Source: Microvirga sp. ACRRW (GTDB taxonomy: Bacteria; Pseudomonadota; Alphaproteobacteria; Rhizobiales; Beijerinckiaceae). Taken from it: a stretch of DNA of 64,000 bases. The translations under genes and the position numbers were made by a program. Shown here piece after piece: positions 1-64,000 of the stretch (position 1 is its first letter; each line of letters starts with the position of its first letter). The stretch is taken from contig NZ_JAKRNJ010000001.1 in assembly GCF_022346925.1 (NCBI RefSeq), forward strand, positions 1 to 64,000, in the 5' to 3' direction. The notes beneath the pieces are model-generated. The model was not told where the DNA came from, did not search any database, and saw only the letters and a list, made by a program, of their open reading frames with translations.

Positions 1-57
1 GGCCTGTCGCAGACAGACCTGAGCCTGCTTGTGAAATGGTTCGGGCAGCAGAAGTAG
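1..57 (+). CDS. C-terminal end of an unidentified protein
   Basis: The window opens inside a plus-strand frame that encodes 18 residues (GLSQTDLSLLVKWFGQQK) and stops with TAG at 55-57. The pattern 'LSxxDLxxLVKWF' resembles the last helix of small c-type cytochromes, but no haem motif is in view, so this is only a suggestion. A strong hairpin follows about 30 bases after the stop, which supports a real gene end here. Confidence 0.4.
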   Translation, partial: GLSQTDLSLLVKWFGQQK

Positions 58-86
58 CGCCCAAGAAGAAGTCATCTCAGCGAAAA

Positions 87-120
87 GCCAACAGGGCCGG
101 TCAACGCCGGCCCTGTTGGC
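87..120. terminator. bidirectional intrinsic terminator-like hairpin
   Basis: A perfect 14-bp inverted repeat (87-100 with 107-120, core ACAGGGCCGG) encloses a 6-base loop. It lies between two convergent genes, so it probably ends transcripts from both sides. There is no strong T-run on either side. Confidence 0.7.
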
Positions 121-133
121 ATTAGCGCGCGAA

Positions 134-343
134 TTACTCGCCGGGGAACTGCTCGGGAGAGAAGTGGCCGCACCAATCCTTGCTATCGACGACCGGCCAC
201 AGGCCATGGCCCTGCGCGTCGGGCTGGTTGACCGGCGGGTTGTAGCGGCAGAGGCCCCGGTCATTCTGGGCAACGGCATCATTGAGCTTATGATCGTCGT
301 AGAAGCGGCAGCTTGCGCAGGCAGCAGAGGAGTTGTTGGCCAT
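134..343 (-). CDS. small four-cysteine protein, possible metal binding
   Basis: A 69-residue soluble protein of unknown function. The start is the ATG at 343, not the one 12 bases upstream, because GGAG lies 6 bases before it. Cysteines at 9, 12, 32 and 58 form a C-x2-C ... C ... C pattern set in 'CxxCRFY', 'GLCRYNPP' and 'DWCGHF', which suggests a zinc- or iron-binding knuckle. Small proteins with this CRF/CR.NPP/WCG layout are familiar in proteobacteria without an assigned role. There is no signal peptide or membrane segment. It stands alone, convergent to the partial gene at the window start. Confidence 0.65.
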   Translation of the reverse strand: MANNSSAACASCRFYDDHKLNDAVAQNDRGLCRYNPPVNQPDAQGHGLWPVVDSKDWCGHFSPEQFPGE

Positions 344-544
344 CTTTGTCTCCATGATCGCCCCCAGCGGGAGCGTGGCGAGCCAATTTAGAACAATTAT
401 AGTCTATTGCAGTCTAGAATGATTTCAAACTGAATTTGATCCCATCCACAGTTGCGGTCGCTGCTAGGATGACACCCCATGTCGAAGCTCGGGCTACGCT
501 TGAATGACCTTGGCTCCCATCCGTGCCGATTATGAATGGCGAAT

Positions 545-581
545 AAAAAGCGCCTCGCCGAACGACCGTTCAACGAGGCGC
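545..581 (-). terminator. intrinsic terminator after the Cds1-like gene
   Basis: GCGCCTCG (550-557) pairs with CGAGGCGC (574-581), with a further GAAC/GTTC pairing inside. On the minus strand the stem is followed by TTTTT at 549-545. It lies 38 bases past the cds1 stop. I see no gene between here and 343. Confidence 0.8.
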
Positions 582-619
582 GCAATGAGTTGCCGGACCT
601 GTCCGTGCCCGAGGCGATC

Positions 620-1699
620 TTAAGAAACCCGTAGAACCCCGGCTTCGAAGAAGCGCTCCATAGCTTCCTCGGCAGGCTTGATGTCGATGCCGCGTTGCTC
701 CAGCCAAGCGTCATCGTAATGCGTGGAGCGGTAGCGGTCGCCGGAATCGCACAGGAGCGTCACGACGGACCCCTTCTCTCCCCTCTGCACCATCTCGCCG
801 ACGATCTGCGCTACGGCCCAGAGATTGGTGCCGGTGGAACCGCCGCAGGAGCGGCCGATGCGGCGCGAGAGAACGCGCGCCGCCGCGATGCTCGCGGCAT
901 CCGGCACCGCATAGGCCCGGTCGATGAGTTCGGGCACGAAGGACGGCTCGCAGCGCGGACGCCCGATGCCTTCGACGACGGAGGGCGGATTGGACACGGT
1001 GCAAACGCTGCGATCAGCCAAATGCCGGTGGAACACGGATGCTTCCGGATCGGCGAGACACAGCTTCGTCGGCAGGCGGCGATAGCGGATATAGCGCCCA
1101 AGCGTCGCCGAGGTACCACCGGTGCCCGCGCCCACCACGATCCAGCTCGGGATCGGATATTCCTCATGCGCCATCTGGCTGAAGATGGATTCCGCGATGT
1201 TGTTGTTGCCGCGCCAGTCGGTCGCCCGCTCGGCATAGGTGAACTGGTCCATGTAATGACCGTTGAGCTCACGCGCCAAACGCGCGCTCTCCTCGTACAT
1301 GGCGGCAGGAGAATCCACGAAATGGCTCTCGCCGCCGTAGAACGCGATCTGCGCGATCTTTTCCGCCGACGTGGAGCGCGGCATCACGGCGATGAAGCGA
1401 AGCCCCAGCATGCGCGCGAAATACGCCTCCGACACCGCCGTCGATCCGCTCGAGGCCTCGATGATCGTCGTCTCCGGCCCGATCCAGCCGTTGCACAACC
1501 CATAAAGAAACAGCGAGCGCGCCAGCCGATGCTTGAGGCTCCCCGACGGATGCGTAGATTCATCCTTCAGATAAAGCGAAATCCCCGGCACCGCCGGTAG
1601 CGGCACCTGCAACAGATGCGTATCCGACGAGCGATTGAAATCCGCCTCGATGATCTGGATGGCATTCGCCACCCAGGAACGGTTGCAGGGAACTGACAT
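620..1699 (-). CDS. cds1: PLP-dependent cysteine synthase-family protein, Cds1-like L-cysteine desulfhydrase
   Basis: A fold-type II PLP enzyme of 359 residues. The PLP lysine is K56 in '[11 protein letters not shown]', the substrate loop is '[11 protein letters not shown]' (81-91) and the phosphate loop '[10 protein letters not shown]' (190-199). The protein follows mycobacterial Cds1 (Rv3684) closely in my memory of that sequence, including '[14 protein letters not shown]' and 'VEGIGRPR', so it probably releases H2S, pyruvate and ammonia from cysteine rather than making cysteine. The start at 1699 is preferred to 1732 because it sits 2 bases after the pccB stop, whereas the longer form would overlap pccB by 31 bases. 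It is probably co-transcribed with pccB. The substrate is inferred from family resemblance. Confidence 0.85.
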
Positions 1700-1701
1700 G
1701 G

Positions 1702-3234
1702 TCACAGCGGAATGTTGTCGTGCTTCTTCCACGGACGCTCCGTCTCCTTATGGCGCAGCAGCGCCAAGGCTCGCGCGATCCGGCGGCGTGTGGAATGCGG
1801 CATGATCACTTCGTCGATGTAGCCGCGCTCGGCGGCGACGAAGGGGGACATGAAGCGGTCTTCGTATTCCTTGGTGCGGGCGGCGATCTTGTCCGCGTCA
1901 CCGATGTCCTGGCGGAAGATGATTTCGACCGCGCCTTTCGCGCCCATGACCGCGATCTGCGCGGTGGGCCAGGCGTAGTTGATGTCGCCGCCGATATGCT
2001 TTGAGGCCATCACGTCATAGGCGCCGCCGAAGGCTTTGCGCGTGATCACCGTCACCAGCGGCACGGTGGCTTCGGAATAGGCGAAGAGCAGCTTCGCGCC
2101 GTGCTTGATGAGGCCGCCATATTCCTGCGCGGTGCCCGGCAGGAAGCCCGGCACGTCCTCGAAGGTGACGATGGGAATGTTGAACGCATCGCAGAAACGC
2201 ACGAAGCGCGCTGCCTTGCGGGACGCGTCAGAGTCGAGAACGCCTGCGAGTACCATCGGCTGGTTGGCCACGAATCCCACCGTGCGGCCTTCGATGCGTG
2301 CGAAGCCGGTGATGATGTTCCGGGCGTAGGATTCCTGTATCTCGAAGAAATCGCCTTCGTCCACGACCTTCTGGATCAGCTCCTTCATATCGTAGGGCTT
2401 GTTAGGATTGTCCGGGATCAGGGTGTCGAGGCTGTCATCCACCCGGTTCGGATCGTCGAAGCTCGGGATTTCCGGCACGCCGTCCATGTTGTTGGCGGGC
2501 AGGAAGTCGATGAGGCGGCGAACCTGAAGCAGCGCTTCCACGTCATTGTCATAGGCGCCATCGGCCACGGACGACTTGGTGGTATGCACCTTCGCGCCGC
2601 CGAGTTCCTCCGAGGTCACTGTCTCGTTGGTGACGGTCTTCACCACGTCAGGGCCGGTGACGAACATGTAGGAGCGGTCGCGCACCATGAAGATGAAATC
2701 GGTCATGGCAGGCGAGTAGACGTCGCCGCCCGCGCATGGACCCATGATCACCGAGATCTGCGGGATGACGCCCGAGGCGATCACGTTGCGCTTGAATACC
2801 TCGCCATAGCCGCCGAGCGCCGCCACGCCTTCCTGGATGCGCGCGCCGCCCGCATCGAACAGGCCGACGATGGGAGCGCGCATCTTCAGGGCCATGTCCT
2901 GGATCTTGGTGATCTTCTGGGCATGGGATTCGGAGAGCGAGCCGCCGAACACCGTGAAGTCCTTGGCAAAGACAAAGACAGTGCGGCCGTTCACCGTGCC
3001 CCAGCCGGTCACGACGCCGTCGCCTGGGATCTTGGCCTTGTCCATGCCGAAATCGGTGGAGCGGTGCTCGACGAACATGTCGAACTCCTCGAACGAGCCC
3101 TTGTCGAGAAGAAGCTCGATGCGCTCCCGCGCCGTGAGCTTGCCCCGGGCGTGCTGCGCCTCGATGCGCTTTTCGCCGCCGCCGAGGCGGGCCTGGGCCC
3201 GCCGCTCTTCAAGCCGTTCGAGAATGTCTTTCAT
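1702..3234 (-). CDS. pccB: propionyl-CoA carboxylase beta chain (carboxyltransferase)
   Basis: A 510-residue carboxyltransferase subunit that moves carboxylate from carboxybiotin to propionyl-CoA, giving methylmalonyl-CoA. The family start '[13 protein letters not shown]' and the oxyanion segments '[13 protein letters not shown]' and '[13 protein letters not shown]' are present, and the length matches PccB. The biotin-carrying alpha chain is not in this window. In alphaproteobacteria this step serves propionate use and the methylmalonyl/ethylmalonyl-CoA routes. The ATG at 3234 follows an AGGGA about 6 bases upstream. A 166-base divergent region separates it from the lipoprotein gene at 3401 and should hold both promoters. 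Confidence 0.95.
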
Positions 3235-3400
3235 GGGTGGTCCCTGGTGCCCGGGAAAATCGTGGCCTTCCGCTTAGCACAGCCATACGCGCCCCAAAAT
3301 GCCACTTACGGCGTGTGTTCCACAGCACATTGCCAATACTTCACGGGAGAGCCCACAGCTCTAGCTTTCATCACGCAATAACATTGCTGAGGACAGCTCC

Positions 3401-3778
3401 ATGAAGACCATCCATACCTTCGCCGCTCTTGCTGCGGCTCTCTCCCTGACCGCCGCCGGCTGTGCCAGCCGTTCGGAAAGCGTAACGGCGTCCTATGTCT
3501 CGTCCGCCGCCTATTCGAGCTATAGCTGCCGCGACCTGAGCCTGGAGGCCCAGCGCGTCAGCTCGGCTGCCGCGGCGGCTGCCGGCGCCCAGGATTCTCA
3601 GCATACCCGTGACGTGGTTGCCACCACCGCCGCCCTGGTCATCTTCTGGCCGGCCGCATTCTTCGTGGGTGGAGACAATGCCAAGACCGCCGAACTCGCG
3701 AATCTCAGAGGCCAGATGCAGGCCATCGAGGAAGCCTCGGTTCGCAAGAAGTGCGGCATCAGCTTCAGGCGTGCGTAA
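3401..3778 (+). CDS. hypothetical lipoprotein
   Basis: A 125-residue protein with a lipoprotein signal peptide: positive 'MKT' start, an alanine/leucine-rich core and the lipobox 'LTAAGC' with the lipidated cysteine near residue 21. The mature part is Ser/Ala-rich, followed by a hydrophobic stretch near 74-88 ('TAALVIFWPAAFFVGG') and a helical tail with one more cysteine. Residues such as 'CRDLSLEAQRV' recall small lipoproteins of alphaproteobacteria with no known role. GAGGA stands 7 bases before the ATG. It is a single-gene unit closed by the hairpin at 3796-3833. Confidence 0.75.
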   Translation: MKTIHTFAALAAALSLTAAGCASRSESVTASYVSSAAYSSYSCRDLSLEAQRVSSAAAAAAGAQDSQHTRDVVATTAALVIFWPAAFFVGGDNAKTAELANLRGQMQAIEEASVRKKCGISFRRA

Positions 3779-3795
3779 AAAGCTGATTGCCACAC

Positions 3796-3833
3796 GGAAA
3801 GCCGCCGGTCTGCCCCTACACCGGCGGCTTTCC
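3796..3833. terminator. bidirectional terminator hairpin
   Basis: GGAAAGCCGCCGGT (3796-3809) pairs perfectly with 3820-3833 around a 10-base loop. It lies between the convergent lipoprotein and ATP12 genes and carries short A/T tracts on the stem ends, so it can serve both strands. Confidence 0.75.
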
Positions 3834-3839
3834 AACTAT

Positions 3840-4622
3840 TCAGGCGCGAAGCAGCCGAAAAACTTCGGACGCGGCCCGGAAATCGGCCTCGCGCTTGCGG
3901 CGACGCTCCATGGCCTCATAATCTTCGCCCCAGACGCTCTCCTGATAAAGCTCATCCACATGGGCGGCCGCCCAGGCCTGATCGGCCTCGAAGGGCCCGA
4001 GCGCATGGGCCAATGCGATCAGCACGGAGCCGGACAGCGTGGTCATCACGTGAAGGGCCGCGAGCGCGAAGGGAGAATCGATCCGCTCGATCACAGCCCG
4101 TACGGCATCAATCGCCTCGTCCGGCTGCGTCACATGCATCACGCCTTCCGCGAGCGTGAAGCGTGCGCCGTGCGCCTCCTTGGCCCAGTCGAGAACCGGA
4201 TTCCAGGCAATGTCCTGAGACTGGACGAGCCGCGCGGGTTCGCTCACCCGGTATAAGGTGAGGTCGGAGCCCGCATAGCGCACGAGATCCTCCGCCACCT
4301 CCGCCTGCCGAGGCGTGACGCCGTCGATGGCAGAATTGACGATCCGGGTGATCGGCATCGTGGCGGGGTCGATCTCGCCCCCCTGCTCCGTCCATTCCCG
4401 GGCCATCGCCTCGGCAAGCGCACGGGACGGCACGGCCAGGGCCTGCTTGCCAGGCGTCCTGGCTACGCGTCCGTCGAGGGTCAGATGGAAAAGCCCATCG
4501 CGCTCCTCAACTCCCGCCTCCTTGTAGAAGCGCTTGGGCAACGTGGGCTTCATGCCGGCTTGAGCCGCTCGCATGGGGTTCGGCTCGTCTTGGCCGGGGA
4601 ACCAGTCACGGGAATCTGTCAT
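3840..4622 (-). CDS. ATP12 family F1-ATPase assembly chaperone
   Basis: A 260-residue protein of the ATP12 family, which binds the F1 alpha subunit during ATP synthase assembly in mitochondria and alphaproteobacteria. Family features seen are 'PKRFYKEAGVEE', 'FHLTLDGRVARTPGK', 'EWTEQGGEIDPATMPITRIVNSAID' (in parts) and 'YAGSDLTLYR'. It has no signal peptide, so it acts in the cytoplasm. It lies 17 bases after the HAD phosphatase on the same strand, an order common in Hyphomicrobiales, and both are probably one transcript. Restriction of the family to alphaproteobacteria and eukaryotes makes it a useful lineage marker. Confidence 0.92.
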   Translation of the reverse strand: MTDSRDWFPGQDEPNPMRAAQAGMKPTLPKRFYKEAGVEERDGLFHLTLDGRVARTPGKQALAVPSRALAEAMAREWTEQGGEIDPATMPITRIVNSAIDGVTPRQAEVAEDLVRYAGSDLTLYRVSEPARLVQSQDIAWNPVLDWAKEAHGARFTLAEGVMHVTQPDEAIDAVRAVIERIDSPFALAALHVMTTLSGSVLIALAHALGPFEADQAWAAAHVDELYQESVWGEDYEAMERRRKREADFRAASEVFRLLRA

Positions 4623-4639
4623 GGGGAAGAAATAGGCGC

Positions 4640-5317
4640 TCAGGCGGAAAGATACGAGGGTTGGGACAGGAAGGACGCCAGCACAGGTTCGAGCCCGGCA
4701 TAACTGTCGACGATGCGGGCCGCCCCCGCCTCGTTCAGTGCCGTGACCGGCTGGAAGCCCCAGGAGACGCCGACCGGCAGTGCCCCGGCGGCGCGCGCCA
4801 TACCCATGTCGTAGCTGGAATCGCCGATCATCATGGTGTCTTCCGGCGCGATGCCCAGCTCTTCCATGGCCTGCAGGATCATGCCCGGATGCGGCTTCGA
4901 CGGAGCATCGTCAGCCGTCTTGGTCGTGGCGAACACGCCCTCCCAGCCATGGCGCTCGATCAGCATCGTGACGCCTCTCCGCGACTTGCCCGTGGCAAGA
5001 CCGATCAGAACATCGTCCCGAGCTTTCAGGCCCTCAATGCATTCGCCCGCTCCTGGAAAGAGCGGCGCATCATTGGCCGGGTCGAGGCGCAGGACGTTGT
5101 AGGCATCTTTGTAGGCCTGGGCCAGACCCTCGACCGGCGCCTTGGGACCAGCGAGTACCGTGAAGGCCTCGACAAGGGACAGGCCGACGATGGAGAGCGA
5201 GCGCTCCCGGCTCGGCGGCTCCATGTCATAGGCCTGGTAGGCCCCACGGATGGAGGCCGCAATGATGTTCTGACTGTCGACCAGCGTACCGTCGACATCG
5301 AAAAGAACGAGCTTCAA
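4640..5317 (-). CDS. HAD-superfamily hydrolase, phosphoglycolate phosphatase-like, TTG start
   Basis: A 225-residue HAD phosphatase. Motif I is 'FDVDGTLVDSQ' directly after the start, motif II is the 'LATGKS' threonine, motif III is the lysine in 'SKPHPGM' and motif IV is 'MIGDSSYDMGMA'. A helical cap lies between motifs I and II. An upstream ATG at 5431 would add 38 residues of basic low-complexity sequence that run through the preceding lipoprotein gene. A TTG at 5317, with AGGAG 7 bases upstream, gives the canonical 'KLVLFDVDGT' N-terminus and is chosen. The substrate is unknown; phosphoglycolate or another small phosphoester is likely from family resemblance. Confidence 0.88.
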   Translation of the reverse strand: MKLVLFDVDGTLVDSQNIIAASIRGAYQAYDMEPPSRERSLSIVGLSLVEAFTVLAGPKAPVEGLAQAYKDAYNVLRLDPANDAPLFPGAGECIEGLKARDDVLIGLATGKSRRGVTMLIERHGWEGVFATTKTADDAPSKPHPGMILQAMEELGIAPEDTMMIGDSSYDMGMARAAGALPVGVSWGFQPVTALNEAGAARIVDSYAGLEPVLASFLSQPSYLSA

Positions 5318-5336
5318 GGATGGCTCCTGCGTGGCT

Positions 5337-5462
5337 TTAGCCCTGCGGGGCGGAACCGCGGCAGAACTGCGGAGTGTTGAGGTTCCAGTTGCCGCACTTG
5401 TCGCAGGCCGTCGCCAAGAGTCCGATGCCAACCACGATGGCAGCCTGAAGAATACGCTTCAT
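5337..5462 (-). CDS. 41-residue lipoprotein
   Basis: A very small gene starting with ATG at 5462 and stopping with TAA at 5337-5339. It encodes 41 residues with a textbook lipoprotein signal: 'MKR', a hydrophobic core 'AAIVVGIGLLATA' and a cysteine at residue 20. The 22-residue mature peptide has three cysteines ('CDKCGNWN' ... 'FC') and a Pro/Gly-rich end. It ends 19 bases before the TTG start of the HAD gene on the same strand, so the two probably form one transcript. It is easily missed because of its size. Function unknown. Confidence 0.7.
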   Translation of the reverse strand: MKRILQAAIVVGIGLLATACDKCGNWNLNTPQFCRGSAPQG

Positions 5463-5657
5463 TACGCGAGCCCCTTCTTATGAAGCGGCACCATATTCAA
5501 TAAACCCGCCCGCCGCCAGAAGGCTTGGGCCATGTTCGACATGAATTCGCGGTCGCTCTTAAATCCCGCTTGAGCGTTTACATTTATGGTATCGCTCCCC
5601 GCCGACGGAGCCCTATCTTCAACAGACCTAGCTAAGCTCGCACGGCACAATGAGAAT

Positions 5658-7259
5658 ATGAACAAGCCTGCCTCCCAGGACACTGAGACCCTGCTGCAAC
5701 GCCTCGAAAAGCTGGAGCGCGACAACCAGGAGCTGCGCGCAAGGCTGAGTGACCAAGGCATCCTGTCCGAGGCGACAGCCGTCCGGCACGAAGCCCTCGG
5801 CCGCGAACATGCTCGGAATATGTCATCCGCCAATGCCCGCATCGAGACGCTGGAGGATTCACGCAGCTCTCTCCAGGCGAGCGAGAAACGCTTGCGCGAG
5901 AGCGAAACGAGAGCCCGGGCGAGTGAGAAGCAGCTTCGGCAGATCGCCGACAATCTTCCTGCCTTGATCGCCTATGTGGATGCCGGCCAGCGCTATCGCT
6001 TCAACAACAAGGCTTACACGACCTGGTTCGGGCGCACGCCGGAGAGCCTATACGGGCTCTCTTTGTGGGAAGCGGTCGGCGATAAAACTTATGAACGGGT
6101 GCGCCCTTACATCGATGCGGTTCTGAATGGAGAGCGGGCCGGACACGAGTGGTGGGCACAGTTTCCGACCGGTTTGAGGTTCATCAGATCGGAGTACATT
6201 CCTGACCGACGCGACGACGGCAGCATTGCCGGTTTCTACGTGCTTGCCGCCGACCTGACGGAGTCCAAGCGCTCGCAAGCCGCTCTTGCCGAGAGCGAGG
6301 CGAGATTGCGCTTGGCCATCGACGCAGGCCGCATGGCCATCTGGGAAACTGATATAGCCACGGATACGATTCACTCATCTCCGGAGCTGAACCGCCTGCT
6401 CGGCTTTGAGCCCGGCATCTCCCCGACGTCAGCAGAGATCAGAAGCCGCTATGCTCCCGGTGGGAGGGAAAAAATTCGGCAGGCAGCGGCGGAAGCGCTT
6501 GCGCGTGGAGACTGCCATGCGGAGACAGAGCTGGAAATCATCTGGCCTGACGGCTCGCAACGCTGGCTGCTTCTGCGTGCGGAGTTGAAGGATATCGAGA
6601 ACGGCAAGCCGGGCCGTACCGTCGGCGTGGCCCTGGACATTACGGATCGCAAGAGAGCCGAAGAACACCAACAGCTGCTGATCAACGAACTCAACCATCG
6701 CGTGAAGAACACGCTCTCCACCGTACAATCCATCGCGATCCAGAGCTTGCGAAATGCGAGGACGGCCGAGGAGGCTCGCGATGCCGTCGAGGGGCGCTTG
6801 TTCGCCCTCTCCCGTGCCCATGACGTATTGACCCGCGAGAATTGGGACGGTGCCTATTTGCGCGAAGTGGTGCAGCAGGCCATCGCACCATTCCAGAACC
6901 ATGGCGGCGAGCGCTTCAAGGTCTCCGGCCCCGACATTCGCCTGCCGCCGCGCATCGCCCTTGCCATCGCCATGGCGATTCAGGAACTCGGAACGAATGC
7001 GGTCAAGTATGGGGCGCTGTCGAATGCAAAAGGCTGCATCGCCATAACCTGGACCATTCTGGAGGAGGCAGGTGTACCTCATCTCAGAATGGAATGGACC
7101 GAAACGGATGGCCCGACCGTCGCCACGCCGAAGCAACGCGGCTTCGGCACACGGCTCATCGAGCGGAGCCTGGCTCAGGAGCTGAACGGCTCCGTGGAGA
7201 TCGACTTCGCGCCTAAAGGGGTCGTCTGCACGATCAACGCGCCATTGACCGACGACTGA
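5658..7259 (+). CDS. PAS-PAS HWE-family sensor histidine kinase
   Basis: A 533-residue soluble kinase. An N-terminal coiled coil (about 10-95) is followed by two PAS domains (about 93-203 and 213-332, each closed by a 'DxTExK/DITDRK' end) and an HWE kinase core. The phosphoacceptor is H347 in 'ELNHRVKNTLSTVQ'. The N-box is 'ELGTNAVKYGAL' (443-454), the signature W-x-E is 'MEWTETDGP' (W480, E482) and the G-box is 'RGFGTRLIER'. No transmembrane helix is present, so it should sense a cytoplasmic or diffusible cue such as light or redox state. No response regulator is nearby. An ATG at 5586 would add 24 residues; neither start has a clear ribosome site, so the start is uncertain. Confidence 0.88.
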   Translation: MNKPASQDTETLLQRLEKLERDNQELRARLSDQGILSEATAVRHEALGREHARNMSSANARIETLEDSRSSLQASEKRLRESETRARASEKQLRQIADNLPALIAYVDAGQRYRFNNKAYTTWFGRTPESLYGLSLWEAVGDKTYERVRPYIDAVLNGERAGHEWWAQFPTGLRFIRSEYIPDRRDDGSIAGFYVLAADLTESKRSQAALAESEARLRLAIDAGRMAIWETDIATDTIHSSPELNRLLGFEPGISPTSAEIRSRYAPGGREKIRQAAAEALARGDCHAETELEIIWPDGSQRWLLLRAELKDIENGKPGRTVGVALDITDRKRAEEHQQLLINELNHRVKNTLSTVQSIAIQSLRNARTAEEARDAVEGRLFALSRAHDVLTRENWDGAYLREVVQQAIAPFQNHGGERFKVSGPDIRLPPRIALAIAMAIQELGTNAVKYGALSNAKGCIAITWTILEEAGVPHLRMEWTETDGPTVATPKQRGFGTRLIERSLAQELNGSVEIDFAPKGVVCTINAPLTDD

Positions 7260-7265
7260 GGCCGA

Positions 7266-9041
7266 TCAGGCCGCCGCCAGCTTCGTCTCGTTCACAGCAA
7301 CAATCCTGCGAACCTCGTCCCCCTCGATGGTCTCGTGATCGAGGAGCGCCTCGGTCAGAGCGTCCAGCGCGTCGCGGTTATCCTCGATGCAGGCCTTTGC
7401 CGCCGCATACATCTCCTCGATGATCCGGCGGATTTCCTGCTCGACCTCACGCGGGAAGCTTTCGCCTGAGCGCGCCACCTTCACCATGCCGATGGTGGGG
7501 CTCATGCCCCATTCGGTGACCATGCGGGTCGCAATGTTGGTGGCGTGCGCGATATCGCTTGCCGCACCCGTCGTCACTTTACGGGCGCCGAAAACCACCT
7601 CCTCCGCCGCGCGGCCACCCATGGCAACAATGAGATCGGCCTCGAGCTTCTCCACGGGGATGCAGTAGCGGTCGTTCTCCGGCAGGCGCATGACGAGGCC
7701 GAGCGCTTGGCCGTGCGGGATGATGGTGGCGCTATGCACCTTGTCCGAGCCCGGCGTCAGGCAGGCGCAGAGAGCATGCCCCGCCTCGTGCACGGCCACG
7801 AGCCTGCGCTCCTCGCTGGTGATGACGAGCGACCGGCGCTCCAGCCCCATGATGATCTTGTTGCGCGCGGATTCCAGATGGTCGCGCCCGATCACCGTCA
7901 CACCGTCGCGTGCCGCGAAAATCGCGGCCTCGTTGATGAGGTTGCCGAGATCGGCCCCGGAGAAGCCTGGCGTTCCCCGAGCGACGGAAGCCAGATCGAC
8001 ACCGGAGGCGAGCTTCATGTTGCGTGCATGGACAGTGAGGATCGCCTCGCGGCCCGTGATGTCGGGAAGACCGATATGCACCTGACGGTCGAAGCGTCCG
8101 GGGCGCAGCAGCGCGGGATCGAGCACATCGACCCGGTTCGTTGCGCCGATCACGATCACGCCCGAGGTGCTGTTGAAGCCATCCATTTCGACGAGAAGCT
8201 GGTTCAGCGTCGACTCGAATTCGCGATCCGCCGCCGATCCGCCACCGCCGCGCTTGCGTCCGATGGCATCAATCTCGTCGATGAAGATCAGGCAGGGCGC
8301 ACGCCTGCGCGCCTGCTCGAACAGCTTGGACACGCGGCTCTTGGCGATGCCGATGAGAGGAGCGGAGAAATCGCTGCCAGAGACGGCCATGAAGGAAACT
8401 CCGGCCTCGCCCGCAAGCGCCTTTGCGATCAGGGTCTTGCCCGTTCCGGGCGGCCCAACCATCAGCACGCCTCGCGGAACACGGGCACCCACCTTCTCGA
8501 ACGCTTCCGCGTCGCGCAGGAAGGCGATCACCTCCTGAAGCTCGGCTTTAGGCTCTTCCTGGCCCGCCACGTCATCGAAGCGGTCGGGTACGTTCCTGAC
8601 CGCGCGCGGCCAGCGGTTCGTCGGTTTGAAATCCACTTGCACGGCGACGAGCGCCAGCACCGCCGCCACCATGATGAGGGAAATCACGAAGCTCGCCGCA
8701 TAAGAGGCGTCGATGCCGGATTTCTTGAACTCCACCTGCGCACCGGCAGCCGTTGCCCGATCGACGGTCTGGGCCGTCAGCAGAGAGGTCGGAAGACGCA
8801 CGAAAGCAGACTGGTCCGCGTACCAAACGGCCAAGCCACCGTCCTGCACCTGAACCTTGCGAACTTTTCCGGCCTCAAGCTCACGCGAGAACTCGGAATA
8901 GGCGATCTCGTTGACCTTCTCGGAGACGAAGAACGGTACGGATATAGCGGCGGCGACCACCGCCAGGGCGACGACGGCGGCGGCAATGGCCACACTCTTC
9001 CTGCGCAAGAGCTGTCTTGCTTTCTCGATCACATTGGTCAC
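7266..9041 (-). CDS. ftsH: FtsH-family AAA+ metalloprotease, divergent paralogue
   Basis: A 591-residue membrane-anchored ATP-dependent zinc protease. Two transmembrane helices (about 16-38 and 117-138) flank a small periplasmic domain. The AAA module has Walker A 'GPPGTGKT' (196-203), Walker B 'LIFIDEID' (251-258) and the SRH with 'RPGRFDRQ'. The protease has 'HEAGH' (418-422) and a likely third zinc ligand D496. The pore loop reads 'APLIGIAKSRV' where FtsH normally has 'MFVGVGASRV', so the conserved Phe is Leu229. It starts with GTG behind AGGGGG. It converges on the kinase gene with a 6-base gap. It is probably a second FtsH with its own substrates, the housekeeping copy lying elsewhere. 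Confidence 0.9.
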   Translation of the reverse strand: MTNVIEKARQLLRRKSVAIAAAVVALAVVAAAISVPFFVSEKVNEIAYSEFSRELEAGKVRKVQVQDGGLAVWYADQSAFVRLPTSLLTAQTVDRATAAGAQVEFKKSGIDASYAASFVISLIMVAAVLALVAVQVDFKPTNRWPRAVRNVPDRFDDVAGQEEPKAELQEVIAFLRDAEAFEKVGARVPRGVLMVGPPGTGKTLIAKALAGEAGVSFMAVSGSDFSAPLIGIAKSRVSKLFEQARRRAPCLIFIDEIDAIGRKRGGGGSAADREFESTLNQLLVEMDGFNSTSGVIVIGATNRVDVLDPALLRPGRFDRQVHIGLPDITGREAILTVHARNMKLASGVDLASVARGTPGFSGADLGNLINEAAIFAARDGVTVIGRDHLESARNKIIMGLERRSLVITSEERRLVAVHEAGHALCACLTPGSDKVHSATIIPHGQALGLVMRLPENDRYCIPVEKLEADLIVAMGGRAAEEVVFGARKVTTGAASDIAHATNIATRMVTEWGMSPTIGMVKVARSGESFPREVEQEIRRIIEEMYAAAKACIEDNRDALDALTEALLDHETIEGDEVRRIVAVNETKLAAA

Positions 9042-9153
9042 GGACGCCCCCTTGGCGAACTTCGTTTCTTATCGATGAAGTTCGACCTGTAGTCGTTTTT
9101 GACGCAGTCCGCAGTACGGCGAAAAAGCACACCCTTTAGAGGAAGGGAGCTTA

Positions 9154-9429
9154 TCAGTTCAGAAGGTCGTGATAATCCTTGTGACGACGCAGCCACGTGT
9201 AAGCGTAGCCGCAGAGAGGCGTAATCGTGCGCCCCTCGGCGCGGGCGATCTCGGCAACGCCGCGCATCAGCTCGTCGGCAGCTCCTGTGCCGCGTAGAGG
9301 CGGAGCAGCCTCAACATACCGGATGACAAGGTTTCCCCCCTGGCGCTCGTAGGTCGCGAATGCGAGATGACCGTTCCGCTCAAGCTCGAAGCGATGACCG
9401 GTCGTATTGTCGCGAACGGCGCTGCCCAT
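9154..9429 (-). CDS. small GNAT-type N-acetyltransferase (YidJ-like)
   Basis: A 91-residue minimal GNAT protein of the COG2388 kind. It shows 'GHLAFATYERQGGNLVIRY' (in part), the acetyl-CoA loop variant 'PPLRGTGAADELM', and the ending 'LCGYAYTWLRRHKDY', which matches the usual 'CpYv..yi.rhpey' tail. The ATG at 9429 follows GGAG 8 bases upstream. The open frame continues further upstream, but that part lies across the next gene in another frame and is not coding. Its substrate is unknown. Confidence 0.8.
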   Translation of the reverse strand: MGSAVRDNTTGHRFELERNGHLAFATYERQGGNLVIRYVEAAPPLRGTGAADELMRGVAEIARAEGRTITPLCGYAYTWLRRHKDYHDLLN

Positions 9430-9509
9430 GCTCTCACTCCATCGATTCACATCATCGGGGACAACGTTACGCCGCCGGGCGCGTTCCGGAAACAGCCACG
9501 CTTGGGAGG

Positions 9510-10097
9510 CTAACGCTCCAGCCGCTTCTCCAGACGCGCCTTCACTTCGGGCCATTCCTCTCGGAGGATGCTGTAGACAGCCGTATCGCGGATGTGCCCA
9601 TCGGGCATGATCATGTGGCGACGCAGGATGCCGTCGAGCTTCGCGCCCAGTCGCTCGATGGCGGCGCGGGATTGGTCGTTTTGCGAGTGGGTGCGGATCT
9701 CGACCGCGTTGCAGCCCAGAACCTCGAAGGCATGCCGGAGCATGAGGAACTTCGCATGCGTATTCACGAAGGTGCGCTGCCAGGATTTTGCGATCCAGGT
9801 TGTGCCGATCTCCACACGATGATTGGCGGCGTCGATGTTCATGTACCGCGTCGAACCCACGACCCGGTTGCCGTCCTTCACCACGGTCGCGAAAGGAAGC
9901 GCGAGCCCTGCGGCCTGAAGGTCGAGAGCCTTTTGCACGTACTCCTCGAAGCCCTCGGGCTTCGGCACCGTGGTCGTCTTCTTCTCCCATTGATTGCCGT
10001 CGCTCGCGGCCGCGCCGAGCGCGGGCACGTCATCGAGGCTCAAAGGACGTAAGACAAGCCGGTCGGTCGCGAGGGTTACGGGCTCGATGTGAAGCAT
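9510..10097 (-). CDS. GNAT N-acetyltransferase, RimJ/RimL type
   Basis: A 195-residue acetyltransferase of the group that includes RimJ and RimL. The start 'IEPVTLATDRLVLRPLSLDD' (in parts) and 'VVGSTRYMNIDAANHRVEIGTTWIAKSWQRT' positions match beta strands 1 to 4 and the acetyl-CoA region; 'NTHAKFLMLRHAFEVLGCNAVE' and 'NDQSRAAIERLGAKLDG' complete the fold. I choose the ATG at 10097; an upstream start at 10133 adds 12 basic residues. It lies 80 bases before the small GNAT gene on the same strand. The target, protein N-terminus or small molecule, cannot be told. Confidence 0.82.
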   Translation of the reverse strand: MLHIEPVTLATDRLVLRPLSLDDVPALGAAASDGNQWEKKTTTVPKPEGFEEYVQKALDLQAAGLALPFATVVKDGNRVVGSTRYMNIDAANHRVEIGTTWIAKSWQRTFVNTHAKFLMLRHAFEVLGCNAVEIRTHSQNDQSRAAIERLGAKLDGILRRHMIMPDGHIRDTAVYSILREEWPEVKARLEKRLER

Positions 10098-10220
10098 GGT
10101 CGAAGGCCTTTTGCGCGCTTGCAGCTTCGCCATTCATCGTCGAGCCTGAGGCGGCAGTCAAACGGCATCGACCGGGGAATGCATTGCTGTCCCCGGTCGT
10201 GAGAGTATGTCGCCTGCCGC

Positions 10221-10682
10221 TCAGCGCAGCAGATAGACGAGAGCCGGCAGGCCCACCGCCAATCCTGCCAGAGCCCAGGCACCGACGGCCTGCTGCCAGG
10301 CAGCGTCGCTTGTGGAGTTGCGCAAGCGCCGAGCGAAGGCACCGGATTCCGCCGTATGCCCGCTGAGGCATGAGCACAAGGCGTAATGCGCCTGTCCGTC
10401 GGAGAGCCCGAAATACCGCATGGCATCGCCGAGCCTGTCGCTTGCAAGCCCATCCGCCCGGAGAATCGGGTCGTCATAGGCGACAGTCAGGGCAGAGTTG
10501 TCCTCCCGCACCAGAGCCCGCTCTGCCGGCGGCTTGTATTCGATTTCGCCAAGGGAGTTCAGACGTCGTGCCGGATCGCGCTCGAGAAGGCTGATCCACC
10601 GGTCCAGCCGCTCCTGCCGGGAGAGAGGCTTTGGTTGAACGTCGGCTACGCTACGGAGATAGTCGAGATCTTTGTGTTCCAT
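10221..10682 (-). CDS. hypothetical protein with C-terminal membrane anchor
   Basis: A 153-residue protein I do not recognise. The ATG at 10682 is preferred because GGAGG stands about 7 bases upstream; a longer frame exists from 10754. The first 125 residues are charged and mostly helical ('LSRQERLDRWISLLERDP'). The last 22 ('AVGAWALAGLAVGLPALVYLLR') form one hydrophobic helix, so it looks like a tail-anchored inner-membrane protein with its bulk in the cytoplasm. A 'YALCSCLSGH' patch carries two cysteines. It lies between the GNAT pair and rluC on the same strand. Confidence 0.65.
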   Translation of the reverse strand: MEHKDLDYLRSVADVQPKPLSRQERLDRWISLLERDPARRLNSLGEIEYKPPAERALVREDNSALTVAYDDPILRADGLASDRLGDAMRYFGLSDGQAHYALCSCLSGHTAESGAFARRLRNSTSDAAWQQAVGAWALAGLAVGLPALVYLLR

Positions 10683-10799
10683 CGATCCCCTCCTTGCCAA
10701 TGTCTCTGTAACCCTCACGGATGACAGAGACATGAAATGGTGCGCTGAGCCCACGGCAAAAGTGCGACAAGGAGGATATCGAAAGAGAGATAGCCCGAA

Positions 10800-12137
10800 T
10801 TACTCCTCGGGCGCTTCGACGATAGGATCGTACTGGCTCGTATCGAAGCCGAGCAGGTTGAAGCTCTGCTGCATGTGCGGCGGCAGCGGCGCGGTTACAT
10901 CGATGGGCTTGCCCGTGCGCGGATGCGCGATCACGATGCGTCGTGCGAGCAGATGCAGCTTGTTCTGGATGCCGCCCGGCAATTCCCAGTTCTCGATGTC
11001 GAAATACTTGGGATCGCCCACGATCGGATGCCCGATATGCGCCGTGTGTGCGCGCAGCTGGTGCGTGCGTCCGGTCACCGGCTTCAGCGACAGCCACGCG
11101 AGCTTATGTGCCGCCGTGTCGATGATGGCGTAATAGGTCAGCGCGTGGCTTGCCCCCTCATCGCCGTGGCGCGCAACGCGCATGCGGGAATCACCCTCGT
11201 CGCCTTCCTTGGCGAGATAGGTCGAAACGCGGCCTTGGCGCACGCGCGGCACGCCAGCGACCAACGCCCAATAGATCTTGCGTGTGGTGCGTGCACGGAA
11301 AGACTTCGCCATGGTGGACGCGGCGAAGCGCGTCTTGGCGATGACGAGACAGCCCGCCGTGTCCTTGTCGAGGCGATGCACGAGGCGCGGCTTCTGCCCT
11401 TCCGCATCGCGCATGCATTCAAGCAGGCCATCCACGTGACGCGTGGTGCCCGAGCCGCCCTGCACCGCAAGCCCCATCGGCTTGTTGATGATGAGAACGT
11501 CCTTGTCCTCATAGAGCGTGATGGACTTCAGGAATTCGAGATCGCCCTGGTCCTTCGCGCTGTTGCGCGAAACCGGACGCGGCTGGTCGAGCTTCAGCGG
11601 CGGAATACGCACTTTCTGCCCGGCGGTGAGCCGCTCGTTGGGCTGCGCCCGCTTTCCGTCGACACGCAACTCGCCCTTGCGGACGATGCGCTGGATATGC
11701 GTGAAGGCGAGTTGCGGGGAGCGCGCGACCAGGAAGCGGTCGACGCGCATATCCGCCTCATCGGGCTCGACCACGAGCGTCTGCACGCCCGTCGCCAGAA
11801 CCTCCTGAGCCTCGGCCCTAGCCTGAGCCCGCGTGGGCTTTTGCGGAGCCTCCGCCGCGGGGCGCGACGGGGTCTTGGTCGCAGGCCTCTCGCGACGTGC
11901 CTCTACAGCTCGTGCCGGTGCCTTGGCGCTTTGGCGCTCGCGCCGCGCCTCCTCGGGGCGGCCCTTAGCTGCCGGCTTGGCGCTGCGCGGCTTCGCCGAC
12001 GCACTCTTCGAAGGCCCCTTGGAAGCCGCCTTTGGAGGCCCCTTGCGGGCAGGCCTGTCCTCGCGCGAGCGGAAGCCCTGCCGCGCGCCAGACCGCCCGC
12101 CTCGGGCTCCATTCTGTCCTGAATTACTTTTTCTCAT
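10800..12137 (-). CDS. rluC: 23S rRNA pseudouridine synthase RluC-type, with long basic N-terminal tail
   Basis: A 445-residue RluA-family pseudouridine synthase. Residues about 1-115 are an Arg/Lys/Ala/Pro-rich disordered tail. An S4 RNA-binding domain follows (about 128-175, 'RVDRFLVARSPQLAFTHIQR') and then the catalytic domain with Asp257 in 'RLVHRLDKDTAG'. 'KPVTGRTHQLRAH' and 'HPIVGDPKYF' are the other family signatures. RluC modifies three uridines of 23S rRNA in E. coli. The catalytic half has normal family length; the tail explains the extra size. The start (ATG at 12137) is uncertain because no clear ribosome site precedes it and another start lies at 12173. Confidence 0.9.
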   Translation of the reverse strand: MRKSNSGQNGARGGRSGARQGFRSREDRPARKGPPKAASKGPSKSASAKPRSAKPAAKGRPEEARRERQSAKAPARAVEARRERPATKTPSRPAAEAPQKPTRAQARAEAQEVLATGVQTLVVEPDEADMRVDRFLVARSPQLAFTHIQRIVRKGELRVDGKRAQPNERLTAGQKVRIPPLKLDQPRPVSRNSAKDQGDLEFLKSITLYEDKDVLIINKPMGLAVQGGSGTTRHVDGLLECMRDAEGQKPRLVHRLDKDTAGCLVIAKTRFAASTMAKSFRARTTRKIYWALVAGVPRVRQGRVSTYLAKEGDEGDSRMRVARHGDEGASHALTYYAIIDTAAHKLAWLSLKPVTGRTHQLRAHTAHIGHPIVGDPKYFDIENWELPGGIQNKLHLLARRIVIAHPRTGKPIDVTAPLPPHMQQSFNLLGFDTSQYDPIVEAPEE

Positions 12138-12225
12138 GAGATCGTGGGTACCAGAGCGCCGCCTTGGCGGCAATCGAAGCTAAAAGGGCAGCATTCAAAA
12201 AATCCTTGCTCCCATGACCTACGGA

Positions 12226-12249
12226 CAACTGACACAACGCTGTCAGTTG
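12226..12249. promoter_or_regulatory. candidate operator palindrome for the YafY-type regulator
   Basis: CAACTGACA (12226-12234) and TGTCAGTTG (12241-12249) form a perfect 9-bp inverted repeat with a 6-base centre. It stands 49 bases before the start of the two-gene unit that ends in a YafY/WYL regulator, and 89 bases before the divergent rluC start. TGACA-x6-TGTCA dyads fit the kind of site such regulators use for autoregulation. Confidence 0.65.
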
Positions 12250-12297
12250 GCTAATCCTATGGGTGCAGGCCTCAGCAACCTGCACAAGGATCCTTCC

Positions 12298-12600
12298 ATG
12301 AAATCCCACGTCCTCGAAACCGTGACCTTTTCGCTCCAGCCCGGAACTGACGAGGCAGCTTTTATCCGCGCCGCCAATGACGCCAGCAACGTGGTAAAGG
12401 CCATGCCAGGCTTTATCCGCAGGCGGCTAGCGAAGGGACAAGACGGCAACTGGATCGATGTCTGCGAGTGGGCCGACGATGCCAGCGCCCAAAAGGCCGC
12501 TGAGACATTTCATACGATTCCAGCCGCACAGCCCTTCTGCGGCATGATCGATATGACCTCGGCGAAGATGGCTCATCACACCATCGCTCATTCCAGCTAA
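12298..12600 (+). CDS. small dimeric alpha/beta-barrel protein, monooxygenase-like
   Basis: A 100-residue protein whose pattern 'VLETVTFSLQPGTDEAAFIRAA', 'MPGFIRRRLAKGQDGNWIDVCEW' (in parts) and 'AQKAAETFHTIPAAQPF' matches the antibiotic-biosynthesis-monooxygenase/EthD ferredoxin-like barrel. The ATG at 12298 has AAGGA 7 bases upstream. It is followed after 3 bases by the YafY regulator, so the two are co-transcribed and the protein is likely under that regulator. No cofactor motif is visible. Whether it is an enzyme or a ligand-binding partner is open. Confidence 0.75.
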   Translation: MKSHVLETVTFSLQPGTDEAAFIRAANDASNVVKAMPGFIRRRLAKGQDGNWIDVCEWADDASAQKAAETFHTIPAAQPFCGMIDMTSAKMAHHTIAHSS

Positions 12601-12603
12601 GCC

Positions 12604-13305
12604 ATGCGGCGCGCGGACCGGCTCTTCGATATCGTACAGATGCTCCGGGGCGGACGGCTTCGGACAGCCCATGACATCGCCGAGCAGCTCGAAGTATCGG
12701 TCCGCACCATTTATCGTGACATCGACGCCCTTATCGCCTCGGGGGTTCCCATCGAAGGCGAGAGAGGCATTGGTTACGTCCTTCGAGGAGCGATGCTGCT
12801 CCCCCCTCTCTCTTTCTCCGTCCCGGAGCTCCAGGCCCTCGCATTGGGCGCGAAGCTTGTTAAGGCTTGGGCTGACAAAGAGCTGGCGCAAGCGGCAGAA
12901 GAGGTTCTTGCTAAGGTCGACGCCGTGATCGGAAACGACCGGAGGATCGAGCTTCAACGCCAGGATCTGCGTGCCTTCGGCCTGCACTTGAAGGATAGCG
13001 AGCGTGAGCGTCTGGCACTCATCCGGCACGCCTTACGGACGCGACATAAGATCGGATTGAATTATGCAGATGCTATGGGCGAGGCATCGGACAGGACCGT
13101 GAGGCCTTTAGGCCTAGAAGCATGGGGCCACGCCTGGACACTGACCGCATGGTGCGAGTTGCGTCAGGATTTTCGGGCTTTTCGCCTGGACCGGATGCTG
13201 TCGGTTGATGTGTTGGGCGACATCTTCAAGCCCGAGCCAGGGCGGACACTTCAGGACTACTTGGAGCGTCTGCGCGAGGAAGGATGGGATGTAGAGCCTC
13301 ATTGA
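12604..13305 (+). CDS. YafY-type helix-turn-helix regulator with WYL domain
   Basis: A 233-residue regulator. An N-terminal HTH_11 domain (about 1-60: 'RRADRLFDIVQMLR', 'TAHDIAEQLEVSVRTIYRDIDAL', in parts) is followed by 'SGVPIEGERGIGYVLRG' and a C-terminal WYL effector-binding domain ('VRPLGLEAWGHAWTLTAWC', 'DFRAFRLDRM'). WYL regulators of this size usually control one neighbouring gene and themselves. It follows the monooxygenase-like gene by 3 bases. The palindrome at 12226-12249 is its most likely binding site. The ligand is unknown. Confidence 0.88.
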   Translation: MRRADRLFDIVQMLRGGRLRTAHDIAEQLEVSVRTIYRDIDALIASGVPIEGERGIGYVLRGAMLLPPLSFSVPELQALALGAKLVKAWADKELAQAAEEVLAKVDAVIGNDRRIELQRQDLRAFGLHLKDSERERLALIRHALRTRHKIGLNYADAMGEASDRTVRPLGLEAWGHAWTLTAWCELRQDFRAFRLDRMLSVDVLGDIFKPEPGRTLQDYLERLREEGWDVEPH

Positions 13306-13317
13306 GCAGACATGAGG

Positions 13318-13704
13318 CTATCCGGCCAATTGTCTCACTAGCATCAAACCGGCAACCAAGCCTGCGATGGAGAGAAGCACGGAAACCGTCACATAGCCGA
13401 GCGCCTCCCCCATCTGCCCTCGCTCCCACAACAGCACTGCATCGAGGGAGAACGCCGAGAAGGTCGTGAAGCCGCCGAGGATCCCTGTGGTCAGAAAGAG
13501 GCGCAGGGGCTGGCTCCATCCCTCGCCTGCCTTGAAGGCCAGCCATCCGGCGAGCGCGCCCATAAGGAAGGAGCCCACGATGTTCACCATCAGGGTGCCA
13601 TAGGGCAACGCCGTGCCGCAGTAGCGCGCACAACCGACATTCACGCCATGACGAAGCGCTCCGCCAATTCCGGCACCGAGGAATACGATAAGATAGGCCT
13701 TCAT
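13318..13704 (-). CDS. crcB: fluoride-specific ion channel CrcB (Fluc)
   Basis: A 128-residue membrane protein with four helices that forms a dual-topology dimer exporting fluoride. Signatures are 'GIGGALRHGV' near 12-20, 'GTLMVNIVGSF' in helix 2 and 'GILGGFTTFSAF' in helix 3, which holds the phenylalanine box and sodium site. It starts 3 bases after the rarA stop, so it is the last gene of the htrA-GNAT-rarA-crcB unit. I saw no fluoride riboswitch upstream, as expected inside an operon. Confidence 0.95.
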   Translation of the reverse strand: MKAYLIVFLGAGIGGALRHGVNVGCARYCGTALPYGTLMVNIVGSFLMGALAGWLAFKAGEGWSQPLRLFLTTGILGGFTTFSAFSLDAVLLWERGQMGEALGYVTVSVLLSIAGLVAGLMLVRQLAG

Positions 13705-13707
13705 GTC

Positions 13708-15030
13708 TTATTTCGACTCGTCCTCGTCACGCCGCTCCCGGCGGAGCTTTTCCCACCAATCGAGACGCTTCTTCACCTCGCGTTCGAAGCCTCGATCCAC
13801 GGGCTCGTAGAAATGTTGCCGCCCCAGTTTCTCCGGCCAGTAATCCTGGCCCGAGAACGCATCCGGCTCGTCGTGATCGTAGCGGTAGTTATCGCCGTAC
13901 CCGATCTTCTTCATGAGCTTGGTCGGCGCATTGAGGATCGTTCGTGGCGGCATGAGCGAACCATGCTCTTTCGCCATCCTGGTCGCGGCCTTGTAGGCAT
14001 TGTAGACCGCGTTCGATTTCGGCGCGGTGGCGAGATAGACTGCCGCTTGGGCTAGCGCGAGTTCACCCTCGGGAGAACCCAGGAAGTCGAAGGCGTCCTT
14101 CGCGGCGTTGGCGATGACCAGGGCCTGAGGGTCGGCAAGGCCGATATCTTCCACCGCCATGCGCACCAAGCGGCGGGCGATGAAGAGGCGATCCTCGCCG
14201 GCATCGAGCATGCGGGTTAGGTAATAAAGAGCCGCATCGGGATCGGAGCCACGAACGGTCTTGTGAAGCGCGGAGATGAGGTTGTAGTGCCCCTCCTGCC
14301 CCTTGTCGTAGATCGGCGCGCGGCGCTGGATGATTTCCTGCAACTGCTCCGCGTCGAAAATCTCGTCGGGCTTGGCCGAGCGCCAGACTTCTTCCGCCAG
14401 TGTCAGCACGGCCCGCCCGTCGCCATCGGCCATGCGCACGAGGGAAGCGCACGCCTCCTCATCGAGCGGCAGCTTCTTAGCCGTGATCTCCTCGGCGCGC
14501 GCGAGGATCTTCGCGATCGCTTCCTCGTCGAGCGACTTGAACAGAAGCACGCGGGCGCGGGACAGAAGCGCCGCGTTCAGCTCGAAAGACGGGTTCTCAG
14601 TGGTCGCTCCCACCAGGGTAATCGTGCCGTCTTCCATGACGGGCAGAAAGGCATCGAGCTGGGCGCGGTTGAAGCGATGGATCTCATCCACGAAGAGCAG
14701 CGTGCCCTTGCCCGTGGACCGGCGATGCCGGGCGGTCTCGAACACCTTCTTCAGATCGGCGACGCCGGAGAAGATCGCGGAGATCTGGTCGAAATGCAGC
14801 TCCGTCTCATGGGCGAGCAGCCGCGCCACCGTGGTCTTGCCAGTGCCGGGCGGTCCCCAGAAGATCAGGGAGCCGAGGGACTTCGAAGCGATGAGCCGGG
14901 TCAGGATGCCGTCGGGCCCGACGAGATGATCCTGGCCGACGACTTCGGACAGCTTCTGAGGCCGCATCCTGTCGGCTAGGGGCCTGGGTGCGTTCTGGTC
15001 GAGACCGGCGGATGAAAACAGGTCGCTCAT
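13708..15030 (-). CDS. rarA: replication-associated recombination protein A (RarA/MgsA)
   Basis: A 440-residue AAA+ ATPase of the clamp-loader clade that acts at stalled replication forks. Walker A is 'GPPGTGKTT' (about 58-66), Walker B 'LFVDEIHRFN', sensor I 'LVGATTENPSFE'. The C-terminal tetramerisation part includes 'SALHKTVRGSDPDAALYYL' and 'PPRTILNAPTKLMK'. Its ATG overlaps the stop of the GNAT gene (ATGA at 15027-15030), so translation is coupled. The gene order with htrA and crcB appears conserved in Hyphomicrobiales. Confidence 0.95.
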   Translation of the reverse strand: MSDLFSSAGLDQNAPRPLADRMRPQKLSEVVGQDHLVGPDGILTRLIASKSLGSLIFWGPPGTGKTTVARLLAHETELHFDQISAIFSGVADLKKVFETARHRRSTGKGTLLFVDEIHRFNRAQLDAFLPVMEDGTITLVGATTENPSFELNAALLSRARVLLFKSLDEEAIAKILARAEEITAKKLPLDEEACASLVRMADGDGRAVLTLAEEVWRSAKPDEIFDAEQLQEIIQRRAPIYDKGQEGHYNLISALHKTVRGSDPDAALYYLTRMLDAGEDRLFIARRLVRMAVEDIGLADPQALVIANAAKDAFDFLGSPEGELALAQAAVYLATAPKSNAVYNAYKAATRMAKEHGSLMPPRTILNAPTKLMKKIGYGDNYRYDHDEPDAFSGQDYWPEKLGRQHFYEPVDRGFEREVKKRLDWWEKLRRERRDEDESK

Positions 15031-15469
15031 GAGGGTAAGGAGCTTAGGCGCGCATAGACGTCCGGGTCCAGTCGCTGCATGAGCCTTTCAGGGTTTTCCA
15101 GGGGCGAAAAGCCATACTGCGCGTAAAGCCCATGCGCATCTCGGGTGGCGAGCATCCAGCGGCGCATGTCCTGAAGCTCGGGATGCTCCATGATGGCGCC
15201 GATCAGCGCCTTGCCTGCCCCCTGCCCGCGCGTGCCGGCGCAGACGAAGACATCGCAGAGATAGGCGAAGGTGGCCTTGTCCGTCACAACGCGGGCGAAG
15301 CCGCGAAGCTCATCCTCGGCATCGCGCAGGGCAAAGCACAAGGAGTTCTCCACCGAACGCTCGAAGAACGAACGCGGCTGTTCCTTGCCCCAATAGCTTT
15401 CCGTCGCGATCCAGCGGTAAGCCGTATCGATCTCTGCCGGTGAAAGCGTGTTGGAGACCGTCCAGGCGT

Positions 15470-15473
<4 letters not shown>
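15027..15473 (-). CDS. GNAT family N-acetyltransferase
   Basis: A 148-residue GNAT protein with 'LRGFARVVTDKATFAYLCDVFV' (in parts) for the core strands, the acetyl-CoA loop 'GTRGQGAGKALIGAIM' and the end 'YAQYGFSPLENPERLMQR'. The start at 15473 is chosen because it forms an ATGA overlap with the htrA stop; a longer frame from 15527 would intrude into htrA. Its own stop overlaps the rarA start in the same way. The substrate is not known. Confidence 0.85.
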
Positions 15474-16876
<1,403 letters not shown>

Positions 16877-16913
16877 GACGGCGAATCCCTTCAACAACGG
16901 CAACAATCGATAA

Positions 16914-17025
16914 CGCATCGTGCGGAAAAGTGGACCCGGTTTTCCGCCCCGAACGATGCGTTCATCAAACTATGGAGCATCGGATTGATCCCAAAAGTGC
17001 AAATCCACTTTTGGGTCCGATGCTC
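16914..17025. repeat. two tandem composite palindromes of a dispersed intergenic repeat type
   Basis: Unit 1 has CGCATCGT (16914-16921) pairing with ACGATGCG (16953-16960), enclosing GCGGAAAA (16922-16929) and TTTTCCGC (16940-16947). Unit 2 has GAGCATCGGA (16975-16984) pairing with TCCGATGCTC (17016-17025), enclosing CCCAAAAGTG (16990-16999) and CACTTTTGGG (17006-17015). Both share the design of an outer ATCG dyad and an inner dyad around AAAAGTG. Elements with these words are, to my knowledge, common between genes of Hyphomicrobiales. Confidence 0.8.
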
Positions 17026-17085
17026 TACGCAGCGCAAGAAACACCAAGTTTCAGCGTTGTCTATCTGGTGCTTCAACCCACAAGC

Positions 17086-17113
17086 AAAAAGGGCGGCCCG
17101 AAGGACCGCCCTT
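17086..17113 (-). terminator. intrinsic terminator of the alpha operon
   Basis: On the minus strand a GGGCGG ... CCGCCC stem (17091-17111 region, with UUC-type loop) is followed by TTTTT at 17090-17086. It lies 28 bases after the rplQ stop and closes the long ribosomal run before htrA. Confidence 0.85.
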
Positions 17114-17140
17114 GATGAAATTCGATAAGCCTTAAGCTGA

Positions 17141-17563
17141 TTACTCAGCGGCCTCGATGATCTCGACCTTCTGGGTCGGACCAGAGTCCTGGCCGCGCGC
17201 ATCGACGTCGCGGTCGACGAACTCGATCACAGCCATCGGGGCGTTGTCACCGAAGCGGAAGCCGGCCTTCAGGACGCGGGTGTAGCCACCGTTGCGGTCC
17301 TTGTAGCGAGCGCCGAGAACGGCGAACAGCTTCTTGACCATGGCTTCGTCGCGCAGCTGCGACATGGCCTGACGGCGGGCATGCAGGTCGCCGCGCTTGC
17401 CCAGCGTGATCAGCTTCTCGACGACCGGACGGAGGTCCTTGGCCTTCGGGAGGGTGGTGACGATCTGCTCGTGCTTGATCAGCGCAGCCGCCATGTTGGC
17501 GAACATTGCTTTGCGGTGCTCGGTCGTGCGGTTGAAGCGACGACCACGGAATCCGTGACGCAT
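17141..17563 (-). CDS. rplQ: 50S ribosomal protein L17
   Basis: A 140-residue L17. The N-terminus '[25 protein letters not shown]' (in part) and '[18 protein letters not shown]' are family hallmarks. It sits at the outer surface of the large subunit near the exit tunnel. The last 25 residues form an acidic tail ('[15 protein letters not shown]') typical of alphaproteobacteria. It is the final gene of the alpha operon, 121 bases after rpoA with a hairpin between them. Confidence 0.97.
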
Positions 17564-17646
17564 TGGCTTTCTCCTAAATCTTCCGGCCGCCGTGCCAAGG
17601 TACGGCCGTCTCTCTTAATTACCGCCGGTTCTCCGACGGGGTGGAT

Positions 17647-17678
17647 CGAAGCCGCCCAACTGGTGAAGGGCGGCTTCG
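17647..17678. other. perfect hairpin between rpoA and rplQ
   Basis: CGAAGCCGCCC (17647-17657) pairs over 11 bp with 17668-17678 around a 10-base loop. No T-run follows on the minus strand, so it is not a simple terminator. It may be an mRNA-stabilising or processing element, or a weak attenuator before rplQ. Confidence 0.6.
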
Positions 17679-17684
17679 GAATTC

Positions 17685-18701
17685 TTAGTAGTGCTCTTCG
17701 AAGCGCTTCGCGAGGTCTTCGATGTTCTCCGGCGGCCAGCCCGGCACGTCCATGCCGAGGTGAAGGCCCATGCCGGCGAGAACTTCCTTGATCTCGTTGA
17801 GCGACTTGCGGCCGAAGTTCGGGGTGCGGAGCATTTCCGCCTCGGACTTCTGGATGAGGTCACCGATATAGACGATGTTGTCGTTCTTCAGGCAGTTTGC
17901 CGAACGGACCGACAGCTCGAGTTCGTCGACCTTCTTGAGGAGCGCCGGGTTGAACGGCAGCTGCGGAGCAGCGGCAGCCGTCTCTTCCTTGCGGGGCTCT
18001 TCGAAGTTCACGAAGACCTGGAGCTGGTCCTGCAGGATGCGGGCGGCATAAGCCACGGCATCTTCAGGGGTCACGGCGCCGTTGGTCTCGACCGTCATGA
18101 TGAGCTTGTCGTAGTCGAGAATCTGGCCCTCGCGGGTGTTCTCGATGCGGTACGACACCTTCTTCACCGGGCTGTAGAGCGAGTCGACCGGGATCATGCC
18201 GATCGGAGCATCTTCAGCGCGGTTGCGCTCGGAGGGAACATATCCCTTGCCGGTATCGACCGTGAACTCCATGCGCATCTCGGCGCCCTCGTCGAGGGTG
18301 CAGAGAACATGCTCGGGGTTCAGGATCTGCACGTCGCCGACCGTGTTGATGTCACCGGCGGTAACGACGCCGGGTCCGGTCTTGCGAAGCGTCATGCGCT
18401 TCGGGCCCTCGCCCTGCATCTTGATGGCGATGGACTTCACGTTCAGGACGATGTCCGTCACGTCCTCGCGGACGCCCGGGATCGACGAGAACTCGTGCAG
18501 CACGCCGTCGATATGAATCGACGTCACTGCGGCGCCCTGGAGCGACGACAGGAGAACGCGACGCAGCGAGTTGCCGAGCGTCGTGCCGAAACCACGCTCG
18601 AGCGGCTCGGCCACGACCGTCGCAATGCGCTTCGGATCGTCACCGGGGGCGACTTCGAGCTTGTTCGGCTTAATCAGCTCTTGCCAGTTCTTTTGGATCA
18701 C
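17685..18701 (-). CDS. rpoA: DNA-directed RNA polymerase subunit alpha, GTG start
   Basis: A 338-residue alpha subunit. The N-terminal assembly domain holds '[21 protein letters not shown]' (in part) and the C-terminal domain '[21 protein letters not shown]' (in part), which binds UP elements and activators. No ATG is available at the expected site. A GTG at 18701 has AGAGG 7 bases upstream and yields '[17 protein letters not shown]', the usual alphaproteobacterial N-terminus; a second GTG at 18707 would sit 1 base from that ribosome site. It is followed by rplQ and preceded by rpsK. Confidence 0.96.
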
Positions 18702-18799
18702 AACCACACCTCTTGAGGTACCGCTCGACGGGCGGCGTCAAAGCCGGCCCTAAACCGGAATGCGCGCGGGCCGTGGCCCACGCGCCGGATGATCTTGTA

Positions 18800-19189
18800 T
18801 TAGACGCGGCGACGCTTGCGCGGGCGGCAGCCGTTGTGCGGGATCGGCGTCACGTCACGAATCGAGGTGACGGTGAAGCCTGCCGACTGGAGGGCACGGA
18901 GCGCGGACTCACGGCCGGAGCCGGGACCCGACACTTCGACCTCGAGGGTGCGCATGCCGTGCTCGGCAGCCTTGCGGGCGGCGTCTTCGGCGGCAACCTG
19001 TGCAGCGTACGGGGTCGACTTACGCGAGCCCTTGAAGCCCATCGCGCCGGCCGAGGACCACGAGATCGTGTTGCCCTGGGCGTCGGTGATGGTGATCATG
19101 GTGTTATTGAACGAGGCGTTCACATGCGCCACGCCGGAGACGATGTTCTTACGTTCGCGGCGGCGGACGCGGGTCGCTTCTTTTGCCAT
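18800..19189 (-). CDS. rpsK: 30S ribosomal protein S11
   Basis: A 129-residue S11, a platform protein that contacts the E and P sites. '[23 protein letters not shown]' (in parts), '[17 protein letters not shown]' and the C-terminus '[13 protein letters not shown]' are diagnostic. It has the normal length. It lies between rpsM and rpoA in the standard alpha-operon order. Confidence 0.98.
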
Positions 19190-19268
19190 TCTACTGGTCC
19201 TTCAAACGCGCCCGTCATGCCAGGCGCTCGGGAGAAAGGGCCACCCGGGCTGGGTGGCCGATGAATTC

Positions 19269-19637
19269 TTACTTCTTCTTGCCGGCGATCGGCTTCGCCT
19301 TGCCCTTGCGGGTACGGGCGTTCGTGTGCGTGCGCTGGCCGCGGGTCGGCAGGCTGCGACGGTGACGAAGACCGCGGTAGGCGGCGAGATCCATGAGGCG
19401 CTTGATGTTCATGGACACTTCACGGCGAAGATCACCTTCCACGATGTAGTCGCGGTCGATGGTTTCGCGGATGGCCAGAACTTCGGCGTCGGTCAGCTGG
19501 TTCACGCGGCGCTCGGCCGGGATGTTGACCTTCTCGATGATCTCTTGAGCCTTCTTGGCTCCAATGCCGTGGATGTACTGAAGCGCGATCACAACGCGCT
19601 TAGCGGTCGGAATGTTGACGCCTGCTATACGGGCCAT
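19269..19637 (-). CDS. rpsM: 30S ribosomal protein S13
   Basis: A 122-residue S13, which bridges the head of the small subunit to the large subunit. '[26 protein letters not shown]' (in parts) and '[26 protein letters not shown]' (in parts) identify it. It opens the alpha segment after adk; a 197-base gap containing a strong hairpin separates the two. Confidence 0.98.
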
Positions 19638-19736
19638 CGTTCATCTCCATGTGGCGAAGCCATAGGCTTCGGTTGATGCTTATCGCGCGTCCGGTGGAGG
19701 CCGGTCCCTGCGCGGGTTTATTGCAAACACAACAAG

Positions 19737-19765
19737 CCAGAGAGGTTTCTCACGAAACCCTCTGG
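19737..19765. terminator. hairpin between adk and rpsM, possible attenuator
   Basis: CCAGAG plus GGTTTC (19737-19749, one bulged A at 19743) pairs with GAAACC plus CTCTGG (19754-19765) around TCAC. Read on the minus strand it is followed by a T/G-rich stretch (CTTGTTGTGTTTG), so partial termination between adk and rpsM is plausible. Confidence 0.6.
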
Positions 19766-19834
19766 ACATGCAGGTCCTTGTGCAAGAGGCATGGCCCTAA
19801 CGGGTTTTACCCCAGGCGTCAAGCCCCCTGCCCT

Positions 19835-20416
19835 TCAGCGGCCGAGAATTCCCCTAACCGCATCAGTCACTTCATCGATCGGCTTCATGCCGTCGACGGT
19901 CTTCAGCATGCCCTTGCCCTCATAATAGGAGGACAGAGGCGCCGTCTGGGTCCGATAGGCCTCGAGACGGGTCTTGAACACTTCAGGATTATCGTCCTTG
20001 CGGACCTGCTCGCCGCGAGCCTCGGTTTCCTTGGCGCGCTTGACGATGCGGTCAACCAGCTCGCCCTCGTTGACCTTGAATTCGATCACGGCGTCGAGCT
20101 TGAGGCCCTTCTCGGCCAGCATGGAATCGAAGGATTCGGCCTGGGCCACCGTCCGGGGAAAGCCGTCGAGGATAAAGCCCTTCTTGGCGTCGGCCTCTTC
20201 GATCCGGTCGGCGATAATGCCGACGACGATGTCGTCGGACACCAGATCGCCCCTGTCCATGACGGCCTTGGCCTTGAGGCCGACCGGCGTGCCGGCAGCC
20301 ACCGCTGCACGGAGCATATCGCCAGTCGACAGCTGGGGAATCCCCAGGCGCTCGACCAGACGCACAGCCTGGGTCCCTTTACCGGCCCCAGGCGGCCCCA
20401 GCAGGATGATCCTCAT
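19835..20416 (-). CDS. adk: adenylate kinase
   Basis: A 193-residue adenylate kinase interconverting ATP+AMP and 2 ADP. The P-loop is '[11 protein letters not shown]' (about 7-17), the AMP site '[10 protein letters not shown]' and '[11 protein letters not shown]'. The LID is the short zinc-free form ('[15 protein letters not shown]'), as is usual in alphaproteobacteria, which explains the length below the 214 of E. coli. It follows secY in the spc operon, 62 bases downstream. Confidence 0.97.
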
Positions 20417-20478
20417 AGACTTATCCCCTCACAACTCAGAGAACCTCCCGCATTGCCCTGCGGGAGACCCGATCTTTT

Positions 20479-21816
<1,338 letters not shown>

Positions 21817-21963
21817 TTTTCGTCCCCGAAATACCCAGGCATGATCGACGTAAAAGCGAGGACGATCCCCGCACGGACCATGCAAAACTTGGAAGGCAGG
21901 AGCTTGATCGCGCCTTCATGAGGCGCAGTCAAACTGAAACTTACATAACTCACATCACACAAA

Positions 21964-21994
21964 CGGCGGCCACGCGATCAGACGCGGGCCGCCG
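21964..21994. terminator. hairpin between rplO and secY, possible attenuator
   Basis: CGGCGGCC (21964-21971) pairs with GGCCGCCG (21987-21994), with a further CGCG/CGCG pairing inside. On the minus strand it is followed by GTTTGTGTGATG, a weak T-rich tract. It may reduce readthrough from the ribosomal genes into secY. Confidence 0.5.
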
Positions 21995-22023
21995 CTTGGA
22001 TCTGGCTTAATGTGGGCTCAGGC

Positions 22024-22497
22024 TCACGCCTGTGCAACGGCGCCCAGGAGGGTCACCGAGCCGCCCGCCTTCTCGATCGCCTGGACGGCCGACTTGGACG
22101 CGCCATGGACCTGGAAGGAAAGCTTTGCCTTGAGCTCGCCGACGCCGAGGATCTTCACGCCGTCGCGCGGCTTGGAGACCACACCGGCGGCAACCAGTGA
22201 CTCGACGGTCACGGTTGCGGCCTTGTCGAGCTTGCCGGCTTCGATAGCCTGCTGAATGCGGCCCACATTGACCTCGTTGAGGTCGATCTGGTTCGGCTTG
22301 TTGAAGCCGCGCTTCGGCAGACGACGGTGCAGAGGCATCTGACCGCCTTCGAAGCCCTTGATGGACACGCCGGTACGGGACTTCTGACCCTTCACGCCGC
22401 GGCCACCGGTCTTGCCCTTGCCCGAGCCGATACCACGGCCCACGCGCATGCGGTTCTTGGTGGAACCTTCGTTATCGCGAATTTCGTTCAGTTTCAT
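22024..22497 (-). CDS. rplO: 50S ribosomal protein L15
   Basis: A 157-residue L15. '[22 protein letters not shown]' (in parts), the Gly-rich '[20 protein letters not shown]' (in parts) and '[17 protein letters not shown]' are diagnostic. I use the ATG at 22497; the upstream start at 22512 would overlap the rpmD stop. It lies 11 bases after rpmD. Confidence 0.97.
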
Positions 22498-22508
22498 GAT
22501 CGCTCTCC

Positions 22509-22715
22509 TCACTGCCCGTCGACAACGCGCACGAGGTGCTTGACCTTCTCGATCATGCCACGCACGGACGGCGTGTCTTCGAGGGTCGAGGTGCGATGGA
22601 GCTTGTTGAGCTTGAGGCCAATCAGCGTCTGGCGCTGCTTGCCCTCGCGGCGGATCGGCGAACCGATCTGCTCAACGGTGATTGTTGTTGCTGCTGCAGC
22701 AGGCTTCTTTGCCAT
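22509..22715 (-). CDS. rpmD: 50S ribosomal protein L30
   Basis: A 68-residue L30 with '[25 protein letters not shown]' (in parts) and '[19 protein letters not shown]'. The core domain is about 58 residues and the first ten (Ala/Lys/Thr) are a short extension seen in relatives. It lies 14 bases after rpsE in the spc order. Confidence 0.97.
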
Positions 22716-22729
22716 TGTCGAAGCCTCCC

Positions 22730-23293
22730 TTACGCGTCAGCGCCAGCGTCGGCGGACGCATCGGCGTCACGGCGACGAGCCTGCAGCGTCGAGACCTTCA
22801 GGCCACGGCGAGCAGCCACGGAGCGCGGGCTGTCCTCGTTCTTGAGCGCGTCGAACGTCGCGCGAACGAGGTTGTAGGGGTTCGACGAACCGAGCGACTT
22901 CGACACGACGTCCTGCATGCCAACTGCCTCGAAGACAGCGCGCATCGGGCCGCCGGCGATGATGCCGGTACCCTGGGGAGCAGCACGCAGCACGACCTTG
23001 CCGGCGCCATGGCGGCCGTTCACGTCGTGGTGCAGGGTGCGGCCCTCGCGGAGGGAAACGCGGATCATCGAGCGCTTCGCAGCGTCGGTGGCCTTGCGGA
23101 TCGCTTCCGGAACTTCGCGAGCCTTGCCGTGGCCGAAGCCGACGCGGCCCTTCTGGTCGCCGACGACGACGAGAGCAGCGAAGCCGAAACGACGGCCGCC
23201 CTTCACGACTTTGGCGACGCGGTTGATGTGGACCAGGCGATCCACGAATTCGCTGTCTTCGCGATCAGCACGTTCTCTGGGTTCTCTTGCCAT
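22730..23293 (-). CDS. rpsE: 30S ribosomal protein S5
   Basis: A 187-residue S5, involved in decoding accuracy and the mRNA entry site. The double-stranded RNA-binding part is '[21 protein letters not shown]' (in part) and the C-terminal part '[18 protein letters not shown]'. The start at 23293 ('[13 protein letters not shown]') is normal; the frame upstream adds four residues only. The Asp/Ala-rich tail is alphaproteobacterial. Confidence 0.97.
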
Positions 23294-23415
23294 GAGACCT
23301 CTCACTTGCGCGGGCGGCGGGCCCGCTCGCTAAGGGGTTTTTACGATACCCGCCGTAAAGCACGATCAGGGCGGGAGGTAAACCACTCCCCGCCCCGTTC
23401 ATGAATGTCTTAAAA

Positions 23416-23778
23416 TTAGAAGTCCAGACCGCCTTCACGGGCTGCGTCGGCGAGAGCCTTGACGCGGCCGTGATAGAGGTAGCCCGAGCGATCGAAGATC
23501 ACCTGCTTCACGCCAGCCTTAGCTGCGCGCTCGGCGACGAGCTTGCCCACTTCCTTTGCCGCCTCGACGGTGGCACCGGTCTTGAGCTTGCCCTTGAGGT
23601 CCTTCTCGATCGTCGAGGCGGACGCGACGGTCACGCCGCGCACGTCATCGATAACCTGGGCATAGATCTGCTTGGACGAACGGAACACCGACAAACGCGG
23701 GCGACCATTCGCTGCTTTCTGGATCGCACGGCGTACACGAGCCTTGCGGCGATCTTCAGCGCCTTTTTTCTCAGCCAT
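23416..23778 (-). CDS. rplR: 50S ribosomal protein L18
   Basis: A 120-residue L18 that binds 5S rRNA together with L5 and L25. '[20 protein letters not shown]' and '[25 protein letters not shown]' (in parts) identify it. Length and position between rplF and rpsE are standard. A 122-base gap follows before rpsE. Confidence 0.97.
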
Positions 23779-23790
23779 GATACGTCGTCC

Positions 23791-24324
23791 TTACTTCTTC
23801 TTGCCTTCCTTGCGGAAGATGAATTCGCCAGCATACTTGACGCCCTTGCCCTTGTAGGGCTCCGGACCGCGATATTCGCGGATCTCGGCGGCGACCTGGC
23901 CGACCTTCTGCTTGTCGATGCCGCTGACCACGACTTCCGTGGGCTTGGGCGTCACGATCGTGATGCCGGCCGGGATTTCGTAGTCGATGTCGTGGCTGTA
24001 GCCGAGCGACAGCTTCAGCACCTTGCCAGCGACAGCGGCCTTGTAGCCGACGCCGTTGATCTCGAGGCGCTTCTCGAAGCCGTTGGCGACGCCCTGCACC
24101 AGGTTTGCAACCTGAGCGCGGGAGAGGCCCCACTTGGCGCGAGCGATCTTGGACTGGTCGCGCGGGGTCACCGTCACGGCACCGTCCTGAAGAACGACCG
24201 ACACTTCTTCGGGAACGAGGAACGAGAGTTCGCCCTTCGAGCCCTTCATCTTAACCATCTGACCGTCAACGGTCGCCGTCACACCCGACGGGACCGGAAC
24301 CGGCTTTTTGCCTACTCGTGACAT
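23791..24324 (-). CDS. rplF: 50S ribosomal protein L6
   Basis: A 177-residue L6 with two related domains. '[15 protein letters not shown]' opens it, and '[21 protein letters not shown]' and '[19 protein letters not shown]' (in parts) lie in the second domain near the sarcin-ricin loop. It ends 12 bases before rplR. Confidence 0.98.
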
Positions 24325-24360
24325 TTTCGAATCTCCGTGGTTCTGTGCTGATGCCTGGCC

Positions 24361-24756
24361 TTAGAAGACCTTGCAGAGCACTTCGCCGCCCACGTTCTTC
24401 TCACGGGCTTCATGATCAGCCATCACGCCCTGGGGCGTCGAGAGAATGGTGATGCCGAGACCGTCGGCCACGCGAGGCATGGTGTCGACGGAAGCATACA
24501 CGCGGCGGCCCGGCTTGGAGACGCGCTCGATAGAGCGGATCACCGGCTGACCGTCATAGTACTTCAGCTCGATCGAAAACTCGGTACGGCCATTGCCGAA
24601 CTCGGTCTGCGAATAGTCGCGGATGTAGCCTTCGGTCTTGAGAACCTCAAGAACGCGGGCACGGAGCTTCGAGCCAGGGGTGGAAACGGTACCGCGACGG
24701 CGCATCTGCGCGTTGCGGATACGGGTGAGCATATCGCCCAACGGATCGTTGATCAT
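24361..24756 (-). CDS. rpsH: 30S ribosomal protein S8
   Basis: A 131-residue S8, a central-domain assembly protein and, in E. coli, the translational repressor of the spc operon. '[19 protein letters not shown]' at the start and '[19 protein letters not shown]' at the end are diagnostic. GGAG stands 8 bases before the ATG. Autoregulation here is expected from the family but no binding hairpin was modelled. Confidence 0.97.
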
Positions 24757-24771
24757 ATGATGCTCTCCCTC

Positions 24772-25077
24772 TTACCAGCTGGACTTCACGAGGCCCGGGA
24801 TCAGGCCCTTGTTGCCGAGTTCGCGCAGAGCGATGCGCGACATGCCGAGCTTGCGGTAGTAAGCGCGCGGGCGGCCCGTGATCTCGCAACGGTTGCGGAT
24901 GCGGGACTTGCTCGAGTTGCGCGGCAGCTCAGCCAGCTTGAGGCGCGCTTCGAAACGCTCCTCCATGGACTTCGACTCATCGTTCGCGACCGCCAGGAGG
25001 CGCTCGCGGCGGCCAGCGAACTTCTTCACCAGCTGACGACGATGCTTGTTCTTCTCAATAGCGCTTTTCTTAGCCAT
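24772..25077 (-). CDS. rpsN: 30S ribosomal protein S14, zinc-free type
   Basis: A 101-residue S14. '[20 protein letters not shown]' (20 residues) and '[20 protein letters not shown]' identify it. Only one cysteine is present, so this is the long zinc-independent form typical of proteobacteria rather than the CxxC short form. It lies between rplE and rpsH. Confidence 0.97.
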
Positions 25078-25115
25078 TTTTTATCTCCAGTGTCCGCGTC
25101 TGAGGACAGCTATCC

Positions 25116-25676
25116 TCACTGCCGGAACGGGAAGTTGAAGTGACGCAGCAGGGCGCGGGCTTCGTCATCGGTCTTGGCCGTCGTCGTGATGACAACGTCC
25201 ATACCCCAAACCTGCTCTACCTTGTCGTAGTTGATCTCAGGGAACACCAGGTGCTCCTTGATGCCCATTGCGTAGTTGCCACGACCGTCGAACGACTTGG
25301 GGTTCAGGCCCCGGAAGTCGCGGACGCGGGGAAGCGCGATGGTGACGAGACGATCGAGGAACTCGTACATACGCACCTTGCGGAGCGTAACCTTTGCGCC
25401 GATCGGCATGTTCTCGCGGACCTTGAACTGCGAGATAGCCTTGCGGGCCTTCGTGATCACCGGCTTCTGACCTGCGATGAGCGCGAGGTCCGCAGCGGCG
25501 ACGGTAGCCTTCTTCGAATCGGCGGTCGACTCGCCAACGCCCATGTTGAGGACGATCTTCTCGATCGTCGGCACTTCCATGGGGTTCTTGTAGCCGAATT
25601 CCTTGATGAGCGCGGGACGCACCACTTCTTCGTAGTGCTTCTTCAGGCGCGGCGTATAGATGTCAGCCTTAGCCAT
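25116..25676 (-). CDS. rplE: 50S ribosomal protein L5
   Basis: A 186-residue L5, which binds 5S rRNA and the P-site tRNA. '[12 protein letters not shown]', '[19 protein letters not shown]' and '[20 protein letters not shown]' (20 residues) are signatures. Its start overlaps the end of rplX by 8 bases, which implies coupled translation. Confidence 0.98.
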
Positions 25677-25986
25677 CGATCAGGTCTCCCGAACGCTTGG
25701 CGAAGCGGACCTTGCGGCCGTCTTCGAGAACTTTGAAACCAACCCGGGTCGGCTTGCCGTCCTTCGGGTCCGCATAGGCCAGGTTCGACAGCTGGATCGA
25801 GGCCTCTTTCGAGATGATGCCGCTTTCCTGGGTCGCCGTCTGGCGCTGATGGCGCTTCACGAGGTTCACGCCACGGACAACCGCGCGCTCTTCCTTCGGG
25901 AGCACCTGTACGACTTCACCGGTCTTGCCCTTGTCGCGACCGGTCAGGACGACGACCTTGTCGCCCTTCTTGATCTTCGCGGCCAT
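25669..25986 (-). CDS. rplX: 50S ribosomal protein L24
   Basis: A 105-residue L24, an assembly-initiating protein at the exit tunnel. The KOW motif is '[21 protein letters not shown]' (in part), followed by '[13 protein letters not shown]'. Its ATG shares one base with the rplN stop (TAATG) and its end overlaps rplE. Confidence 0.97.
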
Positions 25987-26354
25987 TAGAGCACCTCCGG
26001 CGCAAGCGAAATGATTTTCATGTGGTTCTTGGCACGCAGTTCACGCGGAACGGGGCCGAAGATACGGGTGCCGACCGGCTCTTTCTGATTGTTGATCAGA
26101 ACGGCGGCATTGCGGTCGAAACGAATGACCGAGCCGTCAGCGCGACGGATGTCCTTCGCAGTGCGAACGACGACCGCCTTCATGACGTCGCCCTTCTTCA
26201 CGCGACCGCGCGGAATAGCCTCTTTCACGGATACGACGATGATATCGCCCACGGAAGCGTACTTACGCTTCGAACCGCCGAGAACCTTGATGCACATCAC
26301 GCGACGGGCGCCGGAGTTATCGGCGACGTCAAGATTCGTCTGCATCTGGATCAT
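25986..26354 (-). CDS. rplN: 50S ribosomal protein L14
   Basis: A 122-residue L14, the standard length when started at 26354 ('[19 protein letters not shown]'). AAAGGA lies 8 bases upstream. An upstream start at 26396 would add 14 unrelated residues and is not used. The gap to rpsQ (26355-26519) carries no further gene. Confidence 0.98.
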
Positions 26355-26519
26355 GGCTTTGATCCTTTCCTTTGTTTCAGACAGGTTTCCGGGCAAAAGG
26401 CACTATTGCCCCCCGGACTACGCCTGACGGGGGTCTGATGCCCCCTGCCCTTCAAATGTCGAGAGAGGCGGTCGTATACACGAACCGCCCCTATCGGACA
26501 ACCCCAAAAGAAAGCCTTT

Positions 26520-26759
26520 TTAGGCCTTCGCTTGGTCGACGAGCACCCAGGTCTTGAGTTTGGAGAGCGGCTTGGTCTCTTCGATGAAGACCGTATCGCC
26601 CACCTTAGCTTGGTTGTTCTCATCATGAGCGTGGTAGTTCTTCGTCTTACGCACGGTCTTTTTCAGAACCGGGTGCGTGAAACGACGCTCCACCTTCACG
26701 ACGACCGTCTTGTCCTGCTTATCGCTGACAACGACGCCCTGCAAAACGCGCTTCGGCAT
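26520..26759 (-). CDS. rpsQ: 30S ribosomal protein S17
   Basis: A 79-residue S17, an early-binding OB-fold protein of the small subunit. '[21 protein letters not shown]' (in parts) and '[22 protein letters not shown]' (in parts) are diagnostic. It follows rpmC by 12 bases. Confidence 0.97.
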
Positions 26760-26771
26760 CTTGATTTCCTC

Positions 26772-26984
26772 TTAAGCCTTAGCCGCAGCGGCCTTCTGGC
26801 GCTGCAGTGTCTTGACGCGGGCGACATCCCTGCGGACCTCACGGACGCGTCCGGTGTTCTCGAGCTGGCCGGTGGCGCGCTGGAAGCGGAGGTTGAACTG
26901 CTCCTTCTTCAGGTTCAGCAGCTCGTCCGACAGCTGGTCAGCGGACATTGCCTTGAGGTCGGAGAATCTCTGCTTGGTCTTCAT
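26772..26984 (-). CDS. rpmC: 50S ribosomal protein L29
   Basis: A 70-residue helical L29 at the exit tunnel, where trigger factor and SRP dock with L23. '[26 protein letters not shown]' (in parts) and '[17 protein letters not shown]' identify it. It lies 12 bases after rplP. Confidence 0.97.
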
Positions 26985-26996
26985 GATTCTCTCTCC

Positions 26997-27410
26997 TTAC
27001 TCGGCAATACGCTGGATGAAGCGCGTCTTGATCGGGAGCTTGGCAGCGCCGAGACGAAGCGCCTCACGGGCGATCTCCTCGTCCACGCCGTCGATCTCGA
27101 ACATGATGCGGCCAGGCTTAACCTTGGCTGCCCAATATTCGGGAGCGCCCTTACCCTTACCCATACGTACTTCGGTCGGCTTGGTCGACACCGGCACGTC
27201 CGGGAAGATGCGGATCCACACCCGACCCGCGCGCTTCATGGCGCGGGTGATGGCGCGGCGAGCCGCCTCGATCTGACGAGCGTTGATACGCTCGGGTTCC
27301 ATCGCCTTCAGGCCGAACTGGCCGAAGTTGAGGTCCGTACCACCCTTCGCAGTGCCGGAAATACGGCCCTTGAATTGCTTACGGAACTTGGTTTTCTTCG
27401 GTTGCAACAT
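26997..27410 (-). CDS. rplP: 50S ribosomal protein L16
   Basis: A 137-residue L16, which helps place tRNA in the A site. '[19 protein letters not shown]' opens it and '[26 protein letters not shown]' (in parts) is the hallmark loop. It follows rpsC by 24 bases. Confidence 0.98.
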
Positions 27411-27434
27411 GGCGAACCTCTCCTGACCTCTCCG

Positions 27435-28139
27435 TTACGCCGCGTTCTCGCGGCGGCCACCAGAGCGGCCTCCTTCGTCGTTCATCCGCTTGTCCTGGGC
27501 CATCGGGTCGTGCTCAAGGATTTCGCCCTTGAAGATCCAAACCTTGATGCCGCAGGTGCCATAGGTCGTAAACGCGGTGGACACGCCGTAATCGACGTCC
27601 GCACGCAGCGTGTGCAGCGGAACGCGACCCTCGCGGTACCACTCGAGGCGGGCGATTTCCGCGCCACCCAGACGGCCCGAGCAGTTGATACGGATGCCCT
27701 CGGCGCCCAGACGCATCGCCGACTGAACGGCGCGCTTCATGGCGCGGCGGAAAGCGACGCGACGCTCGAGCTGCTGAGCGATCGAGTCCGCTACCAAGGT
27801 AGCGTCCACTTCCGGCTTACGGACTTCGACGATGTTGATCGCCACATCCGCATCCGTCATCTTGGCGACGGTCTTGCGGAGCTTCTCGATGTCGGCACCC
27901 TTCTTGCCGATCACCACGCCCGGACGACCCGAGTGAATGGTGACGCGGCACTTCTTGTGCGGACGCTCGATCACGATCTTCGAAACGGCGGCCTGCTTCA
28001 GCTGCTTCATCAGAGCTTCGCGGATCGCCATGTCCTCATGCATCAGCTTGGCGTACTCGCCCTTGCCGGCGAACCAGCGCGAGTCCCAGGTCCGGTTGAT
28101 GCCGAGCCGAAGACCGATCGGGTTAACTTTCTGACCCAT
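27435..28139 (-). CDS. rpsC: 30S ribosomal protein S3
   Basis: A 234-residue S3, part of the mRNA entry helicase. '[20 protein letters not shown]' (20 residues) is the true start, at 28139; the open frame reaches 28349 but that part lies inside rplV in another frame. The KH motif region '[19 protein letters not shown]' and the C-terminal '[20 protein letters not shown]' (20 residues) are present. The last residues ([10 protein letters not shown]) are a short basic tail. Confidence 0.98.
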
Positions 28140-28150
28140 CTGGTTCTCCT

Positions 28151-28531
28151 TTATGCCTGTTCGGCAACTTCCCGAACCACGATCGTGAGGTTCGAGAACG
28201 GCTTTTCGATACGAGCGCCGCGACCGCGGGCCCGGGCGTGGAAGCGCTTCATGACAAGCGCCTTGCCGACGAATGCCTGGCTGACGACGAGATCGTCCAC
28301 ATCGAGGTTGTGGTTGTTCTCGGCGTTGGCGATGGCGCTCTCGAGGCACTTCTTCACATCGCGAGCGATGCGCTTACGGGAGAACTCGAGATCAGCGAGA
28401 GCTGCAGAAACCTTCTTGCCGCGGATAAGGCCCGCAACGAGATTGAGCTTCTGGGGGCTGACGCGCAGCATGCGAGCGACGGCTTTCGCCTCGGAGTCGC
28501 TCAGCGCGCGAGGAGTTGCGGCCTTACCCAT
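28151..28531 (-). CDS. rplV: 50S ribosomal protein L22
   Basis: A 126-residue L22 whose beta hairpin lines the exit tunnel. '[21 protein letters not shown]' (in part) and '[21 protein letters not shown]' (in parts) identify it. The loop is of normal length, with no macrolide-resistance insertion. It begins 1 base after the rpsS stop. Confidence 0.98.
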
Positions 28532-28532
28532 C

Positions 28533-28811
28533 TTACTTCCTCTTCGCCTTCTTGTCCGCCGCGTGGCCGTGGAAAGTGCGGGTCGGCGAGAACTCGCCGA
28601 ACTTGTGACCCACCATTTCCTCGCTCACGTTGACGGGAATGTGCTTCTGACCGTTGTAGACCCCGAACGTGAGGCCCACGAACTGCGGGAGGATCGTGGA
28701 GCGGCGGCTCCAGATCTTGATGACCTCGTTGCGGCCCGAAGAACGGGCAGCCTCGGCCTTCTTGAGGAGGTAGCCGTCGACGAACGGACCCTTCCAAAGC
28801 GAACGTGCCAT
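28533..28811 (-). CDS. rpsS: 30S ribosomal protein S19
   Basis: A 92-residue S19 of the small-subunit head. '[20 protein letters not shown]' (20 residues) and '[22 protein letters not shown]' (in parts) are diagnostic. It lies between rplB and rplV. Confidence 0.98.
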
Positions 28812-28826
28812 GACGTGCCTCTATCC

Positions 28827-29663
28827 TTACTTCTTACGAGCGTGACGGCTCGACACGATAAACTTGTCGGTCCGCTTGTTCGAACGGGTTTTCTTGCCCT
28901 TGGTGGGGACGCCCCACGGGGACACCGGATGGCGGCCACCGGAGGTACGACCTTCACCACCACCGTGCGGGTGGTCGATCGGGTTCATGGAAACGCCGCG
29001 GTTATGCGGACGCTTGCCGAGCCAGCGATTACGGCCGGCCTTACCGATCGAGGTGTTCATGTGGTCCGGGTTCGACACCGCGCCAACGGTGGCGAAGCAC
29101 TGACCATGGACCATGCGCTGCTCGCCGGAGTTCAGGCGGACCGTCACGTAGCCCTGGTCACGACCCACGATCTGAGCGTAGGTGCCGGCAGAGCGGGCAA
29201 GAGCGCCGCCGCGGCCGATCTTCAGCTCGACATTGTGGATGATCGTTCCCACCGGCATGTTGCCGATCGGCATCGCGTTGCCCGGCTTAATGTCGACCTG
29301 CTCGCCGGCCGACACCTGATCGCCGACAGCCAGACGCTGCGGGGCCAGGATGTAGGACTGCTCGCCGTCGGCGTAGCGGATGAGCGCGATGAAGGCGGTG
29401 CGGTTCGGATCGTACTCGATCCGCTCCACGACAGCCACATCGCCCATACGGCCACGACGCTTGAAGTCGACCAGGCGCAGGGTGCGCTTGTGACCACCGC
29501 CACGGAAGCGGACGGTGATGCGACCCAGGTTATTACGGCCGCCGGAGGAGCTCTTGCCCTCCGTCAGCTTCTTGACCGGCTTGCCCTTGTAGAGCTCGCT
29601 GCGGTCGACGATCACCAGCTGGCGCAGGCCGGGGGTGATTGGTTTGAACGTTTTCAAAGCCAT
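28827..29663 (-). CDS. rplB: 50S ribosomal protein L2
   Basis: A 278-residue L2, close to the peptidyl-transferase centre. '[20 protein letters not shown]' (20 residues), '[19 protein letters not shown]' and the histidine-containing '[21 protein letters not shown]' (in parts) are signatures. It follows rplW by 20 bases. Confidence 0.99.
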
Positions 29664-29683
29664 CGGATCACTCTCTCAACCGA

Positions 29684-29980
29684 TCAGAGGCCCGTCGTGA
29701 CGTCGATGGTTTGGCCCTCTTCGAGGGTCACAACCGCCTTCTTCACGTCCGACCGCTGGCCGCGGGTGCCGCGGAACAACTTCACTTTGCCCTTGGTGAC
29801 GAGCGTGTTGACGCTCTTCACCTTGACATCGAACAGCTTCTCAACCGCTTCCTTGATCTGCGGCTTCGTCGCATCCGGGCGCACCTTGAACACGACCTTA
29901 TTCTGCTCGGAAAGAGCGGTCGCCTTCTCGGTGATGACCGGGCTTACGATCACATCGTAATGGCGCGGGTCCAGGCTCAT
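29684..29980 (-). CDS. rplW: 50S ribosomal protein L23
   Basis: A 98-residue L23, the docking site for trigger factor and SRP at the tunnel exit. '[19 protein letters not shown]' and '[20 protein letters not shown]' (20 residues) identify it. Its ATG overlaps the rplD stop as ATGA (29977-29980). Confidence 0.98.
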
Positions 29981-30597
29981 TTGAAGCGCGCCTCCAGCGC
30001 ATCGACAGCTGCCTTCGTGAGAACGAGTGTCTCGCGGCGCAGGATGTCATAGACGTTGATGCCCTGCACCGGCAGGACGTCGATGTTCGGGATGTTGCGA
30101 GCAGCCCGCTGGAAGTTCGTCTCGATCTCTGCGCCGCCGATGATCAGGGCGTTGCCGAGGCCGAGCTTGCCGAAGCGCTCGATGAGAGCCTTCGTCTTGG
30201 GTTCGGAGAGCGTCGCATCATCGAGGACGATGAGCGATGCACCCTTGGCCTTGGACGACAGGGCGTGCTTCAGAGCGAGAGCGCGGACCTTCTTGGGCAG
30301 GTCGTGAGCATGGCTACGAACCTGCGGGCCGAAGGCACGACCGCCGCCCCGGAACTGGGGAGCGCTCGCAGCGCCGTGACGGGCGCTACCGGTGCCCTTC
30401 TGCTTGTAAACCTTCTTCCTCGTACGATCGACGAGCGAACGGTTCTTCACAGCGTGCGTACCGGCCTGGCGCTTTGCAAGCTGCCAGCGGACGCAACGGG
30501 CGAGCAGGTCGGCGCGCGGCTCGAGACCGAAGATGGCCTCGTTCAGATCGACCGAACCGGACTTCTTGCCCTCGAGCGTGGTGATATCAAGCTTCAT
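29977..30597 (-). CDS. rplD: 50S ribosomal protein L4
   Basis: A 206-residue L4; in E. coli it also represses the S10 operon. '[21 protein letters not shown]' (in part) and '[20 protein letters not shown]' (20 residues) mark the tunnel loop. The ATG at 30597 forms an ATGA overlap with rplC and is preferred to a GTG one codon earlier. Confidence 0.98.
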
Positions 30598-31325
30598 CAC
30601 GCATTCTCCTCTTGGGCCTGCTCAGCCTTGGGGGCAGGTGCAGCGTCGTTGGCCGAGCGGAACGAGCCGGGCATCGGCACTTCCTTCGGCAGCTTGCGCT
30701 TCACCGCGTCGCGGACGAAGATCCAGCCGCCGGCAACGCCAGGAACGGCGCCTTCGACGAGGATCAGACCGCGCTCGACGTCGGTCGACACGACACGCAG
30801 GTTCTGCGTGGTGACGCGCTCGACACCCAGGTGACCCGGCATCTTCTTGTTCTTGAACGTCTTGCCCGGATCCTGACGGCCACCGGTCGAACCGATCGAA
30901 CGGTGGGAGACCGACACGCCGTGCGTGGCGCGAAGGCCGCCGAAGTTCCAGCGCTTCATGCCGCCCGCAAAGCCCTTACCGGTGGTGATGCCCGTGACGT
31001 CCACGAACTGACCGGCAATGAAGTGATCAGCGGTGATCTCGGCGCCCACGGGGATGACAGCATCCTCGGAAACGCGGAACTCCGCGAGCTTGCGCTTCGG
31101 CTCGACCTGAGCGACGGCGAAACGCCCGCGCTCGGCCTTCGAAACGTTCTTTACCTTGGCCTTACCGACGCCGACCTGCAGCGCGGTGTAGCCGTTCTTC
31201 TCTTTGGTCCGGTGGGCAACAACCTGGCAGCTGTCGACCTTCAGAACCGTGACTGGGATATGTTCACCGGCATCCGTGAAGATGCGGGTCATCCCGAGTT
31301 TCTGTGCAATGACGCCTGAGCGCAT
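30597..31325 (-). CDS. rplC: 50S ribosomal protein L3
   Basis: A 242-residue L3, with a loop reaching the peptidyl-transferase centre. '[20 protein letters not shown]' (20 residues), '[19 protein letters not shown]' and '[27 protein letters not shown]' (in parts) are diagnostic. The C-terminal 25 residues (Ala/Glu-rich) are an alphaproteobacterial tail. It follows rpsJ. Confidence 0.98.
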
Positions 31326-31372
31326 GTGCGTATCCTCTCGGCGTGTCTACCGAAAGCTCCAAGCCCAACGGC

Positions 31373-31681
<309 letters not shown>

Positions 31682-31748
31682 GGCTTATCCATTCAACAAG
31701 GGAAGTGGCTGGGCCGAAACCCGGCCACTGTCCTTTGATCCTCTATAA

Positions 31749-32939
<1,191 letters not shown>

Positions 32940-32984
32940 CGTGGCACCCGTTCCTTTGATATTCCAAATATTCGTTTAGTGGGT

Positions 32985-35060
<2,076 letters not shown>

Positions 35061-35078
35061 CGCTCAGCTCCTCAGACC

Positions 35079-35549
35079 TTACCAGCGGTAGTGCGAGAAC
35101 GCACGGTTGGCTTCCGCCATACGGTGGGTGTCTTCGCGCTTCTTGACGGCATTGCCGCGGTTGTTCGATGCATCGAGCAGCTCAGCAGAGAGACGCTCGA
35201 CCATGGTCTTGTCGTTGCGGCCGCGAGCGGCCTGGATGATCCAGCGGATCGCGAGAGCCTGACGGCGCTCCGAACGAACTTCGACCGGAACCTGGTACGT
35301 CGCGCCGCCGACGCGGCGGGAACGAACCTCGATCGCCGGAGCGACGTTGTCGAGGGCCTGCTTGAAGACTTCAAGCGGGTTCGACTTTGCGCGCTCTTCG
35401 ACGATGTCGAATGCACCGTACACGATGCTTTCAGCAGCAGACTTCTTACCGTCGTACATGATGGAATTCATGAACTTCGTGACGACGACATCCCCGAACT
35501 TCGGATCCGGGATGATCTCACGCTTTTCGGCGCTATGGCGGCGGGACAT
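35079..35549 (-). CDS. rpsG: 30S ribosomal protein S7
   Basis: A 156-residue S7 that nucleates the small-subunit head. '[20 protein letters not shown]' (20 residues), '[18 protein letters not shown]' and '[15 protein letters not shown]' are diagnostic. In E. coli S7 represses the str mRNA. It follows rpsL by 35 bases. Confidence 0.98.
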
Positions 35550-35584
35550 GAGCGAGCTCCGACCTAAAAATGAGTGTTGACGGC

Positions 35585-35956
35585 TTACTTCGGCCGCTTC
35601 GCGCCGTACTTCGAACGACGCTGCTTACGATTCTTGACGCCCTGGGTATCGAGCACACCGCGGAGGATGTGATAGCGAACACCCGGAAGGTCCTTCACAC
35701 GGCCGCCGCGGATCATGACCACGGAGTGCTCCTGAAGGTTGTGACCTTCACCCGGGATGTAACCGATGACTTCGAAGCCATTGGTCAGACGAACCTTGGC
35801 GACCTTACGGAGAGCCGAGTTCGGCTTCTTCGGGGTCGTGGTGTAAACGCGCGTGCACACGCCACGCTTCTGCGGGCAGGCTTCAAGCGCGGGAACCTTA
35901 TTCCGGCTCTTTTGCGCCGTCCGCGGCTTGCGGATCAGCTGAGAGATCGTTGGCAT
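35585..35956 (-). CDS. rpsL: 30S ribosomal protein S12
   Basis: A 123-residue S12 of the decoding centre. The start at 35956 ('[12 protein letters not shown]') gives the standard length; the open frame to 36001 is leader. '[19 protein letters not shown]' keeps the lysine 43 region and '[13 protein letters not shown]' the proline 90 region in the usual streptomycin-sensitive form. It is the first gene of the str unit. Confidence 0.98.
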
Positions 35957-36191
35957 CCTGTGCCCTCTTTCACCAGCCACCAAGGTGGCCATTGAGTTCA
36001 ACGGTTAAACGCCGCATCCTGCGTTTCTGCGGGCCTAATTCGGCTGCACAAAACGAAGCCACGCCATTGACTTGGAAAAGCCCTTGGCGCGGTGCGATTG
36101 CAGAGGACCACGATGATTATCACCGCGGTCGTGCCCTAAATCTGACGTTTGTCAGTCAAGGTTGAGTTCGGCAGCGTTTAGGTCGCATCGG

Positions 36192-36212
36192 GTCGAAGCT
36201 AGGCGCTTCGAC
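36192..36212 (-). other. hairpin in the rpsL leader
   Basis: GTCGAAGC (36192-36199) pairs perfectly with GCTTCGAC (36205-36212) around a 5-base loop. It lies 36 bases downstream of the candidate str promoter and may shape the leader. Apart from this and the promoter I see no gene between 35957 and 36480. Confidence 0.5.
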
Positions 36213-36247
36213 TGGCTAAAACCTACAGCCCGCCGGAAAGTCCGGTC

Positions 36248-36276
36248 TCTCTAGCGCCCGAGTCGCGGAAAGTCAA
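36248..36276 (-). promoter_or_regulatory. candidate sigma-70-type promoter of the str operon
   Basis: On the minus strand TTGACT (36276-36271) is separated by exactly 17 bases from TAGAGA (36253-36248). This gives a leader of roughly 285 bases before rpsL. A second TTGACT at 36159-36154 has a less clear -10 (TAGGGC at 15-base spacing) and could be a minor start. Confidence 0.55.
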
Positions 36277-36475
36277 CAGGTTTCGGTAACCACCGGTAAA
36301 GGTGCCGACCTTCTGAGGGCTTTGGCGCCAGGACCAAGGTCCATGTGGGGTACTTTCCCACTCCGCAAGGCTCCAGAACTTCTCCGCAGCCCCCTTCCCT
36401 GCGAGATCGCGCCTGCCAAGCCTTTCCCTTGCGGCACAAACTCAGCTGAGCGGATGGTCGCCTTCCCTGTCCGGA

Positions 36476-36505
36476 AAAAGAAAAGGCCGCCCGGAGGCGG
36501 CCTTT
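36476..36505 (-). terminator. intrinsic terminator after rpoC
   Basis: AAAGGCCGCC (36482-36491) pairs perfectly with GGCGGCCTTT (36496-36505) around CGGA. On the minus strand the stem is followed by TTTTCTTTTT. It lies 25 bases past the rpoC stop and separates rpoBC from the str unit. Confidence 0.9.
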
Positions 36506-36529
36506 CCATATCATTGAAGCCTAGCCAGC

Positions 36530-40705
<4,176 letters not shown>

Positions 40706-40816
40706 CGCCGTCTCCTGGGCTGAAGGGCGCTTATGTAAGAGCCCTCACCGGCAATTGCATGAGGCCGCGGCTCAAATGCCGCGGCCGAACCTCGAATTCA
40801 AAAGCGCTTTCGCACC

Positions 40817-44977
<4,161 letters not shown>

Positions 44978-45172
44978 CTGGACCTCGTTCCTCATACACG
45001 CCTAATCGAGAACCCCGTGATTGGGACCCTGGATTAACCGCCCGGCATCATGAGCCGGTTTTCGAACCAATCCGGACTCGTTGCGAGCCCTGTTGAGCGC
45101 CGCCAAAGAAGCCCGGCCTCTTTGACGACACAACGGCCCCAAGCAAAAATGCCTGGGACCGTGTGTTTTTGA

Positions 45173-45213
45173 GCCCCGATTGCTCGGGGGCAATCCTACG
45201 GCCTTCTAGGCCG
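45173..45213 (-). other. tandem hairpins between rplL and rpoB
   Basis: CCCCGA (45174-45179) pairs with TCGGGG (45184-45189) and CGGCCT (45199-45204) pairs with AGGCCG (45208-45213). They occupy the start of the rplL-rpoB gap. In E. coli this joint holds an attenuator and an RNase III site that set the ribosomal-protein to polymerase ratio; a similar role is inferred. No T-run follows on the minus strand. Confidence 0.5.
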
Positions 45214-45218
45214 CAAAA

Positions 45219-45596
45219 TTACTTAAGCTCGATCTTGGCACCCACCTTCTCGAGGGTTTCCTTGATCTTCTGAGCTTCGTCCTTGGCAACGCCTTCCTTG
45301 AGGGGCTTCGGAGCGCCTTCGACGAGGTCCTTAGCTTCCTTGAGGCCCAGGCCCGTGATGCCACGGACTTCCTTGATGACCTCGATCTTCTTGTCGCCAG
45401 CGGCAGCAAGAACGACCGTGAACTCGGTCTGCTCTTCAGCAGCGGCAGCGCCACCACCAGCAGCCGGAGCGGCAGCAACGGCAACAGCAGCAGCAGCGGA
45501 AACGCCCCACTTCTCTTCGAGCATCTTCGAGAGCTCAGCAGCCTCGAGAACGGTCAGCGACGACAGATCGTCAACGAGCTTGGCAAGATCAGCCAT
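45219..45596 (-). CDS. rplL: 50S ribosomal protein L7/L12
   Basis: A 125-residue stalk protein present as multiple dimers on L10, recruiting translation GTPases. The N-terminal dimer domain '[20 protein letters not shown]' (20 residues), an Ala/Gly hinge (about 35-55) and the C-terminal '[21 protein letters not shown]' (in part) are present. It follows rplJ by 52 bases. Confidence 0.99.
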
Positions 45597-45648
45597 TTTT
45601 TAGATCCTTAAGTTCAGTTCGAACGGGTTAGTGATTGAGGGTACGGCC

Positions 45649-46167
45649 TCACGCCGCTTCGCCTGTCTTGGCATAGGCTCCGAACACACGGGCGAGCTTT
45701 GCCGCCGGCGCCGTGCTGAGCTGAGCGATCTTCGTGGCCGGAGCCTGAACAAGGCCGACCAGCTTAGCGCGCAGTTCATCGAGGGACGGCAGAGTGGCAA
45801 GCGCCTTGACTCCGTCCGCGTTCAGAGCGGTCGCGCCCATTGCACCGCCAAGGATAACGAGCTTGTCGTTAGTCTTGGCGAAATCGACAGCGACCTTGGG
45901 AGCCGCGACCGGATCGCTCGAATAAGCGATCAGGGTCGGACCTTTCATAAGGCCCGAGATGGACGCGACGTCCTTGCCTTCGAGAGCGATTTTGGCGAGG
46001 CTGTTTTTTGCGACCTTCACGGTGGCACCGGCCTGCTTCATCTGCGCGCGCAGCTTCTGCATGTCGGCAACCGTGAGACCAGCATAGTGGGCGACGACGA
46101 CAACGCTCGTGGTGTTAAACACGTCGTTGAGAGTCGAGACGAGCTCGCGCTTTGCTGCTCTTTCCAC
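45649..46167 (-). CDS. rplJ: 50S ribosomal protein L10, GTG start
   Basis: A 172-residue L10, the base of the L7/L12 stalk and autorepressor of rplJL in E. coli. The true start is a GTG at 46167 giving '[17 protein letters not shown]', with GGAG 8 bases upstream; the open frame to 46539 is untranslated leader. '[20 protein letters not shown]'-type sequence ('[20 protein letters not shown]', 20 residues) and '[15 protein letters not shown]' are diagnostic. Confidence 0.97.
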
Positions 46168-46466
46168 TGGGCTCTCTCCGGTTGGCGGAAAATTCCGCCG
46201 GTTACATCTGCCGTTCAAGGCCCGAGCTCGCGCTCGAGACGCCTGAACGACGCTCTCGCAAGCCCTGTCCCCCAGATGCACCAGGCGGCGCACAGGGTGA
46301 GATGGTTCGAACCGAAACTCGACACCTGCGTTGAGCAGGTATGAAACTCGGCTTCCCCGTCTATGCAGGCCCTCTCGAATTAAGCTGGACAAGCCAGCGC
46401 CTGCAGTCTCGGACAGGACATAGCCGGAACGCGCCAAAGGTTGCCCTCTGACCCGCCGGCCTGTCA

Positions 46467-46486
46467 CCATCCCGTCTCCGGGATGG
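46467..46486 (-). other. hairpin in the rplJ leader
   Basis: CCATCCCG (46467-46474) pairs perfectly with CGGGATGG (46479-46486) around a 4-base loop. It lies within the roughly 370-base untranslated leader of rplJL, where L10 binding is expected by analogy with E. coli. The rest of 46168-46545 holds no gene I can support. Confidence 0.5.
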
Positions 46487-46545
46487 ATTCCTAACCGAAG
46501 CCGCGCAGAAGCGCAGCTTCCGTAATGTTGGAAACTCAACGCGTT

Positions 46546-46574
46546 CTAATAAGCCTTCCTGTCGCACTTGCCAA
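46546..46574 (-). promoter_or_regulatory. candidate promoter of rplJL-rpoBC
   Basis: On the minus strand TTGGCA (46574-46569) and TATTAG (46551-46546) are separated by 17 bases. The element lies between the rplKA terminator and the long rplJ leader, the expected place for an independent promoter. Confidence 0.65.
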
Positions 46575-46661
46575 GAGGCTTTTGCCGGGCATTTGGCGTT
46601 TATTTACGCAACTTCGTATCGCCGCCCTGCCCTTTTCTGGCCTTCAGGGGCCAGCCGGAAC

Positions 46662-46690
46662 GAAAAAGCCCGGCGCTGGCGCCGGGCTTT
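46662..46690 (-). terminator. intrinsic terminator after rplA
   Basis: AAAGCCCGGC (46665-46674) pairs with GCCGGGCTTT (46681-46690), with extra pairing in the loop. On the minus strand it is followed by TTTTTCG. It lies 23 bases past the rplA stop and isolates rplKA from rplJL. Confidence 0.88.
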
Positions 46691-46713
46691 CCCTATTCGA
46701 TTCGAACGGCCGA

Positions 46714-47412
46714 TTAGCCGTTGAGGACGGACGAAGGATCGACCTTCACGCCCGGGCCCATCGTGGACGAAACCGCGATGCGCTGGATGTAGGTGCCCTT
46801 GGCGCCCGTGGGCTTTGCCTTGGAGACGGCATCGGCGAAAGCCTTGATGTTCTCCACGAGCTTGTCCGCACCGAAGGAGGCCTTGCCGATACCGGCGTGG
46901 ACGATACCAGCCTTCTCGACGCGGAACTCGACGGCGCCGCCCTTGGCAGCCTCGACGGCGCCCTTGACGTCCATGGTGACCGTGCCGACGCGCGGGTTCG
47001 GCATCAGGCCGCGCGGGCCGAGCACCTTACCGAGACGGCCGACGAGGCCCATCATGTCCGGGGTCGCGATGCAGCGATCGAAGTCGATCTTGCCGCCGTT
47101 GACGATCTCGAAGAGCTCCTCGGCGCCCACGATGTCGGCACCGGCAGCCTTGGCCTCATCGGCCTTCGGACCACGGGCGAACACGGCAACGCGCACGGTA
47201 CGGCCGGAGCCGTTCGGCAGGTTGCAGACGCCACGGACCATCTGGTCGGCGTGACGGGGATCGACGCCCAGGTTCATCGAGATCTCGATGGTCTCGTCGA
47301 ACTTCGCCTTGGCGCGTTCCTTGATCAGCTTCACTGCGTCCGAGATCGGATACAGCTTGGTGGCTTCGATGCCCTCGCGGGCGGCGCGGATGCGCTTACC
47401 TTCATTAGCCAT
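46714..47412 (-). CDS. rplA: 50S ribosomal protein L1
   Basis: A 232-residue L1 of the mobile stalk that moves with E-site tRNA and represses rplKA in E. coli. '[20 protein letters not shown]' (20 residues), '[20 protein letters not shown]' (20 residues) and '[20 protein letters not shown]' (20 residues) identify it. It follows rplK by 10 bases. Confidence 0.99.
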
Positions 47413-47422
47413 CGTGCCCTCC

Positions 47423-47851
47423 TTACGCCACTTCCATGCCCATCGAGCGCGCGGAGCCCTCGATCATGGCCATGGCGGATTCAACGGTGTCGCAGTTGAG
47501 ATCGACCATCTTCTTCTCGGCGATCTCGCGGATCTGAGCGCGGGTGACGCGGCCGACGGTGCCGCCCTTACCCGGGGTCTGCGAGCCCTTGTCGATCTTC
47601 GCGGCCTTCTTGAGCCAGAACGAAACCGGGGGCTGCTTCATCTCGAAGGTGAAGGAGCGATCCTGATAGGCGGTGATGATCACCGGGATCGGGGTGCCCT
47701 TCTCCATCTGCGCGGTCTTCGCGTTGAAGGCCTTGCAGAATTCCATGATGTTCAGACCGCGCTGACCCAGCGCAGGGCCGATCGGGGGCGACGGATTGGC
47801 CGCGCCGGCGGGCACTTGAAGCTTAACGTAGCCCGCAATTTTCTTTGCCAT
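47423..47851 (-). CDS. rplK: 50S ribosomal protein L11
   Basis: A 142-residue L11 of the GTPase-associated centre. '[20 protein letters not shown]' (20 residues) holds the proline helix of the thiostrepton site, and '[11 protein letters not shown]' ends it. The ATG at 47851 gives the standard length; an earlier start at 47887 adds 12 foreign residues. Confidence 0.98.
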
Positions 47852-47966
47852 AGGACTGCTCCTAATGGACCACCCGCCCGGCGCCAACCGAACGGAATGG
47901 CAGTTGCAGATCGCGGTGCAGTCTGAACCTCCCGGCTGGCGACCGGGCAGACCTCCCGCGGATGAA

Positions 47967-47982
47967 GGCTCCCGAAGGAGCC
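47967..47982 (-). other. UUCG-loop hairpin between nusG and rplK
   Basis: GGCTCC (47967-47972) pairs with GGAGCC (47977-47982). On the minus strand the loop reads TTCG, an extra-stable tetraloop. It lies in the 168-base nusG-rplK gap and may stabilise the 3' end of nusG mRNA or belong to the L1 control region of rplK. Confidence 0.5.
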
Positions 47983-48019
47983 GAGAGGCGGCACTTCAAA
48001 AGCGCCGGCCTCAGCCGGA

Positions 48020-48553
48020 TCAGATCTTTTCGACCTGCCCGTATTCGAGTTCGACCGGCGTTGCGCGGCCGAAGATGGACACCGCCACCTTGAGGCGGGC
48101 CCTGGCTTCGTCGACTTCCTCGACCACGCCGTTGAAGGATGCGAACGGGCCGTCGGAAACGCGGACCTGCTCGCCGATCTCGAAGCTGACGGAGGGCTTG
48201 GGGTGATCGACACCCTCGGCCACCTGCCCCTTGATGCGCTCGGCCTCGCGGTCCGGAATCGGAACCGGCTTGGCCTTGTCGGCGCCCAGGAAGCCCGTCA
48301 CCTTCGGTGTATTCTTGATGAGGTGGTAGACCTCGTCGGTCAGGTCGCACTTCACCAGGACGTAGCCCGGGAAGAACTTGCGCTCGGTGTCGACCTTACG
48401 GCCGCGGCGCACCTCGACGACCTTCTCGGTCGGCACCATGACCTCGTCGAACTTGTCCTCCAGGCCGCGCTGCGCCGCCTGGTCCTTGATCGACTGAGCC
48501 ACCTTGTTTTCGAAATTCGAGTAGGCGTGGACGATATACCAACGCTTCGTCAT
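48020..48553 (-). CDS. nusG: transcription termination/antitermination protein NusG
   Basis: A 177-residue NusG linking RNA polymerase with Rho or the ribosome. The NGN domain starts '[20 protein letters not shown]' (20 residues) and includes '[22 protein letters not shown]' (in parts). The C-terminal KOW domain has '[20 protein letters not shown]' (20 residues). The ATG at 48553 is preferred to a GTG one codon earlier. It follows secE by 12 bases. Confidence 0.98.
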
Positions 48554-48565
48554 CACATCTACCTC

Positions 48566-48766
48566 TTAACCGCCAAGCCCAAGGATTACCGAGCGAACGC
48601 CCCAGCCGATCGCCTGATCGACGACCAGAAAGAACACGCTGGCCACCACGACCATCACGAACACCATGGCGGTCGTGATCATGGTTTCCTTGCGCGTCGG
48701 CCAGGTCACCTTCGCGGCTTCCGAGCGGACCTGCTGTATGAAATCGAACGGGTTCGTCTTCGCCAT
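48566..48766 (-). CDS. secE: preprotein translocase subunit SecE
   Basis: A 66-residue SecE of the short, single-span type. 'NPFDFIQQVRSEAAKVTWPTR' (in part) is the amphipathic clamp helix and 'ETMITTAMVFVMVVVASVFFLVV' (in parts) the membrane helix. It holds the two halves of SecY together. It heads the secE-nusG-rplKA unit downstream of tRNA-Trp. Confidence 0.97.
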   Translation of the reverse strand: MAKTNPFDFIQQVRSEAAKVTWPTRKETMITTAMVFVMVVVASVFFLVVDQAIGWGVRSVILGLGG

Positions 48767-48835
48767 TTTCGCTTGCGTTCACAGGCTTTGAGGCCGCGAA
48801 CGTCCCTAAGGGCACGCTTGAGCCCAAATTGAAGG

Positions 48836-48864
48836 GGCGCGAGGCTGTTTTCTAGCCTCGCGCC
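48836..48864 (-). other. perfect hairpin between tRNA-Trp and secE
   Basis: GGCGCGAGGCT (48836-48846) pairs over 11 bp with AGCCTCGCGCC (48854-48864) around a 7-base loop. It falls in the secE leader just after the candidate promoter. No T-run follows, so a processing or stabilising role is more likely than full termination. Confidence 0.55.
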
Positions 48865-48890
48865 ACCTGTTCAAACCATCTTGGAGACGC

Positions 48891-48919
48891 CTCATAATCG
48901 AAAACGTCCGCCTTGTCGA
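48891..48919 (-). promoter_or_regulatory. candidate secE-nusG promoter
   Basis: On the minus strand TCGACA (48919-48914) is separated by 17 bases from TATGAG (48896-48891). It starts only 5 bases beyond the encoded CCA of tRNA-Trp, so secE-nusG could be transcribed apart from the tRNA-tuf unit. Confidence 0.5.
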
Positions 48920-48924
48920 CCCGC

Positions 48925-49001
48925 TGGCAGGAGTGGAGGGACTCGAACCCCCAACCCCCGGTTTTGGAGACCGGTGCTCTAGCCGATTGAGCTACACTCC
49001 T
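48925..49001 (-). tRNA. trpT: tRNA-Trp (CCA anticodon)
   Basis: A full cloverleaf on the minus strand: acceptor AGGAGTG/CACTCCT, D arm with GGCTAGAG, anticodon loop CTCCAAA with CCA at 48967-48965, and T arm GTTCGAGTC. Discriminator G and the terminal CCA are encoded. It lies between tuf copy 2 and secE. Confidence 0.97.
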
Positions 49002-49016
49002 ACGAGCGGGTCGACA

Positions 49017-49037
49017 GGTGGCGGATAAACCGCCACC
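49017..49037 (-). other. hairpin between tuf copy 2 and tRNA-Trp
   Basis: GGTGGCGG (49017-49024) pairs with CCGCCACC (49030-49037) around ATAAA. It fills most of the 45-base space between the tuf stop and the tRNA, and could guide processing of the joint transcript or act as a weak terminator. Confidence 0.5.
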
Positions 49038-49046
49038 CGGTTTCTT

Positions 49047-50237
<1,191 letters not shown>

Positions 50238-50357
50238 TGATCTCTACCTTGCATAGGCCAGGAACAAAAAACCCAGGGCGTCCCGATATTGCGGTTACGC
50301 CGAATGCGCAAGTGCCAATTTCAGTCTTGCAGAAGGTAATTATCGAAGAAGCCGCCC

Positions 50358-50380
50358 AAAAGCCCCGCTATCGGGGTTTT
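50358..50380 (-). other. hairpin upstream of tuf copy 2
   Basis: CCCCG (50363-50367) pairs with CGGGG (50372-50376), extended by an A-run and T-run (50358-50361 with 50377-50380) and one odd base. On the minus strand it ends in CTTTTGGG. Between tRNA-Gly and tuf it could be an attenuator that lets the tRNAs be made in excess of EF-Tu mRNA. Confidence 0.45.
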
Positions 50381-50472
50381 GAAGCGTTTCCGGCTCTAGC
50401 CACGACGATCCGCGAATCCAGGCTTTCGCCCCGAAGCGTCACGAACGTGAGAATGGAGAGTTGAGGGAGGGT

Positions 50473-50546
50473 TGGAGCGGGTGAAGGGAATCGAACCCTC
50501 GTATTCAGCTTGGAAGGCTGCTGCTCTACCATTGAGCTACACCCGC
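50473..50546 (-). tRNA. glyT: tRNA-Gly (TCC anticodon)
   Basis: A complete minus-strand tRNA: acceptor GCGGGTG/CACCCGC, D loop AATGGTAGA, anticodon loop CTTCCAA with TCC, T arm GGTTCGATTCC, encoded CCA. It is 17 bases from tRNA-Tyr and in the same transcript. Confidence 0.97.
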
Positions 50547-50563
50547 ATGCCCTGCTGGTTGGA

Positions 50564-50648
50564 TGGTGGGGGAAGTAGGACTCGAACCTACGAAGGCATA
50601 GCCAGCGGATTTACAGTCCGCCCCCTTTGCCGCTCGGGACATTCCCCC
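50564..50648 (-). tRNA. tyrT: tRNA-Tyr (GTA anticodon)
   Basis: A minus-strand class II tRNA of 85 bases. Acceptor GGGGGAA/TTCCCCC, D arm with CCCGAGCGG, anticodon GTA in CTGTAAA, a long variable arm, T arm GGTTCGAGTCC, and an encoded CCA. It is the first gene of the tRNA-tuf unit. Confidence 0.97.
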
Positions 50649-50724
50649 ATTGTCCAACCTTGACGCAGTGCGCCGAGGTCTTCACCCGAAGCGCCTCACC
50701 GTGGTGCGGCCGCTCGGTGGCGCT

Positions 50725-50753
50725 CTTATGGTGACCCTCTTTGCCGGTGTCAA
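50725..50753 (-). promoter_or_regulatory. promoter of the tRNA-Tyr/tRNA-Gly/tuf unit
   Basis: On the minus strand a perfect TTGACA (50753-50748) is followed after 17 bases by CATAAG (50730-50725). It stands about 70 bases before tRNA-Tyr, with no other gene between. It is the best-matching promoter in the window. Confidence 0.75.
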
Positions 50754-50830
50754 CAGCAAAGCGCAATGTTTCGAAGATAGATCGTGAATGCCGCCGCCTT
50801 GTGCTATGGCGGGCCTATACGACCTGAGAG

Positions 50831-51658
50831 ATGACGAGCACCATGAGCGAGCGCCCCTTCAATTCCCGCAAACCCCGCTTTCAGCGCCCGCAGGGCAAAA
50901 GGCCGGGGCGCCGCGATCCCCAAGCCTGGCGTCCGCCCCATGAGATCGACACCACGATCCTGTACGGCTGGCATCCGGTCGTGGAGGCGCTTCGCAACGG
51001 CAAGCGGACGATTCGCCGCCTTCTTGCTACCGAGAACTCCCTGAAGCGGCTGCAGGAAGAGAACGTTCCCCTGCCCTTCGAGCCCGAGATGGTGCGTCCG
51101 GACGAGATCAACCGCCTTCTGGAGCCCGATGCCGTCCACCAGGGCCTTTACGCGGAAGCCGATCCCCTGCCCTCGCCGTCGGTCAATACCCTGAGCGGCA
51201 AGCGCGTGGTGCTTGCTCTCGATCAGATCACGGACCCGCATAATGTGGGCGCCATCGTGCGAACGGCGGCGGCGTTCGATGTGGAGGCCATCATCACCAC
51301 GGCCCGTCACAGCCCGGCGGCAACCGGCGTGCTGGCGAAATCCGCCTCGGGCGGCCTCGAGCACGTGCCGTTCATGATCGTGAAGAACCTGGGCGATACC
51401 CTTAACGCCCTCGGCGAGCGCGGCTTCCAGCGCATCGGCCTTGATTCGGAGGGCGACACCACCATCGACGAGCTGGAGCTGAAGCTGCCTCTCGTTCTGG
51501 TGTTGGGCTCGGAAGGCAAGGGATTGCGCCAGCGGACCCGCGAATGCTGCGACGCCGTCGGCAGGCTCGACATGCCCGGCGCGATCAAAAGCCTCAACGT
51601 TTCCAATGCGGCGGCGATCTCGCTTTTTGCTGTGACCAAAGCCGTTGCGAAGGCCTAG
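50831..51658 (+). CDS. rlmB: 23S rRNA 2'-O-methyltransferase RlmB (SPOUT/TrmH family)
   Basis: A 275-residue SPOUT enzyme that should methylate G2251 of 23S rRNA. After a basic Arg/Pro-rich lead (about 1-38), a substrate-binding domain starts at 'LYGWHPVVEALRNGKRTI'. The SPOUT domain has motif 1 'DQITDPHNVGAIVRTAAAF', motif 2 'LVLGSEGKGLRQ' and motif 3 'SLNVSNAAAISLF'. Start at 50831; an in-frame ATG at 50843 is also possible. It is divergent from the tRNA-tuf unit. Confidence 0.88.
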   Translation: MTSTMSERPFNSRKPRFQRPQGKRPGRRDPQAWRPPHEIDTTILYGWHPVVEALRNGKRTIRRLLATENSLKRLQEENVPLPFEPEMVRPDEINRLLEPDAVHQGLYAEADPLPSPSVNTLSGKRVVLALDQITDPHNVGAIVRTAAAFDVEAIITTARHSPAATGVLAKSASGGLEHVPFMIVKNLGDTLNALGERGFQRIGLDSEGDTTIDELELKLPLVLVLGSEGKGLRQRTRECCDAVGRLDMPGAIKSLNVSNAAAISLFAVTKAVAKA

Positions 51659-51903
51659 GGCGCCTGATTTCGACGCCCAGCAAGCCATTGAACAAAAAGC
51701 ATTTTCGGCTTTCACCCCGTTTTCTTAGACGGAAGTCGCAAATACGAATTGGCAATTGTAGAGCGTACCGGCGACGCTAGCCTCAACTTCCATAGGATTC
51801 TTGGCCGCTCATTGCGGTCACGATGCCTCGGCCCAAGCGGCGTTGCTCCGCTTGACGCCTGAAGACCCGGATCACCGGGCTTATCAAAATGGAAGGGAAC
51901 GCT

Positions 51904-53613
51904 ATGGCAACAGCAGCCACAACAGCGCGTACGAGCGCCGCACCGCGGCCTATGACGCGCGAAGAGCGGAAGGTGATTCTCGCCTCCTCGCTCGGTACCG
52001 TCTTCGAATGGTACGACTTCTACCTCTACGGATCTCTCGCCACCATCATAGGCGCGCAGTTCTTCTCCGCCTTCGACGTGACGACCCGTAACGTGTTCGC
52101 GCTCCTCGCGTTCGCAGCGGGCTTCCTGGTGCGTCCGTTCGGCGCCATCGTGTTCGGCCGAATCGGCGACCTCGTCGGCCGCAAGTACACCTTCCTCGTG
52201 ACCATCCTGATCATGGGCTTCTCGACGTTCTTCGTCGGCCTGCTGCCCAGCTATGCCCAGATCGGCTGGGTCGCTCCGGTGGTTCTCATCGCGCTGCGCA
52301 TGCTCCAGGGCCTCGCGCTCGGCGGCGAGTACGGCGGCGCTGCCGTGTATGTGGCTGAGCACGCTCCTGTCGGACGTCGCGGCTTCTACACCAGCTTCAT
52401 TCAGATCACGGCCACCGTCGGCCTGCTTCTGTCCCTCGTCGTCATTCTCGTGCTCCGCACCTGGATGGGCGAGCAAGGCTTCCAGACGGGTGAAGGCTGG
52501 CCGATCGCCGGCTGGCGCATTCCGTTCCTGCTCTCCGTCGTGCTTCTCGGCATCTCCGTCTGGATCCGCATGCAGATGCAGGAATCCCCGGCCTTCAAGA
52601 AGATGAAGGAAGAAGGCACTCAGTCGAAGGCTCCGCTGAAGGAAGCATTCGGCCAGTGGCGCAACCTGAAGATGGTTCTGATCGCCCTCATCGGTCTCGC
52701 CATCGGTCAGGCCGTGGTGTGGTACACGGGCCAGTTCTACGCCCTGTTCTTCATCCAGAGCATCCTCAAGGTCGACCTGCTCACCTCGAACGTGCTCATC
52801 GCCTGGTCGCTGATCCTCGGCACGGCGGGCTTCGTGATCTTCGGCGCACTCTCCGACAAGATCGGCCGTAAGCCGGTCATCCTCGGCGGCTGCCTGCTTG
52901 CAGCGATCACTTACTTCCCGCTGTTCCACAGCCTCACCGCCGTCGTCAGCCCGAACCTGAACCAGGCTCTGGAAACGGCGAAGGTCCAGGTCGTGGCCGA
53001 TCCCGCCACCTGCGGCTCGGTGTTCGATCCGGTCGGCATCCGCTCCTTCACCGCTCCGTGCGACGTGGCTCGCGTGGCTCTCGCCCGCGCCGCCATCAAG
53101 TACGAGCTGGTTCCGGCTGCCGCCGGCTCCGCGACGAAGGTGACCTTCAACGGCAAGGAAGCTCCGCTTGCTCCGGCCGTTCCGGCCAACATCACCGGCT
53201 TCACGAACGCCGCTGCTGAAGTGGGCTATCCGAAGGCTGGCGATCCGAGCATCCTGAAGGTGAACGGCTTCTTCGATGCGCTCAGCAAAGCCCAGGCTCT
53301 CAAGGCCATCGGCATCCTGACCATCTTCGTGATCTACGTCACGATGGTGTACGGCCCCATCGCGGCGGCTCTGGTCGAGTTCTTCCCGACCCGTATCCGC
53401 TACACCGCGATGTCCCTGCCCTACCACATCGCCAACGGCTGGTTCGGCGGCCTGCTGCCTCCCACCGCCTTCGCGATGGTGGCGGCCACCGGCGATATCT
53501 ACTACGGCCTGTGGTATCCGATCGTGATCGCTCTCATCACCTTCGTGGTCGGCCTCTTGCTGGTGCCGGAGACGAAGGATCGCGACATCATGACCTACGA
53601 GGGCGCGCGCTAA
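51904..53613 (+). CDS. MFS permease of the metabolite:H+ symporter (MHS) family with large loop insertion
   Basis: A 569-residue membrane transporter. 'SSLGTVFEWYDFYLYGSLA' is the MHS signature in helix 1; 'GRIGDLVGRKYT' (85-96) is MFS motif A and 'GGEYGGAAVYVAEHAP' follows in helix 4. Members such as ProP and ShiA are about 430-500 residues. Here an extra stretch of about 120 residues (roughly 345-465, with Cys370 and Cys386) lies between helices of the second half, probably in the periplasm. The ATG at 51904 has AAGGG 7 bases upstream. It is a single gene with a terminator. The substrate, an organic acid or compatible solute, is unknown. Confidence 0.9.
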   Translation: MATAATTARTSAAPRPMTREERKVILASSLGTVFEWYDFYLYGSLATIIGAQFFSAFDVTTRNVFALLAFAAGFLVRPFGAIVFGRIGDLVGRKYTFLVTILIMGFSTFFVGLLPSYAQIGWVAPVVLIALRMLQGLALGGEYGGAAVYVAEHAPVGRRGFYTSFIQITATVGLLLSLVVILVLRTWMGEQGFQTGEGWPIAGWRIPFLLSVVLLGISVWIRMQMQESPAFKKMKEEGTQSKAPLKEAFGQWRNLKMVLIALIGLAIGQAVVWYTGQFYALFFIQSILKVDLLTSNVLIAWSLILGTAGFVIFGALSDKIGRKPVILGGCLLAAITYFPLFHSLTAVVSPNLNQALETAKVQVVADPATCGSVFDPVGIRSFTAPCDVARVALARAAIKYELVPAAAGSATKVTFNGKEAPLAPAVPANITGFTNAAAEVGYPKAGDPSILKVNGFFDALSKAQALKAIGILTIFVIYVTMVYGPIAAALVEFFPTRIRYTAMSLPYHIANGWFGGLLPPTAFAMVAATGDIYYGLWYPIVIALITFVVGLLLVPETKDRDIMTYEGAR

Positions 53614-53636
53614 GCGCATCGCCTCAACCAAAAAGG

Positions 53637-53664
53637 AAAGCCCCGCCTCAGGCGGGGCTTTTCA
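53637..53664 (+). terminator. intrinsic terminator after the MFS gene
   Basis: AAAGCCCCGCC (53637-53647) pairs with GGCGGGGCTTT (53651-53661) around a 3-base loop, then TTC ATTT. It lies 23 bases after the MFS stop and 28 bases before the convergent small gene. Confidence 0.9.
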
Positions 53665-53688
53665 TTTCTGCGCTGACCTTATGCAAAA

Positions 53689-54003
53689 TCAGTAGCAGGT
53701 CGTCAGCTTGCGAACGATCCAGCCCTCGCCCTCGACGAAGAGCCGCTTGCGAGACTTGCTGCACGTGCCGGTATCTGCATCCTGCACTTTGATGGAGCCT
53801 GTCTCCTCGACATCCTTCGAGGCAACCGCCGTTCCCGTGCTCTTGACCGCCTTGGCTGCGGACAGCTCCTGTGGGAGATGAGCTGCATCGGCTGGGAGTG
53901 GCGCGAAGATGAGCCCGGCTGCTAATGCGAAGGAGGCGACGAACAGAGTCCAGCCTCCATAGGGCGAATTAATCTTTTTTTCTGAAGCCCTTAGGCTGAT
54001 CAT
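53689..54003 (-). CDS. hypothetical secreted protein
   Basis: A 104-residue protein with a signal peptide: 'ASEKKINSPYGG' then the core 'WTLFVASFALAAGLIFA' and a likely cleavage near 'PADAAH' (38-42). The mature part of about 64 residues is polar and ends with a basic patch between two cysteines ('TCSKSRKRLFVEGEGWIVRK', 20 residues, then 'LTTCY'), which may form a disulfide. GGAG stands 8 bases before the ATG. I do not recognise the family. Confidence 0.7.
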   Translation of the reverse strand: MISLRASEKKINSPYGGWTLFVASFALAAGLIFAPLPADAAHLPQELSAAKAVKSTGTAVASKDVEETGSIKVQDADTGTCSKSRKRLFVEGEGWIVRKLTTCY

Positions 54004-54144
54004 AGCGCTGTCTCCTTAACCATCTTGCTTCGGACAATTCCACAAAGGCGGGATGGTTTCGGTGCGCTGGAGCACTTAATTTTTCTGTTTCGATGGAACT
54101 TGCGTCAGGACCGGGGTGCTGCTACCTCAACACCCACGTCGAGG

Positions 54145-54219
54145 GCCGGTGTAGCACAGCGGTAGTGCAGCGGTTTTGTAAACCGAAGGTCGGGAGTTCG
54201 ATCCTCTCCACCGGCACCA
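54145..54219 (+). tRNA. thrT: tRNA-Thr (TGT anticodon)
   Basis: A plus-strand tRNA: acceptor GCCGGTG/CACCGGC, D arm GCACAGCGGTAGTGC, anticodon loop TTTGTAA with TGT, T arm GGAGTTCGATCCTCTCC (in part), discriminator A and encoded CCA. The outer pair of the anticodon stem is a G-A mismatch. No duplicated 3' end was seen downstream. Confidence 0.95.
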
Positions 54220-54268
54220 CTCATTCTCAATAAAATGAATCTCTAAAAACCTGAGCTTCCAGGCAAAG

Positions 54269-54290
54269 GCGAGACTCATCTCGCTTTCTT
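54269..54290 (+). terminator. terminator after tRNA-Thr
   Basis: GCGAGA (54269-54274) pairs with TCTCGC (54279-54284) around CTCA, followed by TTTCTT. It lies 50 bases past tRNA-Thr and before the RTX gene promoter. Confidence 0.7.
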
Positions 54291-54309
54291 GGACCGAGCG
54301 CCCCTGCGC

Positions 54310-54339
54310 TTGCTCTTTAAAGTTGCAATGTAATATAGA
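54310..54339 (+). promoter_or_regulatory. candidate promoter of the RTX gene
   Basis: TTGCTC (54310-54315) and TATAGA (54334-54339) are separated by 18 bases in an AT-rich stretch. A GAGGG ribosome site follows at about 54354, just before the ATG at 54364. Confidence 0.5.
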
Positions 54340-54363
54340 TTCAAACGATATCAGAGGGCATCA

Positions 54364-55155
54364 ATGGCGACGATTACTTGGACTGATCCTTATAGCTTTG
54401 ATCTGAAGAATGTTAAGTTCCTGGGTCTTTTTTATGCCAACAGCTATCAGAAGACCTCGACTCTGTTCTCGGTAACCTATGGGGCTGGCACCTCAGCCCG
54501 TGACGAGTTTCATGGCACAGGTTTTACCTATGATGCCGCTGGAATCCCGACTGGCGGAATCGTCACCAGCTTTGGCGGGGTCAGCCATGGGAAACGCTAT
54601 CTTGTCTTTTCCGATCTCTGGATCCCAGCGACGTCGATTATTGCTGTCGGAAGAACTCCTTCCAGATCCGATGACATGGAACTTCTGAAGGGTATCCTTG
54701 CGGGGAACGACAAGATCACAGGCGGCAACGGCGATTATTTGTGGGGCAAGTTCGTTGGCGATAAGCTGGAAGGCTTTGACGGAAACGACGTGCTGTACGG
54801 CCGTGGCGGTGCAGACCGGCTTTATGGCGGCACGGGCGCTGACACTTTCGTATTCAAAAAAGTTAAAGAGAGCACCTTCGCTACGAACGGGCGCGACACG
54901 ATCTATGATTTCTCCGCAGCCCAGAAGGACAGGATTGATCTCCGCGATATTGACGCGAATACCAAGAAAAGCGGAAACCAAGCCTTCACTTTCATAGGTA
55001 AAGCCGGCTTTCACAAGAAACCCGGTGAGTTGCGATATGAATCCAAGGCCGGTGGGGTGGTGATCCACGGCGATACGAACGGTGATGGGAAAACTGATTT
55101 TGCCATCACCGTTAAAGGTATCTACAGCCTCTCAAAGGGCTATTTCTATCTTTGA
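54364..55155 (+). CDS. RTX-repeat calcium-binding secreted protein, probable type I substrate
   Basis: A 263-residue protein without an N-terminal signal. Residues 1-110 are a beta-rich domain I do not recognise. Residues about 113-157 hold glycine/aspartate nonapeptides ('GNDVLYGRGGADRLYGGTGA', 20 residues) that bind calcium. The C-terminal 100 residues ('DTIYDFSAAQKDRIDLRDID', 20 residues, and 'GDTNGDGKTDFAITVKG') match the serralysin-type end used for type I secretion, finishing in 'KGYFYL'. No ABC/MFP export genes are nearby. Codons are more AT-rich than in neighbours and the gene stands beside a tRNA, so it may be acquired. Adhesin, matrix or enzyme roles cannot be told apart. Confidence 0.82.
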   Translation: MATITWTDPYSFDLKNVKFLGLFYANSYQKTSTLFSVTYGAGTSARDEFHGTGFTYDAAGIPTGGIVTSFGGVSHGKRYLVFSDLWIPATSIIAVGRTPSRSDDMELLKGILAGNDKITGGNGDYLWGKFVGDKLEGFDGNDVLYGRGGADRLYGGTGADTFVFKKVKESTFATNGRDTIYDFSAAQKDRIDLRDIDANTKKSGNQAFTFIGKAGFHKKPGELRYESKAGGVVIHGDTNGDGKTDFAITVKGIYSLSKGYFYL

Positions 55156-55208
55156 AATTGGGCATCCACGATCGCACCGCAGAGATTTCCGGCACGTTAC
55201 TCTGAAGC

Positions 55209-55385
55209 CTAGTGGATCTCTTCCTTACCCCAATTCTTGTGCGCGCCTTCTTCCGAGATCTCACGCTCGACCCGGTTCAGCTTGTTGCGGCGGCCCGAGA
55301 AGACGGCCATGAAAATGCCGATCAGCAGCGGCCCGCCGATAATCACCAGGGCCCATACCCATCCGTCCGCGATATCCCAATCCAT
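55209..55385 (-). CDS. small single-span membrane protein
   Basis: A 58-residue protein starting 'MDWDIADGWVW', with one membrane helix ('ALVIIGGPLLIGIFMAVFSG') and a charged C-terminal tail ('RRNKLNRVEREISEEGAHKN', 20 residues). GGAG lies 7 bases before the ATG at 55385; another ATG stands one codon earlier. The positive residues after the helix put the tail in the cytoplasm. It is divergent from the SPOUT methyltransferase gene. The family is not recognised. Confidence 0.65.
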   Translation of the reverse strand: MDWDIADGWVWALVIIGGPLLIGIFMAVFSGRRNKLNRVEREISEEGAHKNWGKEEIH

Positions 55386-55515
55386 CATCGATCTCCGTAT
55401 GAGAGCCGCCTGAAGCGGCCTTGACCATGTTGGAAGGCTAACCGGGAGCGAAAGTCGTTGTTCCGCCCTCACGGCTGCCATAGGAAGGCAGTCGAAGACG
55501 GACACGAAGGAAGCC

Positions 55516-56316
55516 ATGCCGATTGCCATTACCGATCCTGACGACCCGCGGATCGAATCTTATCGCGCCGTGCGCGAGCGGGATCTGGTGGGGCGCCAGC
55601 ATCGCTTCATCGCCGAGGGTGAAGTCGTCCTGCGCGTGCTGCTGAAACAACCGCGCTTCGAGATCGAGTCGCTTCTTCTTGCCGAAAACCGCGTGGACGT
55701 TTTGAGCGACGCGCTCGCGAGCCTGTCTCCGGACGTGCCGGTTTACACCGCGAACCGTCAGGTCATGGACGCCATCGTGGGCTTCCCGATTCATCGCGGA
55801 ATTCTCGCCGTCGCTCGCCGTGCGCCGCTTCTTTCGGTCGAGGATTTCCTGAAAAACTTTCCCGAGGAAGCGCTGGTCGTGGGGTTGGTGGGATTGGCCA
55901 ACCACGACAATGTGGGCGGCATCTTCCGCAACGCCGCCGCCTTTGGCGCACAAGGCATCCTGCTCGATCAGGAAAGCTGCGATCCGCTCTATCGGAAAGC
56001 GGTTCGCGTGTCAGTGGGCGGAGCGCTGGTGGTGCCTTTCACGCGCGCTGTTTCCGCCGACGCGATGGTTCACGCATTACAGGCATCGTCCTTTGAAATT
56101 CTGGCCCTTTCGCCCGCGGGGAAAGACGTTCTCTCGCAGATCAAGCCCGCGCGCCGGACGGCGCTGTTGCTCGGTGCGGAAGGACCGGGCCTGCCGCCGG
56201 ATCTGCTTGCCCGGACCCGCACCGTTTCAATCCCCATGAGCAGCGGCTTCGATTCCCTCAACGTCGCCACAACGAGCGGGATCGCCCTGCACCATCTGAC
56301 CTCGCAGCAGGGATGA
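55516..56316 (+). CDS. RNA methyltransferase, SPOUT/TrmH family
   Basis: A 266-residue SPOUT enzyme with an N-terminal substrate-binding domain ('RDLVGRQHRFIAEGEVVLRVL', in part) and a knotted domain: motif 1 'LANHDNVGGIFRNAAAFGA', motif 2 'LLLGAEGPGLPP', motif 3 'SLNVATTSGIALHHL'. It should methylate the 2'-OH of a ribose in tRNA or rRNA. It differs from RlmB at 50831 in the N-terminal domain and 'LIAEGE' entry. The target is not deducible. Confidence 0.88.
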   Translation: MPIAITDPDDPRIESYRAVRERDLVGRQHRFIAEGEVVLRVLLKQPRFEIESLLLAENRVDVLSDALASLSPDVPVYTANRQVMDAIVGFPIHRGILAVARRAPLLSVEDFLKNFPEEALVVGLVGLANHDNVGGIFRNAAAFGAQGILLDQESCDPLYRKAVRVSVGGALVVPFTRAVSADAMVHALQASSFEILALSPAGKDVLSQIKPARRTALLLGAEGPGLPPDLLARTRTVSIPMSSGFDSLNVATTSGIALHHLTSQQG

Positions 56317-56414
56317 GGAACAGGCTCCTCCTCGCCGAGTTGTGAAGGATTGTTCTCTTGCCCCGAAGCTGAGCCGTTCTAGGCTCATCGCATCGAGGTC
56401 GAGAGGACACTTAT

Positions 56415-57392
56415 ATGACGATCACACGCCGTACCGTTCTTGCAGGCACTGCCCTTGCCGCCGCTCCTATCGGAGGATCAGCCGCCTTGGCTCAGACCAG
56501 CCCCACATCCAGCGCCTCTGTCGCAGGCCAGGCTCCCGGCTTCTACCGCTACAAGGTCGGCGATATCGAGGTGACGGCGATCAACGACGGCTTCGCCCGC
56601 CGCCCGGTTGAAGGCTTCATCAAGAACGCGGAACTCAAGGACGTGCAGGCCGCCTTGCAGGAGGCCTTCCTGCCGACCGATGCCTTCCCGATTACCTTCA
56701 ACACCCTCGTCCTGAACCAGGGCGGCAAGATCACCCTGATCGACACCGGCAACGGCGACAGCGGTGCGCCGACCTCCGGCCGCTGGATGACGAATTTCCG
56801 CGCTGCCGGCTTCGACCCTGCCCAGGTGAACACGGTCGTCATCAGCCATTTTCACGGCGATCACATCAACGGCCTTCGCCTGAAGGACGGCACGGCCGTG
56901 TTCCCCAACGCCGAGATCATGGTGCCGGCCGCCGAATGGGCGTTTTGGATGGACGATGCGCGCATGAACCAGGCGCCGGAGGGCATGAAGGGCGCGTTCC
57001 AAGGCGCGCGCCGCGTGTTCGGCCCGGTTGTCCAGAACGTGAAGCGCTATGAGGCGGACAAGGAGGTCGTGCCCGGCCTGACCAGCATCGCCGCTCCGGG
57101 CCATACGCCGGGCCACACGGCCTATATGCTTTCCTCGGGGAGCGGCAAGCTGATGGTCATGTCGGACCTGACGAACCATCCGGCCCTGTTCGTGCGTAAT
57201 CCGGACTGGTCGGCGGTGTTCGACATGGATGCGGACCAGGCCCGCACCACGCGCCGCCGCATGCTCGACATGGCAGCCTCCGAGAAGGCGCAGGTGGCGT
57301 TCTACCACGCCCCCTTCCCCGCCACCGGCCACATCGCGAAAGACGGCAACAGCTTCCGCTTCGTGCCGGTGCAGTGGAGTTCGGCGGTTTAA
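56415..57392 (+). CDS. exported metallo-beta-lactamase-fold hydrolase
   Basis: A 325-residue protein. The N-terminus 'MTITRRTVLAGTALAAAP' has a twin-arginine motif and hydrophobic core, so folded export by Tat is likely. The MBL core has 'HFHGDH' (145-150), His230 or His234 in 'APGHTPGHTAY' and Asp251 in 'VMSDLTNHP', enough for two zinc ions. Relatives include lactonases and other hydrolases; a beta-lactamase role is not indicated. GAGGA precedes the ATG by 7 bases. It converges on cutA with a 9-base gap. Confidence 0.85.
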   Translation: MTITRRTVLAGTALAAAPIGGSAALAQTSPTSSASVAGQAPGFYRYKVGDIEVTAINDGFARRPVEGFIKNAELKDVQAALQEAFLPTDAFPITFNTLVLNQGGKITLIDTGNGDSGAPTSGRWMTNFRAAGFDPAQVNTVVISHFHGDHINGLRLKDGTAVFPNAEIMVPAAEWAFWMDDARMNQAPEGMKGAFQGARRVFGPVVQNVKRYEADKEVVPGLTSIAAPGHTPGHTAYMLSSGSGKLMVMSDLTNHPALFVRNPDWSAVFDMDADQARTTRRRMLDMAASEKAQVAFYHAPFPATGHIAKDGNSFRFVPVQWSSAV

Positions 57393-57401
57393 GGCTGCTT
57401 G

Positions 57402-57731
57402 CTAAGGCTCCTTGCCAGCCGTCTCCCCTAATATCCAATCAAGAGTGGCGGCATCCGCGCTCTCGGGCTCGATGAAGAAGATGACCGGCGTCTCGTAAGG
57501 GTGCCGGTCTTTTAAGCCCGCCTGGACCTGCTCCTGAAGCCCTTTGCGGGTCTTCAGGATGCCGACCGCCTCCTCCCCGCGCTCGATGGCGCCTTTCCAG
57601 GCATAGACCGAGCGCATGCCCGGCAGCACGTTGATGCAGGCGATCAGGCCCTCCCGGACGAGGCTTTCCCCAATCGAGAGGGCGGTGTCCACATCGGGAA
57701 AGGTCGTATAGACGAGAAGTGGGCGTTCCAT
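57402..57731 (-). CDS. cutA: divalent cation tolerance protein CutA
   Basis: A 109-residue trimeric ferredoxin-like protein. 'LLVYTTFPDVDTALSIGESL' (20 residues), 'LIACINVLPGMRSVYAWKG' and 'HPYETPVIFF' are family marks. CutA is linked to copper tolerance in E. coli but its molecular role is unsettled. It is divergent from nadK with a 50-base shared region. Confidence 0.93.
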   Translation of the reverse strand: MERPLLVYTTFPDVDTALSIGESLVREGLIACINVLPGMRSVYAWKGAIERGEEAVGILKTRKGLQEQVQAGLKDRHPYETPVIFFIEPESADAATLDWILGETAGKEP

Positions 57732-57781
57732 GCTATGCCTGTGCTACGTAGCCCCAAGGGCGAAAGCGAGGGTATCTGGGC

Positions 57782-58555
57782 ATGGCCCGTCGTTTCAACA
57801 AGATTGCATTCGTGGCCAGCGCCGCGCCCGATGCGCAGGGCGCGCTCGTGGCCCTGATGCGGCGTTATGAGAACGTCTCCCTCGAAGAGGCAGACGTGAT
57901 CGTGGCGCTCGGCGGCGACGGCCTGATGCTCCAGACCCTGCACAAGACCATGGGCACGGGAAAGCCCATCTACGGCATGAACAAGGGCACGGTCGGCTTC
58001 CTGATGAACGAGTTTCGGGAGGACGACCTGTTCGATCGCCTGGAGAATGCCGAGCGCAGCGTCGTGCATCCGCTTCTCATGGTGACCTGGGACGTTCAGG
58101 GCACGGCCCATACGGCCCGCGCGATCAACGAGGTCTCCATGCTGCGCCAGACCTACCAGGCCGCGAAGCTGCGCGTGAGCATCGACGGAAAAGTGCGGAT
58201 TCCCGAACTCATCGCGGACGGTATTCTCGTCGCCACGCCCGCCGGATCGACGGCTTACAATCTCTCCGTGGGCGGTCCGATCCTGCCCTTGAGTTCGCCT
58301 CTCCTCGGCCTCACGCCGATCTCCGCCTTCCGTCCCCGCCGCTGGCGCGGCGCGCTGCTGCCGGATTACGCCAAGATCGAAATCGAAGTGCTGGAAGCGC
58401 AAAACCGCCCCGTGAGCGCGGTAGCCGACCACACGGAATTCCGCAACGTGTCACGCGTGCACGCCTCGATGGACAGAAGCGTCGATCTTGTGATGCTGCA
58501 CGATCCCGGGCACAGCCTGGACGAGCGAATCCTGCGCGAGCAATTCGGTTATTGA
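57782..58555 (+). CDS. nadK: NAD kinase
   Basis: A 257-residue NAD kinase that makes NADP from NAD and ATP. '[13 protein letters not shown]' is the GGDG catalytic motif, '[12 protein letters not shown]' and 'NEVSM' follow, and '[21 protein letters not shown]' (in part) is the conserved C-terminal motif. It has the short form found in alphaproteobacteria. GAGGG lies 9 bases before the ATG. It precedes the MaoC/CitE-like pair by 52 bases. Confidence 0.95.
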
Positions 58556-58607
58556 TTTTCAAGAGGCATGAGCAACATGCCCTTTCCGTCATACGGAGGA
58601 TAACGTC

Positions 58608-59087
58608 ATGAACGATGAGAACCGGCACCCGCGCGGCGGCCTCTACTTCGAGGATTTCGTGGTGGGCACCACCATCAAGCATCGCCTCACGCGGACGGTG
58701 ACGCAGATGGACAACATGCTGTTCTCCAACATGACGCTGAACCCGCAGCCGCTCCACATCGACGCGCATTTCTGCGCCACGGAGACGGAATGGGGCAAGC
58801 CGCTCATGAATTCCCTCTTCACGCTGGGCCTCATGATCGGCATTTCCGTCAACGACACGACGGTAGGCACCACCATCGCCAATCTCGGCATGACGGACGT
58901 GAAATTTCCCTCACCCTTGTTCGAGGGCGACACGATCAACGTGACGACGGAGATCGCCGACAAGCGCGAGTCGAAATCGCGCCCGAATGCAGGCATCGTC
59001 GATTTCATCCACCGGGCATACAAGCAGGACGGCACCCTCGTCGCCGAATGCCGCCGTCAGGCCTTCATGCGAAAGAGGAACGTCTGA
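58608..59087 (+). CDS. MaoC-family (hotdog) dehydratase
   Basis: A 159-residue single-hotdog protein. 'FEDFVVGTTIKHRLTRTVTQMD' (in parts) and 'NPQPLHIDAHFC' carry the MaoC hydratase pattern (Asn/Asp-x4-His), and 'FPSPLFEGDTINVTTEI' is the later strand. It should hydrate or dehydrate a short acyl-CoA. GGAGG stands 8 bases before the ATG. Its stop shares one base with the start of the CitE-like gene (TGATG), which links the two in one pathway. Confidence 0.88.
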   Translation: MNDENRHPRGGLYFEDFVVGTTIKHRLTRTVTQMDNMLFSNMTLNPQPLHIDAHFCATETEWGKPLMNSLFTLGLMIGISVNDTTVGTTIANLGMTDVKFPSPLFEGDTINVTTEIADKRESKSRPNAGIVDFIHRAYKQDGTLVAECRRQAFMRKRNV

Positions 59088-59959
59088 TGCGCTCCCTGCT
59101 CTTCGTTCCCGGCGACAGCCAGAAAAAGCTCGAGAAGGGCCTCGCGTCCGGCGCTGACGTTCTGCTGATCGACCTGGAAGATTCCGTCGCTCTCGAAGCC
59201 AAAGAAGAAGCGCGCCGCGTCACCTCCGCCTTCGTTTCCGAACATCGCGGCAAGCCTGAGCGCCCGCGCCTTTATGTGCGCGTGAACGGCCTCACCACGG
59301 GCATGATCGATGCCGATCTCGACGGGGTGATGAAGGCCACGCCGGACGGTATCGTTCTGCCGAAGACGGTGGGCGGGGCCGATGTCGCGCATCTCGGCGC
59401 GAAGCTCGCCGTGCGCGAAGCGGAGTTCGGACTTGAAGATGGCGCAACGCGTATTCTCGCCATCGCGACGGAAAATGCAGCCGGCGTTTTCGCGCTCGGC
59501 ACATTCGCTGGCGCGAGCCATCGCCTCATGGGTCTCACCTGGGGCGGCGAGGATCTCTCCGCCGATCTCGGCGCGGAGGCCAACCGCGACGAGAGCGGCG
59601 CTTATACCGATCCCTACCGCCTCGCCCGCTCGCTCACGCTTCTCGGCGCGGCGGCGGCTGGCATCGATGCGGTCGATTCCGTTTACACGAATTTCCGCGA
59701 CATGGAGGGCCTTGCCGCCGAGTGCCGCGCCGCCCGCCGCGACGGCTTCGTCGCGAAGATGGCGATCCACCCCGCGCAGGTGCCCGTCATCAATGAAGCC
59801 TTCACGCCGTCGCCCGATGCCATCGCGCGCGCCGAAGCCGTGATCGCGGCTTTCAAAGCCAATCCCGGCGCAGGCGTCGTCGGCGTGAACGGCGAGATGC
59901 TCGACCGTCCGCATCTCCTGCGCGCCGAACGGCTGCTGCGGAGAGCAGGAAAGCTCTAA
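59087..59959 (+). CDS. HpcH/HpaI-CitE family lyase, malyl-CoA or citramalyl-CoA lyase-like
   Basis: A 290-residue TIM-barrel CoA lyase. 'MRSLLFVPGDSQKKLEKGLA' (20 residues), 'DVLLIDLEDSVALEAKEEAR' (20 residues), 'TENAAGVFALGTFA' and 'GLTWGGEDLSADLG' are CitE-like signatures including the metal-binding Glu and Asp. Paired with a MaoC hydratase it suggests cleavage of a beta-hydroxyacyl-CoA such as malyl- or beta-methylmalyl-CoA, which fits ethylmalonyl-CoA metabolism. The exact substrate is inference. Its end overlaps the convergent flavin-reductase gene by 4 bases. Confidence 0.88.
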   Translation: MRSLLFVPGDSQKKLEKGLASGADVLLIDLEDSVALEAKEEARRVTSAFVSEHRGKPERPRLYVRVNGLTTGMIDADLDGVMKATPDGIVLPKTVGGADVAHLGAKLAVREAEFGLEDGATRILAIATENAAGVFALGTFAGASHRLMGLTWGGEDLSADLGAEANRDESGAYTDPYRLARSLTLLGAAAAGIDAVDSVYTNFRDMEGLAAECRAARRDGFVAKMAIHPAQVPVINEAFTPSPDAIARAEAVIAAFKANPGAGVVGVNGEMLDRPHLLRAERLLRRAGKL

Positions 59960-60564
59960 CCACCCGGTCGCGTGATCGAGAACTTCGTCTCTTCGGTTGC
60001 GACGAAATAGTCGCGATAGCCTGCGCGGGCGATGGGGCGCATGGCGGCGGTGTCGACGAGGCCGTTCACGATGTAGCGGTCATCGACATACACGCCGACC
60101 ACCTGACCGATCACGAGATAATAGGATGCCTCTCCGCCCTCCAATGAAGTCAGCGGTACGGTCTGCACCCATTTGCATTCGAGAGCGGCCAAGGCGTCGG
60201 CCACGCGCGGCGGTTTCACCAGCTGCGACGGCGCGGCCTTCAAGCCCGCATGCTCCATCTCGTTCACGCCGCGCGGCAGAACGGCGGAGGTTTGGTTCAT
60301 CTGTTCGCGCAAGTCGTAGGTCGCGAGATTGCAGACGAATTCCTTCGTCTCCTCGATGAAGGTGACCGCATCCTTCTTTCCGGCAGATGAGAACGCCACC
60401 ATCGGCGGACGCTCGGAGATCGCGTTGAAGAAGGAATAGGGCGAGAGATTAATCTCGCCCTTGGCGCTCATCGCCGTGATCCAGCCGATGGGACGGGGGC
60501 TCACAATGGCCTTGAAGGGATCGTGCGGCAGGCCGTGAGCGTTGCTGGCCGTCTCATAAAACAT
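59956..60564 (-). CDS. flavin reductase-like FMN-binding protein
   Basis: A 202-residue split-barrel flavoprotein. 'AIVSPRPIGWITAMSAKGEINLSPYSFFNAIS' (in parts) is the family's FMN-binding entry, and 'DAVTFIEETKEFVCNLATYD' (20 residues) follows. The start at 60564 ('MFYETASNAHGLPHDPFK') is used; the frame upstream lies inside the nitroreductase gene. Such proteins reduce flavin or serve as oxidoreductases. It follows the nitroreductase by 4 bases. Confidence 0.88.
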   Translation of the reverse strand: MFYETASNAHGLPHDPFKAIVSPRPIGWITAMSAKGEINLSPYSFFNAISERPPMVAFSSAGKKDAVTFIEETKEFVCNLATYDLREQMNQTSAVLPRGVNEMEHAGLKAAPSQLVKPPRVADALAALECKWVQTVPLTSLEGGEASYYLVIGQVVGVYVDDRYIVNGLVDTAAMRPIARAGYRDYFVATEETKFSITRPGG

Positions 60565-60568
60565 GCGC

Positions 60569-61132
60569 TTAGAACCGGGTGACGATGTCGGTGAGGTTCG
60601 GGCGCTCGCGGTCCGTGGGTTTCTCGGTCGGCGTGCCGATATGGACGAAGCCTGCAATGCGCTCGTTGGGCGCAAGGCCCAGGGCGTCCAGCACGCGGCG
60701 GTCGAAGGCGGCCCAGCCCGACAGCCAGGACGCGCCATAGCCCAGGGCATTCGCCGCATGCAGCAGGTTCACGCACACGGCGCCCGCCGAGAGAACCTGC
60801 TCCCATTCGGGGATCTTCACGTGAGGCATCACGCGGGACACAACGGCCACCACCAGCGGAGCCTTGGCGAAGCGCTCGCGTTCCGTGGCGATCTTCTCCG
60901 CATCGGCATCGGGATGATCGGCTTGGAAAGCCTTGACCAGAACCTCGCCCAGCCGCTGCCGGGCCTCGCCTTCGATAAGAATGAAGCGCCAGGGCACCAG
61001 CTTGCCGTGGTCCGGTACCCGGGCCGCCGCCGTGAGCAGGGTCTCTACCTCTTCCGCACTCGGGCCGGGGCCTCCCAACCAGCGCGGGGGCACGGAACGA
61101 CGGCTCAAAAGGTTGGAAAGGCTATCATTCAT
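60569..61132 (-). CDS. nitroreductase family protein (YdjA-like)
   Basis: A 187-residue FMN-dependent NAD(P)H oxidoreductase. 'LLSRRSVPPRWLGGPGPSAEE' (in part) opens the FMN site, 'AARVPDHGKLVPWRFILIEG' (20 residues) and 'CVNLLHAANALGYGASWLSG' (20 residues) are typical of the short YdjA/TdsD group. Start at 61132 is preferred to 61147. It forms a two-gene unit with the flavin reductase. The physiological substrate is unknown. Confidence 0.9.
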   Translation of the reverse strand: MNDSLSNLLSRRSVPPRWLGGPGPSAEEVETLLTAAARVPDHGKLVPWRFILIEGEARQRLGEVLVKAFQADHPDADAEKIATERERFAKAPLVVAVVSRVMPHVKIPEWEQVLSAGAVCVNLLHAANALGYGASWLSGWAAFDRRVLDALGLAPNERIAGFVHIGTPTEKPTDRERPNLTDIVTRF

Positions 61133-61274
61133 GGGATCTTCATCCAACTTGGCTTATGTGAGACAATGTTTTTGAAAGGTCCGTGAAAGCTGCGGGCGGG
61201 ACGCTTCAAGATCTGCCTTGGTCTTGCCGTCTTGCTGCTGTTGAGAACCACGGGCGTCTCAAGACGTCAGGCCG

Positions 61275-61399
61275 TTGCACAATCAACAAATGGCAACGGA
61301 TGTATAGGGGGAGTGCGGCGATCCGCCAAGCAGGTTCCTTCCTGCGGCAAGCCTGAGGGCTGACGCAAGGATGGCCGGACCGCTTTGCGAAGCGCCGCT
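61275..61399 (+). other. structured region upstream of the YfhO-type gene
   Basis: Several small dyads cluster here: CCGTTGC with GCAACGG, GCGG with CCGC, GCAGG with CCTGC around TTCCTT, TGCG with CGCA enclosing GCC-TGAG-GGC, and CGCTT with AAGCG. Together they could fold as a 5' leader. The rest of the 275-base gap from 61133 holds no gene that I can see. Confidence 0.35.
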
Positions 61400-61407
61400 G
61401 GTAACAC

Positions 61408-63852
61408 ATGCAGACATCCTTGCTCGGACCCGACGGTCCCGTTCCATCCCCGGCATGGTCCAGGCGCCAGACGCTTCTGGCCCTCGGCCTGATCCTGGCC
61501 GCTTGGGCCTTGGCCGCCGCCATCTGGCCGCTCACCGGCTCCGTCGTTCCGTGGGATTCGAAGAACCAGTTCTATCCTACCCTGCGCTATCTCGGCACGG
61601 CCTTGTCCCATGGCGAGCTGCCGCTCTGGAACCCCTATCATTTCGGCGGTCACCCTTCAGCTGCCGATCCGCAATCGCTTCTGTTCACGCCCACCATGCT
61701 CTTGTTCGGCTGGCTCAAGCCGGATCCGTCCATGGAGCTGTTCGATCTCGTGATCTTCGCCCATTTCCTGCCCGGCGCGCTGGCCTTCATTCCGCTCTTC
61801 CGCCGCCGGGGCTGGCATTGGTCGGGCGCGGTGGTGGCCGCCATCGTGTTCATGCTCGGTGGCTCGGCGACCGCCCGCCTTCAGCACACGGGCATCATCC
61901 TGAGCTACGGGTTCTTCCCGCTCGCCTTCTGGCTCCTCGAAGAAGCACTGGACCGCCGCTCCTATCGCGTCGGCGTGCTCTTTGCCCTCATTGCCTCCAT
62001 GATGGTGATCGGGCGCGATCAGGTGGCGTTTCTCTGCGCCCTGACCCTGATCGGTCTCGCCGGACACCGCATCTGGACCGCGCCGAAACCCCTCGCCTAT
62101 CTGCGCTCGCGCCTTCCGCTTCTCTTAAGCATGGCCTTCATCGGCGGCACGCTGCTGGCGGTGCCGGTCATCCTGACCATGCAGTTCCTCGCCACCTCGA
62201 CGAGGCCTTCCTTCGGCTTCGGCGTGGCGGCCATGGGCTCCCTGCCGCCCGAAAGCCTGGCGACGATCCTGTTCGGCAACATCTTCGGCTCGCTGCGCTG
62301 GACCTACGATTACTGGGGTCCGGACTGGCACAGCCTGTCCGAGGGCACCTGGACCGACCGGGCCACCAACTATCTGTTCATCGGCACGATCCCGGCTCTC
62401 TTCCTCCTTTGGCACGGCATTGCCGGGGGCAGGCTTTTCGCGCGCGAGTTCCGGTTCTTCCTGGTCGTCGGCGTGCTGGCCCTGTTCTATGCGCTCGGCC
62501 GCTATTCACCCGGTTTCGAGGCTGTGTTCGATCACTTGCCCGGCGTGAATCTCTATCGCCGCCCGGCGGATGCAACCTTCCTCATCAACATCATCCTTGC
62601 CTTCGCCTCGGGCTATCTCGTGCACCGCTACGCCACTGAAGGAATGCCGAGCTGGAACGAGGCCGCCCTCGGCCAGCTCCGCATCGCGCTCCCTGCCCTT
62701 GCCGTCGCGCTTGTGATTGCCGCCATCGCCAGCGGCGTCGCATTCGCCATCCAGGGCGGCTTCGTCGCATCCTCTCTCACAGATGCAGGCGGCGGCCTCC
62801 TGGCGGCTGGCATCGTCATGGCGCTCATGACCAAGCTGGGCGGAGGCGCCTATCGGCGGGAGGCCATCGCCGCCGCTCTCGTGGTCCTCACCGGCGCGGA
62901 GCTGATCAGCCGTCATGCGGCCTCGGCGATGAACGCCGAGCCTGCGGGGCGCTACACGGTCTTCACCCAGCTGCCGCCGGAGCAGTTGCAGGGCCTGCAG
63001 ATCCTCAAGCGCGAGCTTGCCGACCGTCACAGCCAGGGCGAATATCCCCGCGTCGAGATCCTTGGGTTGCAGGGCTCCTGGCAGAATGCCTCCATGGTTC
63101 TCGAGATCGAGGACATCATCGGCTACAACCCCCTGCGCCTTGCCGATTACGAGCGCGCCATCGGACCGGGCGAGAACGCCGAGGACCCGAACCTGCGCCA
63201 ATTCCCCGCGTCGTTCCGGGGCTATGAATGCGATCTCGCGGGCCTGCTCGGGCTCGACTATCTCGTCCTCGACCGTCCCGTCTCGAAGCTCCCCCGCCAC
63301 TTCCCGCGTCTTGCCGATGCGGAGGTTGTCTACGGCACCGGCAAGATGTGGATCTACCGTCTCAACACCACTGGCCGCCGCGCCTACATGGCGCAGCATG
63401 TGCAGGCGGTGGATTCGGAGGCCGTGGTGGGCGCGGATGAACTGCCCGACTTCAACCGCGAAACGGAAGCGCTGATCGATCAGGCGAGCATGCCTCTGCT
63501 CAAGGCCCATTATGCGCCCGTGCGTCCCACCGGCGAGAAGCCTGACAGCAAGGTGAGGATCGTCAGCTACAAACGCAATTCCGTGACCCTGGACGTCGAG
63601 AGCGCGGAGCACGGCGTGCTCGTGCTGCACGACATCTATTATCCGGGCTGGGAAGCAAGCGTGGACGGCGAGCGCCGCCCGGTGCTTCGGGCGAACCTCC
63701 TGTTCCGTGGCGTGGAAGTGCCGGCCGGCAAGCACCGCGTCGAATTCGCCTTCCGCCCCCTTTCCATTGAGAATTTAGTTGCAGCGGCCACCGATCTCGT
63801 GGAAACCGAGGAAGCGCCGATCAAGACCGCCGTCGTCACGCCTGGGCGATAG
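61408..63852 (+). CDS. YfhO-type polytopic membrane protein
   Basis: An 814-residue membrane protein. A first helix near 20-43 ('LLALGLILAAWALAAAIWPL', 20 residues) is followed by 'WDSKNQFYPTLRYLGTALSHGELPLWNPYHFGGHP' (in parts), the acidic loop found in GT-C glycosyltransferases and YfhO proteins. About a dozen helices follow, then a large extracytoplasmic domain ending in 'YYPGWEASVDGERRPVLRAN' (20 residues) and 'RGVEVPAGKHRVEFAFRP', the YfhO C-terminal pattern. YfhO proteins decorate cell-surface polymers in Gram-positive bacteria; here the acceptor is unknown. No clear ribosome site precedes the ATG. Confidence 0.82.
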   Translation: MQTSLLGPDGPVPSPAWSRRQTLLALGLILAAWALAAAIWPLTGSVVPWDSKNQFYPTLRYLGTALSHGELPLWNPYHFGGHPSAADPQSLLFTPTMLLFGWLKPDPSMELFDLVIFAHFLPGALAFIPLFRRRGWHWSGAVVAAIVFMLGGSATARLQHTGIILSYGFFPLAFWLLEEALDRRSYRVGVLFALIASMMVIGRDQVAFLCALTLIGLAGHRIWTAPKPLAYLRSRLPLLLSMAFIGGTLLAVPVILTMQFLATSTRPSFGFGVAAMGSLPPESLATILFGNIFGSLRWTYDYWGPDWHSLSEGTWTDRATNYLFIGTIPALFLLWHGIAGGRLFAREFRFFLVVGVLALFYALGRYSPGFEAVFDHLPGVNLYRRPADATFLINIILAFASGYLVHRYATEGMPSWNEAALGQLRIALPALAVALVIAAIASGVAFAIQGGFVASSLTDAGGGLLAAGIVMALMTKLGGGAYRREAIAAALVVLTGAELISRHAASAMNAEPAGRYTVFTQLPPEQLQGLQILKRELADRHSQGEYPRVEILGLQGSWQNASMVLEIEDIIGYNPLRLADYERAIGPGENAEDPNLRQFPASFRGYECDLAGLLGLDYLVLDRPVSKLPRHFPRLADAEVVYGTGKMWIYRLNTTGRRAYMAQHVQAVDSEAVVGADELPDFNRETEALIDQASMPLLKAHYAPVRPTGEKPDSKVRIVSYKRNSVTLDVESAEHGVLVLHDIYYPGWEASVDGERRPVLRANLLFRGVEVPAGKHRVEFAFRPLSIENLVAAATDLVETEEAPIKTAVVTPGR

Positions 63853-63874
63853 CGGGAATATTCGAACTCTTTTG

Positions 63875-64000
63875 ATGATGATGTTTCTGAACTCCCGCAT
63901 CTCGGCCTTAAGCCTTTTCGCTCTGCTGACGGCATCCGCCGCCTCCGCCCAGAGCATGACTCAGCCCCTCGGAGCGGCCCCGCAGCCCTTCGGGCCGCCG
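63875..64000 (+). CDS. N-terminus of a secreted protein, cut by the window end
   Basis: An open frame begins with three consecutive ATG codons (63875, 63878, 63881) and runs to the window end. Its 42 residues hold a clear signal peptide ('ISALSLFALLTASAASAQ') and a Pro/Gly-rich mature start ('PLGAAPQPFGPP'). The gene lies 22 bases after the YfhO-type gene on the same strand. Nothing more can be said of its function. Confidence 0.6.
   Translation, partial: MMMFLNSRISALSLFALLTASAASAQSMTQPLGAAPQPFGPP

Follow-up and report, generated by a model that had tools for sequence, protein, structure and literature searches.

A putative operator conserved upstream of short WYL regulators of the YafY type

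A perfect 24-bp dyad with the core TGACA-N6-TGTCA lies upstream of a two-gene unit in the 64-kb stretch of DNA analysed here (the window, taken at its full length), and it is very probably the autoregulatory operator for the WYL regulator that the second of these genes encodes. Comparisons of related loci indicate that the motif and its spacing follow a subclade of regulators with a [V/L/I]-P wing, which ranges over alpha- and gammaproteobacteria and appears once in Myxococcota. The features of the locus are the following:

10800..12137, minus strand: divergent pseudouridine synthase of the RluA/RluC family, ATG at 12137; a neighbour, not claimed as a target
12138..12297, no strand: intergenic region between the rluC-like gene and ORF A, containing the putative operator and presumably the promoter
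12226..12249, no strand: putative operator of 24 bp, perfect 9-bp arms CAACTGACA and TGTCAGTTG, 6-nt spacer
12298..12600, plus strand: ORF A, the first gene of the unit, 100 aa, with a predicted ferredoxin fold of ABM type; the related locus L004 supports its start
12604..13305, plus strand: short wHTH-WYL regulator ('YafY family'), 233 aa; HTH_11 at residues 6-58, WYL at residues 137-203

The dyad reads CAACTGACA-CAACGC-TGTCAGTTG; its arms (12226-12234 and 12241-12249) are 100% complementary, its core occupies 12230-12245, and it is non-coding, 48 bases 5' of ORF A. The preliminary description of this DNA had reported a perfect TGACA-x6-TGTCA dyad at this place, as well as a 100-residue gene followed by a WYL regulator, and all of these elements are present, the regulator gene starting 3 bases past the end of ORF A. 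It had also called the dyad the only strong one between the rluC-like gene and ORF A, which agrees with its being the sole perfect 9-bp repeat (spacers of 0-20) in 12139-12297. With TTG at 12173 as its start, the RluA/RluC-family gene has its longest frame. The closest relative (L004) has a regulator 78% identical and an ORF A 80% identical, and it retains the 24 bases of the dyad save for one spacer change. A reading of the dyad as coding, from an alternative ATG at 12214, was rejected: that upstream start is unsupported because the L004 frame has a stop inside the dyad (by eye, on the alignment) and yet keeps the dyad. Among the 36 other genomes of the genus that were searched, the source of L004 alone has a best regulator match above 47% identity, so the cassette of ORF A and regulator is patchily distributed.

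Taken alone, the dyad is not above chance for a 64-kb stretch with 62% G+C. Seven perfect 9-bp dyads with an N6 spacer, and 44 with spacers of 0-20, are present in the window, and TGACA-N6-TGTCA with at most two mismatches is not commoner than expected (8 occurrences vs a mean of 15.3 in shuffles). The exact core is present in a single copy in the 3.94-Mb genome, which makes the regulon look local and fits the 'regulon of two genes' proposed earlier. Rfam returned four tRNAs at gathering scores in the window and no match near the dyad; neither a sigma-70-like hexamer pair nor a terminator-like site was found in 12000-13400. The arms resemble TTGACA, but a reading as overlapping divergent -35 elements was discarded, as the 58 aligned sites described below show no clear -10 properly spaced beyond the other arm.

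The evidence for an operator comes from the relatives of the regulator. The first 110 loci (30, including that of the window, plus 80) were chosen by protein similarity alone. Within 600 bp upstream of these regulators, the best N6 site has no mismatch in 68 cases, a single one in 22, two in 5 and three or four in 15, while one letter-shuffled copy of each upstream region (n = 110) yielded no exact and a single one-mismatch N6 site. Spacers of 3, 4, 5, 7, 8 and 9 gave 0, 0, 2, 0, 1 and 1 exact sites in the same loci; spacer 5 is slightly above background, with 2 exact and 9 one-mismatch sites of 110, against 1 one-mismatch site in the shuffle. The addition of 29 further homologue loci and 13 plasmid loci resulted in a set of 152 regulators, 125 of which carry the core in the 800 bp upstream, intact (101) or with a single mismatch (24). 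The genes adjoining these dyad-bearing regulators vary. The set holds near copies, and a cut at 85% identity leaves 84 rows, 65 with the dyad and 19 without; on a FastTree tree of these rows, the dyad state changes 10 times vs 17.2 when shuffled, which shows that kinship inflates the counts. The dyad accompanies 125 of the 137 regulators with an x[VLI]P wing and none of the 14 with a GA wing (Fisher 5e-13), a difference that was first spotted on the 110 loci and then counted in a set containing them. The single regulator with a GVE wing is without the dyad, and GA-wing and x[VLI]P-wing proteins alike have the same recognition-helix motif. Two (L060, L063) of the 12 x[VLI]P-wing regulators without a site of at most one mismatch in 800 bp have an exact one 1.2 kb upstream.

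The conservation of the dyad upstream of orthologous pairs had been put forward as a check of the operator, and such conservation is observed, beyond the related regulators just counted, at the orthologous pairs themselves. Of 150 genomes of the order, 15 (own included) have relatives of ORF A, at 16 places altogether, and the succession of dyad, ORF A homologue and WYL gene recurs at L004, L033, L115, L117, L118 (whose regulator runs off the contig) and L132. In the more distant pairs at L123, L124, L125 and L126 the homologues of ORF A and regulator are divergent, without the exact dyad. L116, L119, L120, L121 and L129 have an ORF A homologue and no regulator within the stretch examined, L120 with a one-mismatch site about 50 bases 5' of that homologue; L128 has the regulator and no ORF A match on re-search, and L122 and L127 have neither match in the stretch examined.

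The alignment of 58 non-redundant sites informs on the flanks. These sites were selected with at most one core mismatch, which makes core conservation a matter of construction, while the flanks are unselected: C is found at -4 in 49 and at -1 in 44, and G at +16 in 54 and at +19 in 53. The spacer varies among them. Further upstream, T-A-T-A at -16 to -13 is matched in 29, 31, 37 and 35 of the 58 sites.

Searches with the DNA pattern alone lead back to the same regulators. CWWCTGACAN6TGTCAGWWG has 7 sites in 6 of 289 genomes of the class, own included, and CWMCTGACAN6TGTCAGKWG has sites in 36 of 398 genomes of the phylum; the reversed-pattern control gave 0 matches in both sets (289 and 398 genomes). 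A regulator homologue at E<=1e-30 is encoded in 119 of the 398 phylum genomes, namely in 35 of the 36 with the pattern vs 84 of the 362 without it (Fisher 2e-19, inflated by related genomes with several per genus). The only pattern-bearing genome without such a homologue is G515; its site (L171), apparently inside a P-type ATPase-like frame (by eye), was taken as chance. In a subset of sites, mostly one per genome (L130-L163), a WYL homologue lies within 1.5 kb at 27 of 34 pattern loci; of the seven without, L141 and L162 have one about 1.6 kb from the site. Twenty further site regions, which overlap in part with the earlier sites, comprise 11 with a WYL homologue and 9 without.

The genes nearest to sample sites belong, according to Pfam, to LysE, glyoxalase, TatA_B_E, UvrB, DNA_alkylation, GFA, RidA-type, GST and ArsR-type families. 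A 135-residue protein without a Pfam match (L140:1038-1442, minus strand) recurs beside the dyad in g65 loci. Genome G440 carries two solitary 24-bp sites (L131/L164 and L135/L165), before genes for a GFA-family protein and a DNA-alkylation-repair HEAT protein, and tblastn found no WYL homologue in the 8 kb analysed around each. Tandem or overlapping copies of the dyad occur at L006, L009 and L153, at distances of 33, 34 and 18 bp, and g65 loci such as L138, L142 and L143 contain paired sites separated by about 340 to 990 bp.

The 13 plasmid loci were picked among 40 listed of 837 records. The dyad beside the YafY gene is exact in 8 of them, has one mismatch in 2 (Terrarubrum, Sulfitobacter) and is absent from 3 (Pantoea, Azospirillum, Vibrio). 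With the exact dyad, the adjacent gene encodes a VOC/glyoxalase protein in Sandaracinus (Myxococcota), an Erythrobacteraceae bacterium, Klebsiella, Enterobacter and Komagataeibacter, LysE in Sinorhizobium meliloti, a DMT transporter in Agrobacterium rubi and a GST in Novosphingobium. The Klebsiella and Enterobacter loci (L187, L188) read secF - VOC - YafY - tsx with the exact dyad 5' of the VOC gene, an arrangement that is the enterobacterial version of the circuit.

The regulator matches HTH_11 with 63.8 bits (cut-off 25) and the WYL family PF13280 with 69.5 bits (cut-off 21.8). Its model (pLDDT 89.7) has an N-terminal winged HTH of helices and two strands at residues 3-60. The C-terminal WCX domain is absent: the chain ends at 233 and, past the strand that ends at 207, the model shows one helix (216-225). 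An NCBIfam search found no model above cut-off, and the name 'YafY family' comes from annotated plasmid relatives of about 40-50% identity. The best solved relatives of the model are PafBC and DriD, with poor whole-chain superposition in Foldseek (rmsd 8-13 for the ten best matches). In the recognition helix, R34 and R38 are invariant in the regulator alignments and the motif R-[TS]-x-[YWFH]-R-D is found in 152 of 152 regulators; the equivalent arginine pair of PafB is required for function, according to PMC6789036. The regulator's R191-x-F193-R194 aligns with R-x-F-R of the PafBC beta4/beta5 ligand loop, whose arginines and F are described as essential in the same article, and a pattern for this loop matches 124 of the 152 relatives. 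Several of the tatA-linked Rhodobacteraceae regulators (L039, L041, L042, L074, L080) are without the first loop arginine, at position 191; since it has been lost, their WYL ligand may differ. The TatA gene next to these regulators is perhaps a bystander.

ORF A had been described as a monooxygenase, a name that stands for the fold and not for the profile score. Its Pfam ABM match (19.5 bits) is below the gathering cut-off of 23.1, and an ABM match at E<=1 is found in 10 of the 13 members of its alignment (A2). Its monomer model (pLDDT 95.3) has the ferredoxin-like fold of dimeric alpha/beta barrels and has SnoaB as its best Foldseek match (TM 0.76, E 1.4e-6), so that, as far as the model goes, ORF A is ABM-like and 'monooxygenase' is meant as fold only. 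The cofactor-independent monooxygenases SnoaB and ActVA-Orf6 share this fold with ORF A and are themselves weak profile matches, but are only about 16% identical to it.

In the mechanism that we propose, a homodimer of the regulator would read the two TGTCAG half-sites, one wHTH each, probably contacting each half-site through R34 and R38, and the bound regulator would control its own operon of ORF A and regulator. Binding, dimerisation, co-transcription and repression are what we infer from the comparisons. If the dyad is the operator, repression is a likely outcome, because many relatives have a TATA-like element whose end is about 12 bases upstream of the core, so that the operator would cover the transcription start; in the window itself the sign of regulation is a guess, because no clear promoter was found there. 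A ligand of the WYL domain would then trigger release (or activation). By analogy, a nucleic-acid damage signal is plausible, because PafBC and DriD sense single-stranded DNA and the PafBC loop residues are kept; SiwR (PMC10693628) is a further analogue. Alternatively, the ligand could conceivably be a small compound on which the ABM-like enzyme acts.

Several other explanations of the dyad may be considered. Its perfect arms could pair as an RNA hairpin, an attenuator or stability element in the 5' leader, and the site does lie in the likely leader in many relatives. Since the core served to select the sites, its letters carry no weight in this question. Of 142 unique exact 24-mers, 68 have two matching flanks, a share above the 22% that independently drawn halves would give, as a hairpin would have it, although shared ancestry of the halves could also explain this excess. 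In the other 74 the flanks do not pair, and yet each half mostly keeps one of the allowed forms, among them CTCC, CAAC, CTAC and CTGC, which are also the usual half-site flanks overall. Moreover, several sites lie between divergent genes and 12000-13400 is without a terminator-like site, so that a hairpin is very improbable. The shape of the operator, as judged from these alignments, fits a protein dimer on two half-sites better.

A protein other than the neighbouring regulator could also bind there, that is, an unlinked regulator controlling many YafY genes. The solitary sites without a nearby WYL gene, such as those before the GFA and DNA-alkylation-repair genes of G440, would be explained in this way. 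Nevertheless, nearly all the pattern-bearing phylum genomes (35/36) encode the homologue, the site is missing at the GA-wing subclade of the same family, and the genes beside the site vary, except for the regulator, which renders an unlinked protein improbable. It is harder to set aside, while still unlikely, that the regulator is an activator and the site an activating element, in the manner of DriD and PafBC. These activators are the nearest structures and, according to PMC12340889, the DriD target has a similar core (GACA-N5-TGTC in the oligonucleotide). Against this, the relatives' TATA-like element is upstream of the site, while DriD sites are described in that same article as overlapping the -35 element; the window regulator is without the WCX domain; and BrxR, also a WYL protein, represses (PMC9122601). 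Finally, the seven perfect N6 dyads of the window could suggest that this one is a functionless chance repeat, but its core and flanks match the family form, it sits before the operon and it is kept in L004, and chance is hardly credible. The autoregulatory operator is the reading that we retain.

Sites with the same core are also found upstream of uvrB. Of 30 genomes, the majority picked for their pattern or for a close regulator, 13 have the exact core ahead of uvrB and 2 (G663, G207) have it there with one mismatch; 5 of the 13 exact sites (L137, L174, L178, L180, L183) had already been found by the pattern search. From family f24, one genome per genus was drawn regardless of the dyad, and 11 of the 28 new uvrB upstream regions in this sample contain the exact core; G105 and G059, already seen, were left out, and one genome yielded no match. 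The core was found in 0 of 29 uvrB loci of family f74 and in 0 of 1140 shuffles. Within f24 the site is present in 10 of 10 genomes with a g65-type regulator orthologue vs 1 of 18 without (G832), with a Fisher value (8e-7) that shared ancestry makes too optimistic and an orthologue line (E<=1e-80) drawn after the values had been seen. The loci with the exact core 5' of uvrB (L226, L227, L233, L237, L240, L241, L243-L247, L251, L252, L258-L262, L269-L273 and L283) belong to two alphaproteobacterial families. The genome's own uvrB (L249) has no site upstream. A simple search for a LexA-type GAAC-N7-GTTC box found none in the upstream regions with a uvrB site and none in 17 others, which says little.

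From these observations a wider picture can be tentatively drawn, as a possibility that we hold with somewhat less than even confidence. The short VP-wing YafY/WYL regulators of Pseudomonadota would share a single operator (C-W-N-C-TGACA-N6-TGTCA-G-N-W-G) and constitute a stress system apart from SOS, in which a WYL sensor controls small detoxifying enzymes (glyoxalase/VOC, GFA, GST, ABM, RidA, LysE export) and, in one clade, uvrB, linking nucleotide excision repair to the clearance of reactive compounds. The dyad, the regulator and the uvrB sites point to a little-studied stress-control circuit, and the uvrB sites make the unexpected prediction that nucleotide excision repair is under WYL control in some alphaproteobacteria. 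If the operator is what it seems, a single, highly specific 24-bp sequence would mark a whole subclade of short WYL regulators, many anonymous 'YafY family' genes would become regulators with predictable targets, and the operator would be a ready probe for the ligand of short WYL regulators.

Almost every bacterial taxon has WYL regulators (PMC6789036), and further comparison literature comprises PMC9122589, PMC8223512 and PMC11804915. In searches of open-access papers, no description of this operator was recognisable by title or abstract, and the motif strings were without a match. BrxR, DriD, SiwR and PafBC are other, mostly longer WYL members with described sites. SiwR of Mycobacterium smegmatis is a WYL regulator beside small-enzyme genes, some actinobacterial loci having a glyoxalase-like gene, and its site is a 19-bp imperfect palindrome; it differs in being an activator of DinB-superfamily genes. 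BrxR, from phage-defence islands, has inverted or pseudo-palindromic repeats with short spacers before its own operon, as here, whereas its WCX domain and defence targets set it apart; because of its different sequence (e.g. ATACCGTAAAAATAATTTACTGTAT) and 5-nt spacer, a reading of the dyad as the same operator was rejected. CapW is also a WYL regulator of phage-defence islands.

The actinobacterial PafBC is the best sequence and fold match to the regulator, with which it shares two recognition-helix arginines four apart and the R, R and F of the beta4/beta5 loop. Yet PafBC is a heterodimer, or one fused chain in Arthrobacter, in contrast to the one short gene found here, and its promoter motif is non-palindromic, as opposed to the present perfect palindrome, and it acts through RNA polymerase adaptation. 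The PafBC RecA-NDp motif has a TGTC-type consensus, on which nothing here rests. DriD, a WYL protein of Caulobacter crescentus that activates a DNA damage response outside SOS and is the second group in the fold search, combines the same wHTH and WYL domains with a pseudo-palindromic site that has a GAC...GTC core, as here. The DriD consensus is ATACGAC-N7-GTCGTAT, vs TGACA-N6-TGTCA with flanks such as CAAC or CTCC for the operator proposed here, and DriD is an activator of about 330 residues with a WCX domain, compared to the 233 residues of the present regulator.
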